Source of the DNA: Leptospiraceae bacterium | GTDB taxonomy: Bacteria > Spirochaetota > Leptospiria > Leptospirales > Leptospiraceae | Direction: 5' to 3' | Assembly: GCA_947458405.1 (NCBI GenBank) | Contig: CANGZW010000017.1 | Span: 1-42,514 of the forward strand | DNA length: 42,514 nt | Shown here: one piece after another, positions 1-42,514 of the stretch | How the letters are laid out: every line of letters begins with the position of its first letter | How positions within the stretch are numbered: position 1 is the first letter of the stretch | Program-made: the position numbers and the translations under genes | The notes under the pieces: generated by a model | What the model saw: only the letters and a program-made list of their open reading frames with translations | Told to the model about the DNA's origin: nothing | Databases searched by the model: none

Positions 1-40
1 ATTCCCTACTTTTTTTTACATATATAGGTAGGAGATAACA

Positions 41-688
41 ATGCCCGACTACCATGATATATTCTGGAAAATCCTCTTTCTAAGAATAGACTGTGCGATC
101 GAATTTTTTCGATTCCTTCTGAAAGAGAAATCGAAACTGCTGGAGTTAGAGTATATAGGTATCATTCAGGATATCTACTATCGAAAAAAGAAATTATTGT
201 ACGACATTCTCTATGAAATTCCCATTCGGAATTCTGATGAGAAACTATATTTTCTCTTAGAACACAAGTCAAGAAGATCTAGTGATTTCCATATCCAGAT
301 GATGAAGTACAAGCAAGTCATTCACAAATGGCAAAAGAAAGAGTTTGGTAAATTATCTTCTATCATTCCCGTTCTGTTTTATCAAGGGCTGGATAATTGG
401 GATATCGAGAGTGAATTTGAAGAAATAAGAAAACTTAGCAATCCTATTTTGTCTGGAACTAAAGAGGAATTCTTAATCTTTGATCTTCAAAAAATAGACC
501 CAGTAAGGGATTTCATGAATCTTGAATTAAGAGCAGGATTGTTGCTTTTGAAAATCATTCGAGACCCTTGGGAAGAATTCATAGAGGGTTGGGGTAAAAT
601 CAAGGAAATCTTAAATTCTATGGAAGAAGCAAAAAGAATTGTGGTTCGGCAGGCTCACCAACCGGGCTTGATAGTTTATAGGGTATAA
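41..688 (+). pseudogene. Rpn-family recombination-promoting nuclease, 3'-truncated
   Basis: The product resembles the Rpn/transposase_31 family of PD-(D/E)XK DNA nucleases. A plausible catalytic set is visible: Asp55 in LLYDILYEI, then Glu74-His-Lys76 in FLLEHKS, and a Gln in HIQMMKY (about residue 86). The start follows a good ribosome site (AGGAG, 8 nt before ATG). Family members usually run to about 300 residues and end in a charged coiled coil. Here the family-like sequence stops near MEEAKRI, and the last 16 residues (VVRQAHQPG onwards) are encoded by a REP-like hairpin at 650-670. The missing C-terminal part follows in another frame at 715-909. It is therefore probably a broken gene; the N-terminal nuclease core could still be made. 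Confidence 0.7.
650..670. repeat. REP-like hairpin inside the Rpn gene
   Basis: CAGGCTC (650-656) and GGGCTTG (664-670) pair, allowing G-U, around the loop ACCAACC. Together with the preceding GGTTCGG it resembles short dispersed hairpins of the GTTCGACAGGCTCACC type seen in many bacterial genomes; that resemblance is from memory. It sits exactly where the Rpn reading frame loses similarity, which suggests an insertion. No second copy was noticed in this window. Confidence 0.45.
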
Positions 689-714
689 TTTTATTTGGTG
701 TTGAGGAGACGATT

Positions 715-909
715 ATGGGAAAACAAAAAACTTTAACCTTGTATGAAAGGGCTTTAGAAGAAGGTAGAGAGGAAGGTGAGCTTAGAGGGGAACTAAAAAA
801 AGCACTTGAAACTGCACGAAAAATGTGGGATGAAGGGGATTCTCTAGAAAAGATTCTCAGAATCTCGGGACTTTCGGAATCGCAACTAAAAGAGAATGGA
901 ATTTTGTAA
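715..909 (+). pseudogene. C-terminal fragment of Rpn-family nuclease
   Basis: This 64-codon frame encodes the typical tail of Rpn-family proteins: TLYERALEEGREEGELRGEL is the Glu/Gly/Arg-rich coiled coil, followed by a short helical end (MWDEGDSLEKILRISGLSESQL). It lies 26 bp after the truncated nuclease frame and in a different frame, so it is best read as the detached 3' end of the same ancestral gene. A ribosome-binding-like GAGGAG precedes the ATG, so a free 64-aa peptide is possible. Family members sometimes make a short C-terminal product from an internal start, so a functional small protein cannot be excluded. Confidence 0.6.
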
Positions 910-1029
910 ATACCTGAGTCTTCAAGATTTCCTTGACTTAAACTTCTATTTGTAAAAACTCAATTTGTAAAGAAAAATGCCATAATATCCCTGAAATTCG
1001 CCTAGGGAAAAAGTCTAAATGGAGTTTAA

Positions 1030-2397
1030 ATGATAAAAAAAGACATAATTTTTAAAATCTTTCTCAGCTTTTTATTTTTTTCAGCACCCCTCTTTTCAGA
1101 AGAAAAGATATATATTTTCCATTTCAAAGTCATTGGCACCAATGATAAGGAAATGGAAGGCAGGGTTCGAAATGGGATGGTTTTATCTATCCTAAAAAAC
1201 TATCCCGGCAAATATAAAATCATGGATGACGATTCCATCCAGGATCTCTCTAAAAAACTCCAGAAGATGCAGATGGCGGGATGTAGTGAAGATATTTGTA
1301 TTCAAGAACTCTCTCAGGCAATCGATGCCAAAGAATTAATTTCTGGAAGTATCACAGTAGATGGAAATAAAATCAAATTTGATTTTAAAAAAACCCGCAA
1401 AGATGATCTGGACTTTACGCAGACTTTAAAATCCCAAGTAAGTGAGGAGTTTGAAAATTCCCAACTGGATTATTTTTTAAATGAGTCTGCTAAAAAACTC
1501 ATAGAAGCAAGTTATACAATCAATCGAAAAAATGCTCCGACCGCCCTTTCTAATTTAGAAGACCTTGCGGGTATCACAAATAAAGAGAAGCCTATTTCTG
1601 AGCTCTATCTCGAATCCATTCCCCTCAAAAATAAAATTATCTGGGAAGCCCTTAAGGAGCCTATCGAGGACGCATTGGAACTTAGAAAAAATGGAAAAAC
1701 AAAGGAGAGTGCGGATCTTTTTTTTAGTATTTATAAATCAGTAGAAAAAGGTCTCTCTTTAGAATCTCGCGAAATTTCTCCTCTCAAAGAAACCATTCTT
1801 TCTCGTGCTAAGGGGAGTTTATTATTACATTACACTTCTAAATTAAAAGAAATTGATCTTTCTCTATCAAAGGGTAATATCTCTAATGATACTGCCCTCT
1901 CAACTTATGAATCTCTTTATAGTGAGCTTTTGCAATACAGACAAGATTTTATCCCTCAGGAACTCCCCTATCCAATCCTCACTCGAATTGCCCGTACCTA
2001 TGAAGGAATTGGAGATAAATTCTATCGTAGTACACAGTTTTCACCCGCAAAAGAGAATTTCCAGAAAGCATTTTCCTATTTAGAAAAACTCACATCTATA
2101 GAAAAACAAAAGGCCTCCCTACTTTACAACACTGTTCTATCCAAAAAAAATGAAACAGACACTGTTGGGAAACGCTTTGTAGAAAATAAAATCAAGAGCT
2201 TGTGTGATACTTCAAAAGCTCAATACAGTTACTCTTACAGCGTACGCAGAACAAGAAAAGAGGATGCCGATGCCGCATTGATCCTCTCAAAAACTTTACT
2301 TGAAGAGGCAGAGTCAATACTCCAAAGAGAAAAAGACTATATTTCTCCCGATTTAGAAAACTATTATAGGACAACTCGAGATGCTCAAAAATACTAA
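1030..2397 (+). CDS. exported CsgG-like protein with helical C-terminal half
   Basis: A 455-aa protein with an N-terminal signal peptide (hydrophobic residues about 8-22, ending FSEE). Residues about 25-125 resemble the CsgG/LpoB-type fold: a first strand (IYIFHFKV), a central region around MDDDSIQDL, and a two-cysteine motif QMAGCSEDICIQEL followed by IDAKELISGSI. The rest (about 180-455) is mostly helical and may contain TPR-like hairpins. The gene at 2579-3934 encodes a paralogue with the same order of motifs, and a small lipoprotein gene lies between them, overlapping this stop codon. The three probably form one envelope operon. The function is unknown; a periplasmic assembly or scaffold role is only an inference from the fold resemblance. 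Confidence 0.75.
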   Translation: MIKKDIIFKIFLSFLFFSAPLFSEEKIYIFHFKVIGTNDKEMEGRVRNGMVLSILKNYPGKYKIMDDDSIQDLSKKLQKMQMAGCSEDICIQELSQAIDAKELISGSITVDGNKIKFDFKKTRKDDLDFTQTLKSQVSEEFENSQLDYFLNESAKKLIEASYTINRKNAPTALSNLEDLAGITNKEKPISELYLESIPLKNKIIWEALKEPIEDALELRKNGKTKESADLFFSIYKSVEKGLSLESREISPLKETILSRAKGSLLLHYTSKLKEIDLSLSKGNISNDTALSTYESLYSELLQYRQDFIPQELPYPILTRIARTYEGIGDKFYRSTQFSPAKENFQKAFSYLEKLTSIEKQKASLLYNTVLSKKNETDTVGKRFVENKIKSLCDTSKAQYSYSYSVRRTRKEDADAALILSKTLLEEAESILQREKDYISPDLENYYRTTRDAQKY

Positions 2398-2572
2398 CTT
2401 ACTATTTGCTATTGTTCTATTTACTCAATTTAGTTATTGCTCTTCCTCACAAAATATATCATCAGTAGAACAGTCCCCATTTTATTCCATTTGGGATCAT
2501 ACAGTAGTACCTCCAATTGAAAAGTCTTCAGAAATTCCCAGCACACAAGCCCCCCAAAAAAAGAAGAAGTGA
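2381..2572 (+). CDS. small lipoprotein
   Basis: A 63-aa protein whose N-terminus is a hydrophobic signal ending in the lipobox-like FSYC (Cys19-20 region), followed by a serine-rich segment and a lysine-rich end. It overlaps the last 17 bases of the preceding CsgG-like gene and stops 6 bases before the next one, so translation is probably coupled. I do not recognise a family. Its position between two paralogues suggests it works with them at the membrane. Confidence 0.55.
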   Translation: MLKNTNLLFAIVLFTQFSYCSSSQNISSVEQSPFYSIWDHTVVPPIEKSSEIPSTQAPQKKKK

Positions 2573-2578
2573 CCTCTT

Positions 2579-3934
2579 ATGAAAATAAACTTTAATTTAT
2601 TCCTTACTCTTTTCTCCTTTCTTTCTCTCTGGAACTTTTCTTTATTTTCACTTCCCAAAAAAATATATTTTTTAGAGCTAAAATCTAACGAACCCAAATT
2701 GGCTGAAGAATTTCGTCGGGGGCTTAAAGAAATCTATGCTAAAGATTCCAATTTTGAACTCGTAGATGAAGATACCATCAAGGATCTCAATGAAAAGCTA
2801 AAAAAACAACAGATGCTAGGTTGCGATGAAACCAGATGTTTACAGGAGATATCCAATTCCTTTGGAGCTGAAGAAATCATCACGGGAGAGCTAAAAGTCC
2901 TGGCAAATCAATACTTTCTCTCTTTAAAAGTAACCAAGCGGGATCCTGATACTTTTGAAGTGGGAATTAAGTCCAATCTCCAAAAATCTTTTTATGAAAA
3001 ACAAAAATCATTTTACACAAAAGAGATTGCAAAGTATATAAATAACCCAGCCTATAATATGGATGATAGATCAGCTCCTCCTATAGGAGGAAATGCGTCG
3101 TACAATAAATCCCTCCCTTTCCCCGTAAATATTCCTCCTCAAATTCCCGATCTAATTCAATTTAATAAAGATGTAAATAATAAAGTAGATGTACTTATGC
3201 AATACATTTCAAAGGGAGATCAATATTTAAAAAATAAAAATTATTCGGAAGCAGGCTCTCTCTACTTAACATCTATTGAATATGCCAAATCTAATAATCT
3301 CAAAGAACCATTAGACATCTCCTTTCGATATGATCTTTCTGTACTATATCCCTTATATGATTCCTATCCCAATTTTGCCAGACAAACTGAAAAAAACTGG
3401 AGTTTGCAAGAAACTGAAGAAGTCCTTCTCCCACAATTGGAATCTTTTGTGGGCACTCTCAATCGAGAAAGTCGGTCTGCCAATGGTAAAATGTACTACA
3501 CTTCTCTCTCAGATAATTCCTATGCGAGTCTCAATCTTGTCTATGCAGAATCGCTAAATCTTCTCTATGAATCTAATCGTCTCGATGAATATATTACCCG
3601 CTTTCGAAAATTGGAGTCCAGCTTAAACACTCGACCCCTTCCACCCTCACCAGCACTTACTTCTATCCAATCATCCTTAGCAAAAGAATCAAAACGTAAG
3701 ACAGGGATAGAAAAGGACTATCTGCCTGCCTGGAATGATGAATTAAAAAGAAATTGTCTTACTATCTATGTTACAGCAAAAGTATTTCCGTATTTACAAA
3801 TAGAAATAGGAGATCCCTATTCCTCTACACTGGACTACATTCGAGAATTGACACAATCTACTAAACGTAAACTCCTTTCTGGTAAGGGAGCTATCACTTC
3901 AGAAACAGAGCAAGTTTGTCGGGGAGTTAGATAA
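2579..3934 (+). CDS. exported CsgG-like protein, paralogue of 1030-2397
   Basis: A 451-aa protein with a signal peptide (LFLTLFSFLSLWNFSLFS). It repeats the architecture of the upstream paralogue: first strand KIYFLELKS, the motif VDEDTIKDLNEKLKKQQM, a two-cysteine motif MLGCDETRCLQEIS, then GAEEIITGEL. The C-terminal two thirds are helical with TPR-like character, for example YLKNKNYSEAGSLYLTSIEYAKS. The paired Cys are conserved between the two proteins and could form a disulphide. It is the last gene of a three-gene plus-strand operon and converges on the acyltransferase gene at 3966. The function is not known. Confidence 0.75.
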   Translation: MKINFNLFLTLFSFLSLWNFSLFSLPKKIYFLELKSNEPKLAEEFRRGLKEIYAKDSNFELVDEDTIKDLNEKLKKQQMLGCDETRCLQEISNSFGAEEIITGELKVLANQYFLSLKVTKRDPDTFEVGIKSNLQKSFYEKQKSFYTKEIAKYINNPAYNMDDRSAPPIGGNASYNKSLPFPVNIPPQIPDLIQFNKDVNNKVDVLMQYISKGDQYLKNKNYSEAGSLYLTSIEYAKSNNLKEPLDISFRYDLSVLYPLYDSYPNFARQTEKNWSLQETEEVLLPQLESFVGTLNRESRSANGKMYYTSLSDNSYASLNLVYAESLNLLYESNRLDEYITRFRKLESSLNTRPLPPSPALTSIQSSLAKESKRKTGIEKDYLPAWNDELKRNCLTIYVTAKVFPYLQIEIGDPYSSTLDYIRELTQSTKRKLLSGKGAITSETEQVCRGVR

Positions 3935-3965
3935 AAAATCTTCGTTTTATGTTATACAACTTATA

Positions 3966-4790
3966 CTACAACCCATAATTTCTAGAATCATAGATAAACT
4001 TCTTAATAAATTTATCTATGTCATCCTCTAAAAGATGTCTGTTCTCTATAAAATGATCTAATCGTAACTGACAAATTTCTTCGAGTTTTAATAAAGATTC
4101 CAAGGTTTCCTCTCTCGTCATACGTACTCCTTTTTTACTTATAAATTGAGAAGGATAAATTGGATCTGTTATTATATGGGTTACTTTTATAGGAGGATGA
4201 ATAGCAACTGTCCACATTTGGAGAGCTTCCTCAAAAATTTCATCCACCATTCCGAATATTTTTCTGGATATTGAAGGCATTTTCACTGCATTACTTTGTG
4301 TTACAAGTTCATCTGCCCCAATTTTTGCTACAAAAACTATGGGTATATTATGATTTATAATTATTTTTATAAAGCCAACTTTTTCTCTCCACTTCAATTT
4401 ATAAGGCTCTTTTGTGAAATTTCTAAGTACACCTTCCTCATATCCTCCGGGATATGCCAAAATTGATTTTTTGTTTTTGAAAGTTGTATTTATTTTTCTA
4501 AAATCTCTATGGCTGATAATATCGTACTTGTCTGCAAATCCCCTCATAATAGGGTTTTCTAGCAAAAAACTGGAGTACCCTATTGGACTGGGAGCTACCT
4601 TAAATCTGTCATACACGGAATGAATCAAAAGAAGTGGATCTATAAAATTAACACTATGGTTTCCCAATAACATATAAGGACTCTTAGTAGCAGATAAGGA
4701 ATCGAGCTTCTCTAGTCCCCTTATCTCATAGCGAAAATATTGTTTTAAAAACCATATTAAATTATTTTGTGCTTCTATGGACTCTTTCAT
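3966..4790 (-). CDS. PlsC-fold acyltransferase (TMEM68/phytyl ester synthase-like)
   Basis: A 274-aa member of the lysophospholipid/diacylglycerol acyltransferase superfamily. The catalytic HX5D-type motif is NHSVNFID (His45, Asp51), and YPGGYEE (113-119) replaces the FPEG motif of PlsC, as in TMEM68, phytyl-ester-synthase and DGAT2-like enzymes. The later KEPYKLKWREKVGFIKI and GADE segments also match that group. It probably transfers an acyl chain to a glycerolipid or alcohol at the inner membrane; the substrate is not visible. It lies 60 bp downstream of trpG in the same direction, with no evident functional link. A second acyltransferase of the superfamily is at 41676. Confidence 0.8.
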   Translation of the reverse strand: MKESIEAQNNLIWFLKQYFRYEIRGLEKLDSLSATKSPYMLLGNHSVNFIDPLLLIHSVYDRFKVAPSPIGYSSFLLENPIMRGFADKYDIISHRDFRKINTTFKNKKSILAYPGGYEEGVLRNFTKEPYKLKWREKVGFIKIIINHNIPIVFVAKIGADELVTQSNAVKMPSISRKIFGMVDEIFEEALQMWTVAIHPPIKVTHIITDPIYPSQFISKKGVRMTREETLESLLKLEEICQLRLDHFIENRHLLEDDIDKFIKKFIYDSRNYGL

Positions 4791-4850
4791 TATAACATCA
4801 AAATTAGCCCACTAAGATAAATTAAGTCAAGTTTTTATTGGAATTTCCTT

Positions 4851-5465
4851 TTAAATGCCATAAGGTTTAAAAATAAAGTTCTCAATCATTTTCATTCCCC
4901 CCTCAGTTGCAAAAGATTCGGGATGAAACTGAATTCCCTCTATAGGATATGATTTATGTCGAAGACCCATTATTTCTTTTGCAGTATCGGAATTGACCCT
5001 AGCTGTGATTTCTAAACAATCTGGTAAACTTACTTCCTCTGCGATAAGAGAGTGATATCTCATTACATCAATATCCTGAGGTAAGTTTTGAAATACACCT
5101 TTTGAATCATGGGAAATTTTATCCGTTTTTCCATGCTTGGGAACAAAAGCACGTACTACCCTACCCCCAAAATAATGAGCAATCCCCTGCATTCCCAGAC
5201 ACACTCCCAATACGGGAATAGATTTTCCTAAAACTAGTATCACTTCTGAGCAAACTCCAAAATATTCTTTATCTTTCGGATCCCCAGGTCCCGGAGATAT
5301 TATGATTCTATCATATTTTTTGGATACTATCTCTTCAATTGTAGATTCATCATTTCGTACTACATCGAGAGTAAATTCTTTCAAGGTTCCTGATAAAATT
5401 TCTCCTACATACTGGTATAAGTTATATGTAAATGAATCATAATTATCTATTAATAGTACTTTCAT
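4851..5465 (-). CDS. trpG: anthranilate synthase component II (glutamine amidotransferase)
   Basis: A class I glutamine amidotransferase of 204 aa that supplies ammonia from glutamine to component I. The oxyanion strand is IIISPGPGDP (55-63), the nucleophile is Cys89 in GVCLGMQ, and the triad is completed by His181 and Glu183 in FHPES. The N-terminus MKVLLIDNYDSFTYNL is characteristic of the TrpG/PabA group. It overlaps the upstream component I gene by 4 bases, a standard coupled pair. The protein could also serve folate synthesis as PabA, but its partner here carries anthranilate-type residues, so tryptophan synthesis is the better call. Confidence 0.88.
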   Translation of the reverse strand: MKVLLIDNYDSFTYNLYQYVGEILSGTLKEFTLDVVRNDESTIEEIVSKKYDRIIISPGPGDPKDKEYFGVCSEVILVLGKSIPVLGVCLGMQGIAHYFGGRVVRAFVPKHGKTDKISHDSKGVFQNLPQDIDVMRYHSLIAEEVSLPDCLEITARVNSDTAKEIMGLRHKSYPIEGIQFHPESFATEGGMKMIENFIFKPYGI

Positions 5466-6823
5466 AAAAACGACTCCATTACTTTTTCAATAGCGGCAGA
5501 CTTTCTTCTAATTTCATCATATTCATTTTCAGGTGTAGAATCGTACACAATCCCCCCAGAAGCCTGAGAATAGGCATAATTTCCTGCTATGAATAAAGAC
5601 CGAATTGGTATCGCAAAAGTACAATTCCCATTGAAACCAAAATGCCCAACTGCCCCACCATATATTCCTCTGGGTTTTTTTTCTGTATTTCGAATAAGTT
5701 TCATAGATTCAATCTTGGGAGCTCCTGACAATGTTCCTGCTGGAAATGATGACGCTAGTCCCGAAAACATGTCTTCCCCTTTTTGTAAGATTCCCGTCAC
5801 TTCACTGGAAATATGTTGAATATGACTGAATTTTTTTATATCCATTAATTTTCTTACTTTTACCGTTCCGAATTGGGCAACCCTTCCGAGATCATTTCTA
5901 TGCAAATCCACAAGCATATTGTGCTCCGCTATTTCTTTTGGATCCCTCAAAAGAGTTCTTGCATAGAGAGTATCTTCCGTTTCCGTCCCCCCTCTTCTAA
6001 TGGAGCCTGCTAGAGGAAATGTTTCCATCTCTCCATTGTGAAGACGAAATAAAAGCTCGGGACTTGCCCCAATTAAACATATATCTCCAAATTTTATGTA
6101 ATACATATGTGGGGAAGGATTCACTTCCCGTAATTTAAGATAGAGTAGCATGGAATCACCATGTATCTCATACTCCGTTTTAAATCCTAACTGACATTGA
6201 AATGTATTACCTGATCTAATTTCTTCGAGAATCGATTTTACATTCTTCTCATGCTCGGATTCACTCATGGAATAGCCCTTTTTTTTGAGGCTCAGTTTAT
6301 AAGAGTCTGTGGGCAATTCTCCTGAAAAAATCCAATTTTCAATCTCCTCCATTCGGGAGTTTTCATAATAAAAATAATACGTCTCACCAGTAATCTTATC
6401 CCTAACAAGGCCATCCTTATACACTCCAAACTGGAACTGAGGGAAGCGACCATCATAGGGAAGCTCCAGACTCGATTCAAAATAATTCATCGCCTCATAG
6501 GACAAAAACCCAACCAAACCCCCCGCATAATCTCTAGAAAGGGCTGTCTCTGGCATTATGTCTCTTAAGCTCCAGTAGGGATTGTCCACTGAAAAGCTCT
6601 CACCATCTAAAATAAGGGTATTTTCCCTGGCTATAACCATACTCTCGGGTAGAAAACCCAAAATAGAATACCGTGAATTGTAGCTATCTTTCTCTAAAGA
6701 CTCCAAAAAAAAGCAATTTTCAACAGATTTTTCTATTTTTCTGAAAATTGACAAAAAGTCTGCTTCAATATTGAGTTTCCTGTAGGTCGGTTTTCTGCCT
6801 AAATTAATTCTAGGGATCTTCAT
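5462..6823 (-). CDS. trpE: anthranilate synthase component I
   Basis: A 453-aa chorismate-using enzyme that makes anthranilate, the first step to tryptophan. The active-site region is NPSPHMYYIKFG (about 235-246), GASPELL (252-258), LVDLHRNDLGRV (304-315) and PAGTLSGAPK (361-370). Ala272 in FPLAGS sits where PabB enzymes carry the reactive lysine (IKGT), which favours anthranilate synthase over aminodeoxychorismate synthase. An LES motif at 40-42 followed by ten residues and Ser53 matches the LLES-X10-S site for tryptophan feedback inhibition. The start is preceded closely by GGAGA. It leads a trpE-trpG operon; the rest of the trp pathway is not in the window. Confidence 0.87.
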   Translation of the reverse strand: MKIPRINLGRKPTYRKLNIEADFLSIFRKIEKSVENCFFLESLEKDSYNSRYSILGFLPESMVIARENTLILDGESFSVDNPYWSLRDIMPETALSRDYAGGLVGFLSYEAMNYFESSLELPYDGRFPQFQFGVYKDGLVRDKITGETYYFYYENSRMEEIENWIFSGELPTDSYKLSLKKKGYSMSESEHEKNVKSILEEIRSGNTFQCQLGFKTEYEIHGDSMLLYLKLREVNPSPHMYYIKFGDICLIGASPELLFRLHNGEMETFPLAGSIRRGGTETEDTLYARTLLRDPKEIAEHNMLVDLHRNDLGRVAQFGTVKVRKLMDIKKFSHIQHISSEVTGILQKGEDMFSGLASSFPAGTLSGAPKIESMKLIRNTEKKPRGIYGGAVGHFGFNGNCTFAIPIRSLFIAGNYAYSQASGGIVYDSTPENEYDEIRRKSAAIEKVMESFL

Positions 6824-6930
6824 TCTCCATTACAATTCTCCAGTCAAAATTCCTGTAAATCATATTCCAAGGGAGGTTTTACTAGAAGAAGATTTTAATT
6901 TCTGCCGTTATTTACTCTAAGGAGTTACTA

Positions 6931-7473
6931 ATGCTACATAATATTATTACGGGAGTTCTTCTTTTTTCTCTTTTATTTACCTCTAATTGTTTTGGAAAGT
7001 TTACCCTCTTGCAAAAAGTACATGGAATCAATGCTCAAATCAATGTGGGGGAAGGGAAAGTGAATGGAGCATTTAAGTCTTTATTTATGATCTTAATGGC
7101 AGTCGTTCCAATCTATCCCGGGGCAATAGTGTTAGATGTTGTTTTTTTAAATTTAGTGGAATTTTGGACGGATAAAAATCCTCTTGGGGGAGAATCAAAC
7201 GCAAAAGTTGAAATTGAAATTTTAGAAGATGGAACAAAAATATCTAAAACCCACAGTGGAAATGAACTCACTATTTCTATCTCTAAGGACAATCGATCCC
7301 ACTCATTTATCGCCCTCAAAGAAGAGCCCGGAAAATTGTTTATAAAAAAGAATAACAAATTAGAAGAAATAAAAATTGAAACCTTAGAATTTGGAACCTT
7401 GCTTCTGGTATCTTTCAATGGAAAAAATCAAATATTAAAAATGGATACCCTGGAAAGTAATTATTCTTTCTAA
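6931..7473 (+). CDS. DUF3332 family lipoprotein-like membrane protein
   Basis: A 180-aa protein matching the DUF3332 pattern: an N-terminal hydrophobic signal with a relaxed spirochaetal lipobox (LFTSNC), then CFGKFTLLQKVHGIN, a hydrophobic segment (SLFMILMAVVPIYPGAIVLDVVFLNLVEFW), and TDKNPLGGE. The second half is a predicted beta-rich extracytoplasmic domain. The start has a clear AAGGAG ribosome site. The role of the family is unknown. It is divergent from trpE and stands alone, followed by an 89-bp gap before the next operon. Confidence 0.75.
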   Translation: MLHNIITGVLLFSLLFTSNCFGKFTLLQKVHGINAQINVGEGKVNGAFKSLFMILMAVVPIYPGAIVLDVVFLNLVEFWTDKNPLGGESNAKVEIEILEDGTKISKTHSGNELTISISKDNRSHSFIALKEEPGKLFIKKNNKLEEIKIETLEFGTLLLVSFNGKNQILKMDTLESNYSF

Positions 7474-7562
7474 ACCTAAAATAGCGACAAGTCCTAGCTT
7501 TTTTTATAAAATATTTTAATTTTATATTTGATAGATAAAATACTGGAGTCTAAACTACATAT

Positions 7563-7847
7563 ATGGAACCATCTACGAAACTAGAATCAGAGCTGAAAGA
7601 ATTAGAGGCTGAATCAAAAAATATTAATAAAAGGGCGAGGGAGCATTACTTGGAACAAGTATCAGATATATCAGAAAAGATAAAACAAATTGGTGACAAT
7701 GCTGGAACTAAAGCTAAACAAGTGATAGACGAAGCTGGAGAGTATATTTCTAATAATCCACAAAAATCAACCCTTATAGGATTGGGTATTGGGTTAGGAG
7801 TAGGAGTTCTACTCGGAATTCTTTTGAGAAGAAATCGCGAAGATTAG
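7563..7847 (+). CDS. DUF883 (ElaB/YqjD-like) membrane-anchored protein
   Basis: A 94-aa protein with a long amphipathic, charged coiled coil (residues 1-65) and a C-terminal glycine-rich membrane anchor (STLIGLGIGLGVGVLLGILLRR). The sequence EAGEYISNNPQKS before the anchor is the hallmark of the DUF883/ElaB-YqjD family, whose E. coli members are tail-anchored and bind ribosomes in stationary phase. It is followed after 1 bp by a YqjE-like gene and then a small helical protein, the same arrangement as enterobacterial yqjD-yqjE-yqjK. The start is ATG in a weak ribosome-site context. Confidence 0.8.
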   Translation: MEPSTKLESELKELEAESKNINKRAREHYLEQVSDISEKIKQIGDNAGTKAKQVIDEAGEYISNNPQKSTLIGLGIGLGVGVLLGILLRRNRED

Positions 7848-7848
7848 T

Positions 7849-8202
7849 TTGTCTAAAAATAAACTTCCCAGAGCAAAAAAGAAAAGACCTGAAAAGAGAG
7901 GCTTAATTGAGCAATTTCTTCAGGTCTTAGATCATGTTTTTTCTTATTTTGAAATATTATTTATTTATCTACGAAAGTCTCTCAATCAAAGTATTCGGGA
8001 TACTCTTATATTTGTATTACTTCTTATTTATTTGGCACTCCTCAATTTTACAGGAATAGGTTTTATCATTTATAGCCTTTACATTGCGTTATTAAATGTA
8101 TTTCAGCAAAATCAATCACTTGCATCTCTCAGTTTAGGATTGGGTCTTTTTACTTTTTCGAGTATATTCATTGCTGTAGTAATTAGAAGGATTTCAATTT
8201 AA
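7849..8202 (+). CDS. YqjE-like small membrane protein (holin-like fold)
   Basis: A 117-aa protein, TTG start, with a basic N-terminus (KNKLPRAKKKRPEKRG), an amphipathic helix and two strong membrane segments (TLIFVLLLIYLALLNFTGIGFIIYSLYIALLNVF and LGLGLFTFSSIFIAVVI). This layout and its position right after a DUF883 gene match the YqjE/phage-holin-X group. There is no good ribosome site, so it is probably translated by coupling to the upstream gene, whose stop lies 1 base away. The function is unknown, likely envelope-associated. Confidence 0.6.
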   Translation: MSKNKLPRAKKKRPEKRGLIEQFLQVLDHVFSYFEILFIYLRKSLNQSIRDTLIFVLLLIYLALLNFTGIGFIIYSLYIALLNVFQQNQSLASLSLGLGLFTFSSIFIAVVIRRISI

Positions 8203-8204
8203 AA

Positions 8205-8480
8205 ATGAAGCAAAAAATTCCCTTAAATCCATTTGAAGAACAATCAGAAGAGTATCACAAAAATCCTCATGATATGAGTCTCGAAGAGTTGGAACTTCTC
8301 CTATATACTAAAAGAATGGAATTGAAACTAGATGTAATGCGTCTGGAAACCAAGGTAAATTATACAAAGATTATCATTGAAACTATTGTAGCTCTCGGGA
8401 TTCCTCAAAAAATTGAAGCATTCGTTTTAAGTATGTATGACACATACAAACCAAAAAGTGATAAGTCTAAAACTAATTAA
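8205..8480 (+). CDS. small helical protein, third gene of the YqjD-like operon
   Basis: A 91-aa, mostly helical, charged protein (MSLEELELLLYTKRMELKLDVMR is a clear amphipathic helix) with a moderately hydrophobic segment IIIETIVALGIPQKIEAFVL. Its start is 2 bases after the upstream stop, so it belongs to the DUF883/YqjE-like operon and sits where yqjK is found in enterobacteria. Sequence similarity to YqjK is not evident. Its 3' end overlaps the convergent response-regulator gene by 8 bases. Confidence 0.55.
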   Translation: MKQKIPLNPFEEQSEEYHKNPHDMSLEELELLLYTKRMELKLDVMRLETKVNYTKIIIETIVALGIPQKIEAFVLSMYDTYKPKSDKSKTN

Positions 8481-9126
8481 TAGCAATCCCCCAAGTTTTA
8501 GCGAGATTGATTAACTCACCTAAAGTTAGTTTTCCCAATTTTCGCGTTACATTTACCCTATGAGTATTCACAGTTCTGTCACTGATATCCATTTTTTCAG
8601 CAATCTCTGTATAAGTTAATCCATTTGTAAAATAACTGATAAATTCTAATTCCTTAGGACTCAACCGATGAAAAGGATTCATCTTAGAGTTTCTTATCTT
8701 TTCAAAATCTGGCATACTGCCTATTTTCTTTGTGAAATAAGTTCCACCCTTGATTACGGTTTCAATTGCATTTAAAAGAATATCTTTAGGTTCATACTTG
8801 GCTACAAATCCATCTATACCCGAATCCTTGCAAAGTTGTATCACTTTTTCATCACTTATATTAGATATAATAATAGTTTTTAAATTTGGAATTTTTGACT
8901 TTGCTTTCACAATTATATCCAATCCATTGGTTCCGGGCATTAAAAAATCAATTATCAGTAAATCTGGCTTTTTTAATTCAACCATGGTAAGAATCTCATT
9001 GGGCTCTAGAATTTTTCCTACAAGATCAAAAATTTGATTCTGTTTTAATAAATAAGCCAATCCTAAGAGAAAAATTTCATGATCATCAGCGATTAAAACT
9101 TTTACTTTTTTTTCGGCTACTTCCAT
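8473..9126 (-). CDS. NarL/FixJ-type response regulator
   Basis: A 217-aa two-component regulator. The receiver domain has the acidic pair Asp14-Asp15 (IADDHE), phosphoacceptor Asp60 (IIDFLMPG), Ser88 and Lys110. The C-terminal LuxR-type helix-turn-helix is LSPKELEFISYFTNGLTYTEIAEKMDISDRTVNTHRVNVTRKL in shortened terms: ELE, TYTEIAEKM, DRTVNTHR. An upstream in-frame ATG would extend the frame to 9282, but those 52 residues overlap pyk and lack any domain character. The chosen ATG at 9126 begins the receiver fold directly and has AGGGG upstream. It ends the asd-pyk operon; no partner kinase is adjacent. Confidence 0.88.
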   Translation of the reverse strand: MEVAEKKVKVLIADDHEIFLLGLAYLLKQNQIFDLVGKILEPNEILTMVELKKPDLLIIDFLMPGTNGLDIIVKAKSKIPNLKTIIISNISDEKVIQLCKDSGIDGFVAKYEPKDILLNAIETVIKGGTYFTKKIGSMPDFEKIRNSKMNPFHRLSPKELEFISYFTNGLTYTEIAEKMDISDRTVNTHRVNVTRKLGKLTLGELINLAKTWGIAIN

Positions 9127-9136
9127 AATATAACCC

Positions 9137-10561
9137 CTATTTGACTTCTCTAATTTGAATAGTTTCAACCCTATCGGTACCGGCGATAATGTCAGACAAT
9201 ATAACGACTTTATCGCCCACAGAAACCATGTCATTTTTTTTAATCGTATCAATCGCGGCAATAATGGTCTTCTCAGGATCACTTGAAAAATCCATTCTGT
9301 AAGGCAAAATACCCCTATGTAACCATAACTTTCTTCTTACAGAAGTCATGTTAGTGAAAGCATGTATTACTGGATATTCAGGATGAAATCCTGCAAGGTT
9401 CATTGCCGTAGTACCCCGTCTGGTTATAACTATCACAGCAGGAACTTTTAGTGAATCCGCCAACAAAGCCGCGGCTTTAGCAAGCTCTTCTTTTTGGTTA
9501 CGGGGAACTCTTTCTTTGATATACCCCACTCCACCACCAGAATTTTCCACTCTAAGAGCAATTTTGTTGAGCATTTCTACGCACTTTTCAGGATATTTTC
9601 CACTTGCTGTTTCTCCTGAAAGCATAATGGCATCCGACTCTTCAAATACAGCATTCGCAACATCGGTGACTTCCGCCCTTGTGGGAGAAGGAAACTGTAT
9701 CATACTTTCTAGAAGGTGGGTAGCTACAATCACAGGTTTCCCTTGTATTGCGCATTCTTTGATAATTTTTCTCTGTATTATAGGAAGTTCCTGTATTTCA
9801 ACTTCTACTCCAAGATCTCCCCGAGCAATCATCACACCATCGGAAACTTCAATGATTTGTTTATAATATTTAACTGCTTCCTGATCTTCTATTTTGGAAA
9901 CAATTCGAGCATGTCCATTGTTATCTTCAATAAACTTCCGTAACTCCAAAACATCTTGGGGTGTTCTGACAAACGATAAAGCTACAAAATCAATATCCTG
10001 CTCTAATCCAAATAAAATGTCCCTCTTATCTTTAGCAGTAATAGAAGGTAAATTGACTCTAATTCCTGGTAAATTTATATGTTTTCTGCTACCTAGCTTC
10101 CCACCATCTAGAACACGACAGACCAGTTCTTTTTCTTTTTTTTCGAGTACTACAAGATTAATAAGCCCATTATCAACAGTGACCTTATCTCCCTCTTTTA
10201 GATCATTCACTATATCACTATAATTTACAAATACAGACTTCGCTTCTGATTCCAATCCGGGAATTATATGAAAAGTAAAGATCTCCCCAATTTTTAAATC
10301 TAGTTCGGCATTTACATCCCCCGTTCTTATCTCGGGTCCCTGGGTATCTAAAAGTATCGCAATGGGGTGTTTTAGTTTACGATTTATGTTTTTAATTTTT
10401 TTGATGACATCCCCATGAAACTTGTGATCCCCATGCGACATGTTTAATCGAGCTATATTCATTCCCGCGAGAGCTAATTTTTCAATCATCTCAGAAGACA
10501 TAGTAGCAGGCCCGATCGTACATATAATTTTTGTCTTACGAAATTTTGTAGCTATTGCCAT
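9137..10561 (-). CDS. pyk: pyruvate kinase
   Basis: A 474-aa glycolytic enzyme converting phosphoenolpyruvate and ADP to pyruvate and ATP. Diagnostic segments are [10 protein letters not shown] near the N-terminus, [46 protein letters not shown] (metal and phosphate binding) and [14 protein letters not shown]. The usual ATQMLESM is ATHLLESM here. Length and the three-domain order (A, B, C) are complete. It starts 1 base after the 644-aa gene and is followed 10 bases later by the response regulator, so it is transcribed from upstream with asd. Confidence 0.96.
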
Positions 10562-10562
10562 A

Positions 10563-12497
10563 TTAAATTTTTTTAATTATCCTTTCTATAAATTCTTCTA
10601 ATGATGAGTATAAATCAAATCGTTCTTGGTTTGGAATGGAAGACTTCTTTTCTTTATCGTGCTCAAATTTTGCTTTTTCTAATAACGTACTACCATTTTT
10701 TTTCAAATATTCTTTTGTAACCAATATGGGCCACTTATACTTAGGTGGATTCTGAGCTGTTTTAATTTGAAAGGAAAGAATTTCTTTACTAAAATTTTTC
10801 TTTAATATATCTAAAAGCTCTTCTTCTGTAATGGGTTCATCGTATGAACTTACCAAAAACTCTCTATCAGGATAAATTTCCCTATCCCATGCAGAGTCTA
10901 AAATGGATGCAATTTTTTTATATGTAGACTTAAGGCTTTCTTCCTCTTTTGGATCTTTCTTTGTTTTCTTTGCAGAAGGAGTAGTTACGTTAGAATCATC
11001 TGCCTTTATTGATTTTAATTTTTCTTCTACCCTACGTGCGGTTTCCTCATCAATTTCCTTAGCTTTTAATATATCGATTTTCTTCTTTTGATTGACTTCG
11101 TATTTCATCTTTAGCTTTTCAGCTTCTATTTCAGAAACATGAACATTGCCTGTAAAGCTTCTCCAAATACGTATAAAGATATTCAGATATTTAAAAAAAC
11201 TGTAATGCTCAACTTCTATAAAATTTTTCTTTTGAATATCATCTAAAAAATCCATAATATGCATTCTACTGAGAATTCTAATTTCAAAATCATTTCCAGT
11301 TTCTTCAAAAAGTCTCTTTGCTAAGTATATAGCTTCCTTTAATGCGGTCTTGTGTAGCAAATATTGGTGATACACACCGTTATCTTCATGCTCTACATAG
11401 CATAAATTTGAATTAGAGATAAGTGAAGAGACTACCTCTTTGGGTAATGCCTCGTCATTTAATCGTAGGTTTTTTACCTTACAGATTTTACCGGCACCTT
11501 CTAAATATTTTAAGATTTCTTGGGCTTTTTCAGTTAATTCTTTCTGCACCATCTCTTGTTTATAATGCTCAAGATGATTCTCGAGTATGATCAATTCTTC
11601 AACGAGAGTCTTTTGATCTCCAAAATTCCCATCCATGAATTTTAAGACTGTTTCCGCAATTACCTTCGGTTTAGAAAGTTGCTCTTCTGTGGGAGGACTG
11701 AGAATACCAATTTTTATAAAATTGGGAATAATAGTTTCTAGTATAAAATCAAAGTATATATTTTTTCTTTCTATAATTTCTTCAGGATCATTGTAGAGAA
11801 AAATAGATTTATTAGAAATCTTAGGAGCTTTCTCATTTCGAAAAAATAGTAAACTTTTATCCTGATTCAGCATTTTTAAAATTGGCTTTAGATGAATATT
11901 AAATGTTTCTTCTTTCATATTCTTGGTAGTGTCATACTTACAATTAAATAATTGTGATATATCCCATGAGGCATATGTTTCACTTAATTTATTTTCATTT
12001 ACTTTATTGAAAATAAATTGCTTGAAATTTTCTCCAGAGTGTGGAATACGATTTACAGATAATCCTCTTTTGATTGTATTTACACTGACTTCATTGCACA
12101 TATTCAATATTCTTTCAGAGGAATCCCCATCAATCGCAGGAGGTCTTAAAAATACTGTATTTCGAGCTAAAATTTTATGAAGATACTCACTTCTTATGTT
12201 TGATGATGGATCATATTCAACAGTAGTAATTTTTTTTACTATTGGAATTAGGCTTCTAAAAGCTAGATCAACTAAAAAACTCTCTACCCTGGATTCTTCT
12301 AAGGTGGCATCTTTAGCCAGGACCATTACATTGGGTAGTAACTTATTTGTAATATATTTTTCAGACCAGGTAGCAATACTAAAGAATAAACGTACGATAC
12401 CTTTATTCTTATTATCTTTTGCTTCCATACTCTGTACTACATCAAGTGCAGAAGCATAGTCTAAAATTTTATAAATATTTTTCCCCGGTTCTAACAA
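10563..12497 (-). CDS. hypothetical 644-aa cytoplasmic protein between asd and pyk
   Basis: I do not recognise this family. The protein has no signal peptide or membrane segment. It is charged and largely helical, with a lysine/glutamate-rich coiled-coil stretch at about 455-525 ([20 protein letters not shown], then [16 protein letters not shown]), followed by a compact C-terminal region that includes [15 protein letters not shown] and [16 protein letters not shown]. It is packed between asd (2-base gap) and pyk (1-base gap), so co-transcription and probably coupled translation are expected. The N-terminal 300 residues contain no motif I can name. The context does not reveal a metabolic reaction; a structural or regulatory role is possible. 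Confidence 0.7.
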
Positions 12498-12499
12498 AA

Positions 12500-13555
12500 T
12501 TAATCTACTTTTAATAACCCTTTTTTATAAACAAGTTCTGCATTCAAAATAGCCGCTCCCGCCGCCCCACGAATCGTATTGTGACTGAGTACCACATATT
12601 TAAAATCAAACAGTGGATCGGGGCGGAGTCTTCCTACAGTTGTAGTCATCCCCCTTCCCGAATTCAAGTCAATTCTCGGTTGCGGGCGATCTATTTCTTC
12701 TTTATAATCAATAACTACAGCGGGAGCTGAGGGGAGACCCAATTTTTGGGGTTCTCCTAAAAAATCTGCCCATACTTTCTTGATTTCAAACTCTGTTGTT
12801 TTTTTAGATAACTTTACTGAAACACAAACAGTGTGTCCATCAATAACGGGAACCCGATTGCAATGGGCAGAAGTAGCAAATCCTGCAGAAACAATTTTTC
12901 CGCCCTCTATTTTACCCAGACACTTTTGTGGTTCTGTTTCCACTTTCGATTCTTCCCCACTAATGTAGGGAATAACATTTCCTAAAATATCCATTGAAGG
13001 TACTCCGGGGTAACCTGCCCCAGAGACTGCCTGCATAGATACAACATAGAGGCTTTCAATTCCAAAATTTTCCATGAGGGGTTTGAGTGTAATTGTCACT
13101 CCCATGATCGTACAGTTTGAATTAGTAATAATTTTTCCCGGTGTTTTTTGAAAGGAAAGAACATCGAGATGATCTGGATTGACTTCCGCACTTAAAATAG
13201 GAACATCTTCCTGCATTCTATAATTTTTTGCATTGGAGATAACCATTACACCGGCTTTTGCGTAATTCATTTCAATCTCACCCGCAACGTCACTGTCCAG
13301 ACCGCTGAAAACTAAATCTACATCGGGAGTTTCCGAAGGTTTACAGGTTACCACTTTCATTTTTTTGGCGTAGGGCGGAATATGAGAAGATACTTTCCAA
13401 CGGGATGCCATTACATCCCCGTAAAAATTACCCGCACTTCTATCAGAAGCTCCCAAATGGGTAACTTCAAAATATTCATGATTTTCTAGTAATTCAATAA
13501 ATCTTTGACCAACAGATCCAGTGGCACCCAAAACAGCAACTTTAGCTTTTCTCAT
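12500..13555 (-). CDS. asd: aspartate-semialdehyde dehydrogenase, archaeal/fungal type
   Basis: A 351-aa enzyme reducing aspartyl phosphate to aspartate semialdehyde, the branch point to lysine/diaminopimelate, methionine and threonine. The nucleotide-binding loop is GATGSVGQ (10-17), the catalytic cysteine is Cys148 in NSNCT, and the acid/base histidine region is [11 protein letters not shown] (231-241). [18 protein letters not shown] is typical of the archaeal/fungal branch rather than the E. coli type. asd is an essential gene reported on the small chromosome CII of Leptospira, which supports the replicon assignment. It is followed immediately by the 644-aa gene and pyk. Confidence 0.95.
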
Positions 13556-13611
13556 TTAAAAATCCTTTCCAGATACTCAATTCCTTCCAGTATTTTAAAG
13601 AAAGATAATCT

Positions 13612-14082
13612 TTAAAGCATTTCTCTAAATATCCCCTCTACACGTTTATCGAGAGAATCCAAAAAATTTCGAAAAACATGCATGAAGAGAATAGAAGGTA
13701 TGGCAATCATCAATCCGTAAATTGTTGTTAGAAGAGCCTGGCTAATTCCTCCAGCAAAAATTTCTGGAGAAGCCTGTTTAAATAGTTTCATACTTTCAAA
13801 GGCAGAGTGAATTCCCAGAACTGTCCCCAAAAGTCCTAAAAGTGTAGAAATTCCAGCTAGGTTTCCCAACCAGAGAATTTCTCTTTCCCGAAAGAAATAA
13901 ATAATTTCCCACTCTTGAATGGTGAAGGGCAATTTCTTTTCTTTGAAAGATTGGTTGATAATTTTAATATATTGAAAATGAAAATAAGAAAGATCCAAAA
14001 CAATCCCAAACACAAGTATAGAGACTAAAAGCAGAAAGTACATTCCGCTTCCTCCCTGTTCGAGTCGCAATAAGAGATTCAA
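13612..14082 (-). CDS. MotA/TolQ/ExbB-family proton channel protein
   Basis: A 156-aa inner-membrane protein with three membrane segments: MYFLLLVSILVFGIVLDL, NLAGISTLLGLLGTVLGIHSAF and GGISQALLTTIYGLMIAIPSILFMHVF. The GLLGTVLGI...GGISQALLTTIYGLMIAIP pattern is the signature of the ExbB/TolQ group. It is shorter than typical ExbB (about 230 aa), and no ExbD/TolR partner is adjacent; its neighbours are a cNMP-binding protein (1-base gap upstream) and asd. It may energise an envelope process with a partner encoded elsewhere. Confidence 0.82.
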   Translation of the reverse strand: MNLLLRLEQGGSGMYFLLLVSILVFGIVLDLSYFHFQYIKIINQSFKEKKLPFTIQEWEIIYFFREREILWLGNLAGISTLLGLLGTVLGIHSAFESMKLFKQASPEIFAGGISQALLTTIYGLMIAIPSILFMHVFRNFLDSLDKRVEGIFREML

Positions 14083-14083
14083 T

Positions 14084-14470
14084 TTAAAACTCTGCTTTTC
14101 GGGCAGACAATTCGTTGATTTTTTGAAATAGCATATCGTTGGTAGATGCCAGTCTCTGAGCCATAATATTTACCATTTTGGAGGCAAAAAGGGGATTATC
14201 TACTAGAAATTTTTCCAATTGTGGTTTGTTTTCAATTACAGCCATACGCACATCTTGAATGACCCTTGCACAGGCACTCCGGGGCTTATCTCTAAACAAT
14301 GCCATCTCTCCAAAAAAATCCCCTACTTTCATAGTAGAGAGACTGACCTCTTTGCCCTTGAGAACCACATAAATTTCAACTGATCCCTCAAGAACGATGT
14401 ACATAGAGACTCCCTTGTCCCCTTCTTGAAAAATTATTTTTCCTGTTTTAACTGTGACAATCGATGCCAT
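14084..14470 (-). CDS. single-domain cyclic-nucleotide-binding protein
   Basis: A 128-aa protein that is essentially one cNMP-binding (CAP effector) domain: GKIIFQEGDKGVSMYIVLEGSVEIY, then the phosphate-binding cassette GDFFGEMALFRDKPRSACARV with its Glu and Arg, and a C-terminal helix (NDMLFQKINEL). It has no DNA-binding domain. It is the first gene of the asd-pyk operon, 1 base upstream of the ExbB-like gene, so it may regulate a partner by direct contact in response to a cyclic nucleotide. Proteins of this type are numerous in Leptospira. Confidence 0.85.
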   Translation of the reverse strand: MASIVTVKTGKIIFQEGDKGVSMYIVLEGSVEIYVVLKGKEVSLSTMKVGDFFGEMALFRDKPRSACARVIQDVRMAVIENKPQLEKFLVDNPLFASKMVNIMAQRLASTNDMLFQKINELSARKAEF

Positions 14471-14493
14471 TTTTTTATACGCTATTCAAAACA

Positions 14494-14526
14494 GCTTTTT
14501 GGTTTTTCAATTTGAATCCAAAAAGC
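14494..14526. promoter_or_regulatory. inverted repeat in divergent intergenic region
   Basis: GCTTTTTGG (14494-14502) and CCAAAAAGC (14518-14526) are perfect 9-bp arms around a 15-nt spacer that itself contains TTCAATTTGAA. It lies between the cNMP-protein gene and the divergent acyltransferase-3 gene, so it may be an operator or a leader hairpin. No protein can be assigned. Confidence 0.35.
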
Positions 14527-14628
14527 AGTAGTATTTTAATTTTCGACAATTACAAAAATTAGAAGCCTAAAAAAGGTAATTCGATATACCCATATCATTT
14601 TATTATTTTTAATTTTCGGGAGATACCA

Positions 14629-15774
14629 ATGGATACTACCCCTGCACAAAAATCCGAAATAATCGGACTATTCTTTTTACTTATTCTCCTATTACAGAAT
14701 TCATTTAGAGAATTATTAATAGGAAAAACCAAAAGTCAAACCCCATCCAATTCAAAAGAGAGAAGTCAGGCTATTGATATTTTAAGGGGACTCGCTATGT
14801 GTGGAATAGTTTTAATACATGTGGACTCCTATATCCTGTACTACCATCCCGAGGATAGTATTACAATCTTCTCCAGAGCCGTAGCAAACATTTCCCGTTT
14901 TTCCGTTCCTACATTTATTCTTTCCTCGGGTATTTTTTTATCATGGAAAGGAAAGAAAGAATTTTGGAAAGCAAGACTAATCCATCTAATACTCCCCTAC
15001 TCCATCTTCTGTATGGGGGGATATTTTACAAAGTATCCACCCACTGATGGCTGGAGTTCTGATTTTATAATACGTTATTTTTCTGGAAGTATATTTGAAC
15101 CTTACTACTATGTTCCTCTACTTTTACAATTTTACTTTTTTTACTCTATCTTTTTTAAAGAAAATCATCTTTGGAGTTCAAATCTCCGTTATGGTATTCT
15201 ATTTTCTGCACTTATCTTAAATCTTGCCTCTAATCATTTTTTTCCCGAAGGAGAAAACTTAAAAAGAATAGAACCTTTCTTGTTTTCCAATTTTATATTT
15301 TTCTTTGTGTTGGGAATTTTTACTGGGCCTATTCTTTCAAGTCCACTCTTGTACTCTGATTTTTTTAATCAAAGAAAAATCAAAATCAGTTTATACGTCC
15401 TTACAGGAATCTATATTCTCTATATAATCTTCACAACCATCCAAACTCGATTTGGGTTTTCTAACCATTTTATTTTCTATCCTATTGTCTCCTTTTTAAT
15501 TCTCCTAAATCTTGGAATTAAACTTGAGAAATCTAATAATAGAGCGATTAAAATTTTTAATCAAATCTTAAGTCACATTGGAAAAAATAGCCTCTTTATT
15601 TTTTTGGCACATCCGATTTTAATTCATATCTTACATGCATTTGATCCATTCAGTTTAGGAGGGAAATATATTTCTTATTTTATAATACTTGTACTAAATA
15701 TTTCAATACCCCTGGGTATAGGGGAATTATATAAAAAAATATCATCTTTGATTATTGCCCGGACTGGACAATAA
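14629..15774 (+). CDS. acyltransferase-3 family membrane protein
   Basis: A 381-aa polytopic protein with about ten membrane segments. After an N-terminal anchor (FFLLILLLQNSF), the family signature RSQAIDILRGLAMCGIVLIHVDSY (about 48-71) matches the start of acyltransferase-3/DUF1624 proteins, which move acetyl or other acyl groups onto extracytoplasmic sugars. The C-terminus (FIFLAHPILIHIL) carries the usual histidine-containing helix. A good GGGAG ribosome site precedes the ATG. The stop codon lies in a hairpin at 15747-15779. The target is unknown; lipopolysaccharide or another surface glycan is likely. Confidence 0.75.
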   Translation: MDTTPAQKSEIIGLFFLLILLLQNSFRELLIGKTKSQTPSNSKERSQAIDILRGLAMCGIVLIHVDSYILYYHPEDSITIFSRAVANISRFSVPTFILSSGIFLSWKGKKEFWKARLIHLILPYSIFCMGGYFTKYPPTDGWSSDFIIRYFSGSIFEPYYYVPLLLQFYFFYSIFFKENHLWSSNLRYGILFSALILNLASNHFFPEGENLKRIEPFLFSNFIFFFVLGIFTGPILSSPLLYSDFFNQRKIKISLYVLTGIYILYIIFTTIQTRFGFSNHFIFYPIVSFLILLNLGIKLEKSNNRAIKIFNQILSHIGKNSLFIFLAHPILIHILHAFDPFSLGGKYISYFIILVLNISIPLGIGELYKKISSLIIARTGQ

Positions 15775-15779
15775 TCAAA
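15747..15779 (+). terminator. hairpin at the end of the acyltransferase-3 gene
   Basis: TTTGATTATTG (15747-15757) and CAATAATCAAA (15769-15779) are perfect 11-bp arms around an 11-nt loop spanning the stop codon. An 18-bp palindrome follows at 15790-15807, then a run of T. Together they probably end transcription between convergent genes. Confidence 0.5.
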
Positions 15780-15789
15780 TAATTGAATA

Positions 15790-15807
15790 TAGTAAATATA
15801 TTTACTA
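15790..15807. terminator. 18-bp perfect palindrome between convergent genes
   Basis: TAGTAAATATATTTACTA reads the same on both strands and is followed on the plus strand by CTTTTTTTTT. It overlaps the stop codon of the lysine-tailed protein gene on the minus strand. A bidirectional terminator role is plausible, although the stem is weak because it is almost all A/T. Confidence 0.35.
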
Positions 15808-16731
15808 CTTTTTTTTGGTTGCTGGTTTTTTCTTTGCCGGTGGAGCCTGTACTGCTTTCTTTTTAGCTACCACTTCTTTTTTCTTAGAAACGGTTACTTT
15901 TTTCTTGGCGATAGGCTCTTTCTTCTTAGAGATTGGTTCTTTTTTCTTTGCTACTGGCTCTTTCTTTTTAGCAATAGGCTCTTGTTTTTTTGAGACTGTT
16001 TTTTTAGAAGAGGTAGTTTTTGATTCAGATTTTTTTGCTTCAGTATTTGTAACAGGAGTTTCAATGACTGGTGAGACAACTTCTTCTCTGACTTTCACCA
16101 CGACTTCTGCTTGTTCAATATCTTCATCCTGATCTTTTGTAGATTCTGTCTGATCTTCTTTTTTTGCTTCCGATGCAGGAGATATTTCTTCTTCTATGGT
16201 AACTGTTTTTGGCTCTTCTATTTTATCTGTTGCCTCTGTGGACGGAACAACTTTCTCTGCTACCAATGAATTTAAATCGGCTATAAAACTGAGATGTAAT
16301 GAAAAATGAATGAGATGAAGATTAGTCCATTCTTCTTTGTTCAATCTATCAAAAAAAGGATGCATTGCCATATGACCATTAAAATTTTCAAATTCAGTAA
16401 TCATCGATCTCAATCTCTGAATTGCAGGTTGTATGGGAGCATCTTCTCTTTTTGCAGGTGCACTGGCATTTGGATATCCCTGTCTCATCATTCCCGATTT
16501 GATGATCTTTTTATACATATATTTTCCAACAGTCATCCTAACAATTTTAGGCTGATGCTTGGGAAATCCATGCATTGATCCATGAAGCATATCTGTTAAA
16601 TGCTGGAGTATTTGATAAACTGACCAAACTCCAGTTGTTTTTAGCCCCACGGCCTTTTCTATTTTTTCTATTTCTTGTTCTAAATCTCTAAATGAGTTCA
16701 GCTTTAACTCTCTTCGCAATCTTTCCTCCAA
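15805..16731 (-). CDS. DUF1569/DinB-like protein with histone-H1-like lysine tail
   Basis: A 308-aa protein in three parts. Residues 1-155 match DUF1569 (DinB-like helical bundle): VYQILQHLTDMLHGSMHGFPKH, HPFFDRLNKEEWTNLHLIHFSLHLSF, with His positions that can bind metal. Residues about 160-230 are an acidic linker. Residues 233-308 are a lysine/alanine/proline tail of seven-residue units such as AKKKEPI, ending PATKKK. Such tails occur in histone H1-like and AlgP-type proteins and bind DNA without sequence specificity. The start lies 17 bases after the parB stop in the same direction, so it is probably the third gene of a parA-parB operon. The role is inferred only: DNA condensation or anchoring linked to segregation. 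Confidence 0.72.
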   Translation of the reverse strand: MEERLRRELKLNSFRDLEQEIEKIEKAVGLKTTGVWSVYQILQHLTDMLHGSMHGFPKHQPKIVRMTVGKYMYKKIIKSGMMRQGYPNASAPAKREDAPIQPAIQRLRSMITEFENFNGHMAMHPFFDRLNKEEWTNLHLIHFSLHLSFIADLNSLVAEKVVPSTEATDKIEEPKTVTIEEEISPASEAKKEDQTESTKDQDEDIEQAEVVVKVREEVVSPVIETPVTNTEAKKSESKTTSSKKTVSKKQEPIAKKKEPVAKKKEPISKKKEPIAKKKVTVSKKKEVVAKKKAVQAPPAKKKPATKKK

Positions 16732-16748
16732 TTAATCATAATTGATTT

Positions 16749-17456
16749 TTAAATCAGCCCATATCTCTTTTTCAAGAGATGTAAATCCCTAATAAACGCC
16801 TCTCTTTTTTTGGGAGGGAGTATGTTTAAATCTACGGATACCTTGGAATCTTTTATCCGTTTGCCCGGGGGTGAAATCACTTCACCCCCCCTACCCTCTT
16901 TGTCTTTTAAGAGATTTTCTAGGTTTTTTATGGAAGCATCTCTGCCTGATTTCATCAGCTCTTCCACTGACTTCTGGTCTAAACGTGCTATCGAACTTAA
17001 TTGTTTTATATAGCGTTCGGAATATCCCAAAATCACAGCGACTTCTTCCGCAGTCTTTTTTTTCTCTTTCCGGAGGTAAACTATAGCCTTACCAACTTCC
17101 CATGGATTGAGACTTTTTCGCTTCTCATTCTCTGCAAGAGCCATTTCATAACAAACATCTAAGGAGTCATTTACTATTCTTGCAGGGATTTCATTCCATC
17201 CCAGTTTTTGGGCAGCTCTGAATCTTCTCTCACCCGCAACTATCTGGTACTTATCCTGATCTCTTCTTACAACGATTGGCTCAATCAAACCCAAACGGGA
17301 CATTGATTCCACCAGATCTTCCACCTTTTCCTTATCTAAAATTCGGGGTTGATGGGGGTTGGGTAAGATTTGGGATAAATTTAATTTTTCCGGATCCGCT
17401 CCTGTCTGATAGGCGGAAAGCAAATCCATAGAAGCAAATTCACTTTTCTTTGTCAT
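16749..17456 (-). CDS. parB: ParB-like centromere-binding protein (system 1)
   Basis: A 235-aa ParB/Spo0J-family protein. Visible are the N-terminal PNPHQPR motif (33-38), the CTP-binding box GERRFRAA (75-82), box II AENEKRKSLNPWEVG (108-122) and a helix-turn-helix at about 135-158 (TAEEVAVILGYSERYIKQLS). The C-terminal region is short compared with chromosomal ParB (about 280 aa) but ends in a plausible dimerisation helix. It overlaps parA by 17 bases. One near-palindromic parS candidate lies inside this gene (16867-16889) and another upstream of parA. The sequence differs markedly from the second ParB at 27016. Confidence 0.9.
   Translation of the reverse strand: MTKKSEFASMDLLSAYQTGADPEKLNLSQILPNPHQPRILDKEKVEDLVESMSRLGLIEPIVVRRDQDKYQIVAGERRFRAAQKLGWNEIPARIVNDSLDVCYEMALAENEKRKSLNPWEVGKAIVYLRKEKKKTAEEVAVILGYSERYIKQLSSIARLDQKSVEELMKSGRDASIKNLENLLKDKEGRGGEVISPPGKRIKDSKVSVDLNILPPKKREAFIRDLHLLKKRYGLI
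16867..16889. promoter_or_regulatory. candidate parS site inside parB (system 1)
   Basis: GGGGGTGAAA (16867-16876) and CTTCACCCCC (16880-16889) form an inverted repeat around TCA, with one mismatch in the arms. The core is nearly identical to the perfect palindrome upstream of parA at 18268. Two copies flanking or within one parAB operon, about 1.4 kb apart, suggest a ParB-binding centromere. It does not match the usual chromosomal parS (TGTTTCACGTGAAACA) but shares the GTGAAA/TTTCAC half-sites. Confidence 0.6.
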
Positions 17457-18234
17457 TTATCTTACTTCTCACCTCCATCGCTAACTCTAAAAAAGGAATT
17501 CTAATTTTATCGTCACAGTCTTTTAGCATTTTACCTTTTACCTGTGCCTGCGGTATTCCTTCCTTACGGGGAATCACAGTTTTAAAAACGGGGAAGTATT
17601 TTTTTACACCTTCCGCCAGACCCGACAATGCTCTCGATTCTTCGTATAAATTGAACACGGCCCCCAATAATTTTAATCCTGGGTTTGCCTTTTTTTTAAT
17701 TTTTTCAATAGTTCCATATAGATCGCTAATCCCCTGAACACTAAAAGCCCTTGTTTGAATGGGAATCAAAACGTAATCCGATGCTATGAGCGCATTTTCC
17801 AAACTCAAGCCCAATGAAGGAGAGCAGTCTATTAAAATATAATCATAATCTTTGCGCACAGTTTCTAGAACATCCCGTAATAAACTAAAATCTTCTACAC
17901 CAAAAGGGGTAGTAAAATTTGCTAATGATATAGAGGAGGGGAGAACATGAAAATTTTTATGAACTTCTCTTATGACTTTATTTGCTGGAATACTTTCTTT
18001 GCCCCTATATCCCAAACAATCAAAGACTGAGGTTGGAGTTTCCTTAAAGAAGAACCGGCTTGCGTTTGCCTGAGCATCCCAATCCACCAAAAGAACTTTC
18101 TCTTTTTCAGCAAGTGCCTCCGAAAGAAAAAGGGAGATAGAAGTTTTTCCTTCTCCACCTTTTTGATTGGATATTGAAATAATTTTACCTAATTTATTAT
18201 TTTTCTTTGTTGTTTTAATATTTTTTGTAGCCAT
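17440..18234 (-). CDS. parA: ParA-like partition ATPase (system 1)
   Basis: A 264-aa Walker-type partition ATPase. The deviant Walker A motif is KGGEGKT (25-31), followed by LLVDWDAQANAS (Walker A' region), DYILIDCSPSLGLSLENAL (Walker B) and YVLIPIQTRAFSVQG. A basic 15-residue N-terminal extension (KTTKKNNK) may bind DNA, but there is no separate helix-turn-helix, so it resembles chromosomal/type Ib ParA. It drives segregation with the downstream ParB. A perfect palindrome 34 bases upstream of the start could be both centromere and operator. Confidence 0.92.
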   Translation of the reverse strand: MATKNIKTTKKNNKLGKIISISNQKGGEGKTSISLFLSEALAEKEKVLLVDWDAQANASRFFFKETPTSVFDCLGYRGKESIPANKVIREVHKNFHVLPSSISLANFTTPFGVEDFSLLRDVLETVRKDYDYILIDCSPSLGLSLENALIASDYVLIPIQTRAFSVQGISDLYGTIEKIKKKANPGLKLLGAVFNLYEESRALSGLAEGVKKYFPVFKTVIPRKEGIPQAQVKGKMLKDCDDKIRIPFLELAMEVRSKINDKEK

Positions 18235-18267
18235 CGTTTTCTACCAAAATCTAACTTTCACGTCTTT

Positions 18268-18288
18268 GGGGTGAAATCGTTTCACCCC
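18268..18288. promoter_or_regulatory. candidate parS/operator upstream of parA (system 1)
   Basis: GGGGTGAAA (18268-18276) and TTTCACCCC (18280-18288) are perfect arms around TCG. The site lies 34 bp upstream of parA in the region shared with the divergent outer-membrane protein gene. A near copy sits inside parB at 16867. Position and duplication make it the best centromere candidate for ParB system 1. Confidence 0.65.
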
Positions 18289-18411
18289 TGCGATAGAAAG
18301 ATTAGTTTACAGGTTTTTACAGAATAAGAGCTTTGTAAAGTGAACAAATTTTTTATCTTAAAAATTACAAACTCTCAAGTTCGCTCTCTCTGGAAATTCA
18401 ATTTTCAAACT

Positions 18412-19413
18412 ATGAATCTTACATCTTATATCCTACTCATGTTTATTTTTCTTTTTCCTTTCAGAGTTTTTTCGGAGAGTTACATCGGTGTTTTGGGAGG
18501 AAGGAATGGGGGACAGCATATTTTTGAAACAGGAAATAAGTACCCCAACCTCTCTGGAATCAGAGGTGGTTCAAGAATCACGTATGATAGAAATTATAAT
18601 TTTGGTGGAATCGAAGGGGGATATTCCAAGGGCAGATTTAATATAGAAGGAAAGTTTGCTACCACTGGATGGACAGTAAATACCAAAGGTGGAAGGGACG
18701 AAGACTTTTTTTTAGGTCAGGTTTCTACCGAGCGTAATTCAAAATTATCAATCAGTCCACTCTATCTGCATGATACAGCACATACTTATACAGGAACTCA
18801 AAACTTTGCGGATGGAAAAGGATCTCTCTCTATTTACGAACAGAGAATAAGCTTTTTCGGAAAGTATTTTTTCTCTGGAGAAAGTGCAAGTCCCTGGGAA
18901 AAAAAAGATAGGTTTTATCTTACATTTGGATTTAGATACAATTACTTTAAATACTTACTCTATGATGTGAATCAATTTATTCAAAGACCCATATATTATG
19001 GTCCGATTGGTGTAGGTCTCTCTTATAGCTATTCTGGTGTGGAATACGGGGGTGGGGGAGGGTACATCTACCAATTTGGAAATTTCCGGATTGAACCCTC
19101 TTTTATTTTATTAATTGGTTACAATAGATTCAGAGATTTTCATTTCCAAAGAAATCTAAATTTCATTGGCGAAAATTCTGGATTGGGATTTATTTCAAAA
19201 ATCCAAACCTCTTATGATGTATCCGAAAATACACAACTCCGTTTGAGCTATGAAGCTCACAGGATGTTTACAACCGGGTATTTCAAAACAAAAGGTGGAC
19301 TGAGTTCAGGAGATGTATTATCGGGATACTCAGGGAAATACAGTGGAGGCTCCTCAACAAAAGAAGCCTATATAGAATTTGGTGCGATAACTAAATTAAG
19401 CGGATTATTATGA
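18412..19413 (+). CDS. outer-membrane beta-barrel protein, leptospiral type
   Basis: A 333-aa protein when started at the ATG at 18412, which begins directly with a signal peptide (MNLTSYILLMFIFLFPFRVFSES). The in-frame start at 18340 would add 24 unlikely residues. The mature part is rich in Gly, Tyr, Phe and alternating hydrophobic residues, with aromatic belts such as RFYLTFGFRYNYFKYLLYDV and VGLSYSYSGVEYGGGGGYIY, as expected of an integral outer-membrane barrel of ten or more strands. An omptin-like fold is conceivable but no catalytic Asp/His set is evident. The 3' end overlaps the next convergent gene by 6 bases. Confidence 0.65.
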   Translation: MNLTSYILLMFIFLFPFRVFSESYIGVLGGRNGGQHIFETGNKYPNLSGIRGGSRITYDRNYNFGGIEGGYSKGRFNIEGKFATTGWTVNTKGGRDEDFFLGQVSTERNSKLSISPLYLHDTAHTYTGTQNFADGKGSLSIYEQRISFFGKYFFSGESASPWEKKDRFYLTFGFRYNYFKYLLYDVNQFIQRPIYYGPIGVGLSYSYSGVEYGGGGGYIYQFGNFRIEPSFILLIGYNRFRDFHFQRNLNFIGENSGLGFISKIQTSYDVSENTQLRLSYEAHRMFTTGYFKTKGGLSSGDVLSGYSGKYSGGSSTKEAYIEFGAITKLSGLL

Positions 19414-20163
19414 CACAGGAAGAGCATTGTATTCCGCGGTATGCTTCCTTTTTGTTTTTTGATCTTTGGACGGCGTATGGGGAAACTTCATTTTAGCAAT
19501 TTTTTGTGTTAACTCTATTAATTTTTCCACACCTAATAATTCAATTAATTCCAGACTCTTACTAAAGCCTAAACTTTCTAGTAATACTAAAATATTGTCT
19601 ACTCCAATAGAATGAACCAAAGGAACCAAATCTGCCAATCCTCTTTTTCGTATCCACTTTTTAGCTTGAGGGAGGGTAAGTGTATGACCTAATATTATGA
19701 GTCTATCTACATCAATTTGTTTCGTAAGACGCATCATTTCTTCGGGTCCAGCATAGGTTATTATACCCACACATTTTTCTACACCTATATTCTTTAATAG
19801 CTTTACCGAATTTTCTCTACCGATCTCTCCCGCCATCATTGCAATCTGTTGTGGAGTTATATTCTCACATACATACTTCAATTCAAGAATAGTCATATTC
19901 TCTACATAGTAGATAAGATCCTCATCTGTATTATAAGCCATAATTTCGATAATATCATTTTCTGGTATATGATTGAGGAGTTCTAAAATTTTGGCATCGG
20001 TGAGAGTAGCCGCAAGTTTAATCATTCTATCCTTATTAATCTTTAAGGTGAGTGAATTGACTCTCTGGTATCCAACGTTTTGTATAATCTTTAAGGATTT
20101 AGAAGGACCCAATTTCTCGAGATATTCATAAAAGTTTTGGAGTGTATGGAACACTGTTTTCAT
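19408..20163 (-). CDS. helical-repeat protein of unknown function
   Basis: A 251-aa soluble protein with degenerate internal repeats of a helix-turn-helix type: LGPSKSLKIIQNVGYQRVNSL, IGRENSVKLLKNIGVEKCVGI and LGFSKSLELIELLGVEKLIEL share the pattern G-x-x-x-S-x-K/E-L-I/L-x-x-[IL]-G. The all-helical solenoid resembles the N-terminal domain of MgtE or FliG-like armadillo folds, but this is only a pattern impression. The C-terminal 20 residues are basic. It stands alone, convergent with the outer-membrane protein gene. The function is not known. Confidence 0.65.
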   Translation of the reverse strand: MKTVFHTLQNFYEYLEKLGPSKSLKIIQNVGYQRVNSLTLKINKDRMIKLAATLTDAKILELLNHIPENDIIEIMAYNTDEDLIYYVENMTILELKYVCENITPQQIAMMAGEIGRENSVKLLKNIGVEKCVGIITYAGPEEMMRLTKQIDVDRLIILGHTLTLPQAKKWIRKRGLADLVPLVHSIGVDNILVLLESLGFSKSLELIELLGVEKLIELTQKIAKMKFPHTPSKDQKTKRKHTAEYNALPVS

Positions 20164-20761
20164 GAATACTATATATCCCCTATATTGGAAATTATGGCAA
20201 GTATTTTGTAGAGTAAATTTTATACTTTTGAAGAAATACGATATGAAAAATAAACAAAATAAGTTACTACTTATTTATTTCTAAGAGTGTAATCCTAAAA
20301 AATCCATTCTCTAGCGTAGTACAATCTATAATTATTCAATACACGTATTACATTGTCCACCGAGAAGGACAAAATGCCCATTTTTAGCTAAAAACGACAA
20401 ATCTTCCTGTGCTACCTACAGGAAAAGTTCAAAAATCAAGAAAATGCAAAATTTCCTAGTAAAAATAGACTTTATTGGAGTTCGCATTTTAGAGAACCAA
20501 AATGAGTCGGTCATTCCAAAAATCTACAGATGATTTTTGGGCTCCTTTGCTAAAAATTGCTCACTTAATCGTTTAACTGCCCATAACGAAATATTTTTCT
20601 ACCTATTCTTTGTCGATTCATGGGCGGATAACGAATTTTTCTTGGGCAGTTACCTAAAATCACTGCCAATCCAAAGAAAATCTTTTTTGTTAGGCACTAA
20701 AAACATTAATTTATTGGCTAAAAAAGGGAAATTGTAAGACTGATCTCTTAAGTTCTCAAAA
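20164..20761. other. 598-bp intergenic stretch with several inverted repeats
   Basis: No convincing gene. It holds a hairpin TTGTCC/GGACAA near 20353-20372, the 14-bp palindrome TTTTTAGCTAAAAA (20381-20394), a hairpin TTCCTGT/ACAGGAA (20404-20424), a hairpin CCAAAAATC/GATTTTTGG (20516-20540) and a long-range inverted repeat AACTGCCCA/TGGGCAGTT (20575-20583, 20643-20651). The 66-codon frame at 20537-20737 has no family resemblance or ribosome site and is probably chance. The stretch could contain a structured RNA, a degraded gene or the leader of the gene at 20762. Confidence 0.4.
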
Positions 20762-22024
20762 ATGCTTTATCGTTGGTTACACTACAGAAGAATATTATTC
20801 CAATCCTTAAATCGGATTCCTTTTTGGATATTTGGCATCCTTTATTGTATTTATTTTGCCTGTTTGGTGCTAAGCAGAGTAGGGGAGTATGAGAATAATA
20901 TCTCATCACTTTTGGGCATTTACGAAGGATTCGCCAAGTTAAACCCACATTACAGAGAGGAATCCTTTCTTCTGTACAAAGACGGAGGATACGATGGGCA
21001 GTTCTTTTATTTCATTGCCCGTTACTTATTTTTAGAAAATTTCACATCTTTTCCTGTTTTGGACTCCTTTCGACTCCGTTTTACCAGGATTGGAATGCCC
21101 CTTTTAAGCGGTTTTGGGAGTACTATTTTTGGTTTTGAGCACTATCCCCTCGTTACCCTCCTAACTCTCGTCTCCGTGCATTTAATTGCGTCTTATCTAT
21201 TCAAAAAACTTCTCGGAAATGCCAGGAAAGGCCTCTACTTAGTCTTCCTATTCTCCCCATTTACAATCAATGCCAATCTTCTATTGGTCTCGGATGGCCT
21301 TTTTGCCGATTGTTTTTTTATATTAGTGTATGCCTTAAGACGGGCAGGACTTTCGCTCACAAAACAAAATGCCCATCCCACATCTCTACTCCTAAAAAAA
21401 GAAATCCTTTTGCCCCTGTTTCTAGGAACCCTATTTTTTCTCTCCATCCGAGAAACCTCCCTCCCTTTTTTGGGAACGATTTTTCTTTATGCCCTCTATA
21501 TGAGGCAGTTTTTTATCTCGGGAGTTCTGTTTTGGGCACTTACCATTTATCTCTGTTTTTATATTTTTGTAGGCACTTACAATGGATTTCCAGAAGGAAC
21601 CAATCCCTTAGGATTTTTCGATTTATCCGATTATCCTTTTTTTGGTTTTATAAAAAGTCTCCATATTCCCTCTCCCTTGAATCTTGGAAATAGCAGCAAA
21701 GAGGCAATAAAAATCGTCATTTTTGGTGTATTACTCTCTGTGGGATTCCAAACACTAAATGCCCGTAATTTGAAAGATAGGCTTTTAGTGTTACCTCTGT
21801 ACTTCATTGTATTTTTGGGAATAATTGCGGAAGCTGGTTACTGGTCTTCTTTTGATAACTCCAGCCGTTTTTTCACTTTGGCGGTTCCCTATGGAATCCT
21901 ACTTTCGTCCCGAATGCCCATGTACCGTCATTATGGTAGCATTGAGCTCAGTCTTTTTTTATTAACTGCAATAACAGTTCGTTATTTTTTTATTAAACAG
22001 GTTTTGAATTTCGTACTTTGGTAA
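20762..22024 (+). CDS. polytopic membrane protein, cell-surface glycopolymer type
   Basis: A 420-aa inner-membrane protein with about ten membrane segments. After the first segment (WIFGILYCIYFACLVL) comes an extracytoplasmic loop with KDGGYDGQFFYFIARYLF; YDGQF-F-x-x-A is the motif of the AZOBR_p60025 family of cell-surface glycopolymer formation proteins, which look like GT-C glycosyltransferases. A conserved Arg/Glu pair (IRETSLPFLG) and GYWSSFDNSSRFF near the C-terminus also fit. The codons are strikingly C-rich on the coding strand, as for other plus-strand genes in the left half. Its natural substrate is unknown. Confidence 0.62.
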   Translation: MLYRWLHYRRILFQSLNRIPFWIFGILYCIYFACLVLSRVGEYENNISSLLGIYEGFAKLNPHYREESFLLYKDGGYDGQFFYFIARYLFLENFTSFPVLDSFRLRFTRIGMPLLSGFGSTIFGFEHYPLVTLLTLVSVHLIASYLFKKLLGNARKGLYLVFLFSPFTINANLLLVSDGLFADCFFILVYALRRAGLSLTKQNAHPTSLLLKKEILLPLFLGTLFFLSIRETSLPFLGTIFLYALYMRQFFISGVLFWALTIYLCFYIFVGTYNGFPEGTNPLGFFDLSDYPFFGFIKSLHIPSPLNLGNSSKEAIKIVIFGVLLSVGFQTLNARNLKDRLLVLPLYFIVFLGIIAEAGYWSSFDNSSRFFTLAVPYGILLSSRMPMYRHYGSIELSLFLLTAITVRYFFIKQVLNFVLW

Positions 22025-22176
22025 TTTTTTCGAAAAAAGAAAAATCTAATTTCTACTTTTAAAAAATTCAGATAAAAAATCCAAAACCTTTTCTAATTAT
22101 GATCGGAAGTGTTTGGATTTGGTTAACTTACTGCTCGGATTCGGTTAGTTTCTGAGAAATTTCTAACTATACATGG

Positions 22177-22198
22177 GCACTCCTCATTTTTGGAGTGC
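22177..22198. terminator. stem-loop over the metF stop codon
   Basis: GCACTCC (22177-22183) and GGAGTGC (22192-22198) are perfect 7-bp arms around an 8-nt loop that contains the metF stop codon. No U tract follows on the minus strand, so an intrinsic terminator is uncertain; the hairpin could instead protect the 3' end. A 14-bp palindrome TTTTTTCGAAAAAA at 22025-22038 directly follows the stop of the facing gene. Confidence 0.35.
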
Positions 22199-23050
22199 TT
22201 TCATGATCTCCATGGTGGCTGTGGATTGATTCAGTGTGTAAAAATGTATTCCGGGACTCATGCTCAAGAGCTCACGACATTGGGCAATCGTATAGGAAAG
22301 ACTCACCCTCATAAACTCGGATGGATTGTCTTTTACCCTTTCGAGATCATTGATAAAATCGAGAGGAATTTCGCAATCCGCCATTTCCTTGAACCTCTGG
22401 ATCTGAGAATAAGAAGTAATAGGCATAATTCCAGGAAGTATAGGTGACGTAATTCCGGCATTTCGGGCTCTTTCGAGGAAGTTTACAAAGACTTTATTCG
22501 AAAAAAACAACTGCGTAACTAAGATATCCACCCCTGCGGATACCTTTTGTTTTAAGTAATGGGTATCTGATTCGAGAGTAGGGGAATCCGGATGTTTTTC
22601 TGGATAACACCCTGCAGCCACACAAAACGAGAATTTTTCCTGCCTTATAAACTCCACTAATTCTGTGGCATTAGAGAAACCACTGGGTGGGGGAGTAAAT
22701 TTACCTTCACCCTTGGGTGGATCGCCTCTGAGGGCAATTATATTATGAATTCCACGGTTTTCTACGCTTTTTAGGATTGATTTAATCTCCTCTTTAGAGG
22801 CTCCCACACAGGTAAAATGACACATGGAAGGAATAGAATATACTGTTTGAATTTCAGTGCATATCTCTATCGTCTTATCCCTGGTGGATCCCCCCGCACC
22901 GTAGGTAACAGAGACAAATCCCGGATTTAGTTTCTTTAGTTCTCCTATCGTTGCCTTGAGTTTTGTCTCTCCTTCCACTGTTTTCGGGGGAAAAAACTCA
23001 AAAGAAAAAACAGGTGATTTTGCTTCTGAATAAATTTCTATTATTTTCAT
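22184..23050 (-). CDS. metF: 5,10-methylenetetrahydrofolate reductase
   Basis: A 288-aa flavoprotein that makes 5-methyltetrahydrofolate for methionine synthesis. FSFEFFPPKT at the N-terminus carries the catalytic Glu, followed by FVSVTYGAGGSTRDKTIEI, CHFTCVGASKEEI, NIIALRGDPPKGEG (folate-binding Asp) and DILVTQLFFSNKVF. The longer in-frame start at 23119 would overlap the upstream gene and add unrelated residues, so the ATG at 23050 is preferred; it begins 2 bases after the preceding stop. metF has been placed on chromosome CII of Leptospira interrogans. The association with the upstream repeat protein looks like co-transcription rather than shared function. Confidence 0.93.
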   Translation of the reverse strand: MKIIEIYSEAKSPVFSFEFFPPKTVEGETKLKATIGELKKLNPGFVSVTYGAGGSTRDKTIEICTEIQTVYSIPSMCHFTCVGASKEEIKSILKSVENRGIHNIIALRGDPPKGEGKFTPPPSGFSNATELVEFIRQEKFSFCVAAGCYPEKHPDSPTLESDTHYLKQKVSAGVDILVTQLFFSNKVFVNFLERARNAGITSPILPGIMPITSYSQIQRFKEMADCEIPLDFINDLERVKDNPSEFMRVSLSYTIAQCRELLSMSPGIHFYTLNQSTATMEIMKALQK

Positions 23051-23051
23051 A

Positions 23052-25571
23052 TTATCCCAAACACAAGAGCACAGAAATTGTAGCCTTATCTTTTTTGCAT
23101 TCTCCGAGAGCTTTACCAATTAAAGTTCCGGGCTTAATTTTATTGCTATCAGCCTTTGAGGCAAGACCCGTAGTAAGTGCCGAAACCAATAGATCTCCGG
23201 GCTGAATGGGACCGCCCTCACCGGCATCTACATTCACCTTTGCCAGTCCATATAGGGCAACTAAGACATACTCTGTGCCCACTTTTTTATCGCCCAATTC
23301 TAGGCAGGCACTCTCTATACAGATTCCAATTACCTTTGTGGAGTAAGGATTTCTTGATCGTGATACGGACTGATCCTTATCCGCTATAATTAAAACATCT
23401 CCTTTTTGGATAACATCATTTCCTGAGACCTTAAAGTATCTTGCAATACAGTCATTTCCCTTTTCATCTACGAGCCTGACGGGTCCAAAAAAATCTGACT
23501 CTCCCTTGGCTAAAATTGCCTTTCCCGAGCCTGAAACATCTTTTCTGCCAAGACTTCCACCGTTAGCATAAAGTGCGTATTTTCGGGCAGATACAAAAAC
23601 TCCCCCAAAACCTTTTTTGGAGAATCCAGCAACCCCTGCCGATTCTTCGTCAATTCCACTGGATATTCCCATTACTCCGATATCTTCTCCATAACCGGTC
23701 AGGCCTTCATCAATACCGATTCCTGTTATGCCCGAACCTCCTTTTGCTTCATTTTTCCCATAAATTACGGAGTGATTGGGAGTAGGGATGGTAACATTTT
23801 TTACTTCCGAAGAAGTGTTTCCAGATAAGCGAATCATGCCTGAGTGAGAGTCGTAAGAGTGTAATTTTTCGGCATATTCATGGGTATGTGGCTTTGCTTC
23901 CCTGCTATCATAGAGACGGGGATCATCTGCCTGCACTGCCTTTGAGGCGGCACTTACATTGTGTCGGGAAAAGGTAAGAATTCCCGGTTCATCTAGGGTA
24001 GCATATTTTAATCTCTTATCATTTCCCTGAACAACTACGCCTTCCTTCTCTTCTCCCGAATGGGCGAGCTCTACTATTCCGAGGGATTCCGTGGTGGCTT
24101 TTTTTAATCTTTTGTCATTTCCCTGAATAGCCGCAAGTGCCGATTCTTCCCCATTATTAGCAAAACGAAGAATACCCTCTTTTTGTGTAGTGGCGGGTTT
24201 GAATCGCGGATCGTCGGAAGTTACAACCTTACCGGGTTCATCCGTTCCTATTTCACCGAGTATCACTAACCCATATTCATTGGTGGTAGCCTTCTTTAAT
24301 CGACTATCATTCCCTTGAATAACCACTCCAGGGCGGGTCTCTCCATCTTCTGCTAATTCAATAATACCCGGATATTCAGTTGTGGCTGACTTCAAACGCT
24401 CATCATTTCCCTGAACGACCACTCCTGCCCGTGCTTCGGCATTTCTTCCAAGTCGAACCAGGCCATAGGTGACTTCCGTTGCATTCTTTAAACGCTTGTC
24501 ATTTCCCTGAACGACCACTCCTTCCCTTTCTTCTCCATCAGAGGCGAGCTCTACAATTCCCTTAAATTCGGTGGTAGCGTCTTTCAAACGACGATCATTG
24601 CCCTGTACGGCTACTCCTATATTGGTTTCCCCATCTGCCGCTAATCGAACCAAACCTGAGCGCATTATAGAAGAGTAGGGGGGTGTTTCATTGATGATTT
24701 TCTTCTTGGAAATAGCCAGATAATCAGGAGCGGCATAGACCTCTATTTCAACAATTTGAGTTACATATTTCTTTTGAGAGTTGGGTTTATTGTTAATGGC
24801 CACCAGCTTAATAAAACGCATATTTGTAGGAAAAAACTTCCATTTATACCAGGTTCCGGGCTCGGATATAAACTGTGGTTCCTCGTGCAATTGTTGCCAG
24901 ATCAAATCATCTTCACTGTAATGAAAATAAAATAGTTCAGGAAAATTCGTTTCGGCGTTATTTTTAGAAAGTAGTCTGAATTCATCTACCCTATTGACTG
25001 ATCCCAAATCCATGATTATAAATTCTTCTGCAGGAGAGGTTTTTTCTTTGGATGACCAACCGTAGTCAAGTCTTCCGTCAATGATATTTTCTTTCACCCA
25101 AAAACGGTCATTCTCTGAACTGGCAGTTATTTTTTCCAATCCAGATACCATCAGCCTAAAATTCGAAAATGCTGTCTTATAAAGTCCGTTTTTATCTTTC
25201 TTATTCATCTTGATTACCATTTTTAAATAATTGGCAGTAACCATTGAGAATTTCCATTTACAGGACTTTTTGTTAGAACGGGAGAAATCATATTCTTTGA
25301 TAATAGATTCCCAGACCTGCCCGTCCTCAGAAATATCAAATCGAAAAGTATCGGGCAAAAATTCTAATTCCTTTTCAAGAGCATCATAGGATATATTATT
25401 AAAGGAGACAGACTCCTTAAAATTCATGGTTATACTGGCAACTCCCGGAGTAGGAGATTCTTCCAGGTAACTCAGGAAACTCCCTTTTTCTAAATCATAC
25501 TGACCGGTGGAAAATATGCTCTTTATAAGTATTTCAAGGGGATGACTGATTCTAATAGATGCGTCTGACAT
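23052..25571 (-). CDS. 839-aa F5/8C-like and tail-fibre-repeat protein
   Basis: A large modular protein without an evident signal peptide. Residues about 1-145 and 150-290 are two discoidin (F5/8 type C)-like beta-sandwiches: the second has ENIIDGRLDYGWSS, FIIMDLGSVNRVDEFRLL and MRFIKLVAI. Residues 306-561 are eight tandem 32-aa repeats of the type GIVELA-x-x-GE-x-x-x-GVVVQGNDxRLK-x-ATT, as in phage tail-fibre and collar proteins. Then come HTHEY, a glycine-rich part (GITGIGIDEGLTGYGEDIGVMG) and a C-terminal domain with GDLLVSALTTGLASK, typical of fibre or beta-helix trimers. It probably forms a trimeric fibre that binds a glycan. Cell surface, secretion or a phage-tail-like particle cannot be told apart from this sequence. 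Confidence 0.72.
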   Translation of the reverse strand: MSDASIRISHPLEILIKSIFSTGQYDLEKGSFLSYLEESPTPGVASITMNFKESVSFNNISYDALEKELEFLPDTFRFDISEDGQVWESIIKEYDFSRSNKKSCKWKFSMVTANYLKMVIKMNKKDKNGLYKTAFSNFRLMVSGLEKITASSENDRFWVKENIIDGRLDYGWSSKEKTSPAEEFIIMDLGSVNRVDEFRLLSKNNAETNFPELFYFHYSEDDLIWQQLHEEPQFISEPGTWYKWKFFPTNMRFIKLVAINNKPNSQKKYVTQIVEIEVYAAPDYLAISKKKIINETPPYSSIMRSGLVRLAADGETNIGVAVQGNDRRLKDATTEFKGIVELASDGEEREGVVVQGNDKRLKNATEVTYGLVRLGRNAEARAGVVVQGNDERLKSATTEYPGIIELAEDGETRPGVVIQGNDSRLKKATTNEYGLVILGEIGTDEPGKVVTSDDPRFKPATTQKEGILRFANNGEESALAAIQGNDKRLKKATTESLGIVELAHSGEEKEGVVVQGNDKRLKYATLDEPGILTFSRHNVSAASKAVQADDPRLYDSREAKPHTHEYAEKLHSYDSHSGMIRLSGNTSSEVKNVTIPTPNHSVIYGKNEAKGGSGITGIGIDEGLTGYGEDIGVMGISSGIDEESAGVAGFSKKGFGGVFVSARKYALYANGGSLGRKDVSGSGKAILAKGESDFFGPVRLVDEKGNDCIARYFKVSGNDVIQKGDVLIIADKDQSVSRSRNPYSTKVIGICIESACLELGDKKVGTEYVLVALYGLAKVNVDAGEGGPIQPGDLLVSALTTGLASKADSNKIKPGTLIGKALGECKKDKATISVLLCLG
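23889..24656 (-). repeat. eight tandem 96-bp coding repeats
   Basis: This segment encodes eight consecutive 32-residue units (residues 306-561) of the fibre-like protein. The most conserved part is VVQGNDKRLKNATT-like; units 5 and 8 diverge (VVTSDDPRFK, AVQADDPRLY). The DNA copies are diverged at synonymous sites, so this is an old repeat rather than a recent expansion. Confidence 0.8.
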
Positions 25572-25621
25572 ATTTTTCTCTCAAATTAAGAATATTTTTA
25601 TCATGCTAGCTTCAAACGGTT

Positions 25622-25655
25622 CTTTGAATTGCCAATACTTTTTTCCAATTCAAAG
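25622..25655. repeat. inverted repeat downstream of rep
   Basis: CTTTGAATTG (25622-25631) and CAATTCAAAG (25646-25655) are perfect 10-bp arms around a 14-nt loop. It lies between the rep stop and the fibre-protein start. No T run follows on the minus strand, so it may be a regulatory or replication-related hairpin rather than a simple terminator. Confidence 0.45.
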
Positions 25656-25663
25656 TAGTCCAA

Positions 25664-25703
25664 ATAAGTGACCAATATTAATCGATTTAATTTAATCACT
25701 TAT
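25664..25703. repeat. inverted repeat at the rep stop codon
   Basis: ATAAGTGA (25664-25671) and TCACTTAT (25696-25703) are perfect 8-bp arms around 24 nt of A/T-rich sequence; the right arm touches the rep stop codon. With the inverted repeat at 25622 it forms a structured zone between rep and the next gene. Confidence 0.35.
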
Positions 25704-26587
25704 CAAGAAAAAACTCGATTTTTTTTGGGCATACTTTCAAATTCAACTTCCAAAGGGATGTCCGAATTATCCAAGAAGTAACGCTGAATGACTTGCTCTA
25801 GAAACCCAGAAACTTGACCAAATATAAGCAATTTATTTCCTGTTATTTCGACTTCTAATTCCTTTAATAGATTACTGGAAGAAGCTGTTAGTTTCTTTTC
25901 CGTCCATTCCAAAAAACTACTCCAGGAAACCCGATTGTTAGAAACCTGCTTATTTTTAGTCGATTTTGACAGTTCCTCCGTTTTCTTCTTACATATACCT
26001 CTCATATAAGCTATATTATTGTGTAAATCCTTGCTCTTTGCTATAGCATAGGCATAGGAGTAAATTTCTTCACCGTAGTCATCGATCAGTTTTTCAAAAT
26101 CAGAGGAAGAATCCATTTTCTTCTTTTTCTCCTTTTCGGGGTCTTTTTGGATCTGGGTATTGGTTATGGTTATGTTTATATGGTTTGGGTGTCCCGTTTC
26201 ATCCCCCTGAGGTCTATTCCCGTCCCCTCCAGCGGTATGCGTTTCTGCACCCCGGGGGTGTATAGAATTATCCCACCGGGGTGTAATTTTAGAGCCCGGG
26301 TAGTTAAAGGTAAAATAGTAAATCGAATTCGAATGTCCACTTCCCGATTTCGTTTGTATCAATCCTTTATCTATTAAGTCTTTTTTAGCATCTATTACAG
26401 ATTTCTTTGTTTTAAAGCCTGTTAATTTTAATAAAGTGCTTGTACTTGGCCATACCTGCTTAAAATTTTGATCACTGAACTTTAAAAGCACCGGATAAAG
26501 GGTCTTGGCACCCGAAGAAAGCCCTGCCCAAGTCCCAGAATCGATAATATCGCTCATAAATTTGATGTACTGCTGAGGATCTGCCAT
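25703..26587 (-). CDS. putative replication initiator with winged helix (Rep)
   Basis: A 294-aa soluble protein with an N-terminal winged helix-turn-helix (about 20-95): LSSGAKTLYPVLLKF, VWPSTSTLLKLTGFKTKKSVIDAKKDLIDKGLI, and the wing IYYFTFNY. A disordered Gly/Pro/His/Thr-rich linker (about 100-140) leads to a helical C-terminal domain (DDYGEEIYSYAYAIAKSK, YMRGICKKK). This layout occurs in plasmid and phage replication initiators. The gene lies next to parB and parA, and the cluster sits at the strand-composition switch, so a replication role fits. No catalytic motif proves it; a transcription regulator is the alternative. A GGAG ribosome site precedes the ATG, and a strong promoter at 26914-26941 points at it. 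Confidence 0.6.
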   Translation of the reverse strand: MADPQQYIKFMSDIIDSGTWAGLSSGAKTLYPVLLKFSDQNFKQVWPSTSTLLKLTGFKTKKSVIDAKKDLIDKGLIQTKSGSGHSNSIYYFTFNYPGSKITPRWDNSIHPRGAETHTAGGDGNRPQGDETGHPNHINITITNTQIQKDPEKEKKKKMDSSSDFEKLIDDYGEEIYSYAYAIAKSKDLHNNIAYMRGICKKKTEELSKSTKNKQVSNNRVSWSSFLEWTEKKLTASSSNLLKELEVEITGNKLLIFGQVSGFLEQVIQRYFLDNSDIPLEVEFESMPKKNRVFS

Positions 26588-26646
26588 CTAAATTCTCCTG
26601 TATTCCAAAAAAAATCTTAAAATTAAGCAAAAAATTTAAAAGAGGG

Positions 26647-26676
26647 TTGACTTTTTTGAGAATATAATTTTATTAT
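26647..26676 (+). promoter_or_regulatory. sigma-70-like promoter of candidate antisense RNA
   Basis: TTGACT (26647-26652), an 18-nt spacer and TATTAT (26671-26676): five of six consensus bases in each box. It points right, away from rep and opposite to both flanking genes. The predicted start is near 26683, only about 30 nt before a terminator hairpin, so the product would be a very short RNA. Confidence 0.4.
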
Positions 26677-26682
26677 GTCTCA

Positions 26683-26739
26683 TCCAACAACACTCATTCG
26701 GGTTCTTGCCCATTTCCCCCGGCAACGGGGGAAATTTTT
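26683..26739 (+). ncRNA. candidate short antisense RNA against the rep leader
   Basis: The predicted RNA of about 57 nt begins after the promoter at 26647 and ends in a hairpin with arms ATTTCCCCCG (26712-26721) and CGGGGGAAAT (26726-26735), loop GCAA, followed by T residues. This is a strong intrinsic-terminator shape with a stable GNRA-type tetraloop. The rep transcript predicted from 26907 downward covers the same bases on the other strand, so the RNA would be fully complementary to the rep leader. Countertranscribed RNAs of this kind control many plasmid initiators. Start, size and expression are inferred. Confidence 0.35.
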
Positions 26740-26775
26740 GAGGCTATGCTCAGGTGGTAAGAAAATAGAAATAGC

Positions 26776-26793
26776 TAAACCCAAATGGGTTTA
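26776..26793. repeat. 18-bp palindrome in the rep leader
   Basis: TAAACCCA (26776-26783) and TGGGTTTA (26786-26793) are perfect arms separated by AA. It may be a binding site for Rep or ParB, or a leader hairpin; no protein is assigned. Confidence 0.45.
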
Positions 26794-26833
26794 TTTACAC
26801 TTTTTCTACACCTTATTGACAGTACAAAAAAGG

Positions 26834-26856
26834 CATAGGTTACTCACATACCTATG
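26834..26856. repeat. inverted repeat in the rep leader
   Basis: CATAGGT (26834-26840) and ACCTATG (26850-26856) are perfect 7-bp arms around 9 nt, followed at 26862 by the palindrome GGATATCC. It is an operator- or origin-like element of unknown partner. Confidence 0.35.
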
Positions 26857-26913
26857 GGTAAGGATATCCCACTGATATTCTATTTTCTTTTCACAAAAAC
26901 CTAGTTATGTCAC

Positions 26914-26941
26914 ATTATAATTGCTCTTCAGAATCAGTCAA
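26914..26941 (-). promoter_or_regulatory. strong promoter toward rep
   Basis: On the minus strand, TTGACT (26941-26936), a 16-nt spacer and the perfect -10 box TATAAT (26919-26914). Transcription would begin near 26907 and give rep a leader of about 320 nt containing the palindromes and the region complementary to the candidate antisense RNA. Confidence 0.55.
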
Positions 26942-26950
26942 ACAAGAATT

Positions 26951-26975
26951 ATTGTACTAATGAAAATTGTACTAA
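26951..26975. repeat. two direct repeats ATTGTACTAA
   Basis: ATTGTACTAA occurs at 26951-26960 and 26966-26975, a 15-bp period, immediately upstream of the rep promoter. Two copies are too few to call iterons, but the position fits an operator or initiator-binding site. A reverse copy of nine bases (TAGTACAAT) near 20318 is probably chance. Confidence 0.35.
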
Positions 26976-27015
26976 ATATTTATGGGGTATATTTTTTTGC
27001 TTTCTAGTCCGCTGA

Positions 27016-27831
27016 TTAGGAATGGAAGATAGAAAGCAGTCTTTTATAGGTAATTTCAAGGGTTTCGGGATCCTCAAATTGTAAAACAATGGATTTTTCT
27101 AATTTCTGGATACGGATTCCTGAATTTTGATCTTCTTTGGATTTTGGGGCTTGGGGTGGACTGTCTGGTTTTTCGTTTCTGTTCTTATTAAATGATTTTG
27201 CATCTTTGACCGTACGAACATTTCCTGTTTTTACCTGTTCTAGAAAAGAATGAAAATCTCCGCGTTTGGATGCCTGAACTGCCTGCACCAGTAGATTTTT
27301 ATTGTCTATTCCAGCCTCTCTACAGGCATTGATCTCCCCCGTGGATAAATTACTTACACTCAACATTTCTGTCATATAGCTTCTACTTTTTCCAAAGAGG
27401 GAAGCCAGTTCCTGGTCGGTATAGCTGTACTTTTCTTTGAGAATTGTCATGGCTTCAATTTCTTCATAAGGAGATAGATTTTCTCTTTGTAAGTTTTCGA
27501 TTACAGCGAGTTTATAGGTTTCTTTTTCGTTTTTATTGAGTATTTTACACTCAATTTCCTCCCAACCCAATAACTTCGAAGCATGGTATCTGCGTTCCCC
27601 GGCTATAATTTTATAGGTATCATCTGAATCTTTGGTGACTAGAATCGGTTGCAGGAGACCATCTGTACGAAGACTTTCTGCAAGTTCCTCGACACCTTTT
27701 TGTCTTTCAGATCTTGGTTGGATGCGGGAAGGGGCAATTTTGGAAAGTTTGATTTTTCGAATACTCCCTTCCAGAACTTCTGTTTGGAAGATATCAGCTA
27801 AGGATCCAAGTTTTTTACTTTTTGAGCTCAT
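27016..27831 (-). CDS. parB: ParB-like centromere-binding protein (system 2)
   Basis: A 271-aa ParB/Spo0J-family protein. It has RIQPRSERQ (37-44), the CTP-binding box GERRYHA (78-84; the usual second Arg before Ala is His), the box ENLQRENLSPYEE (112-124) typical of chromosomal-type ParB, a helix-turn-helix (about 136-160, TDQELASLFGKSRSYMTEML), a polar linker and a C-terminal dimerisation helix. It overlaps parA2 by 17 bases and lies next to rep, as in plasmid and secondary-chromosome partition cassettes. It is only distantly similar to the ParB at 16749. Confidence 0.93.
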   Translation of the reverse strand: MSSKSKKLGSLADIFQTEVLEGSIRKIKLSKIAPSRIQPRSERQKGVEELAESLRTDGLLQPILVTKDSDDTYKIIAGERRYHASKLLGWEEIECKILNKNEKETYKLAVIENLQRENLSPYEEIEAMTILKEKYSYTDQELASLFGKSRSYMTEMLSVSNLSTGEINACREAGIDNKNLLVQAVQASKRGDFHSFLEQVKTGNVRTVKDAKSFNKNRNEKPDSPPQAPKSKEDQNSGIRIQKLEKSIVLQFEDPETLEITYKRLLSIFHS

Positions 27832-28567
27832 TTAAAAACTCCTCTATAAAACTTTCATATTCTTTTGCCTGTCTACTTTTGCCATTGTATTCATAGATAG
27901 AGCATTTAGCCAGATGACTTTCTCCAATGGCAACTCCATCCGAAATGGTTGTATCGAATACCTTGAAGTATTTATCTAGAACAGGAATAATCGTTTTGGT
28001 AAGGATCGTATGTTGCTTTAACTGAGTCACCAGGGCTCCAATAATTTCCAAACCGGGATGGATTCTTTTTTTGATTTTGGTGATAGTTTGTTGGAGTCCA
28101 GCGATTCCATCCACAGAAAATTTTTCTGCCTGCAGGGGTATCAAAACATAGTTAGAGGCGGCTAAGGCATTGATCGTAAATACAGAAAGGCTGGGGGGAC
28201 AGTCAATTATACAAAAATCAAAACCTTCTAAATCTTCCATGGAATCTTTCAGAATATAAGGGGTTTCCACATCTCCTGAATTTAAAGATTCCATCTCCGC
28301 CAATTTTATATTAGCGGGGGCAAGAAAGAGGTTTTCTGTTTTTGTGGGTAGGAGTATATCGATAAGTTTTAGTTTTCTTTTGAATATATCCTGCATGGAT
28401 TTTTCAAGGCTTTCTACGTTCACATAGATACCACTGGAATTTCCTTGGGGGTCAATATCCAACAAAATCGTTTTCATTCCCCTTCTGGCGAGTCCTTCGG
28501 AAAGGTTGATAGAGGTAGTTGTTTTCCCTTCGCCACCTTTTTGGTTTGTTACGCATACTGTGATCAT
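27815..28567 (-). CDS. parA: ParA-like partition ATPase (system 2)
   Basis: A 250-aa Walker-type ATPase of the Soj/type Ib kind without an N-terminal DNA-binding domain. Motifs: KGGEGKTT (10-17), LLDIDPQGNSSG (A'), FCIIDCPPSLSVFTINAL (Walker B) and YVLIPLQAEKFSVDGIAGL. The sequence is closer to canonical Soj (DPQGN, DCPPSL) than ParA system 1. It heads the parA-parB pair upstream of rep and diverges from the Fis-type regulator gene, with 133 bp between the starts. It should segregate this replicon together with the ParB at 27016. Confidence 0.94.
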   Translation of the reverse strand: MITVCVTNQKGGEGKTTTSINLSEGLARRGMKTILLDIDPQGNSSGIYVNVESLEKSMQDIFKRKLKLIDILLPTKTENLFLAPANIKLAEMESLNSGDVETPYILKDSMEDLEGFDFCIIDCPPSLSVFTINALAASNYVLIPLQAEKFSVDGIAGLQQTITKIKKRIHPGLEIIGALVTQLKQHTILTKTIIPVLDKYFKVFDTTISDGVAIGESHLAKCSIYEYNGKSRQAKEYESFIEEFLNELKK

Positions 28568-28700
28568 AAATTTACCTAGAAGACTATTTCTACAGCAGGT
28601 TCCTACTTATAATAATGGGGTAAAGTTTTTTTGTATTCTTTTACGAAAAAACCTTAAGGGATTTTTCTACTCTTCCGAAAATGATTAAATTTCATTTCCC

Positions 28701-30095
28701 ATGTCGGACATCCGACAGAAAACTCTTCTTGACAACTTGATTAAAATTGGACAGAGTGCCTCTATGTCAGGGCTATACCAATTTCTCAGTGGAGCAAAAA
28801 ACCCCCCTGAAACGCTCCAGAGTGATTTACAGGAGGTCTTTCGGGATTTTTTGGCAGTGATTGGTTCCCCATGTGGAATTATAGTCCTGTACTCACCAGA
28901 AGAAGAATCCTTTGTGGAAGTGTCAACTCATGGGTATGCCGATTCTGATTTTTATTACGAGTTTATGCGGCGTGGTTTGGGTAGCTTCGAGAAGGTATCT
29001 AATTCCCCTGAGCCAATCGTTTTTCCATCTGGAAAATTTACTTTGTTTCGATCCCAGGACTATGCAATTGCCATGAGGATATACCCCGAAAATATGATGG
29101 GATTTATTTTGGCGGAGTTTTCTTCTCCGGGGGATTTGGAGTGGAGAAAATGGATTCTTGGTTTATTTGCGTTTAGGATTTCTCAAGTTCTGTCTTCGAA
29201 AAAAGAGAGAGAGCCGATTAAATTTCTCGAAGGAAGTAAATCATCAGAAGATTCTACGGTAGAAATAATCCTCTCTCAGATCCCCTCCTGGGAAAATAAA
29301 TTCCGTGAGGGCATTAACAAAAGAGTTTTTAGTCTCAGACGAAAGCCGGGATCGGGAGAAAAGCCAATCATTCGAACCCTGTTCCAGAGAATGGACATTC
29401 GGGGAGATCTTGTCTATCTCAATACGATTCCCGAGCAGATAGTAAAACTAGAAAGATATTTATCAGAATGGATTGAGATTGCGGGCAGTGGATTTCTAGT
29501 TTTTGAAAAAACAGAAACCTTTAGTATAGCCCAGCAAAAATTATTCACAAAAATTATTCCAGAAACACTAGGGCCCAGTTTTTTATTTTTAACCGATGTC
29601 ATGAGTTCTCCCAACGAGGAATACCCATTGTTTTGGAGACTGGTGAGACAAACGGAAATTTACATTCCTGAGCTACCTTCTCTAGAAGTCGGGATTCGAA
29701 GGAAAATTTTGGATTCTCTGGTGGGAGAAATTTTTCATCTTCAATCCAAAAAAGGCATGAAGGTGGAGGAAGGAGTTTTCGAATTTCTCCTGGAGAAGTC
29801 AGAGTCTCACCCCCTTGAGGAAATTAGATCGGTATTGGAAATGGCTATTTTGCAGAGTAGGGGAGATACTCTTAAGGGAGAGGAAATTAGAAATTTGTGG
29901 ACAGGCAAAATGAAAAATCTAATATTGATTGATGATGAAGATTTAGATTTGCGTCGAAGTGTAGAAATACTAGAGAAACACAAAGTATTACATGCAATGA
30001 AATTATTTTCAGGCAATCAAATGAGAATGTCTAAAGCACTAGGAATATCAAGGGGATCTTTGCAATATAAAATGAAACAAATGGGGTTACTATAA
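28701..30095 (+). CDS. Fis-type regulator with GAF-like and degenerate AAA+ domains
   Basis: A 464-aa protein that follows the layout of NtrC-type sigma-54 activators but has lost the motor. Residues about 45-165 look like a GAF sensor domain. Residues about 205-345 align by eye with the AAA+ domain, yet Walker A is PGSGEKP (216-222), the GAFTGA loop is absent, and Walker B is FLVFEK (265-270). PLFWRLVRQTEIYIPELPSLEVGIRRKI keeps the end of the domain. A Fis-type helix-turn-helix closes the protein (MRMSKALGISRGSLQYKMKQMGLL). It probably binds DNA without activating sigma-54. The first codons contain the palindrome at 28702-28717. Its stop overlaps the next start (TAATG). Confidence 0.75.
   Translation: MSDIRQKTLLDNLIKIGQSASMSGLYQFLSGAKNPPETLQSDLQEVFRDFLAVIGSPCGIIVLYSPEEESFVEVSTHGYADSDFYYEFMRRGLGSFEKVSNSPEPIVFPSGKFTLFRSQDYAIAMRIYPENMMGFILAEFSSPGDLEWRKWILGLFAFRISQVLSSKKEREPIKFLEGSKSSEDSTVEIILSQIPSWENKFREGINKRVFSLRRKPGSGEKPIIRTLFQRMDIRGDLVYLNTIPEQIVKLERYLSEWIEIAGSGFLVFEKTETFSIAQQKLFTKIIPETLGPSFLFLTDVMSSPNEEYPLFWRLVRQTEIYIPELPSLEVGIRRKILDSLVGEIFHLQSKKGMKVEEGVFEFLLEKSESHPLEEIRSVLEMAILQSRGDTLKGEEIRNLWTGKMKNLILIDDEDLDLRRSVEILEKHKVLHAMKLFSGNQMRMSKALGISRGSLQYKMKQMGLL
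28702..28717. promoter_or_regulatory. 16-bp palindrome at the start of the Fis-type gene
   Basis: TGTCGGA and TCCGACA flank CA, giving a 16-bp element with TGT...ACA ends, the same length and ends as the bacterial parS consensus. It overlaps the start codon of the regulator gene and lies 134 bp upstream of parA2. It may be the centromere for ParB system 2 or an autoregulatory operator; as coding DNA it could also be chance. Confidence 0.4.
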
Positions 30096-30571
30096 TGGAT
30101 TCTGGAGTAGACGAAAGAAAATCTCCAAAAGGATTTAGAATTCGAGTCATAATGGATTCTTTGCGATTTACAATCATGACTCCGGGAGGATTCCCTGAAT
30201 TACTTCATGGCTCTATCGATCCCATTCCTACACCCAGGGTTGTGTTTTTGGGAAGTCAGTTTGAGCTAGGTCATTTTCCCTTGGGAGATCTTACTTTTGT
30301 GAATGCTAAAGAAGGAAAGATGGTTATTCCTTACCAATATGGTGAATCCCATGATATGAAAACTATTCTAATTCCTGCTGAAAGTCAGGCAGATATGTTG
30401 CCAGTTATTATTTATAATTTCAAAAATACAAAAGATATCACCACCCAATCAGTTATTATGGGACTAGCAAAACATGTTGTAATAGATGAGACCCTGCCAA
30501 AAAATGAAATGGTGGGCATTAAAGTGAGGTATCCACTTACCAATGTATACATTCAAAAAAAGAAACTCTGA
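30095..30571 (+). CDS. hypothetical protein, paralogue of the next gene
   Basis: A 158-aa soluble protein I cannot name. It aligns with the first 165 residues of the following gene: both have ERK-x-P-x-GF, PRVVFLG, F-x-L-x-HF-x-x-GDL-x-FVN, PYQ-x-G, DMLPVIIY/DILPVIIY, and end in VRYP/IRYP plus a Lys cluster. The pattern suggests a compact beta-rich domain. Its ATG overlaps the stop of the Fis-type regulator gene, so translation is coupled and the proteins are likely functional partners. Confidence 0.7.
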   Translation: MDSGVDERKSPKGFRIRVIMDSLRFTIMTPGGFPELLHGSIDPIPTPRVVFLGSQFELGHFPLGDLTFVNAKEGKMVIPYQYGESHDMKTILIPAESQADMLPVIIYNFKNTKDITTQSVIMGLAKHVVIDETLPKNEMVGIKVRYPLTNVYIQKKKL

Positions 30572-30589
30572 TAAGAAAATGGGAGCATT

Positions 30590-31597
30590 ATGAATCTGGA
30601 CGAAAAAGATCACCAGTATGAAGAGAGAAAAACTCCGGAAGGATTTCTTGTTAAAGTAAGACTCAGCAAAATGACTTATGTTGTATTTACCCCCAAAGGT
30701 CCGGAAGTCCCCAAGGGAGCTAAGAATAACTCCATAATCGTCCCTGTTCCTAGGGTGGTGTTTTTGGGAGAGGACTTCAATCTTTCCCATTTTAGAATGG
30801 GAGATTTGAGTTTTGTCAATGTAAAGAATGGCAAGCTCATGATTCCTTACCAACATGGGGGAGCCAGAGAGATTAAAACGATCAACCTAAATTCAGGCAG
30901 TGAAAGCGATATTCTTCCCGTAATTATTTACCATTTTTCTAATGTTAAAGATCTTTCCTCTCTTACCGAAAAAAACATCGAATTCCAGCACATTGTAGCA
31001 GATGAAGGTCTGCAGAGAAACGACATGGTGAGCTTAAAAATTCGATATCCATATATGAATATTTTTCTTTTGAAGAAGAAAATGGGAGCGGTAGTCGATC
31101 CCAAAACGGCTCTTCCCGCAGATGAAAGAGGTGCCGAAAAAACAATTGATACAGATTCTTCGGGAATGGCATTACGAGCAACCAACGCTAATTTGAATGT
31201 GCACTCCGATAATCCAGTCTTTCTTTCTCGAATTCACTTGAGAAACATGGAGCTCGATAAGGTAAAACAACTACTCTTTGATTTTGATTTAAAAGAAGAT
31301 GATATCCTATTTATTCGAACCTTCTTAGATGTGATGATAAAAAATAAGGGTGAAAAAGAAGAACTCGCACAGAACAAAGAAAGGCTCATTGTATTAGATG
31401 AAATCTTTCGATTGGCAGAGCTTATCATTAAACATGATGAAGAGCATTTTGAGGGAGAAATTGAAAAAGGCCTTAGTAAAGACGTTGCCTATATGGTATA
31501 TGCACTCCTCGAAAAATTCCAAGAAAATGCAAACAGCATTGAAGAAGAAATTATGTTCTGGGATTGGAAATACCAAGCCAGAAGGTTAATGCAGTAG
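30590..31597 (+). CDS. hypothetical protein with duplicated-family N-domain and helical C-domain
   Basis: A 335-aa protein. Residues 1-165 are paralogous to the preceding 158-aa protein. A linker (about 165-205) leads to a helical C-terminal domain (ELDKVKQLLFDFDLKEDDILFIRTFLDVMIKNK, then EHFEGEIEKGLSKDVAYMVYALLEKFQE). No known family is recognised. A GGGAG ribosome site precedes the ATG, 18 bases after the upstream stop. It is part of the Fis-regulator operon; the helical tail could mediate binding to another protein. Confidence 0.72.
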   Translation: MNLDEKDHQYEERKTPEGFLVKVRLSKMTYVVFTPKGPEVPKGAKNNSIIVPVPRVVFLGEDFNLSHFRMGDLSFVNVKNGKLMIPYQHGGAREIKTINLNSGSESDILPVIIYHFSNVKDLSSLTEKNIEFQHIVADEGLQRNDMVSLKIRYPYMNIFLLKKKMGAVVDPKTALPADERGAEKTIDTDSSGMALRATNANLNVHSDNPVFLSRIHLRNMELDKVKQLLFDFDLKEDDILFIRTFLDVMIKNKGEKEELAQNKERLIVLDEIFRLAELIIKHDEEHFEGEIEKGLSKDVAYMVYALLEKFQENANSIEEEIMFWDWKYQARRLMQ

Positions 31598-31664
31598 GGG
31601 AAATAAGTGTTGATTTTAAAGTTTCTATCTAAAAGGTTGTTTCTAGGAAAGAGGGTTGCAAGTT

Positions 31665-31967
31665 TTGAATAAGATGGGATTTAGCAAATTACTGGAAGCA
31701 ATGCGAAGATTGAGCATTGACGTGAATGACAGGGAAATTTGTAAGAAACTTGAAACACTTATGCTGACAAGCAAAGATGATTTGAATGTTACAATCATTA
31801 AAATTCTTCTCCAAACCCCCACGGATTTTGATCCAAGAGATGTTCCCGATCCTTATACCCAATACGTGAAACATTTTATTTATATGGTTAAACGAAACGA
31901 AAAGGCCGGTAACCAGATTCATGTTTATGAGGATGACGAAGCTAATTCTAAAAAGAAAAAAATATAG
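31665..31967 (+). CDS. small hypothetical protein ending the Fis-regulator operon
   Basis: A protein of about 100 aa, helical, acidic at the end with a terminal lysine cluster (DDEANSKKKKI). The start is uncertain: TTG at 31665 has AGAGGG nine bases upstream and is preferred; TTG at 31656 and ATG at 31674 are alternatives. The core (FSKLLEAMRRLSIDVNDREICKKLETLML) is a helical pair. No family is recognised. It follows the 335-aa gene by about 68 bases in the same direction and converges on the exonuclease gene. Confidence 0.55.
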   Translation: MNKMGFSKLLEAMRRLSIDVNDREICKKLETLMLTSKDDLNVTIIKILLQTPTDFDPRDVPDPYTQYVKHFIYMVKRNEKAGNQIHVYEDDEANSKKKKI

Positions 31968-31969
31968 AT

Positions 31970-32617
31970 CTATTTTACTTTATAATCTCTAACGAATTTT
32001 TGACCTTTTTCATGGTGAATCACCTTCGAAAAGGGCAATTCCCAAGAATTTCTCGTCTCTAAACACTTTTTAAAAACCTCCATCGCAGCAAAGGAATCAT
32101 CCAATGCTTCATGAATATTTTTTATTTCACTCCTGCCCTGTCTCCTATCCGGAATAGATAAATTTTTTCGTAGGGCGACTAAATTGTATTTTCCAAATTT
32201 TGGAAAAACTTTTCGGGAGAGTTGTAAAGTACAGAAAACAGGAAGATCAGGGAAGGGAATTCCATGCTTTTCTGAATAGTACAGCAAAAAGGAAAGGTCA
32301 AAATTAGAGTTTTGGATCACCAATATAGATCCCTGTATAAAATTCACAAAATCTACTAAAATGTTCTCTAGAAGAGGAGCATTTTTTACAGTATCAGCGG
32401 TGATACCATTGATGGCAGTGGCAGCGGAGGGGATGGGTTTTTGTGGTTTTACTAGAGAAGAAAACTCGGATAATATCTGATTTTTATTAAAACGAATAGC
32501 TCCTATTTCTAAAATTTCTGCATAACGTGGGTCTAAATTCGTGGTTTCTAAGTCTAAAGCGGTGAATTCTAAGCTAGATAAAGGGGATGTTTCTAGAATA
32601 TTGAACATGGTATCCAC
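31970..32617 (-). CDS. DnaQ-like 3'-5' exonuclease (DEDDh)
   Basis: A 215-aa exonuclease of the DNA polymerase III epsilon/RNase T superfamily. Exo I is ALDLETT with Asp22 and Glu24, Exo II is QNSNFDLSFL with Asp107 (Gln where His is usual), and Exo III is HEALDDS with His169 and Asp174, defining the DEDDh group. There is no clamp-binding or polymerase-binding tail. It could act in proofreading or in RNA or DNA end trimming. It is convergent with the Fis operon. Confidence 0.85.
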   Translation of the reverse strand: MDTMFNILETSPLSSLEFTALDLETTNLDPRYAEILEIGAIRFNKNQILSEFSSLVKPQKPIPSAATAINGITADTVKNAPLLENILVDFVNFIQGSILVIQNSNFDLSFLLYYSEKHGIPFPDLPVFCTLQLSRKVFPKFGKYNLVALRKNLSIPDRRQGRSEIKNIHEALDDSFAAMEVFKKCLETRNSWELPFSKVIHHEKGQKFVRDYKVK

Positions 32618-32927
32618 AAGATTCTCTTAAAACCAAAAAGCAATAAACAATTCAAAGATAATTTTCCCAAAGCAAGTGTACGGTTTTTCGGCAGCAACTG
32701 TTTTTATTGCAAAAACTTCAATGTATTCTTTCGCGTGATACTGCCCAAAAGAGGAAAAAAGCAGACGTACTACGAAAAAACCCCTCAGGAATTGATAAAA
32801 ATAATGACAAAATGTCATGTGTATCTTTTTTTGGTGTGTATGAAAAAATGGCAGAGTAGGGGAGCAAAATCTGTCCTGATTATTTTTATGACTTGCAATT
32901 TTGGGCATTTAAGCGAAACTACTTTCC
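32618..32927. other. 310-bp divergent intergenic region
   Basis: It separates the exonuclease gene from the zinc-ribbon gene. An operator-like inverted repeat ATGACA-AAA-TGTCAT lies at 32804-32818. The frames on both strands here have no ribosome site, unusual residue content and mutual overlap, and look like chance. No clear sigma-70 promoter pair was found. Confidence 0.35.
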
Positions 32928-33143
32928 ATGGCAGAAGCATTACGAATTAAAGTGAAGTGTCACGCATGTAGCAATATGATAGAGGGCACAGCTAAGTATG
33001 GGAGTGGGCATTATGTGCCCACTGGGGTTGATTTTGAGTTTGTTGCGATCGGAAAAGTGGAAACTTCTAAGGGAAAAACAGTAAAAGCAGAGGTTACCTG
33101 CGTGTGCCCAAGTTGCGGCGTCAAATGTAAGTTTGCTCTGTAA
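32928..33143 (+). CDS. small zinc-ribbon-like protein
   Basis: A 71-aa protein with CHAC (Cys11, Cys14) near the start and a cysteine cluster at the end (Cys58, 60, 63 and 67 in CVCPSCGVKC). Two CxxC knuckles about 45 residues apart fit a zinc ribbon; the middle (GSGHYVPTGVDFEFVAIGKVE) is beta-rich. No DNA-binding or enzyme family is recognised. It is 24 bp upstream of the MBOAT gene in the same direction, but a functional link is not evident. Confidence 0.65.
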   Translation: MAEALRIKVKCHACSNMIEGTAKYGSGHYVPTGVDFEFVAIGKVETSKGKTVKAEVTCVCPSCGVKCKFAL

Positions 33144-33167
33144 TACGATTATTTATCCCTTTCGGGA

Positions 33168-34613
33168 ATGAATTTTACATCACCCCTTTACTTCTATTTT
33201 CTTGTATTACTTTTTCTCTTCTTTCGCTTTTTTTCGCAATTTAAGAGAGCAGGGTTTGTTTTAGAAGGGTTACTCCTACTTTCTAGCTATTTCTTTTATT
33301 CCGTCTGGAATCCGAACTATCTTTTTTTGATTTTAATACCGACAGTCTCCGATTTTCTCTTTGGAAAATTGATTTTTGAATCGAGCTTCATTCGAAAAAA
33401 AATTTACTTATTTCTGTCAATATGCTTAGATTTAGGCATATTGGGGCTCTTTAAATACGGGAATTTTGTGATTGAGACTATTAATATGCTTAATATTGGG
33501 CAAAATGTTTCTCTGTTGGAAGTTATTTTGCCTGCCGGTATATCATTTTATACCTTCCAATCCATGAGTTATACGATAGATATTTATAGAAATAAAATCC
33601 GCCCAGAAAAAAGCATATTTCGATATGCCTTGTATCTATCTTTTTTCCCACAATTGGTTGCGGGACCGATAGTGGTCGCTAGGGAATTGCTTCCTAAACT
33701 ACGAGATTTAGCTCATACACACAGTCCCGCATATACAAAAATTTTCTGGTTATTGCTACTTGGTTTTACCAAAAAAGCTGTCATTGCGGATAGAATTGCT
33801 CCAACAATTGATCTACTCTATGCATATCCTGATAGTTTTACAGCCCAGGATTGGGCCTTGGGGGTTTTGGGATACAGTGTGCAAATTTATTGTGATTTTA
33901 GTGGCTATACAGATATTGCCCGTGGTTCGGCACTTGTATTTGGGATAGAACTTCCCGAGAATTTTCTCTTTCCCTATCTCTCTACCTCCTTTTCGGAATT
34001 CTGGAGGAGATGGCATATCACACTTTCCACTTGGTTGAGAGATTACCTTTACATTTCTTTGGGGGGAAATCGGGATGGTGTATTACGTACAATGGTAAAT
34101 TTATTATTGACAATGCTTCTCGGAGGACTCTGGCATGGTGCAAGTTGGAATTTTATACTATGGGGAGCGGGACATGGAATACTACTTTCTATTGAGAGAA
34201 TATTCGAAAAATGGGGTTTTTGGACATTTCCCGTAGGTAGCACAGGGGGATTTTATCAAAAAATGCGATTTTTGACCCTTTTTAGCCTTCGGAGAACTTT
34301 GGTTTTTTTAAGTATCACGTTACTATGGGTTTTGTTTCGTTCAAAGGATTTGCACGTATCACAAGTAGTTTACTCAAAGATTTTTAGTGGGGGGAATGGC
34401 TTTCATGTCGGATATTCGGATAGAATCTTTTTGATAGGTAATATTTTAGTCGTTTTTTTGGCTAATATCATCGGATTTCGGTATGCTGACCGAATTTCGG
34501 CAGTCATAGAAACAGAATTGAGTTGGAAAATGGGGATCTTTTTTATACTTTGGGCATACATTGTATTGAGTTTGAGCCGGGAAAGTAGACCTTTCCTCTA
34601 TTTTGTTTTCTAA
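33168..34613 (+). CDS. MBOAT O-acyltransferase (AlgI/DltB-like)
   Basis: A 481-aa inner-membrane protein with about ten membrane segments, matching AlgI-type O-acetyltransferases that pass acyl groups across the membrane to a surface polysaccharide. Diagnostic parts are YTIDIYRNKI, FPQLVAGPIV, YCDFSGYTDIARGSALVFGI, FWRRWHITLSTWLRDYLYISLGG and GGLWHGASWNFILWGAGHG with the catalytic His323. The next gene, 3 bp downstream, encodes an SGNH-like partner, as in alginate and other O-acetylation pairs. The acceptor glycan is not known. Confidence 0.92.
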   Translation: MNFTSPLYFYFLVLLFLFFRFFSQFKRAGFVLEGLLLLSSYFFYSVWNPNYLFLILIPTVSDFLFGKLIFESSFIRKKIYLFLSICLDLGILGLFKYGNFVIETINMLNIGQNVSLLEVILPAGISFYTFQSMSYTIDIYRNKIRPEKSIFRYALYLSFFPQLVAGPIVVARELLPKLRDLAHTHSPAYTKIFWLLLLGFTKKAVIADRIAPTIDLLYAYPDSFTAQDWALGVLGYSVQIYCDFSGYTDIARGSALVFGIELPENFLFPYLSTSFSEFWRRWHITLSTWLRDYLYISLGGNRDGVLRTMVNLLLTMLLGGLWHGASWNFILWGAGHGILLSIERIFEKWGFWTFPVGSTGGFYQKMRFLTLFSLRRTLVFLSITLLWVLFRSKDLHVSQVVYSKIFSGGNGFHVGYSDRIFLIGNILVVFLANIIGFRYADRISAVIETELSWKMGIFFILWAYIVLSLSRESRPFLYFVF

Positions 34614-34616
34614 TTT

Positions 34617-36134
34617 ATGAAACATAACTCTCCCCTATCTAAGATTATCTTTATATTTTTCTGCTTTATCCTTTTTGATAGGCTTTTCTGGGGGGAATTG
34701 TACTGGAAAATTCCGAATGAATCCTCCTGGGGAACAGATTTTTTTTACAATTATAACTACGAAAAAAATAGATTGGAACAAGATTCGAATCACAAAGATA
34801 GAATTTTAATAATAGGAAGCAGTATTGCAAGATATTCTTTTGAAACATCATTGCTAGAAGACTACTTAAAAACAAAGGGCTTTGAAAGAGAGGTAAGGCT
34901 TTTATCCCATGCGGGGATGACTCCTATAGATGCCTATGGACAGAGAGATTCTATAGAAAAAATGAAGCCTACCCTACTTGTTTACCCCTTAAATTTTGTG
35001 GATTTTAGAATTTTCAGAACTCATGAATTATTCCCCGATAAAAAACTCAAAGAGATTTCTGAATCAGAAATGATTACGGATGCATTGGGGTTTAGATATG
35101 CCCCTCAGGTCAAGTCAGCCTATCCATGGAATGTACTACGAGATTTTTCTTCGTATATAAGTTTAGAAAATAAGGCTATGTTTTTATCGAGTGGCTTGTT
35201 TGCATTTTATAGATACAGAGAATTTGGATGGGATAATTTCAAGACTATTTATAATCATAGATTTAGTCGTAATACGAGTTATTTTTGGTATCAGGGAGTT
35301 CAAATTCCCGAGAGGGTCAGCACTCTTGGTTGGACGGGAAGAAAATTTAGTTTTATGGTAAAAGCCTACATGAAGGAAAAAGGATTCTATATCCAAATAG
35401 TTCCTGAAATTTTACGAAATGGACCCTTGGTTGTAAAGATTACATCAGTTGATAAAACAGAAAGGTTTGAGTTTACAGAGACGGGCTGGAAGCTGATTTT
35501 ATTGAAAAATTTCGAAGTAGGGGACTCTGTAAATGCGGAATTGTCGGATGTGTTTAGGCCTTTTGAAGCACAGGGAGATAGGTTTGATTATGCAAGGGAA
35601 GAGATGGGTGTAAGATTACAGGAAACATTTGGACTCGATAAGCCTAAGGAAAATTATCATGTAGTAAGAGAAGAAAGGTCCGAAGACATACGATTTTTAA
35701 ATATGACCGAAAAGGAGTACGAAGAATATTTTCAATACCGACTCTTGCAGGATAGAGAGAAAAGACCCGGACTTGTAACCATGCAACTCTACAAGGAATC
35801 GAAAGAAAAATTAAACAATGAGGAATTTAGAGAATTTTTTCACTATAAATATTTGAAGCTATTTGCAGAAGAAATGAAAAAAAGGAAGATCCCTACCCTA
35901 TTCATTCTCAATCCAGAGAACCCCTACTCCCTTGCGTGGTACAAAGATTCCAATTATCTCAAAGAAGAATACCAATTTTTAAAGAGTTTAGAGGGAGATG
36001 GAATTGTGTTTTGGAATTTACATTCCTATTTGGAAGGAAAAGATTTTAGTGATTATCATCACATGACATACAAAGCAGTAGAAAAAATGAATCCAATTTA
36101 TGGGGAAAAAATTATAGATCTATTGAAAAAATAA
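34617..36134 (+). CDS. SGNH-like membrane-anchored partner of the MBOAT protein
   Basis: A 505-aa protein with an N-terminal anchor (IIFIFFCFILFDRLFW) and an extracytoplasmic domain. RILIIGSSIARYSF (63-75) looks like SGNH block I with the nucleophile Ser68 or 69, and DYHHMTYKAVEKM near the C-terminus supplies the Asp-x-x-His dyad (about 479-482). Such proteins (AlgJ/AlgX, DltD-like) accept the acyl group from an MBOAT partner and transfer it to glycan. A lipid-A or wall-polymer target is possible. An insertion of about 150 residues (beta-rich, 235-330) distinguishes it from short family members. Confidence 0.72.
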   Translation: MKHNSPLSKIIFIFFCFILFDRLFWGELYWKIPNESSWGTDFFYNYNYEKNRLEQDSNHKDRILIIGSSIARYSFETSLLEDYLKTKGFEREVRLLSHAGMTPIDAYGQRDSIEKMKPTLLVYPLNFVDFRIFRTHELFPDKKLKEISESEMITDALGFRYAPQVKSAYPWNVLRDFSSYISLENKAMFLSSGLFAFYRYREFGWDNFKTIYNHRFSRNTSYFWYQGVQIPERVSTLGWTGRKFSFMVKAYMKEKGFYIQIVPEILRNGPLVVKITSVDKTERFEFTETGWKLILLKNFEVGDSVNAELSDVFRPFEAQGDRFDYAREEMGVRLQETFGLDKPKENYHVVREERSEDIRFLNMTEKEYEEYFQYRLLQDREKRPGLVTMQLYKESKEKLNNEEFREFFHYKYLKLFAEEMKKRKIPTLFILNPENPYSLAWYKDSNYLKEEYQFLKSLEGDGIVFWNLHSYLEGKDFSDYHHMTYKAVEKMNPIYGEKIIDLLKK

Positions 36135-36140
36135 AAAGTA

Positions 36141-37337
36141 TCAATCATCTAATGTATCAATTTTAGCCCTTTTAGATAATATGAGTCTTTCTAAATTGTT
36201 AATATTTGTGCATACAAGGGAGTTTCTTTCTATCTTAATGAATTTATATTTTTTTAAGAAATTATCTTCTAATTTATCAATTTTTTCTTCTACCCCTATC
36301 ATATTAATAACATCACTGAATTGAACTTTAAATTCAAAAGTCTGTAATCCTGTAATTATGACTTTACTTCTCTCGTAGAGGATCAAAAGCATATCAAGTA
36401 TTTTGTAATCTAAATCATTTAAATAAGAGTTTAAAATGAGTTTATTGGCATTCCAGATTCGTTCAGAGAGAAGTGATATAATTCGAGCCATTAATTGGGG
36501 CTCTTTTTGGCTCATGGTTTCAAAATTTTCTTTTTTGATGGCTAATAACTCAGAATCTTCGAGAGCAATCGCTGTTGCGGATCGGGTTTTGTTTTCTATA
36601 AGTGACATTTCCCCGAAAATATCTCCCGGCATCATTATAAATAATTGTATTTCCTTATTATCAACTATCTTTGAGATACGCACTCTTCCGCTTTTTAATA
36701 CATAGACTTCATTACTCGGCTCATTTTGGCAAAAAATTATTTCACCATCATTAAAACTCTGAATTGTTCCTGTTTTTTTAGTAAAAAGAGTTTTAGAGTC
36801 TAATTCAATTAAATTTTGTTTCGATTTTTCTGCATTTGCACCATCGGGTAAATAGTGTAAATAGCACTTAAATATATAAGCGGCCATTCGCTTCTTACCC
36901 AAATTTAGGTAGTTGAGACCTAAGTTATATAAAATTTTAAAATTTTCTTCCTCATCTACATCTCTATCATTACTAACCATATTCCTTTCACTAAATTGCC
37001 GGAGTTTTCTGGAGAAAGAGCGGATAATTTTAATAGCTAAAGCAGGATTACTCTGAACCATTTCTGGTAGCTTTTTAAAATTAATGGAGAGGGTAACAAC
37101 ACTAGTCATGGCAAAGGCAGATTCTAACTGAGGCAGCTGACTCATAGCTCCCACTACACCAAAGAAATCTCCTGGACCAAGAACTTCACTTTGCTTTTCT
37201 CCAAAGACAGGATTTTTTTTGGAAATATTTACTTTTCCTTCTTTAATAATATGAAAAGATTGGGATTTTTTCTCGCCTTCTAATATAATATATGATTTTT
37301 GTTGGTATTTATTTATATTATAAAGCATGTTAGGCAT
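36141..37337 (-). CDS. protein with two cyclic-nucleotide-binding domains
   Basis: A 398-aa soluble protein. The first cNMP domain (about 10-120) has LGPGDFFGVVGAMSQLPQLESAFAM; its binding cassette is weak because the usual Arg is missing. A short TPR-like helical region follows (KILYNLGLNYLNLGKKRMAAYIFKCYL). The second domain (about 185-300) is canonical: GDIFGEMSLIENKTRSATAIAL with Glu and Arg. The C-terminal 90 residues are helical and may be a degenerate winged helix. It lies downstream of the 1123-aa kinase (288-bp A/T-rich gap) but has its own promoter region. Confidence 0.82.
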   Translation of the reverse strand: MPNMLYNINKYQQKSYIILEGEKKSQSFHIIKEGKVNISKKNPVFGEKQSEVLGPGDFFGVVGAMSQLPQLESAFAMTSVVTLSINFKKLPEMVQSNPALAIKIIRSFSRKLRQFSERNMVSNDRDVDEEENFKILYNLGLNYLNLGKKRMAAYIFKCYLHYLPDGANAEKSKQNLIELDSKTLFTKKTGTIQSFNDGEIIFCQNEPSNEVYVLKSGRVRISKIVDNKEIQLFIMMPGDIFGEMSLIENKTRSATAIALEDSELLAIKKENFETMSQKEPQLMARIISLLSERIWNANKLILNSYLNDLDYKILDMLLILYERSKVIITGLQTFEFKVQFSDVINMIGVEEKIDKLEDNFLKKYKFIKIERNSLVCTNINNLERLILSKRAKIDTLDD

Positions 37338-37625
37338 TCTATTTAAAGACCTTCTTTATAATATATCGGAAGAATCTATATTAGACAAAATAAATAGCTT
37401 TCTAAATCATAGAATTAGAAAAAAATTATTTCGATAAATACCTAAAATTATTAGAAATTGATCATTAATTCCTTAATACTGCTAAAGAAAGAGTGGATGG
37501 TCTTTACATGTTATTTACTCTATTTTTTATAAGAAAAGATATAAGAACATATTAATAATTTAAATTAGATTTATCTAAAAAAGTCGATTTTTAATTTTTA
37601 AAAAAAGTTTTATTATACTAAGTAA

Positions 37626-40600
37626 TTATTTACTATTATTAAGAATAGGTAGTATAACTTTAAATTCTGTTATGCCATTACTGCTTTCTACTCTAATTAT
37701 ACCATGATGATTTTCAATAATTTGTTTACAAATATGTAGTCCGAGTCCGGATCCTTCACCGGCAATTTTTGTAGTAAAGAAGGGCTCGAAAATTTTTGAA
37801 ATAATTTCAGGTGGTATTCCAATTCCGGAATCGATAATTTGCACGATCACTGTATTGTCTTCACCGGTGGATGTTCTTATTGTTAGTTTTCCACCATTTT
37901 TCATGGCTTGTATTGCATTAAAAATTAAATTAGTCCAGACCTGTCCCAATTCGTCACTGTAACATTCAACTTGAGGGATGTTTCCATATTCACGAACCAA
38001 TTCAATTCCCTGATTTATGTAGTTACTATAGATAGTTAAAACTGTCTCCAGTCCAATGTGAATATCATTTTTAGACATGATACCGGAGCCATCTTTATGA
38101 GCATAAGATTTAAGAGCATACACAATCTTTGAAGTTTTTTCAACTGCTGTTTCAATTGTATTAGATTTCATCCTCAAGCCAACTAGGCTATGAACTAGTT
38201 TTACAATTTGTAAACATTGTGAATGCTTCCAGATAACATCAAAATTATCATCAATATCTTCAATTTGCATATCCACAAGGAGCTCAGCAATACTTTCAGC
38301 TTTTGTGATACCTTTGGTTTCGAGTTTTGAAATTAGGTTTTTCTTAATTTTTCGAGACTCTCTTGTTGAAATTATACCTTTAACAGGTGTAACCAACATT
38401 TCTAATACCTTTGACATTGTATTGTCTTCTAATTCTCTAATCAATAGGGGAGCAGAGGTGAGTATATCTCCCAGAGAGAGTTTTAAGTTTTGTGAGGTTG
38501 CCCGAATAGCTCCAATGGGAGTATTAATTTCATGGGCAATACCAGCAATTAAATTTCCAAGAGCTGCCATTTTCTCTGATTGAATGAGTTGATTTTGAGA
38601 AGATTTTAATTCGTTATGTGCTTTTTTTTCTGCATTTCTTGCCTTCTCGGCTTCTTCGTACAAATGTGCGTTGTACAATATTCCAGCAAGATGTTCTCCG
38701 AGTAGAGAAAGGCTTGAAATATCTTCCTTTGTTAATTCCATTGTTTCTTCATTATAAAAATCTAATATACCAATTGGTTCATTTTGAAGAATTAGGGGAA
38801 TCATAATAATTGATTGTATTTTAAATTTACTTACAACAAATTTTTCCTCAGTAGTAATACCATAGTCTTTAAACTTGGGTAAGTAAAAAGGTCTCTTTGC
38901 ATGAAAGGTCATAGCATGTGCACTTTTTGAATTTTTGATTTTTATTTCAAAATTACGAATAATCTCTTTATCTTCTTGATTGATGTGATCAGGAAATGTA
39001 ATATCATCAATCTTTATATGTTCTCTATCTTCGGTCACAGTATATAAACCAAAATGTTGAGCACCATAATTTTTTTTAGCATATTCATATACTTTTTTCA
39101 TAATTAATTTAATATTTAACACTTCGTTTAGACTTTTTATTAGGTTGTTTAACTCCTCGGTTCTTTTTTTTGCTTTATCAACAACTCCTAAAAGATGTGT
39201 TGTTTCGATTACACCCGTAACCTGAAGACATAGATTAGAAATTGTTATAATTTCTTTTTTAGTAAGTTTTAATTCCTTATCGAAGTTAGAAAAAGCATAG
39301 ATTCCAACAGATCTATTTTTTAATACAAGTGGGATATCCAATAATGATTTGACCCCTAATGTTTCTAAGATTTCTCTATCAATGTCAAATTCAATTCTCT
39401 TAATTTTAGATAGATAGATGGGTTTTTGTCTATTGAATGTATAGGCTAGTATTCCCCCATTTTCATTTAAAGGAACTCTTTTAGATAACATATAGTCATA
39501 TTTGAACTGGTCAAGCTTTATGTAGTTATATACTTTATAGGTATATAAATATTTTCTTTTATCATCTGGCAAAAATAACCAGCAAGTTGTGATACCATAT
39601 TTTTGATACATATATTTTGAAATTTCAATGAATATTTCATTAAGGTTAGAAAGGGAATTAATTAGATTTGTAAAGTGATTTAAGGTATCGACTTCTGACT
39701 TTGCTTCTTCTAAGTCTTTAGTTCTTTCTTGAACTTTTTTTTCGAGAGTTAATGTAAGAGTCTTTAGCTGATCACCTAAATTTTCAGCGATTTCAAAACC
39801 ACTTGAGAATCTGCGGGAGAGTATATTCGCCTGAAAAATAATGAATACTAAGAAACCATAACTACTCAAAAATGGTGTATGTAGTACGCCAATCGCTTTT
39901 AAAATATCATTAATTATCGCAGGACCGAAAATAGTAAAGCCCAAAAGAAATAATCTTGCACCAAACTTTTTATTTTTGGCGGCAATTACTAGTACTCGAA
40001 TAATTTGTATAATTTCAATTAATACTATAATCTGGACGAGTGTAATTACTCTGGAATAGTATTGAATTGGAAAAAAAATTACTATAAGATTGCAGGGAAT
40101 AAGAATGATTGTAATGATACGGAATATTTTAATATTAAATTCCTCAGGAAATAAAGATCTAATGAATTGCATGAATACTATTGCACCATAAAAAAAGCTA
40201 ATATATTCTATTTTATGAACTAACCAGAAAGGAATCATAGGAATGGCATCGAAAATTAACCTATCATTGATGGTAATTGTTCTCATTGAAATTAAAAGAC
40301 AGAAAATTCCAAAAAATATGGGAGATGTATCTTTTTTCCTACCTAAAAAAAGACCGATATGATATACGCCCATGATTACAAGAGAACTAAACACAATTAT
40401 ATCCAATACAAAATTTCTTCTGGATGCCGAATTCATGTACGACGATGTTCCAATTTTTACTGTACCCCATATTCCTGCTAGAGAATGATGAAAATTGGAA
40501 ACTTGAATAGTAAGATCAATTTCACGGGAGGAGGTAGGTATAGGAATAATTTTATGTAAAAGATATGGAATAGATTCATTTTCGGTTCTACCGATATGTC

Positions 40601-40997
40601 CTGTTGATTCAATTACATTCCCATTAATGACAACCTTATAGGCAGTGGATATATCAGTTAATGAGATACTGAGAGGATATATATTATATTCAGGAAGGAA
40701 AATTTTTAAATGATAGGATCCATATCCATATAGATCATGACCTGATTTTTGCCATTGACTCGGAACTTTAATAAACTCTTTTTTGCTTAAAAGTGATTGG
40801 GGAGAATCTATAAATTCTTTCCAAAAGAAGTCCCAATTTCCATGTAAATCGATGACTTTTGTATTAGTAAAATCAATATTTCTCAGATCGATTATACCAT
40901 CCTTCACAGATGGTAAAGGGTTATTATTCGAAGAATTATTACACGTTGATAAAAATAAAATAAAGAATAGAATAATCATTTTTTTAGTAGTTTTCAA
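37626..40997 (-). CDS. 7TM sensor histidine kinase with two GAF domains
   Basis: A 1123-aa sensor. It begins with a lipoprotein-like signal (FFILFLSTC), an extracytoplasmic beta domain (DLHGNWDFFWKEF, VPSQWQKSGHDLYGYGSYHLKI), then seven membrane segments (about 190-400, 7TMR-DISM type), a coiled coil, two GAF domains (about 440-600 and 620-785) and a kinase core. The H box is GIAHEINTPIG with His822, the N box is WTNLIFNAIQAM and the G boxes are DSGIGIPPEI and GEGSGLGLHI. The H-to-N spacing is about 200 residues instead of the usual 110, because of a helical insertion. No receiver domain or adjacent response regulator is present. Confidence 0.88.
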   Translation of the reverse strand: MKTTKKMIILFFILFLSTCNNSSNNNPLPSVKDGIIDLRNIDFTNTKVIDLHGNWDFFWKEFIDSPQSLLSKKEFIKVPSQWQKSGHDLYGYGSYHLKIFLPEYNIYPLSISLTDISTAYKVVINGNVIESTGHIGRTENESIPYLLHKIIPIPTSSREIDLTIQVSNFHHSLAGIWGTVKIGTSSYMNSASRRNFVLDIIVFSSLVIMGVYHIGLFLGRKKDTSPIFFGIFCLLISMRTITINDRLIFDAIPMIPFWLVHKIEYISFFYGAIVFMQFIRSLFPEEFNIKIFRIITIILIPCNLIVIFFPIQYYSRVITLVQIIVLIEIIQIIRVLVIAAKNKKFGARLFLLGFTIFGPAIINDILKAIGVLHTPFLSSYGFLVFIIFQANILSRRFSSGFEIAENLGDQLKTLTLTLEKKVQERTKDLEEAKSEVDTLNHFTNLINSLSNLNEIFIEISKYMYQKYGITTCWLFLPDDKRKYLYTYKVYNYIKLDQFKYDYMLSKRVPLNENGGILAYTFNRQKPIYLSKIKRIEFDIDREILETLGVKSLLDIPLVLKNRSVGIYAFSNFDKELKLTKKEIITISNLCLQVTGVIETTHLLGVVDKAKKRTEELNNLIKSLNEVLNIKLIMKKVYEYAKKNYGAQHFGLYTVTEDREHIKIDDITFPDHINQEDKEIIRNFEIKIKNSKSAHAMTFHAKRPFYLPKFKDYGITTEEKFVVSKFKIQSIIMIPLILQNEPIGILDFYNEETMELTKEDISSLSLLGEHLAGILYNAHLYEEAEKARNAEKKAHNELKSSQNQLIQSEKMAALGNLIAGIAHEINTPIGAIRATSQNLKLSLGDILTSAPLLIRELEDNTMSKVLEMLVTPVKGIISTRESRKIKKNLISKLETKGITKAESIAELLVDMQIEDIDDNFDVIWKHSQCLQIVKLVHSLVGLRMKSNTIETAVEKTSKIVYALKSYAHKDGSGIMSKNDIHIGLETVLTIYSNYINQGIELVREYGNIPQVECYSDELGQVWTNLIFNAIQAMKNGGKLTIRTSTGEDNTVIVQIIDSGIGIPPEIISKIFEPFFTTKIAGEGSGLGLHICKQIIENHHGIIRVESSNGITEFKVILPILNNSK

Positions 40998-41059
40998 ATA
41001 ATATATCCTTTTTATATTTTTTAATTACTAAGTGCTTAACTTCGAACTAAATGAAAATT

Positions 41060-41097
41060 GACAGGGATGCCTGTCGGCAACTTGGGCTACCGCCCAA
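41060..41097. repeat. two tandem GC-rich hairpins
   Basis: GACAGG-GATG-CCTGTC (41060-41075) and TTGGGC-TACC-GCCCAA (41082-41097) are perfect short hairpins in an otherwise very A/T-rich gap. They resemble a dispersed intergenic repeat or part of a structured RNA; no second copy was seen here. Confidence 0.4.
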
Positions 41098-41476
41098 ACC
41101 CGTTTATTCATAATATATAGCCAATAATTTGTAATAATTTTTTTCTATAATTACTAAAAGACAGTAAATTTTTTTATAATATACTATCTTTTTTACAATT
41201 AAATGTTTATTCATCACAGGCTGAATACTTACCAAATTTCATGCCTTCGATTAGATAATTATAATCTAGATGATTGGTTTATATCTTGTTTGTCACTCAA
41301 TTAATTGCTGAATGGACTTTAAAATTTAATGAAATAAAAATTAATACTTATTCTTAAATTAATTATTTATAAATAAATTATTAATCTCTTATCAATTCAT
41401 TTTTAGAAAATAGGGGAGTTTATTTAAAGAAGTTATGTCTTTCTAGCCAATTTATAAAAAGAATAAGTTTAGAAAA

Positions 41477-41514
41477 ATCTAAATAAATAATTGCTTATTT
41501 AGATATTTTTTTTT
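41477..41514 (+). terminator. intrinsic terminator without a known upstream gene
   Basis: ATCTAAATAA (41477-41486) and TTATTTAGAT (41495-41504) are perfect 10-bp arms around an 8-nt loop, followed by A and nine T. On the minus strand a shorter T run (five) follows, so it may work in both directions. No plus-strand gene lies within 5 kb upstream. Confidence 0.55.
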
Positions 41515-41518
41515 AGGT

Positions 41519-41546
41519 TTGACCTTAATAGTGTAAATCATATAAA
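41519..41546 (+). promoter_or_regulatory. promoter of the acyltransferase gene
   Basis: TTGACC (41519-41524), a 16-nt spacer and TATAAA (41541-41546). Transcription should begin near 41553, giving a leader of about 120 nt before the ATG at 41676. It lies directly behind the terminator. Confidence 0.5.
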
Positions 41547-41675
41547 AATTCAAAAATCATCTAGCTCTAATGATACATAAACAGTAAAATAACAAATAAG
41601 ATATTTTTTTAACATCTTTATTTTAATTGTTTCTAATGGAGTTAACAATAATTTAGAATTTAATGAGGGGGAGAT

Positions 41676-42514
41676 ATGAAAAAAGCTAAGTTAGTAGTCG
41701 AAAAAGTACCGGAAAAGCATGAAATAAATTCAGAGTTTTATCCTGGGTTTGCTAAGTACTTATCACAAAAAGTTTTTCCAGATGTAATACATTCTTATTT
41801 TCGAGCAGAGATACATGGAATAGAAAATGTTCCTTTGAGAAAAGAGGGAGAACCTCCAAGAATATTTTATTCCAATCATTCCGGTATGTCATTTCCATGG
41901 GATGCTATTGTTTTTAATTCTATCTATTGGGAAAAAACACATTATCATCCAAAAAGACAGATTCGTGCTATGGTTGCTCCTATTTTATCTGCTTCCAAGG
42001 TGATGAATCCTTACTTATTAGAAAAGATTTGGAAGAGAATGGGGGGTGTGGATGCTACATTAGAAAATTTTGAAGGTCTAATGCGACATGCAGATGGAGA
42101 TATTTTGATTTATCCAGAAGGTGTTCCCGGTATAGGGAAAGGATTTAATCGAAAATATGAGATACAACAATTTTCTACTTCCTTCTTACGTATGGCAATT
42201 CAATATAAGGCAGAAATCATTCCGTACTACACCATAAATGCTGAGTACTGTCACCCCTATTCCTATAAAAATGATGATTTGAATTCTCTAGTTCAGAAAT
42301 TAGGCATTCCTATGGTACCACTTTCTCCAGTTACAGCTTTGGTACCGATTGCCCCCTTCTTATTTTATTTAAGCTTTCCAGTAAAAATGGTTTTTGTGAT
42401 AGGGAAGCCAATCAAAGTACATGAAAGATTTGGAGGTAGAGATATTAATTCGATTAAGAGACAGGAAATAATTGCCTTAAGGGATGAACTTCAATCTGAT
42501 TACCAAAATGAAAT
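41676..42514 (+). CDS. PlsC-superfamily acyltransferase, cut by window end
   Basis: At least 279 codons are open to the end of the window with no stop. The product looks like a lysophospholipid acyltransferase-fold protein: SNHSGMSFPWD (His68, Asp76; spacing of seven instead of the four in PlsC) and ILIYPEGVPGIGKG (146-149 YPEG) followed by FSTSFLRMAIQYKAEIIPYY. The long spacing of the HxD motif and YPEG are features of a DGAT-like/hypothetical acyltransferase branch. There is no N-terminal membrane segment. AGGGGGAG precedes the ATG. It is distinct from the acyltransferase at 3966 (YPGG type). The acyl acceptor is unknown. Confidence 0.78.
   Translation, partial: MKKAKLVVEKVPEKHEINSEFYPGFAKYLSQKVFPDVIHSYFRAEIHGIENVPLRKEGEPPRIFYSNHSGMSFPWDAIVFNSIYWEKTHYHPKRQIRAMVAPILSASKVMNPYLLEKIWKRMGGVDATLENFEGLMRHADGDILIYPEGVPGIGKGFNRKYEIQQFSTSFLRMAIQYKAEIIPYYTINAEYCHPYSYKNDDLNSLVQKLGIPMVPLSPVTALVPIAPFLFYLSFPVKMVFVIGKPIKVHERFGGRDINSIKRQEIIALRDELQSDYQNE

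Follow-up and report, generated by a model that had tools for sequence, protein, structure and literature searches.

The window, by which we mean the entire contig of 42,514 bases analyzed here, belongs to a Leptospiraceae genome of 3.94 Mb. In the region of interest parA, parB, a gap of 428 bases, rep, a gene for a discoidin-domain protein and metF follow one another on the minus strand (Table 1), and this parA-parB-gap-rep-discoidin-metF order is common to the window and the chromosome II (cII)-type replicons of L. interrogans. On sequence grounds, this contig represents a Leptospiraceae replicon of the chromosome II type. As asd, trpE and pyk domains are also encoded, together with another parA-parB pair, chromosome-like replicon is a fair label. 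This second ParA/ParB-type pair is located on the minus strand at 16749-18234, approximately 9 kb from the main parAB, and homologs of its ParB are present in other genomes of the family. The origins of Leptospira CII and p74 have been described as a partition operon plus rep, with no mention of an antisense RNA (PMC2229662).

The first-pass annotation of the gap between parB and rep had proposed a minus-strand promoter (TTGACT-16-TATAAT) that gives rep a leader of approximately 320 nt and, on the plus strand, a promoter (TTGACT-18-TATTAT) followed about 35 nt later by a perfect 10-bp stem with a GCAA loop and a T run. All of these elements are present at the level of individual bases, with 35 nt between the -10 box of the antisense promoter and the terminator stem. 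The rep promoter is the top-scoring of 15 sigma-70-like sites in the 4 kb that were scanned; with 10.9 such sites expected, lone promoter-like sites are not rare in the window, and the significance of the promoters therefore rests on their conservation. The perfect stem of the terminator is formed by ATTTCCCCCG (26712-26721) and CGGGGGAAAT (26726-26735) around the GCAA loop (26722-26725), and the U-run counts merely 5 residues, because the T run stops at 26739 and is followed by a G at 26740. On the plus strand, there is no upstream gene for which this terminator would be required.

The predicted RNA would begin with an unstructured 5' tail, followed by a small hairpin and the terminator hairpin. 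Its tail, AUCCAACAAC, is predicted to be single-stranded and is conserved, and hairpin 1, located before the terminator, is the weaker of the two hairpins. At the sequence level the RNA has the general attributes of a countertranscribed RNA (ctRNA), as it lies opposite the rep leader, is fully complementary to it, and possesses its own promoter and terminator. A leader peptide in the rep mRNA (MRHN...), assessed by eye, was rejected, as it is variable in both length and sequence and the antisense promoter falls on its conserved start.

Table 1. Position of genes and sequence features in the window, and of the counterpart RNA in L. interrogans.
Feature	Position	Strand	Remarks
metF	22184-23119	-	downstream; common to Leptospira cII
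discoidin-domain protein gene	23052-25571	-	downstream; common to Leptospira cII
rep, replication initiator	25703-26587	-	294 aa, HTH_36 domain; named by position and homology
untranslated rep mRNA leader (target)	26588-26907	-	~320 nt; start at ~26907 predicted from the promoter
antisense RNA promoter	26647-26676	+	TTGACT 26647-26652, TATTAT 26671-26676; 10/12
operator-like motif TTATGTCTCATCC	26673-26685	+	over -10/+1 of the antisense promoter
predicted antisense RNA	26683-26739	+	~57 nt; fully complementary to the rep leader
RNA hairpin 1, GGGU-UCUU-GCCC	26700-26711	+	from folding; equivalent hairpin in relatives
intrinsic terminator	26712-26739	+	10-bp stem, GCAA loop, U-run
operator-like motif TTATGTCACATTA	26905-26917	+	over -10/+1 of the rep promoter
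rep promoter	26914-26941	-	TTGACT 26941-26936, TATAAT 26919-26914; 11/12; counterparts in relatives
parB	27016-27831	-	
parA	27815-28567	-	
L. interrogans RNA counterpart	~295141-295199 of NZ_CP020413.2	complement	

Conservation and structure of the predicted antisense RNA gene

A DNA search recovered the promoter and the RNA start at the rep locus of five further genomes from the family. A search with the Rep protein yielded homologs across the class, and after orientation of the loci 38 rep leaders were compared, including those of L. interrogans cII and of a 25-kb Turneriella parva plasmid. When GC-rich terminators were sought at 60-170 nt from the rep start, with dinucleotide shuffles as the null, an antisense-strand terminator was found in 36 of the 38 rep loci (0.6 expected), whereas the same strict scan found a sense-strand terminator in none of the 38. 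The antisense terminators comprise 26 distinct stem sequences, and 31 of the 36 are preceded by an antisense promoter (4.0 expected; five on the sense strand). The -10 box and the stem are 34 nt apart on average. Poor conservation of promoter boxes and hairpin had been named in the annotation as the result that would count against the RNA, and these counts point the other way. G003 is the sole clear absence, and G043 fell outside the scoring rule. The same RNA gene is plainly visible in L. interrogans cII, and the T. parva plasmid shares the gene order as well as the RNA, so that the module serves plasmid and chromid alike. It is very probable that the antisense RNA gene is real and ancient, and that its product is a short RNA with complementarity to the rep leader.

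The family alignments fold as a small hairpin followed by the terminator hairpin. Covariation of the hairpin, proposed earlier as a check, is borne out by compensatory changes at 2 of 12 pairs in one family alignment and at 5 of 13 in another. Family-wise alignments (A5, A7) were used since MAFFT cannot align stems that differ in length; a first all-family covariance model (A6) yielded no consensus pairs. A further covariance model (R2), built from five relatives with the window excluded, was used to search 48 whole genomes from the class. Its sole match in the genome of the window is at 26677-26740 (E = 3.1e-5), new matches were obtained at the rep leaders of G001 (6.5e-10), G015 (1.4e-5) and G025 (1.1e-4), and one weak match (G027:C100, E = 7.5e-4) is not near rep. 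No Rfam covariance model matched the window at or above its gathering score.

Several individual loci deserve mention. G003 (L105 / G003:C30) has kept parB-rep and two copies of TATGTCTC, and its antisense RNA was either lost or never acquired. In G001, the parAB-rep-metF module with the antisense RNA (L104, G001:C2:1177000-1196000) is found on a 1.41-Mb contig that also bears dnaA (C2:487255) and a second, Spo0J-like parB (C2:479928); either chromosome II has perhaps fused with the main chromosome in this organism, or the contig is misassembled. In leaders of the Turneriellaceae type (L028, L029, L037, antisense strand), the stretch that opens the RNA, TCCAACAAG, recurs near the rep promoter, and a CCAACA/TGTTGG inverted repeat flanks the antisense -10 box. 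The rep leaders of LE1-type phages and of the L. mayottensis plasmid p2 (L106-L108) are without such an RNA and without an antisense terminator, yet they share another long and strikingly conserved leader, TACGGTGC.GGACATA...TTACCCTACTCTA..., with two TATGTC copies, approximately 420 nt upstream of rep, which is possibly a structured regulatory leader. Among viral contigs, an exact pattern scan gave 11 chance matches, none of them with the hairpins, and a search for Rep found nothing.

Predicted effect on the rep leader and alternative explanations

We consider it probable that the parB-rep gap encodes a countertranscribed RNA of approximately 57 nt that, transcribed against the rep leader of this chromosome II-type replicon, binds the nascent leader and lowers the production of Rep. 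Binding at that site would most likely be what reduces Rep, and less Rep would in turn lead to fewer replication starts as the gene dose climbs, providing copy-number control and incompatibility.

The stretch covered by the RNA in the window stops approximately 94 bases upstream of the rep start codon, and the RNA can therefore not simply mask the ribosome-binding site. Refolding of the leader appears the likeliest route, because in many relatives the rep ribosome-binding site would be held shut more firmly once the leader is bound. With the target blocked, the predicted cost of opening the rep start rises by a mean of 2.0 kcal/mol over 37 leaders, compared to -0.7 for a control block, and the rise exceeds 0.5 kcal/mol in 23 of the 37 (paired p = 6.7e-6, with related genomes treated as independent). 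A partial copy of the RNA that could compete for the target lies between the target and the rep start in 19 of the 37 leaders (p = 3.4e-6, kinship ignored). These copies read GAAGCCCC in one family, CTTCGGGA in L. interrogans and TCCAACA in Turneriellaceae, and in several folds the segment that contains them pairs with the ribosome-binding site. For the leader of the window, the effect varies from -1.6 to +3.4 kcal/mol with the 5' end chosen, and no significant competing copy is found (p = 0.41), so that the refolding mechanism rests on the relatives. Collision of the convergent transcripts possibly assists the refolding.

The convergence of the rep and antisense promoters, the motif at both of them, suggesting control at the level of DNA, and the lack of a clear refolding signal in the leader of the window would also fit transcription interference by the antisense promoter and its terminator, with an RNA that is made but whose pairing carries little weight. 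However, interference requires no conserved hairpins, whereas hairpin 1, the 5' tail and the stem pairing are all conserved, and the copies of the RNA sequence further downstream in 19 of the 37 leaders indicate pairing of the RNA; we regard interference as unlikely. Antitermination, in which the target would pair with a U-trailed downstream stretch that ends rep early in some lineages and the RNA would relieve this pairing and activate rep, derives from a looser scan of the sense strand (simple shuffles, loops up to 59 nt). In that scan, 11 of 37 leaders versus 3.4 expected, including those of L. interrogans (TCCCGAAGG/TCTTCGGGA-TTTTT) and G002, show pairing of the target, or of leader sequence near it, with a segment trailed by a U-run. 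If such a pairing were a working terminator the RNA would relieve it, and the sign of regulation is thus not fixed by the sequence. Nevertheless, the loops are mostly 21-59 nt, which is poor for termination, and the pairing is absent from the window. Moreover, the antisense rep controllers in the papers compared are all inhibitors, and an activator driven by gene dose would make copy number unstable rather than stabilize it. Antitermination is quite unlikely as a consequence; for the last two reasons we infer repression rather than activation of rep, and the predicted RNA likely has a role in restraining Rep.

That the plus-strand transcript is a replication primer or origin-opening transcription, and not a regulator, is improbable: it adjoins rep in the presumed origin region, but it stops after approximately 57 nt at a strong conserved terminator, and the target-complementary copies within the leader would be left unexplained. 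We give very little credence to a short peptide encoded on the plus strand from the ATG inside TTATGTCTCATCC (MSHPTT...). Though a frame of 66 aa is open in the window and its first codons are similar within the family, the ATG overlaps the -10 box and lies upstream of the predicted transcript start, the frame reads through a terminator, and relatives show stops and codon-changing substitutions (e.g. ATG TCT CAT TAT CCA ACA AGT TCC TAA in G030). Equally little credence goes to chance elements, or to origin features that act as DNA in the absence of any RNA; isolated consensus matches occur often in AT-rich DNA and the motif may be a protein site, but the terminators in 36 of 38 loci, the promoters in 31 of 36, the compensatory pairs and the matches of the covariance model all argue against this reading.

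Comparison with known antisense controllers

Antisense RNAs control repABC replicons, alphaproteobacterial chromids included, and the RepE/incA/IncAlpha ctRNA has been proposed to refold the mRNA and thereby close the ribosome-binding site of the initiator (PMC6090056). The annotation had put forward a countertranscribed RNA over the rep leader as the first case at a chromosome-like replicon. The predicted RNA itself is strongly supported by the promoter, hairpins and terminator conserved across the class, but the novelty was claimed too broadly and is contradicted by the chromids. Similar to the repABC controllers, the RNA described here is an antisense RNA of approximately 50 nt with its own terminator, between a parB-type and an initiator gene, on replicons able to carry essential genes. 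In contrast to repABC, Rep is an HTH_36 protein that matches no RepC model, rep has its own promoter, the phylum is a different one, refolding is not demonstrable in the window, and both promoters carry the additional -10/+1 motif. A repABC ctRNA lies between repB and repC, with RepC as the initiator; only the parAB-rep order is similar here, and as initiator, phylum and RNA sequence differ, the RNA is not a repABC ctRNA. It may, however, work like one.

RNAII of pMV158 inhibits initiator synthesis, with the repressor protein CopG acting alongside (PMC4485353). Like RNAII, the RNA is a very short antisense RNA with a single-stranded 5' tail, a terminator hairpin and a U-rich end. In contrast, pMV158 is a rolling-circle replicon with an unrelated RepB, its RNAII has one hairpin where most RNAs of the class have two, and no repressor gene such as that for CopG was identified here; with usually two hairpins, and a Rep that has no Pfam match to rolling-circle Rep proteins, the RNA does not belong to the RNAII type. 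The ctRNAs of pT181 and pIP501 act by transcription attenuation. Similar to these, the RNA is antisense to a long rep leader in which alternative folding would be decisive; unlike these, there is no conserved sense-strand terminator past the target (0 of 38 loci in the strict scan, 11 of 37 leaders in the loose scan, none in the window).

In the literature searched, there was no report of this RNA in Leptospira-type replicons, and the replication setting of Leptospira-type second chromosomes was not described. The findings of one study do include antisense candidates in L. interrogans (PMC5243855). A ctRNA in this bacterial class, paired with an unrelated initiator and belonging to no Rfam family, appears to be new. 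It would supply a concrete switch, consisting of a defined RNA of 57 nt, its target and two promoters. For vectors and hosts with a common rep, incompatibility has been reported, with antisense control unmentioned (PMC4338851). The RNA may bear on the incompatibility observed with shuttle vectors for Leptospira that derive from related replicons.

The shared -10/+1 motif

Both promoters in the gap carry an operator-like motif, written as TTATGTCNCAT or TATGTCNC, also as TTATGTCTCATTA, and in a longer form as TTATGTCNCATWA. In 29 of 37 leaders, TATGTCNC is located at -10/+1 of the two opposing promoters. Leaders contain a mean of 1.71 copies each, compared to 0.033 in shuffles, and just three copies occur within the 42.5-kb window. 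Genome-wide, TTATGTCNCATWA is enriched over a reversed control in all five genomes analyzed (12/2, 12/0, 13/3, 13/2 and 7/0); the sites are mostly intergenic, and are located upstream of dnaA in the genome of the window and in G030, and upstream of a ribonucleotide reductase gene in G030. At most 300 bases upstream of the gene, the motif is present for dnaA at 15 of 30 loci and for dnaE at 19 of 30, against background densities of 0.023 (dnaA) and 0.036 (dnaE) per 315 bases, and at dnaE it often lies 1-11 bases ahead of the start codon. Motif-bearing loci beyond the window include L070, L139, L130, L077, L084 and L141-L200.

This motif may represent either a promoter element or the operator for a regulator of replication. 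The two promoters of the gap are probably under a common host regulator, because the motif they share also occurs at dnaA and dnaE in numerous members of the class. More tentatively, we can envisage a replication regulon throughout Leptospiria, in which a putative host regulator would recognize TTATGTCNCAT at -10/+1 of dnaA, dnaE, rep and the antisense RNA gene and coordinate both chromosomes; we hold this to be possible, though doubtful. If true, the chromid initiator and its brake would be set jointly with the initiator of the main chromosome by one DNA-binding protein and an antisense RNA. A motif common to dnaA, dnaE, rep and the antisense promoter offers a lead to how two chromosomes may stay in step in this class. 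In several genomes (L072, L081, L083, L128), two copies of TTATGTC, inverted or close to each other, also precede a DegT/DnrJ/EryC1 aminotransferase gene.
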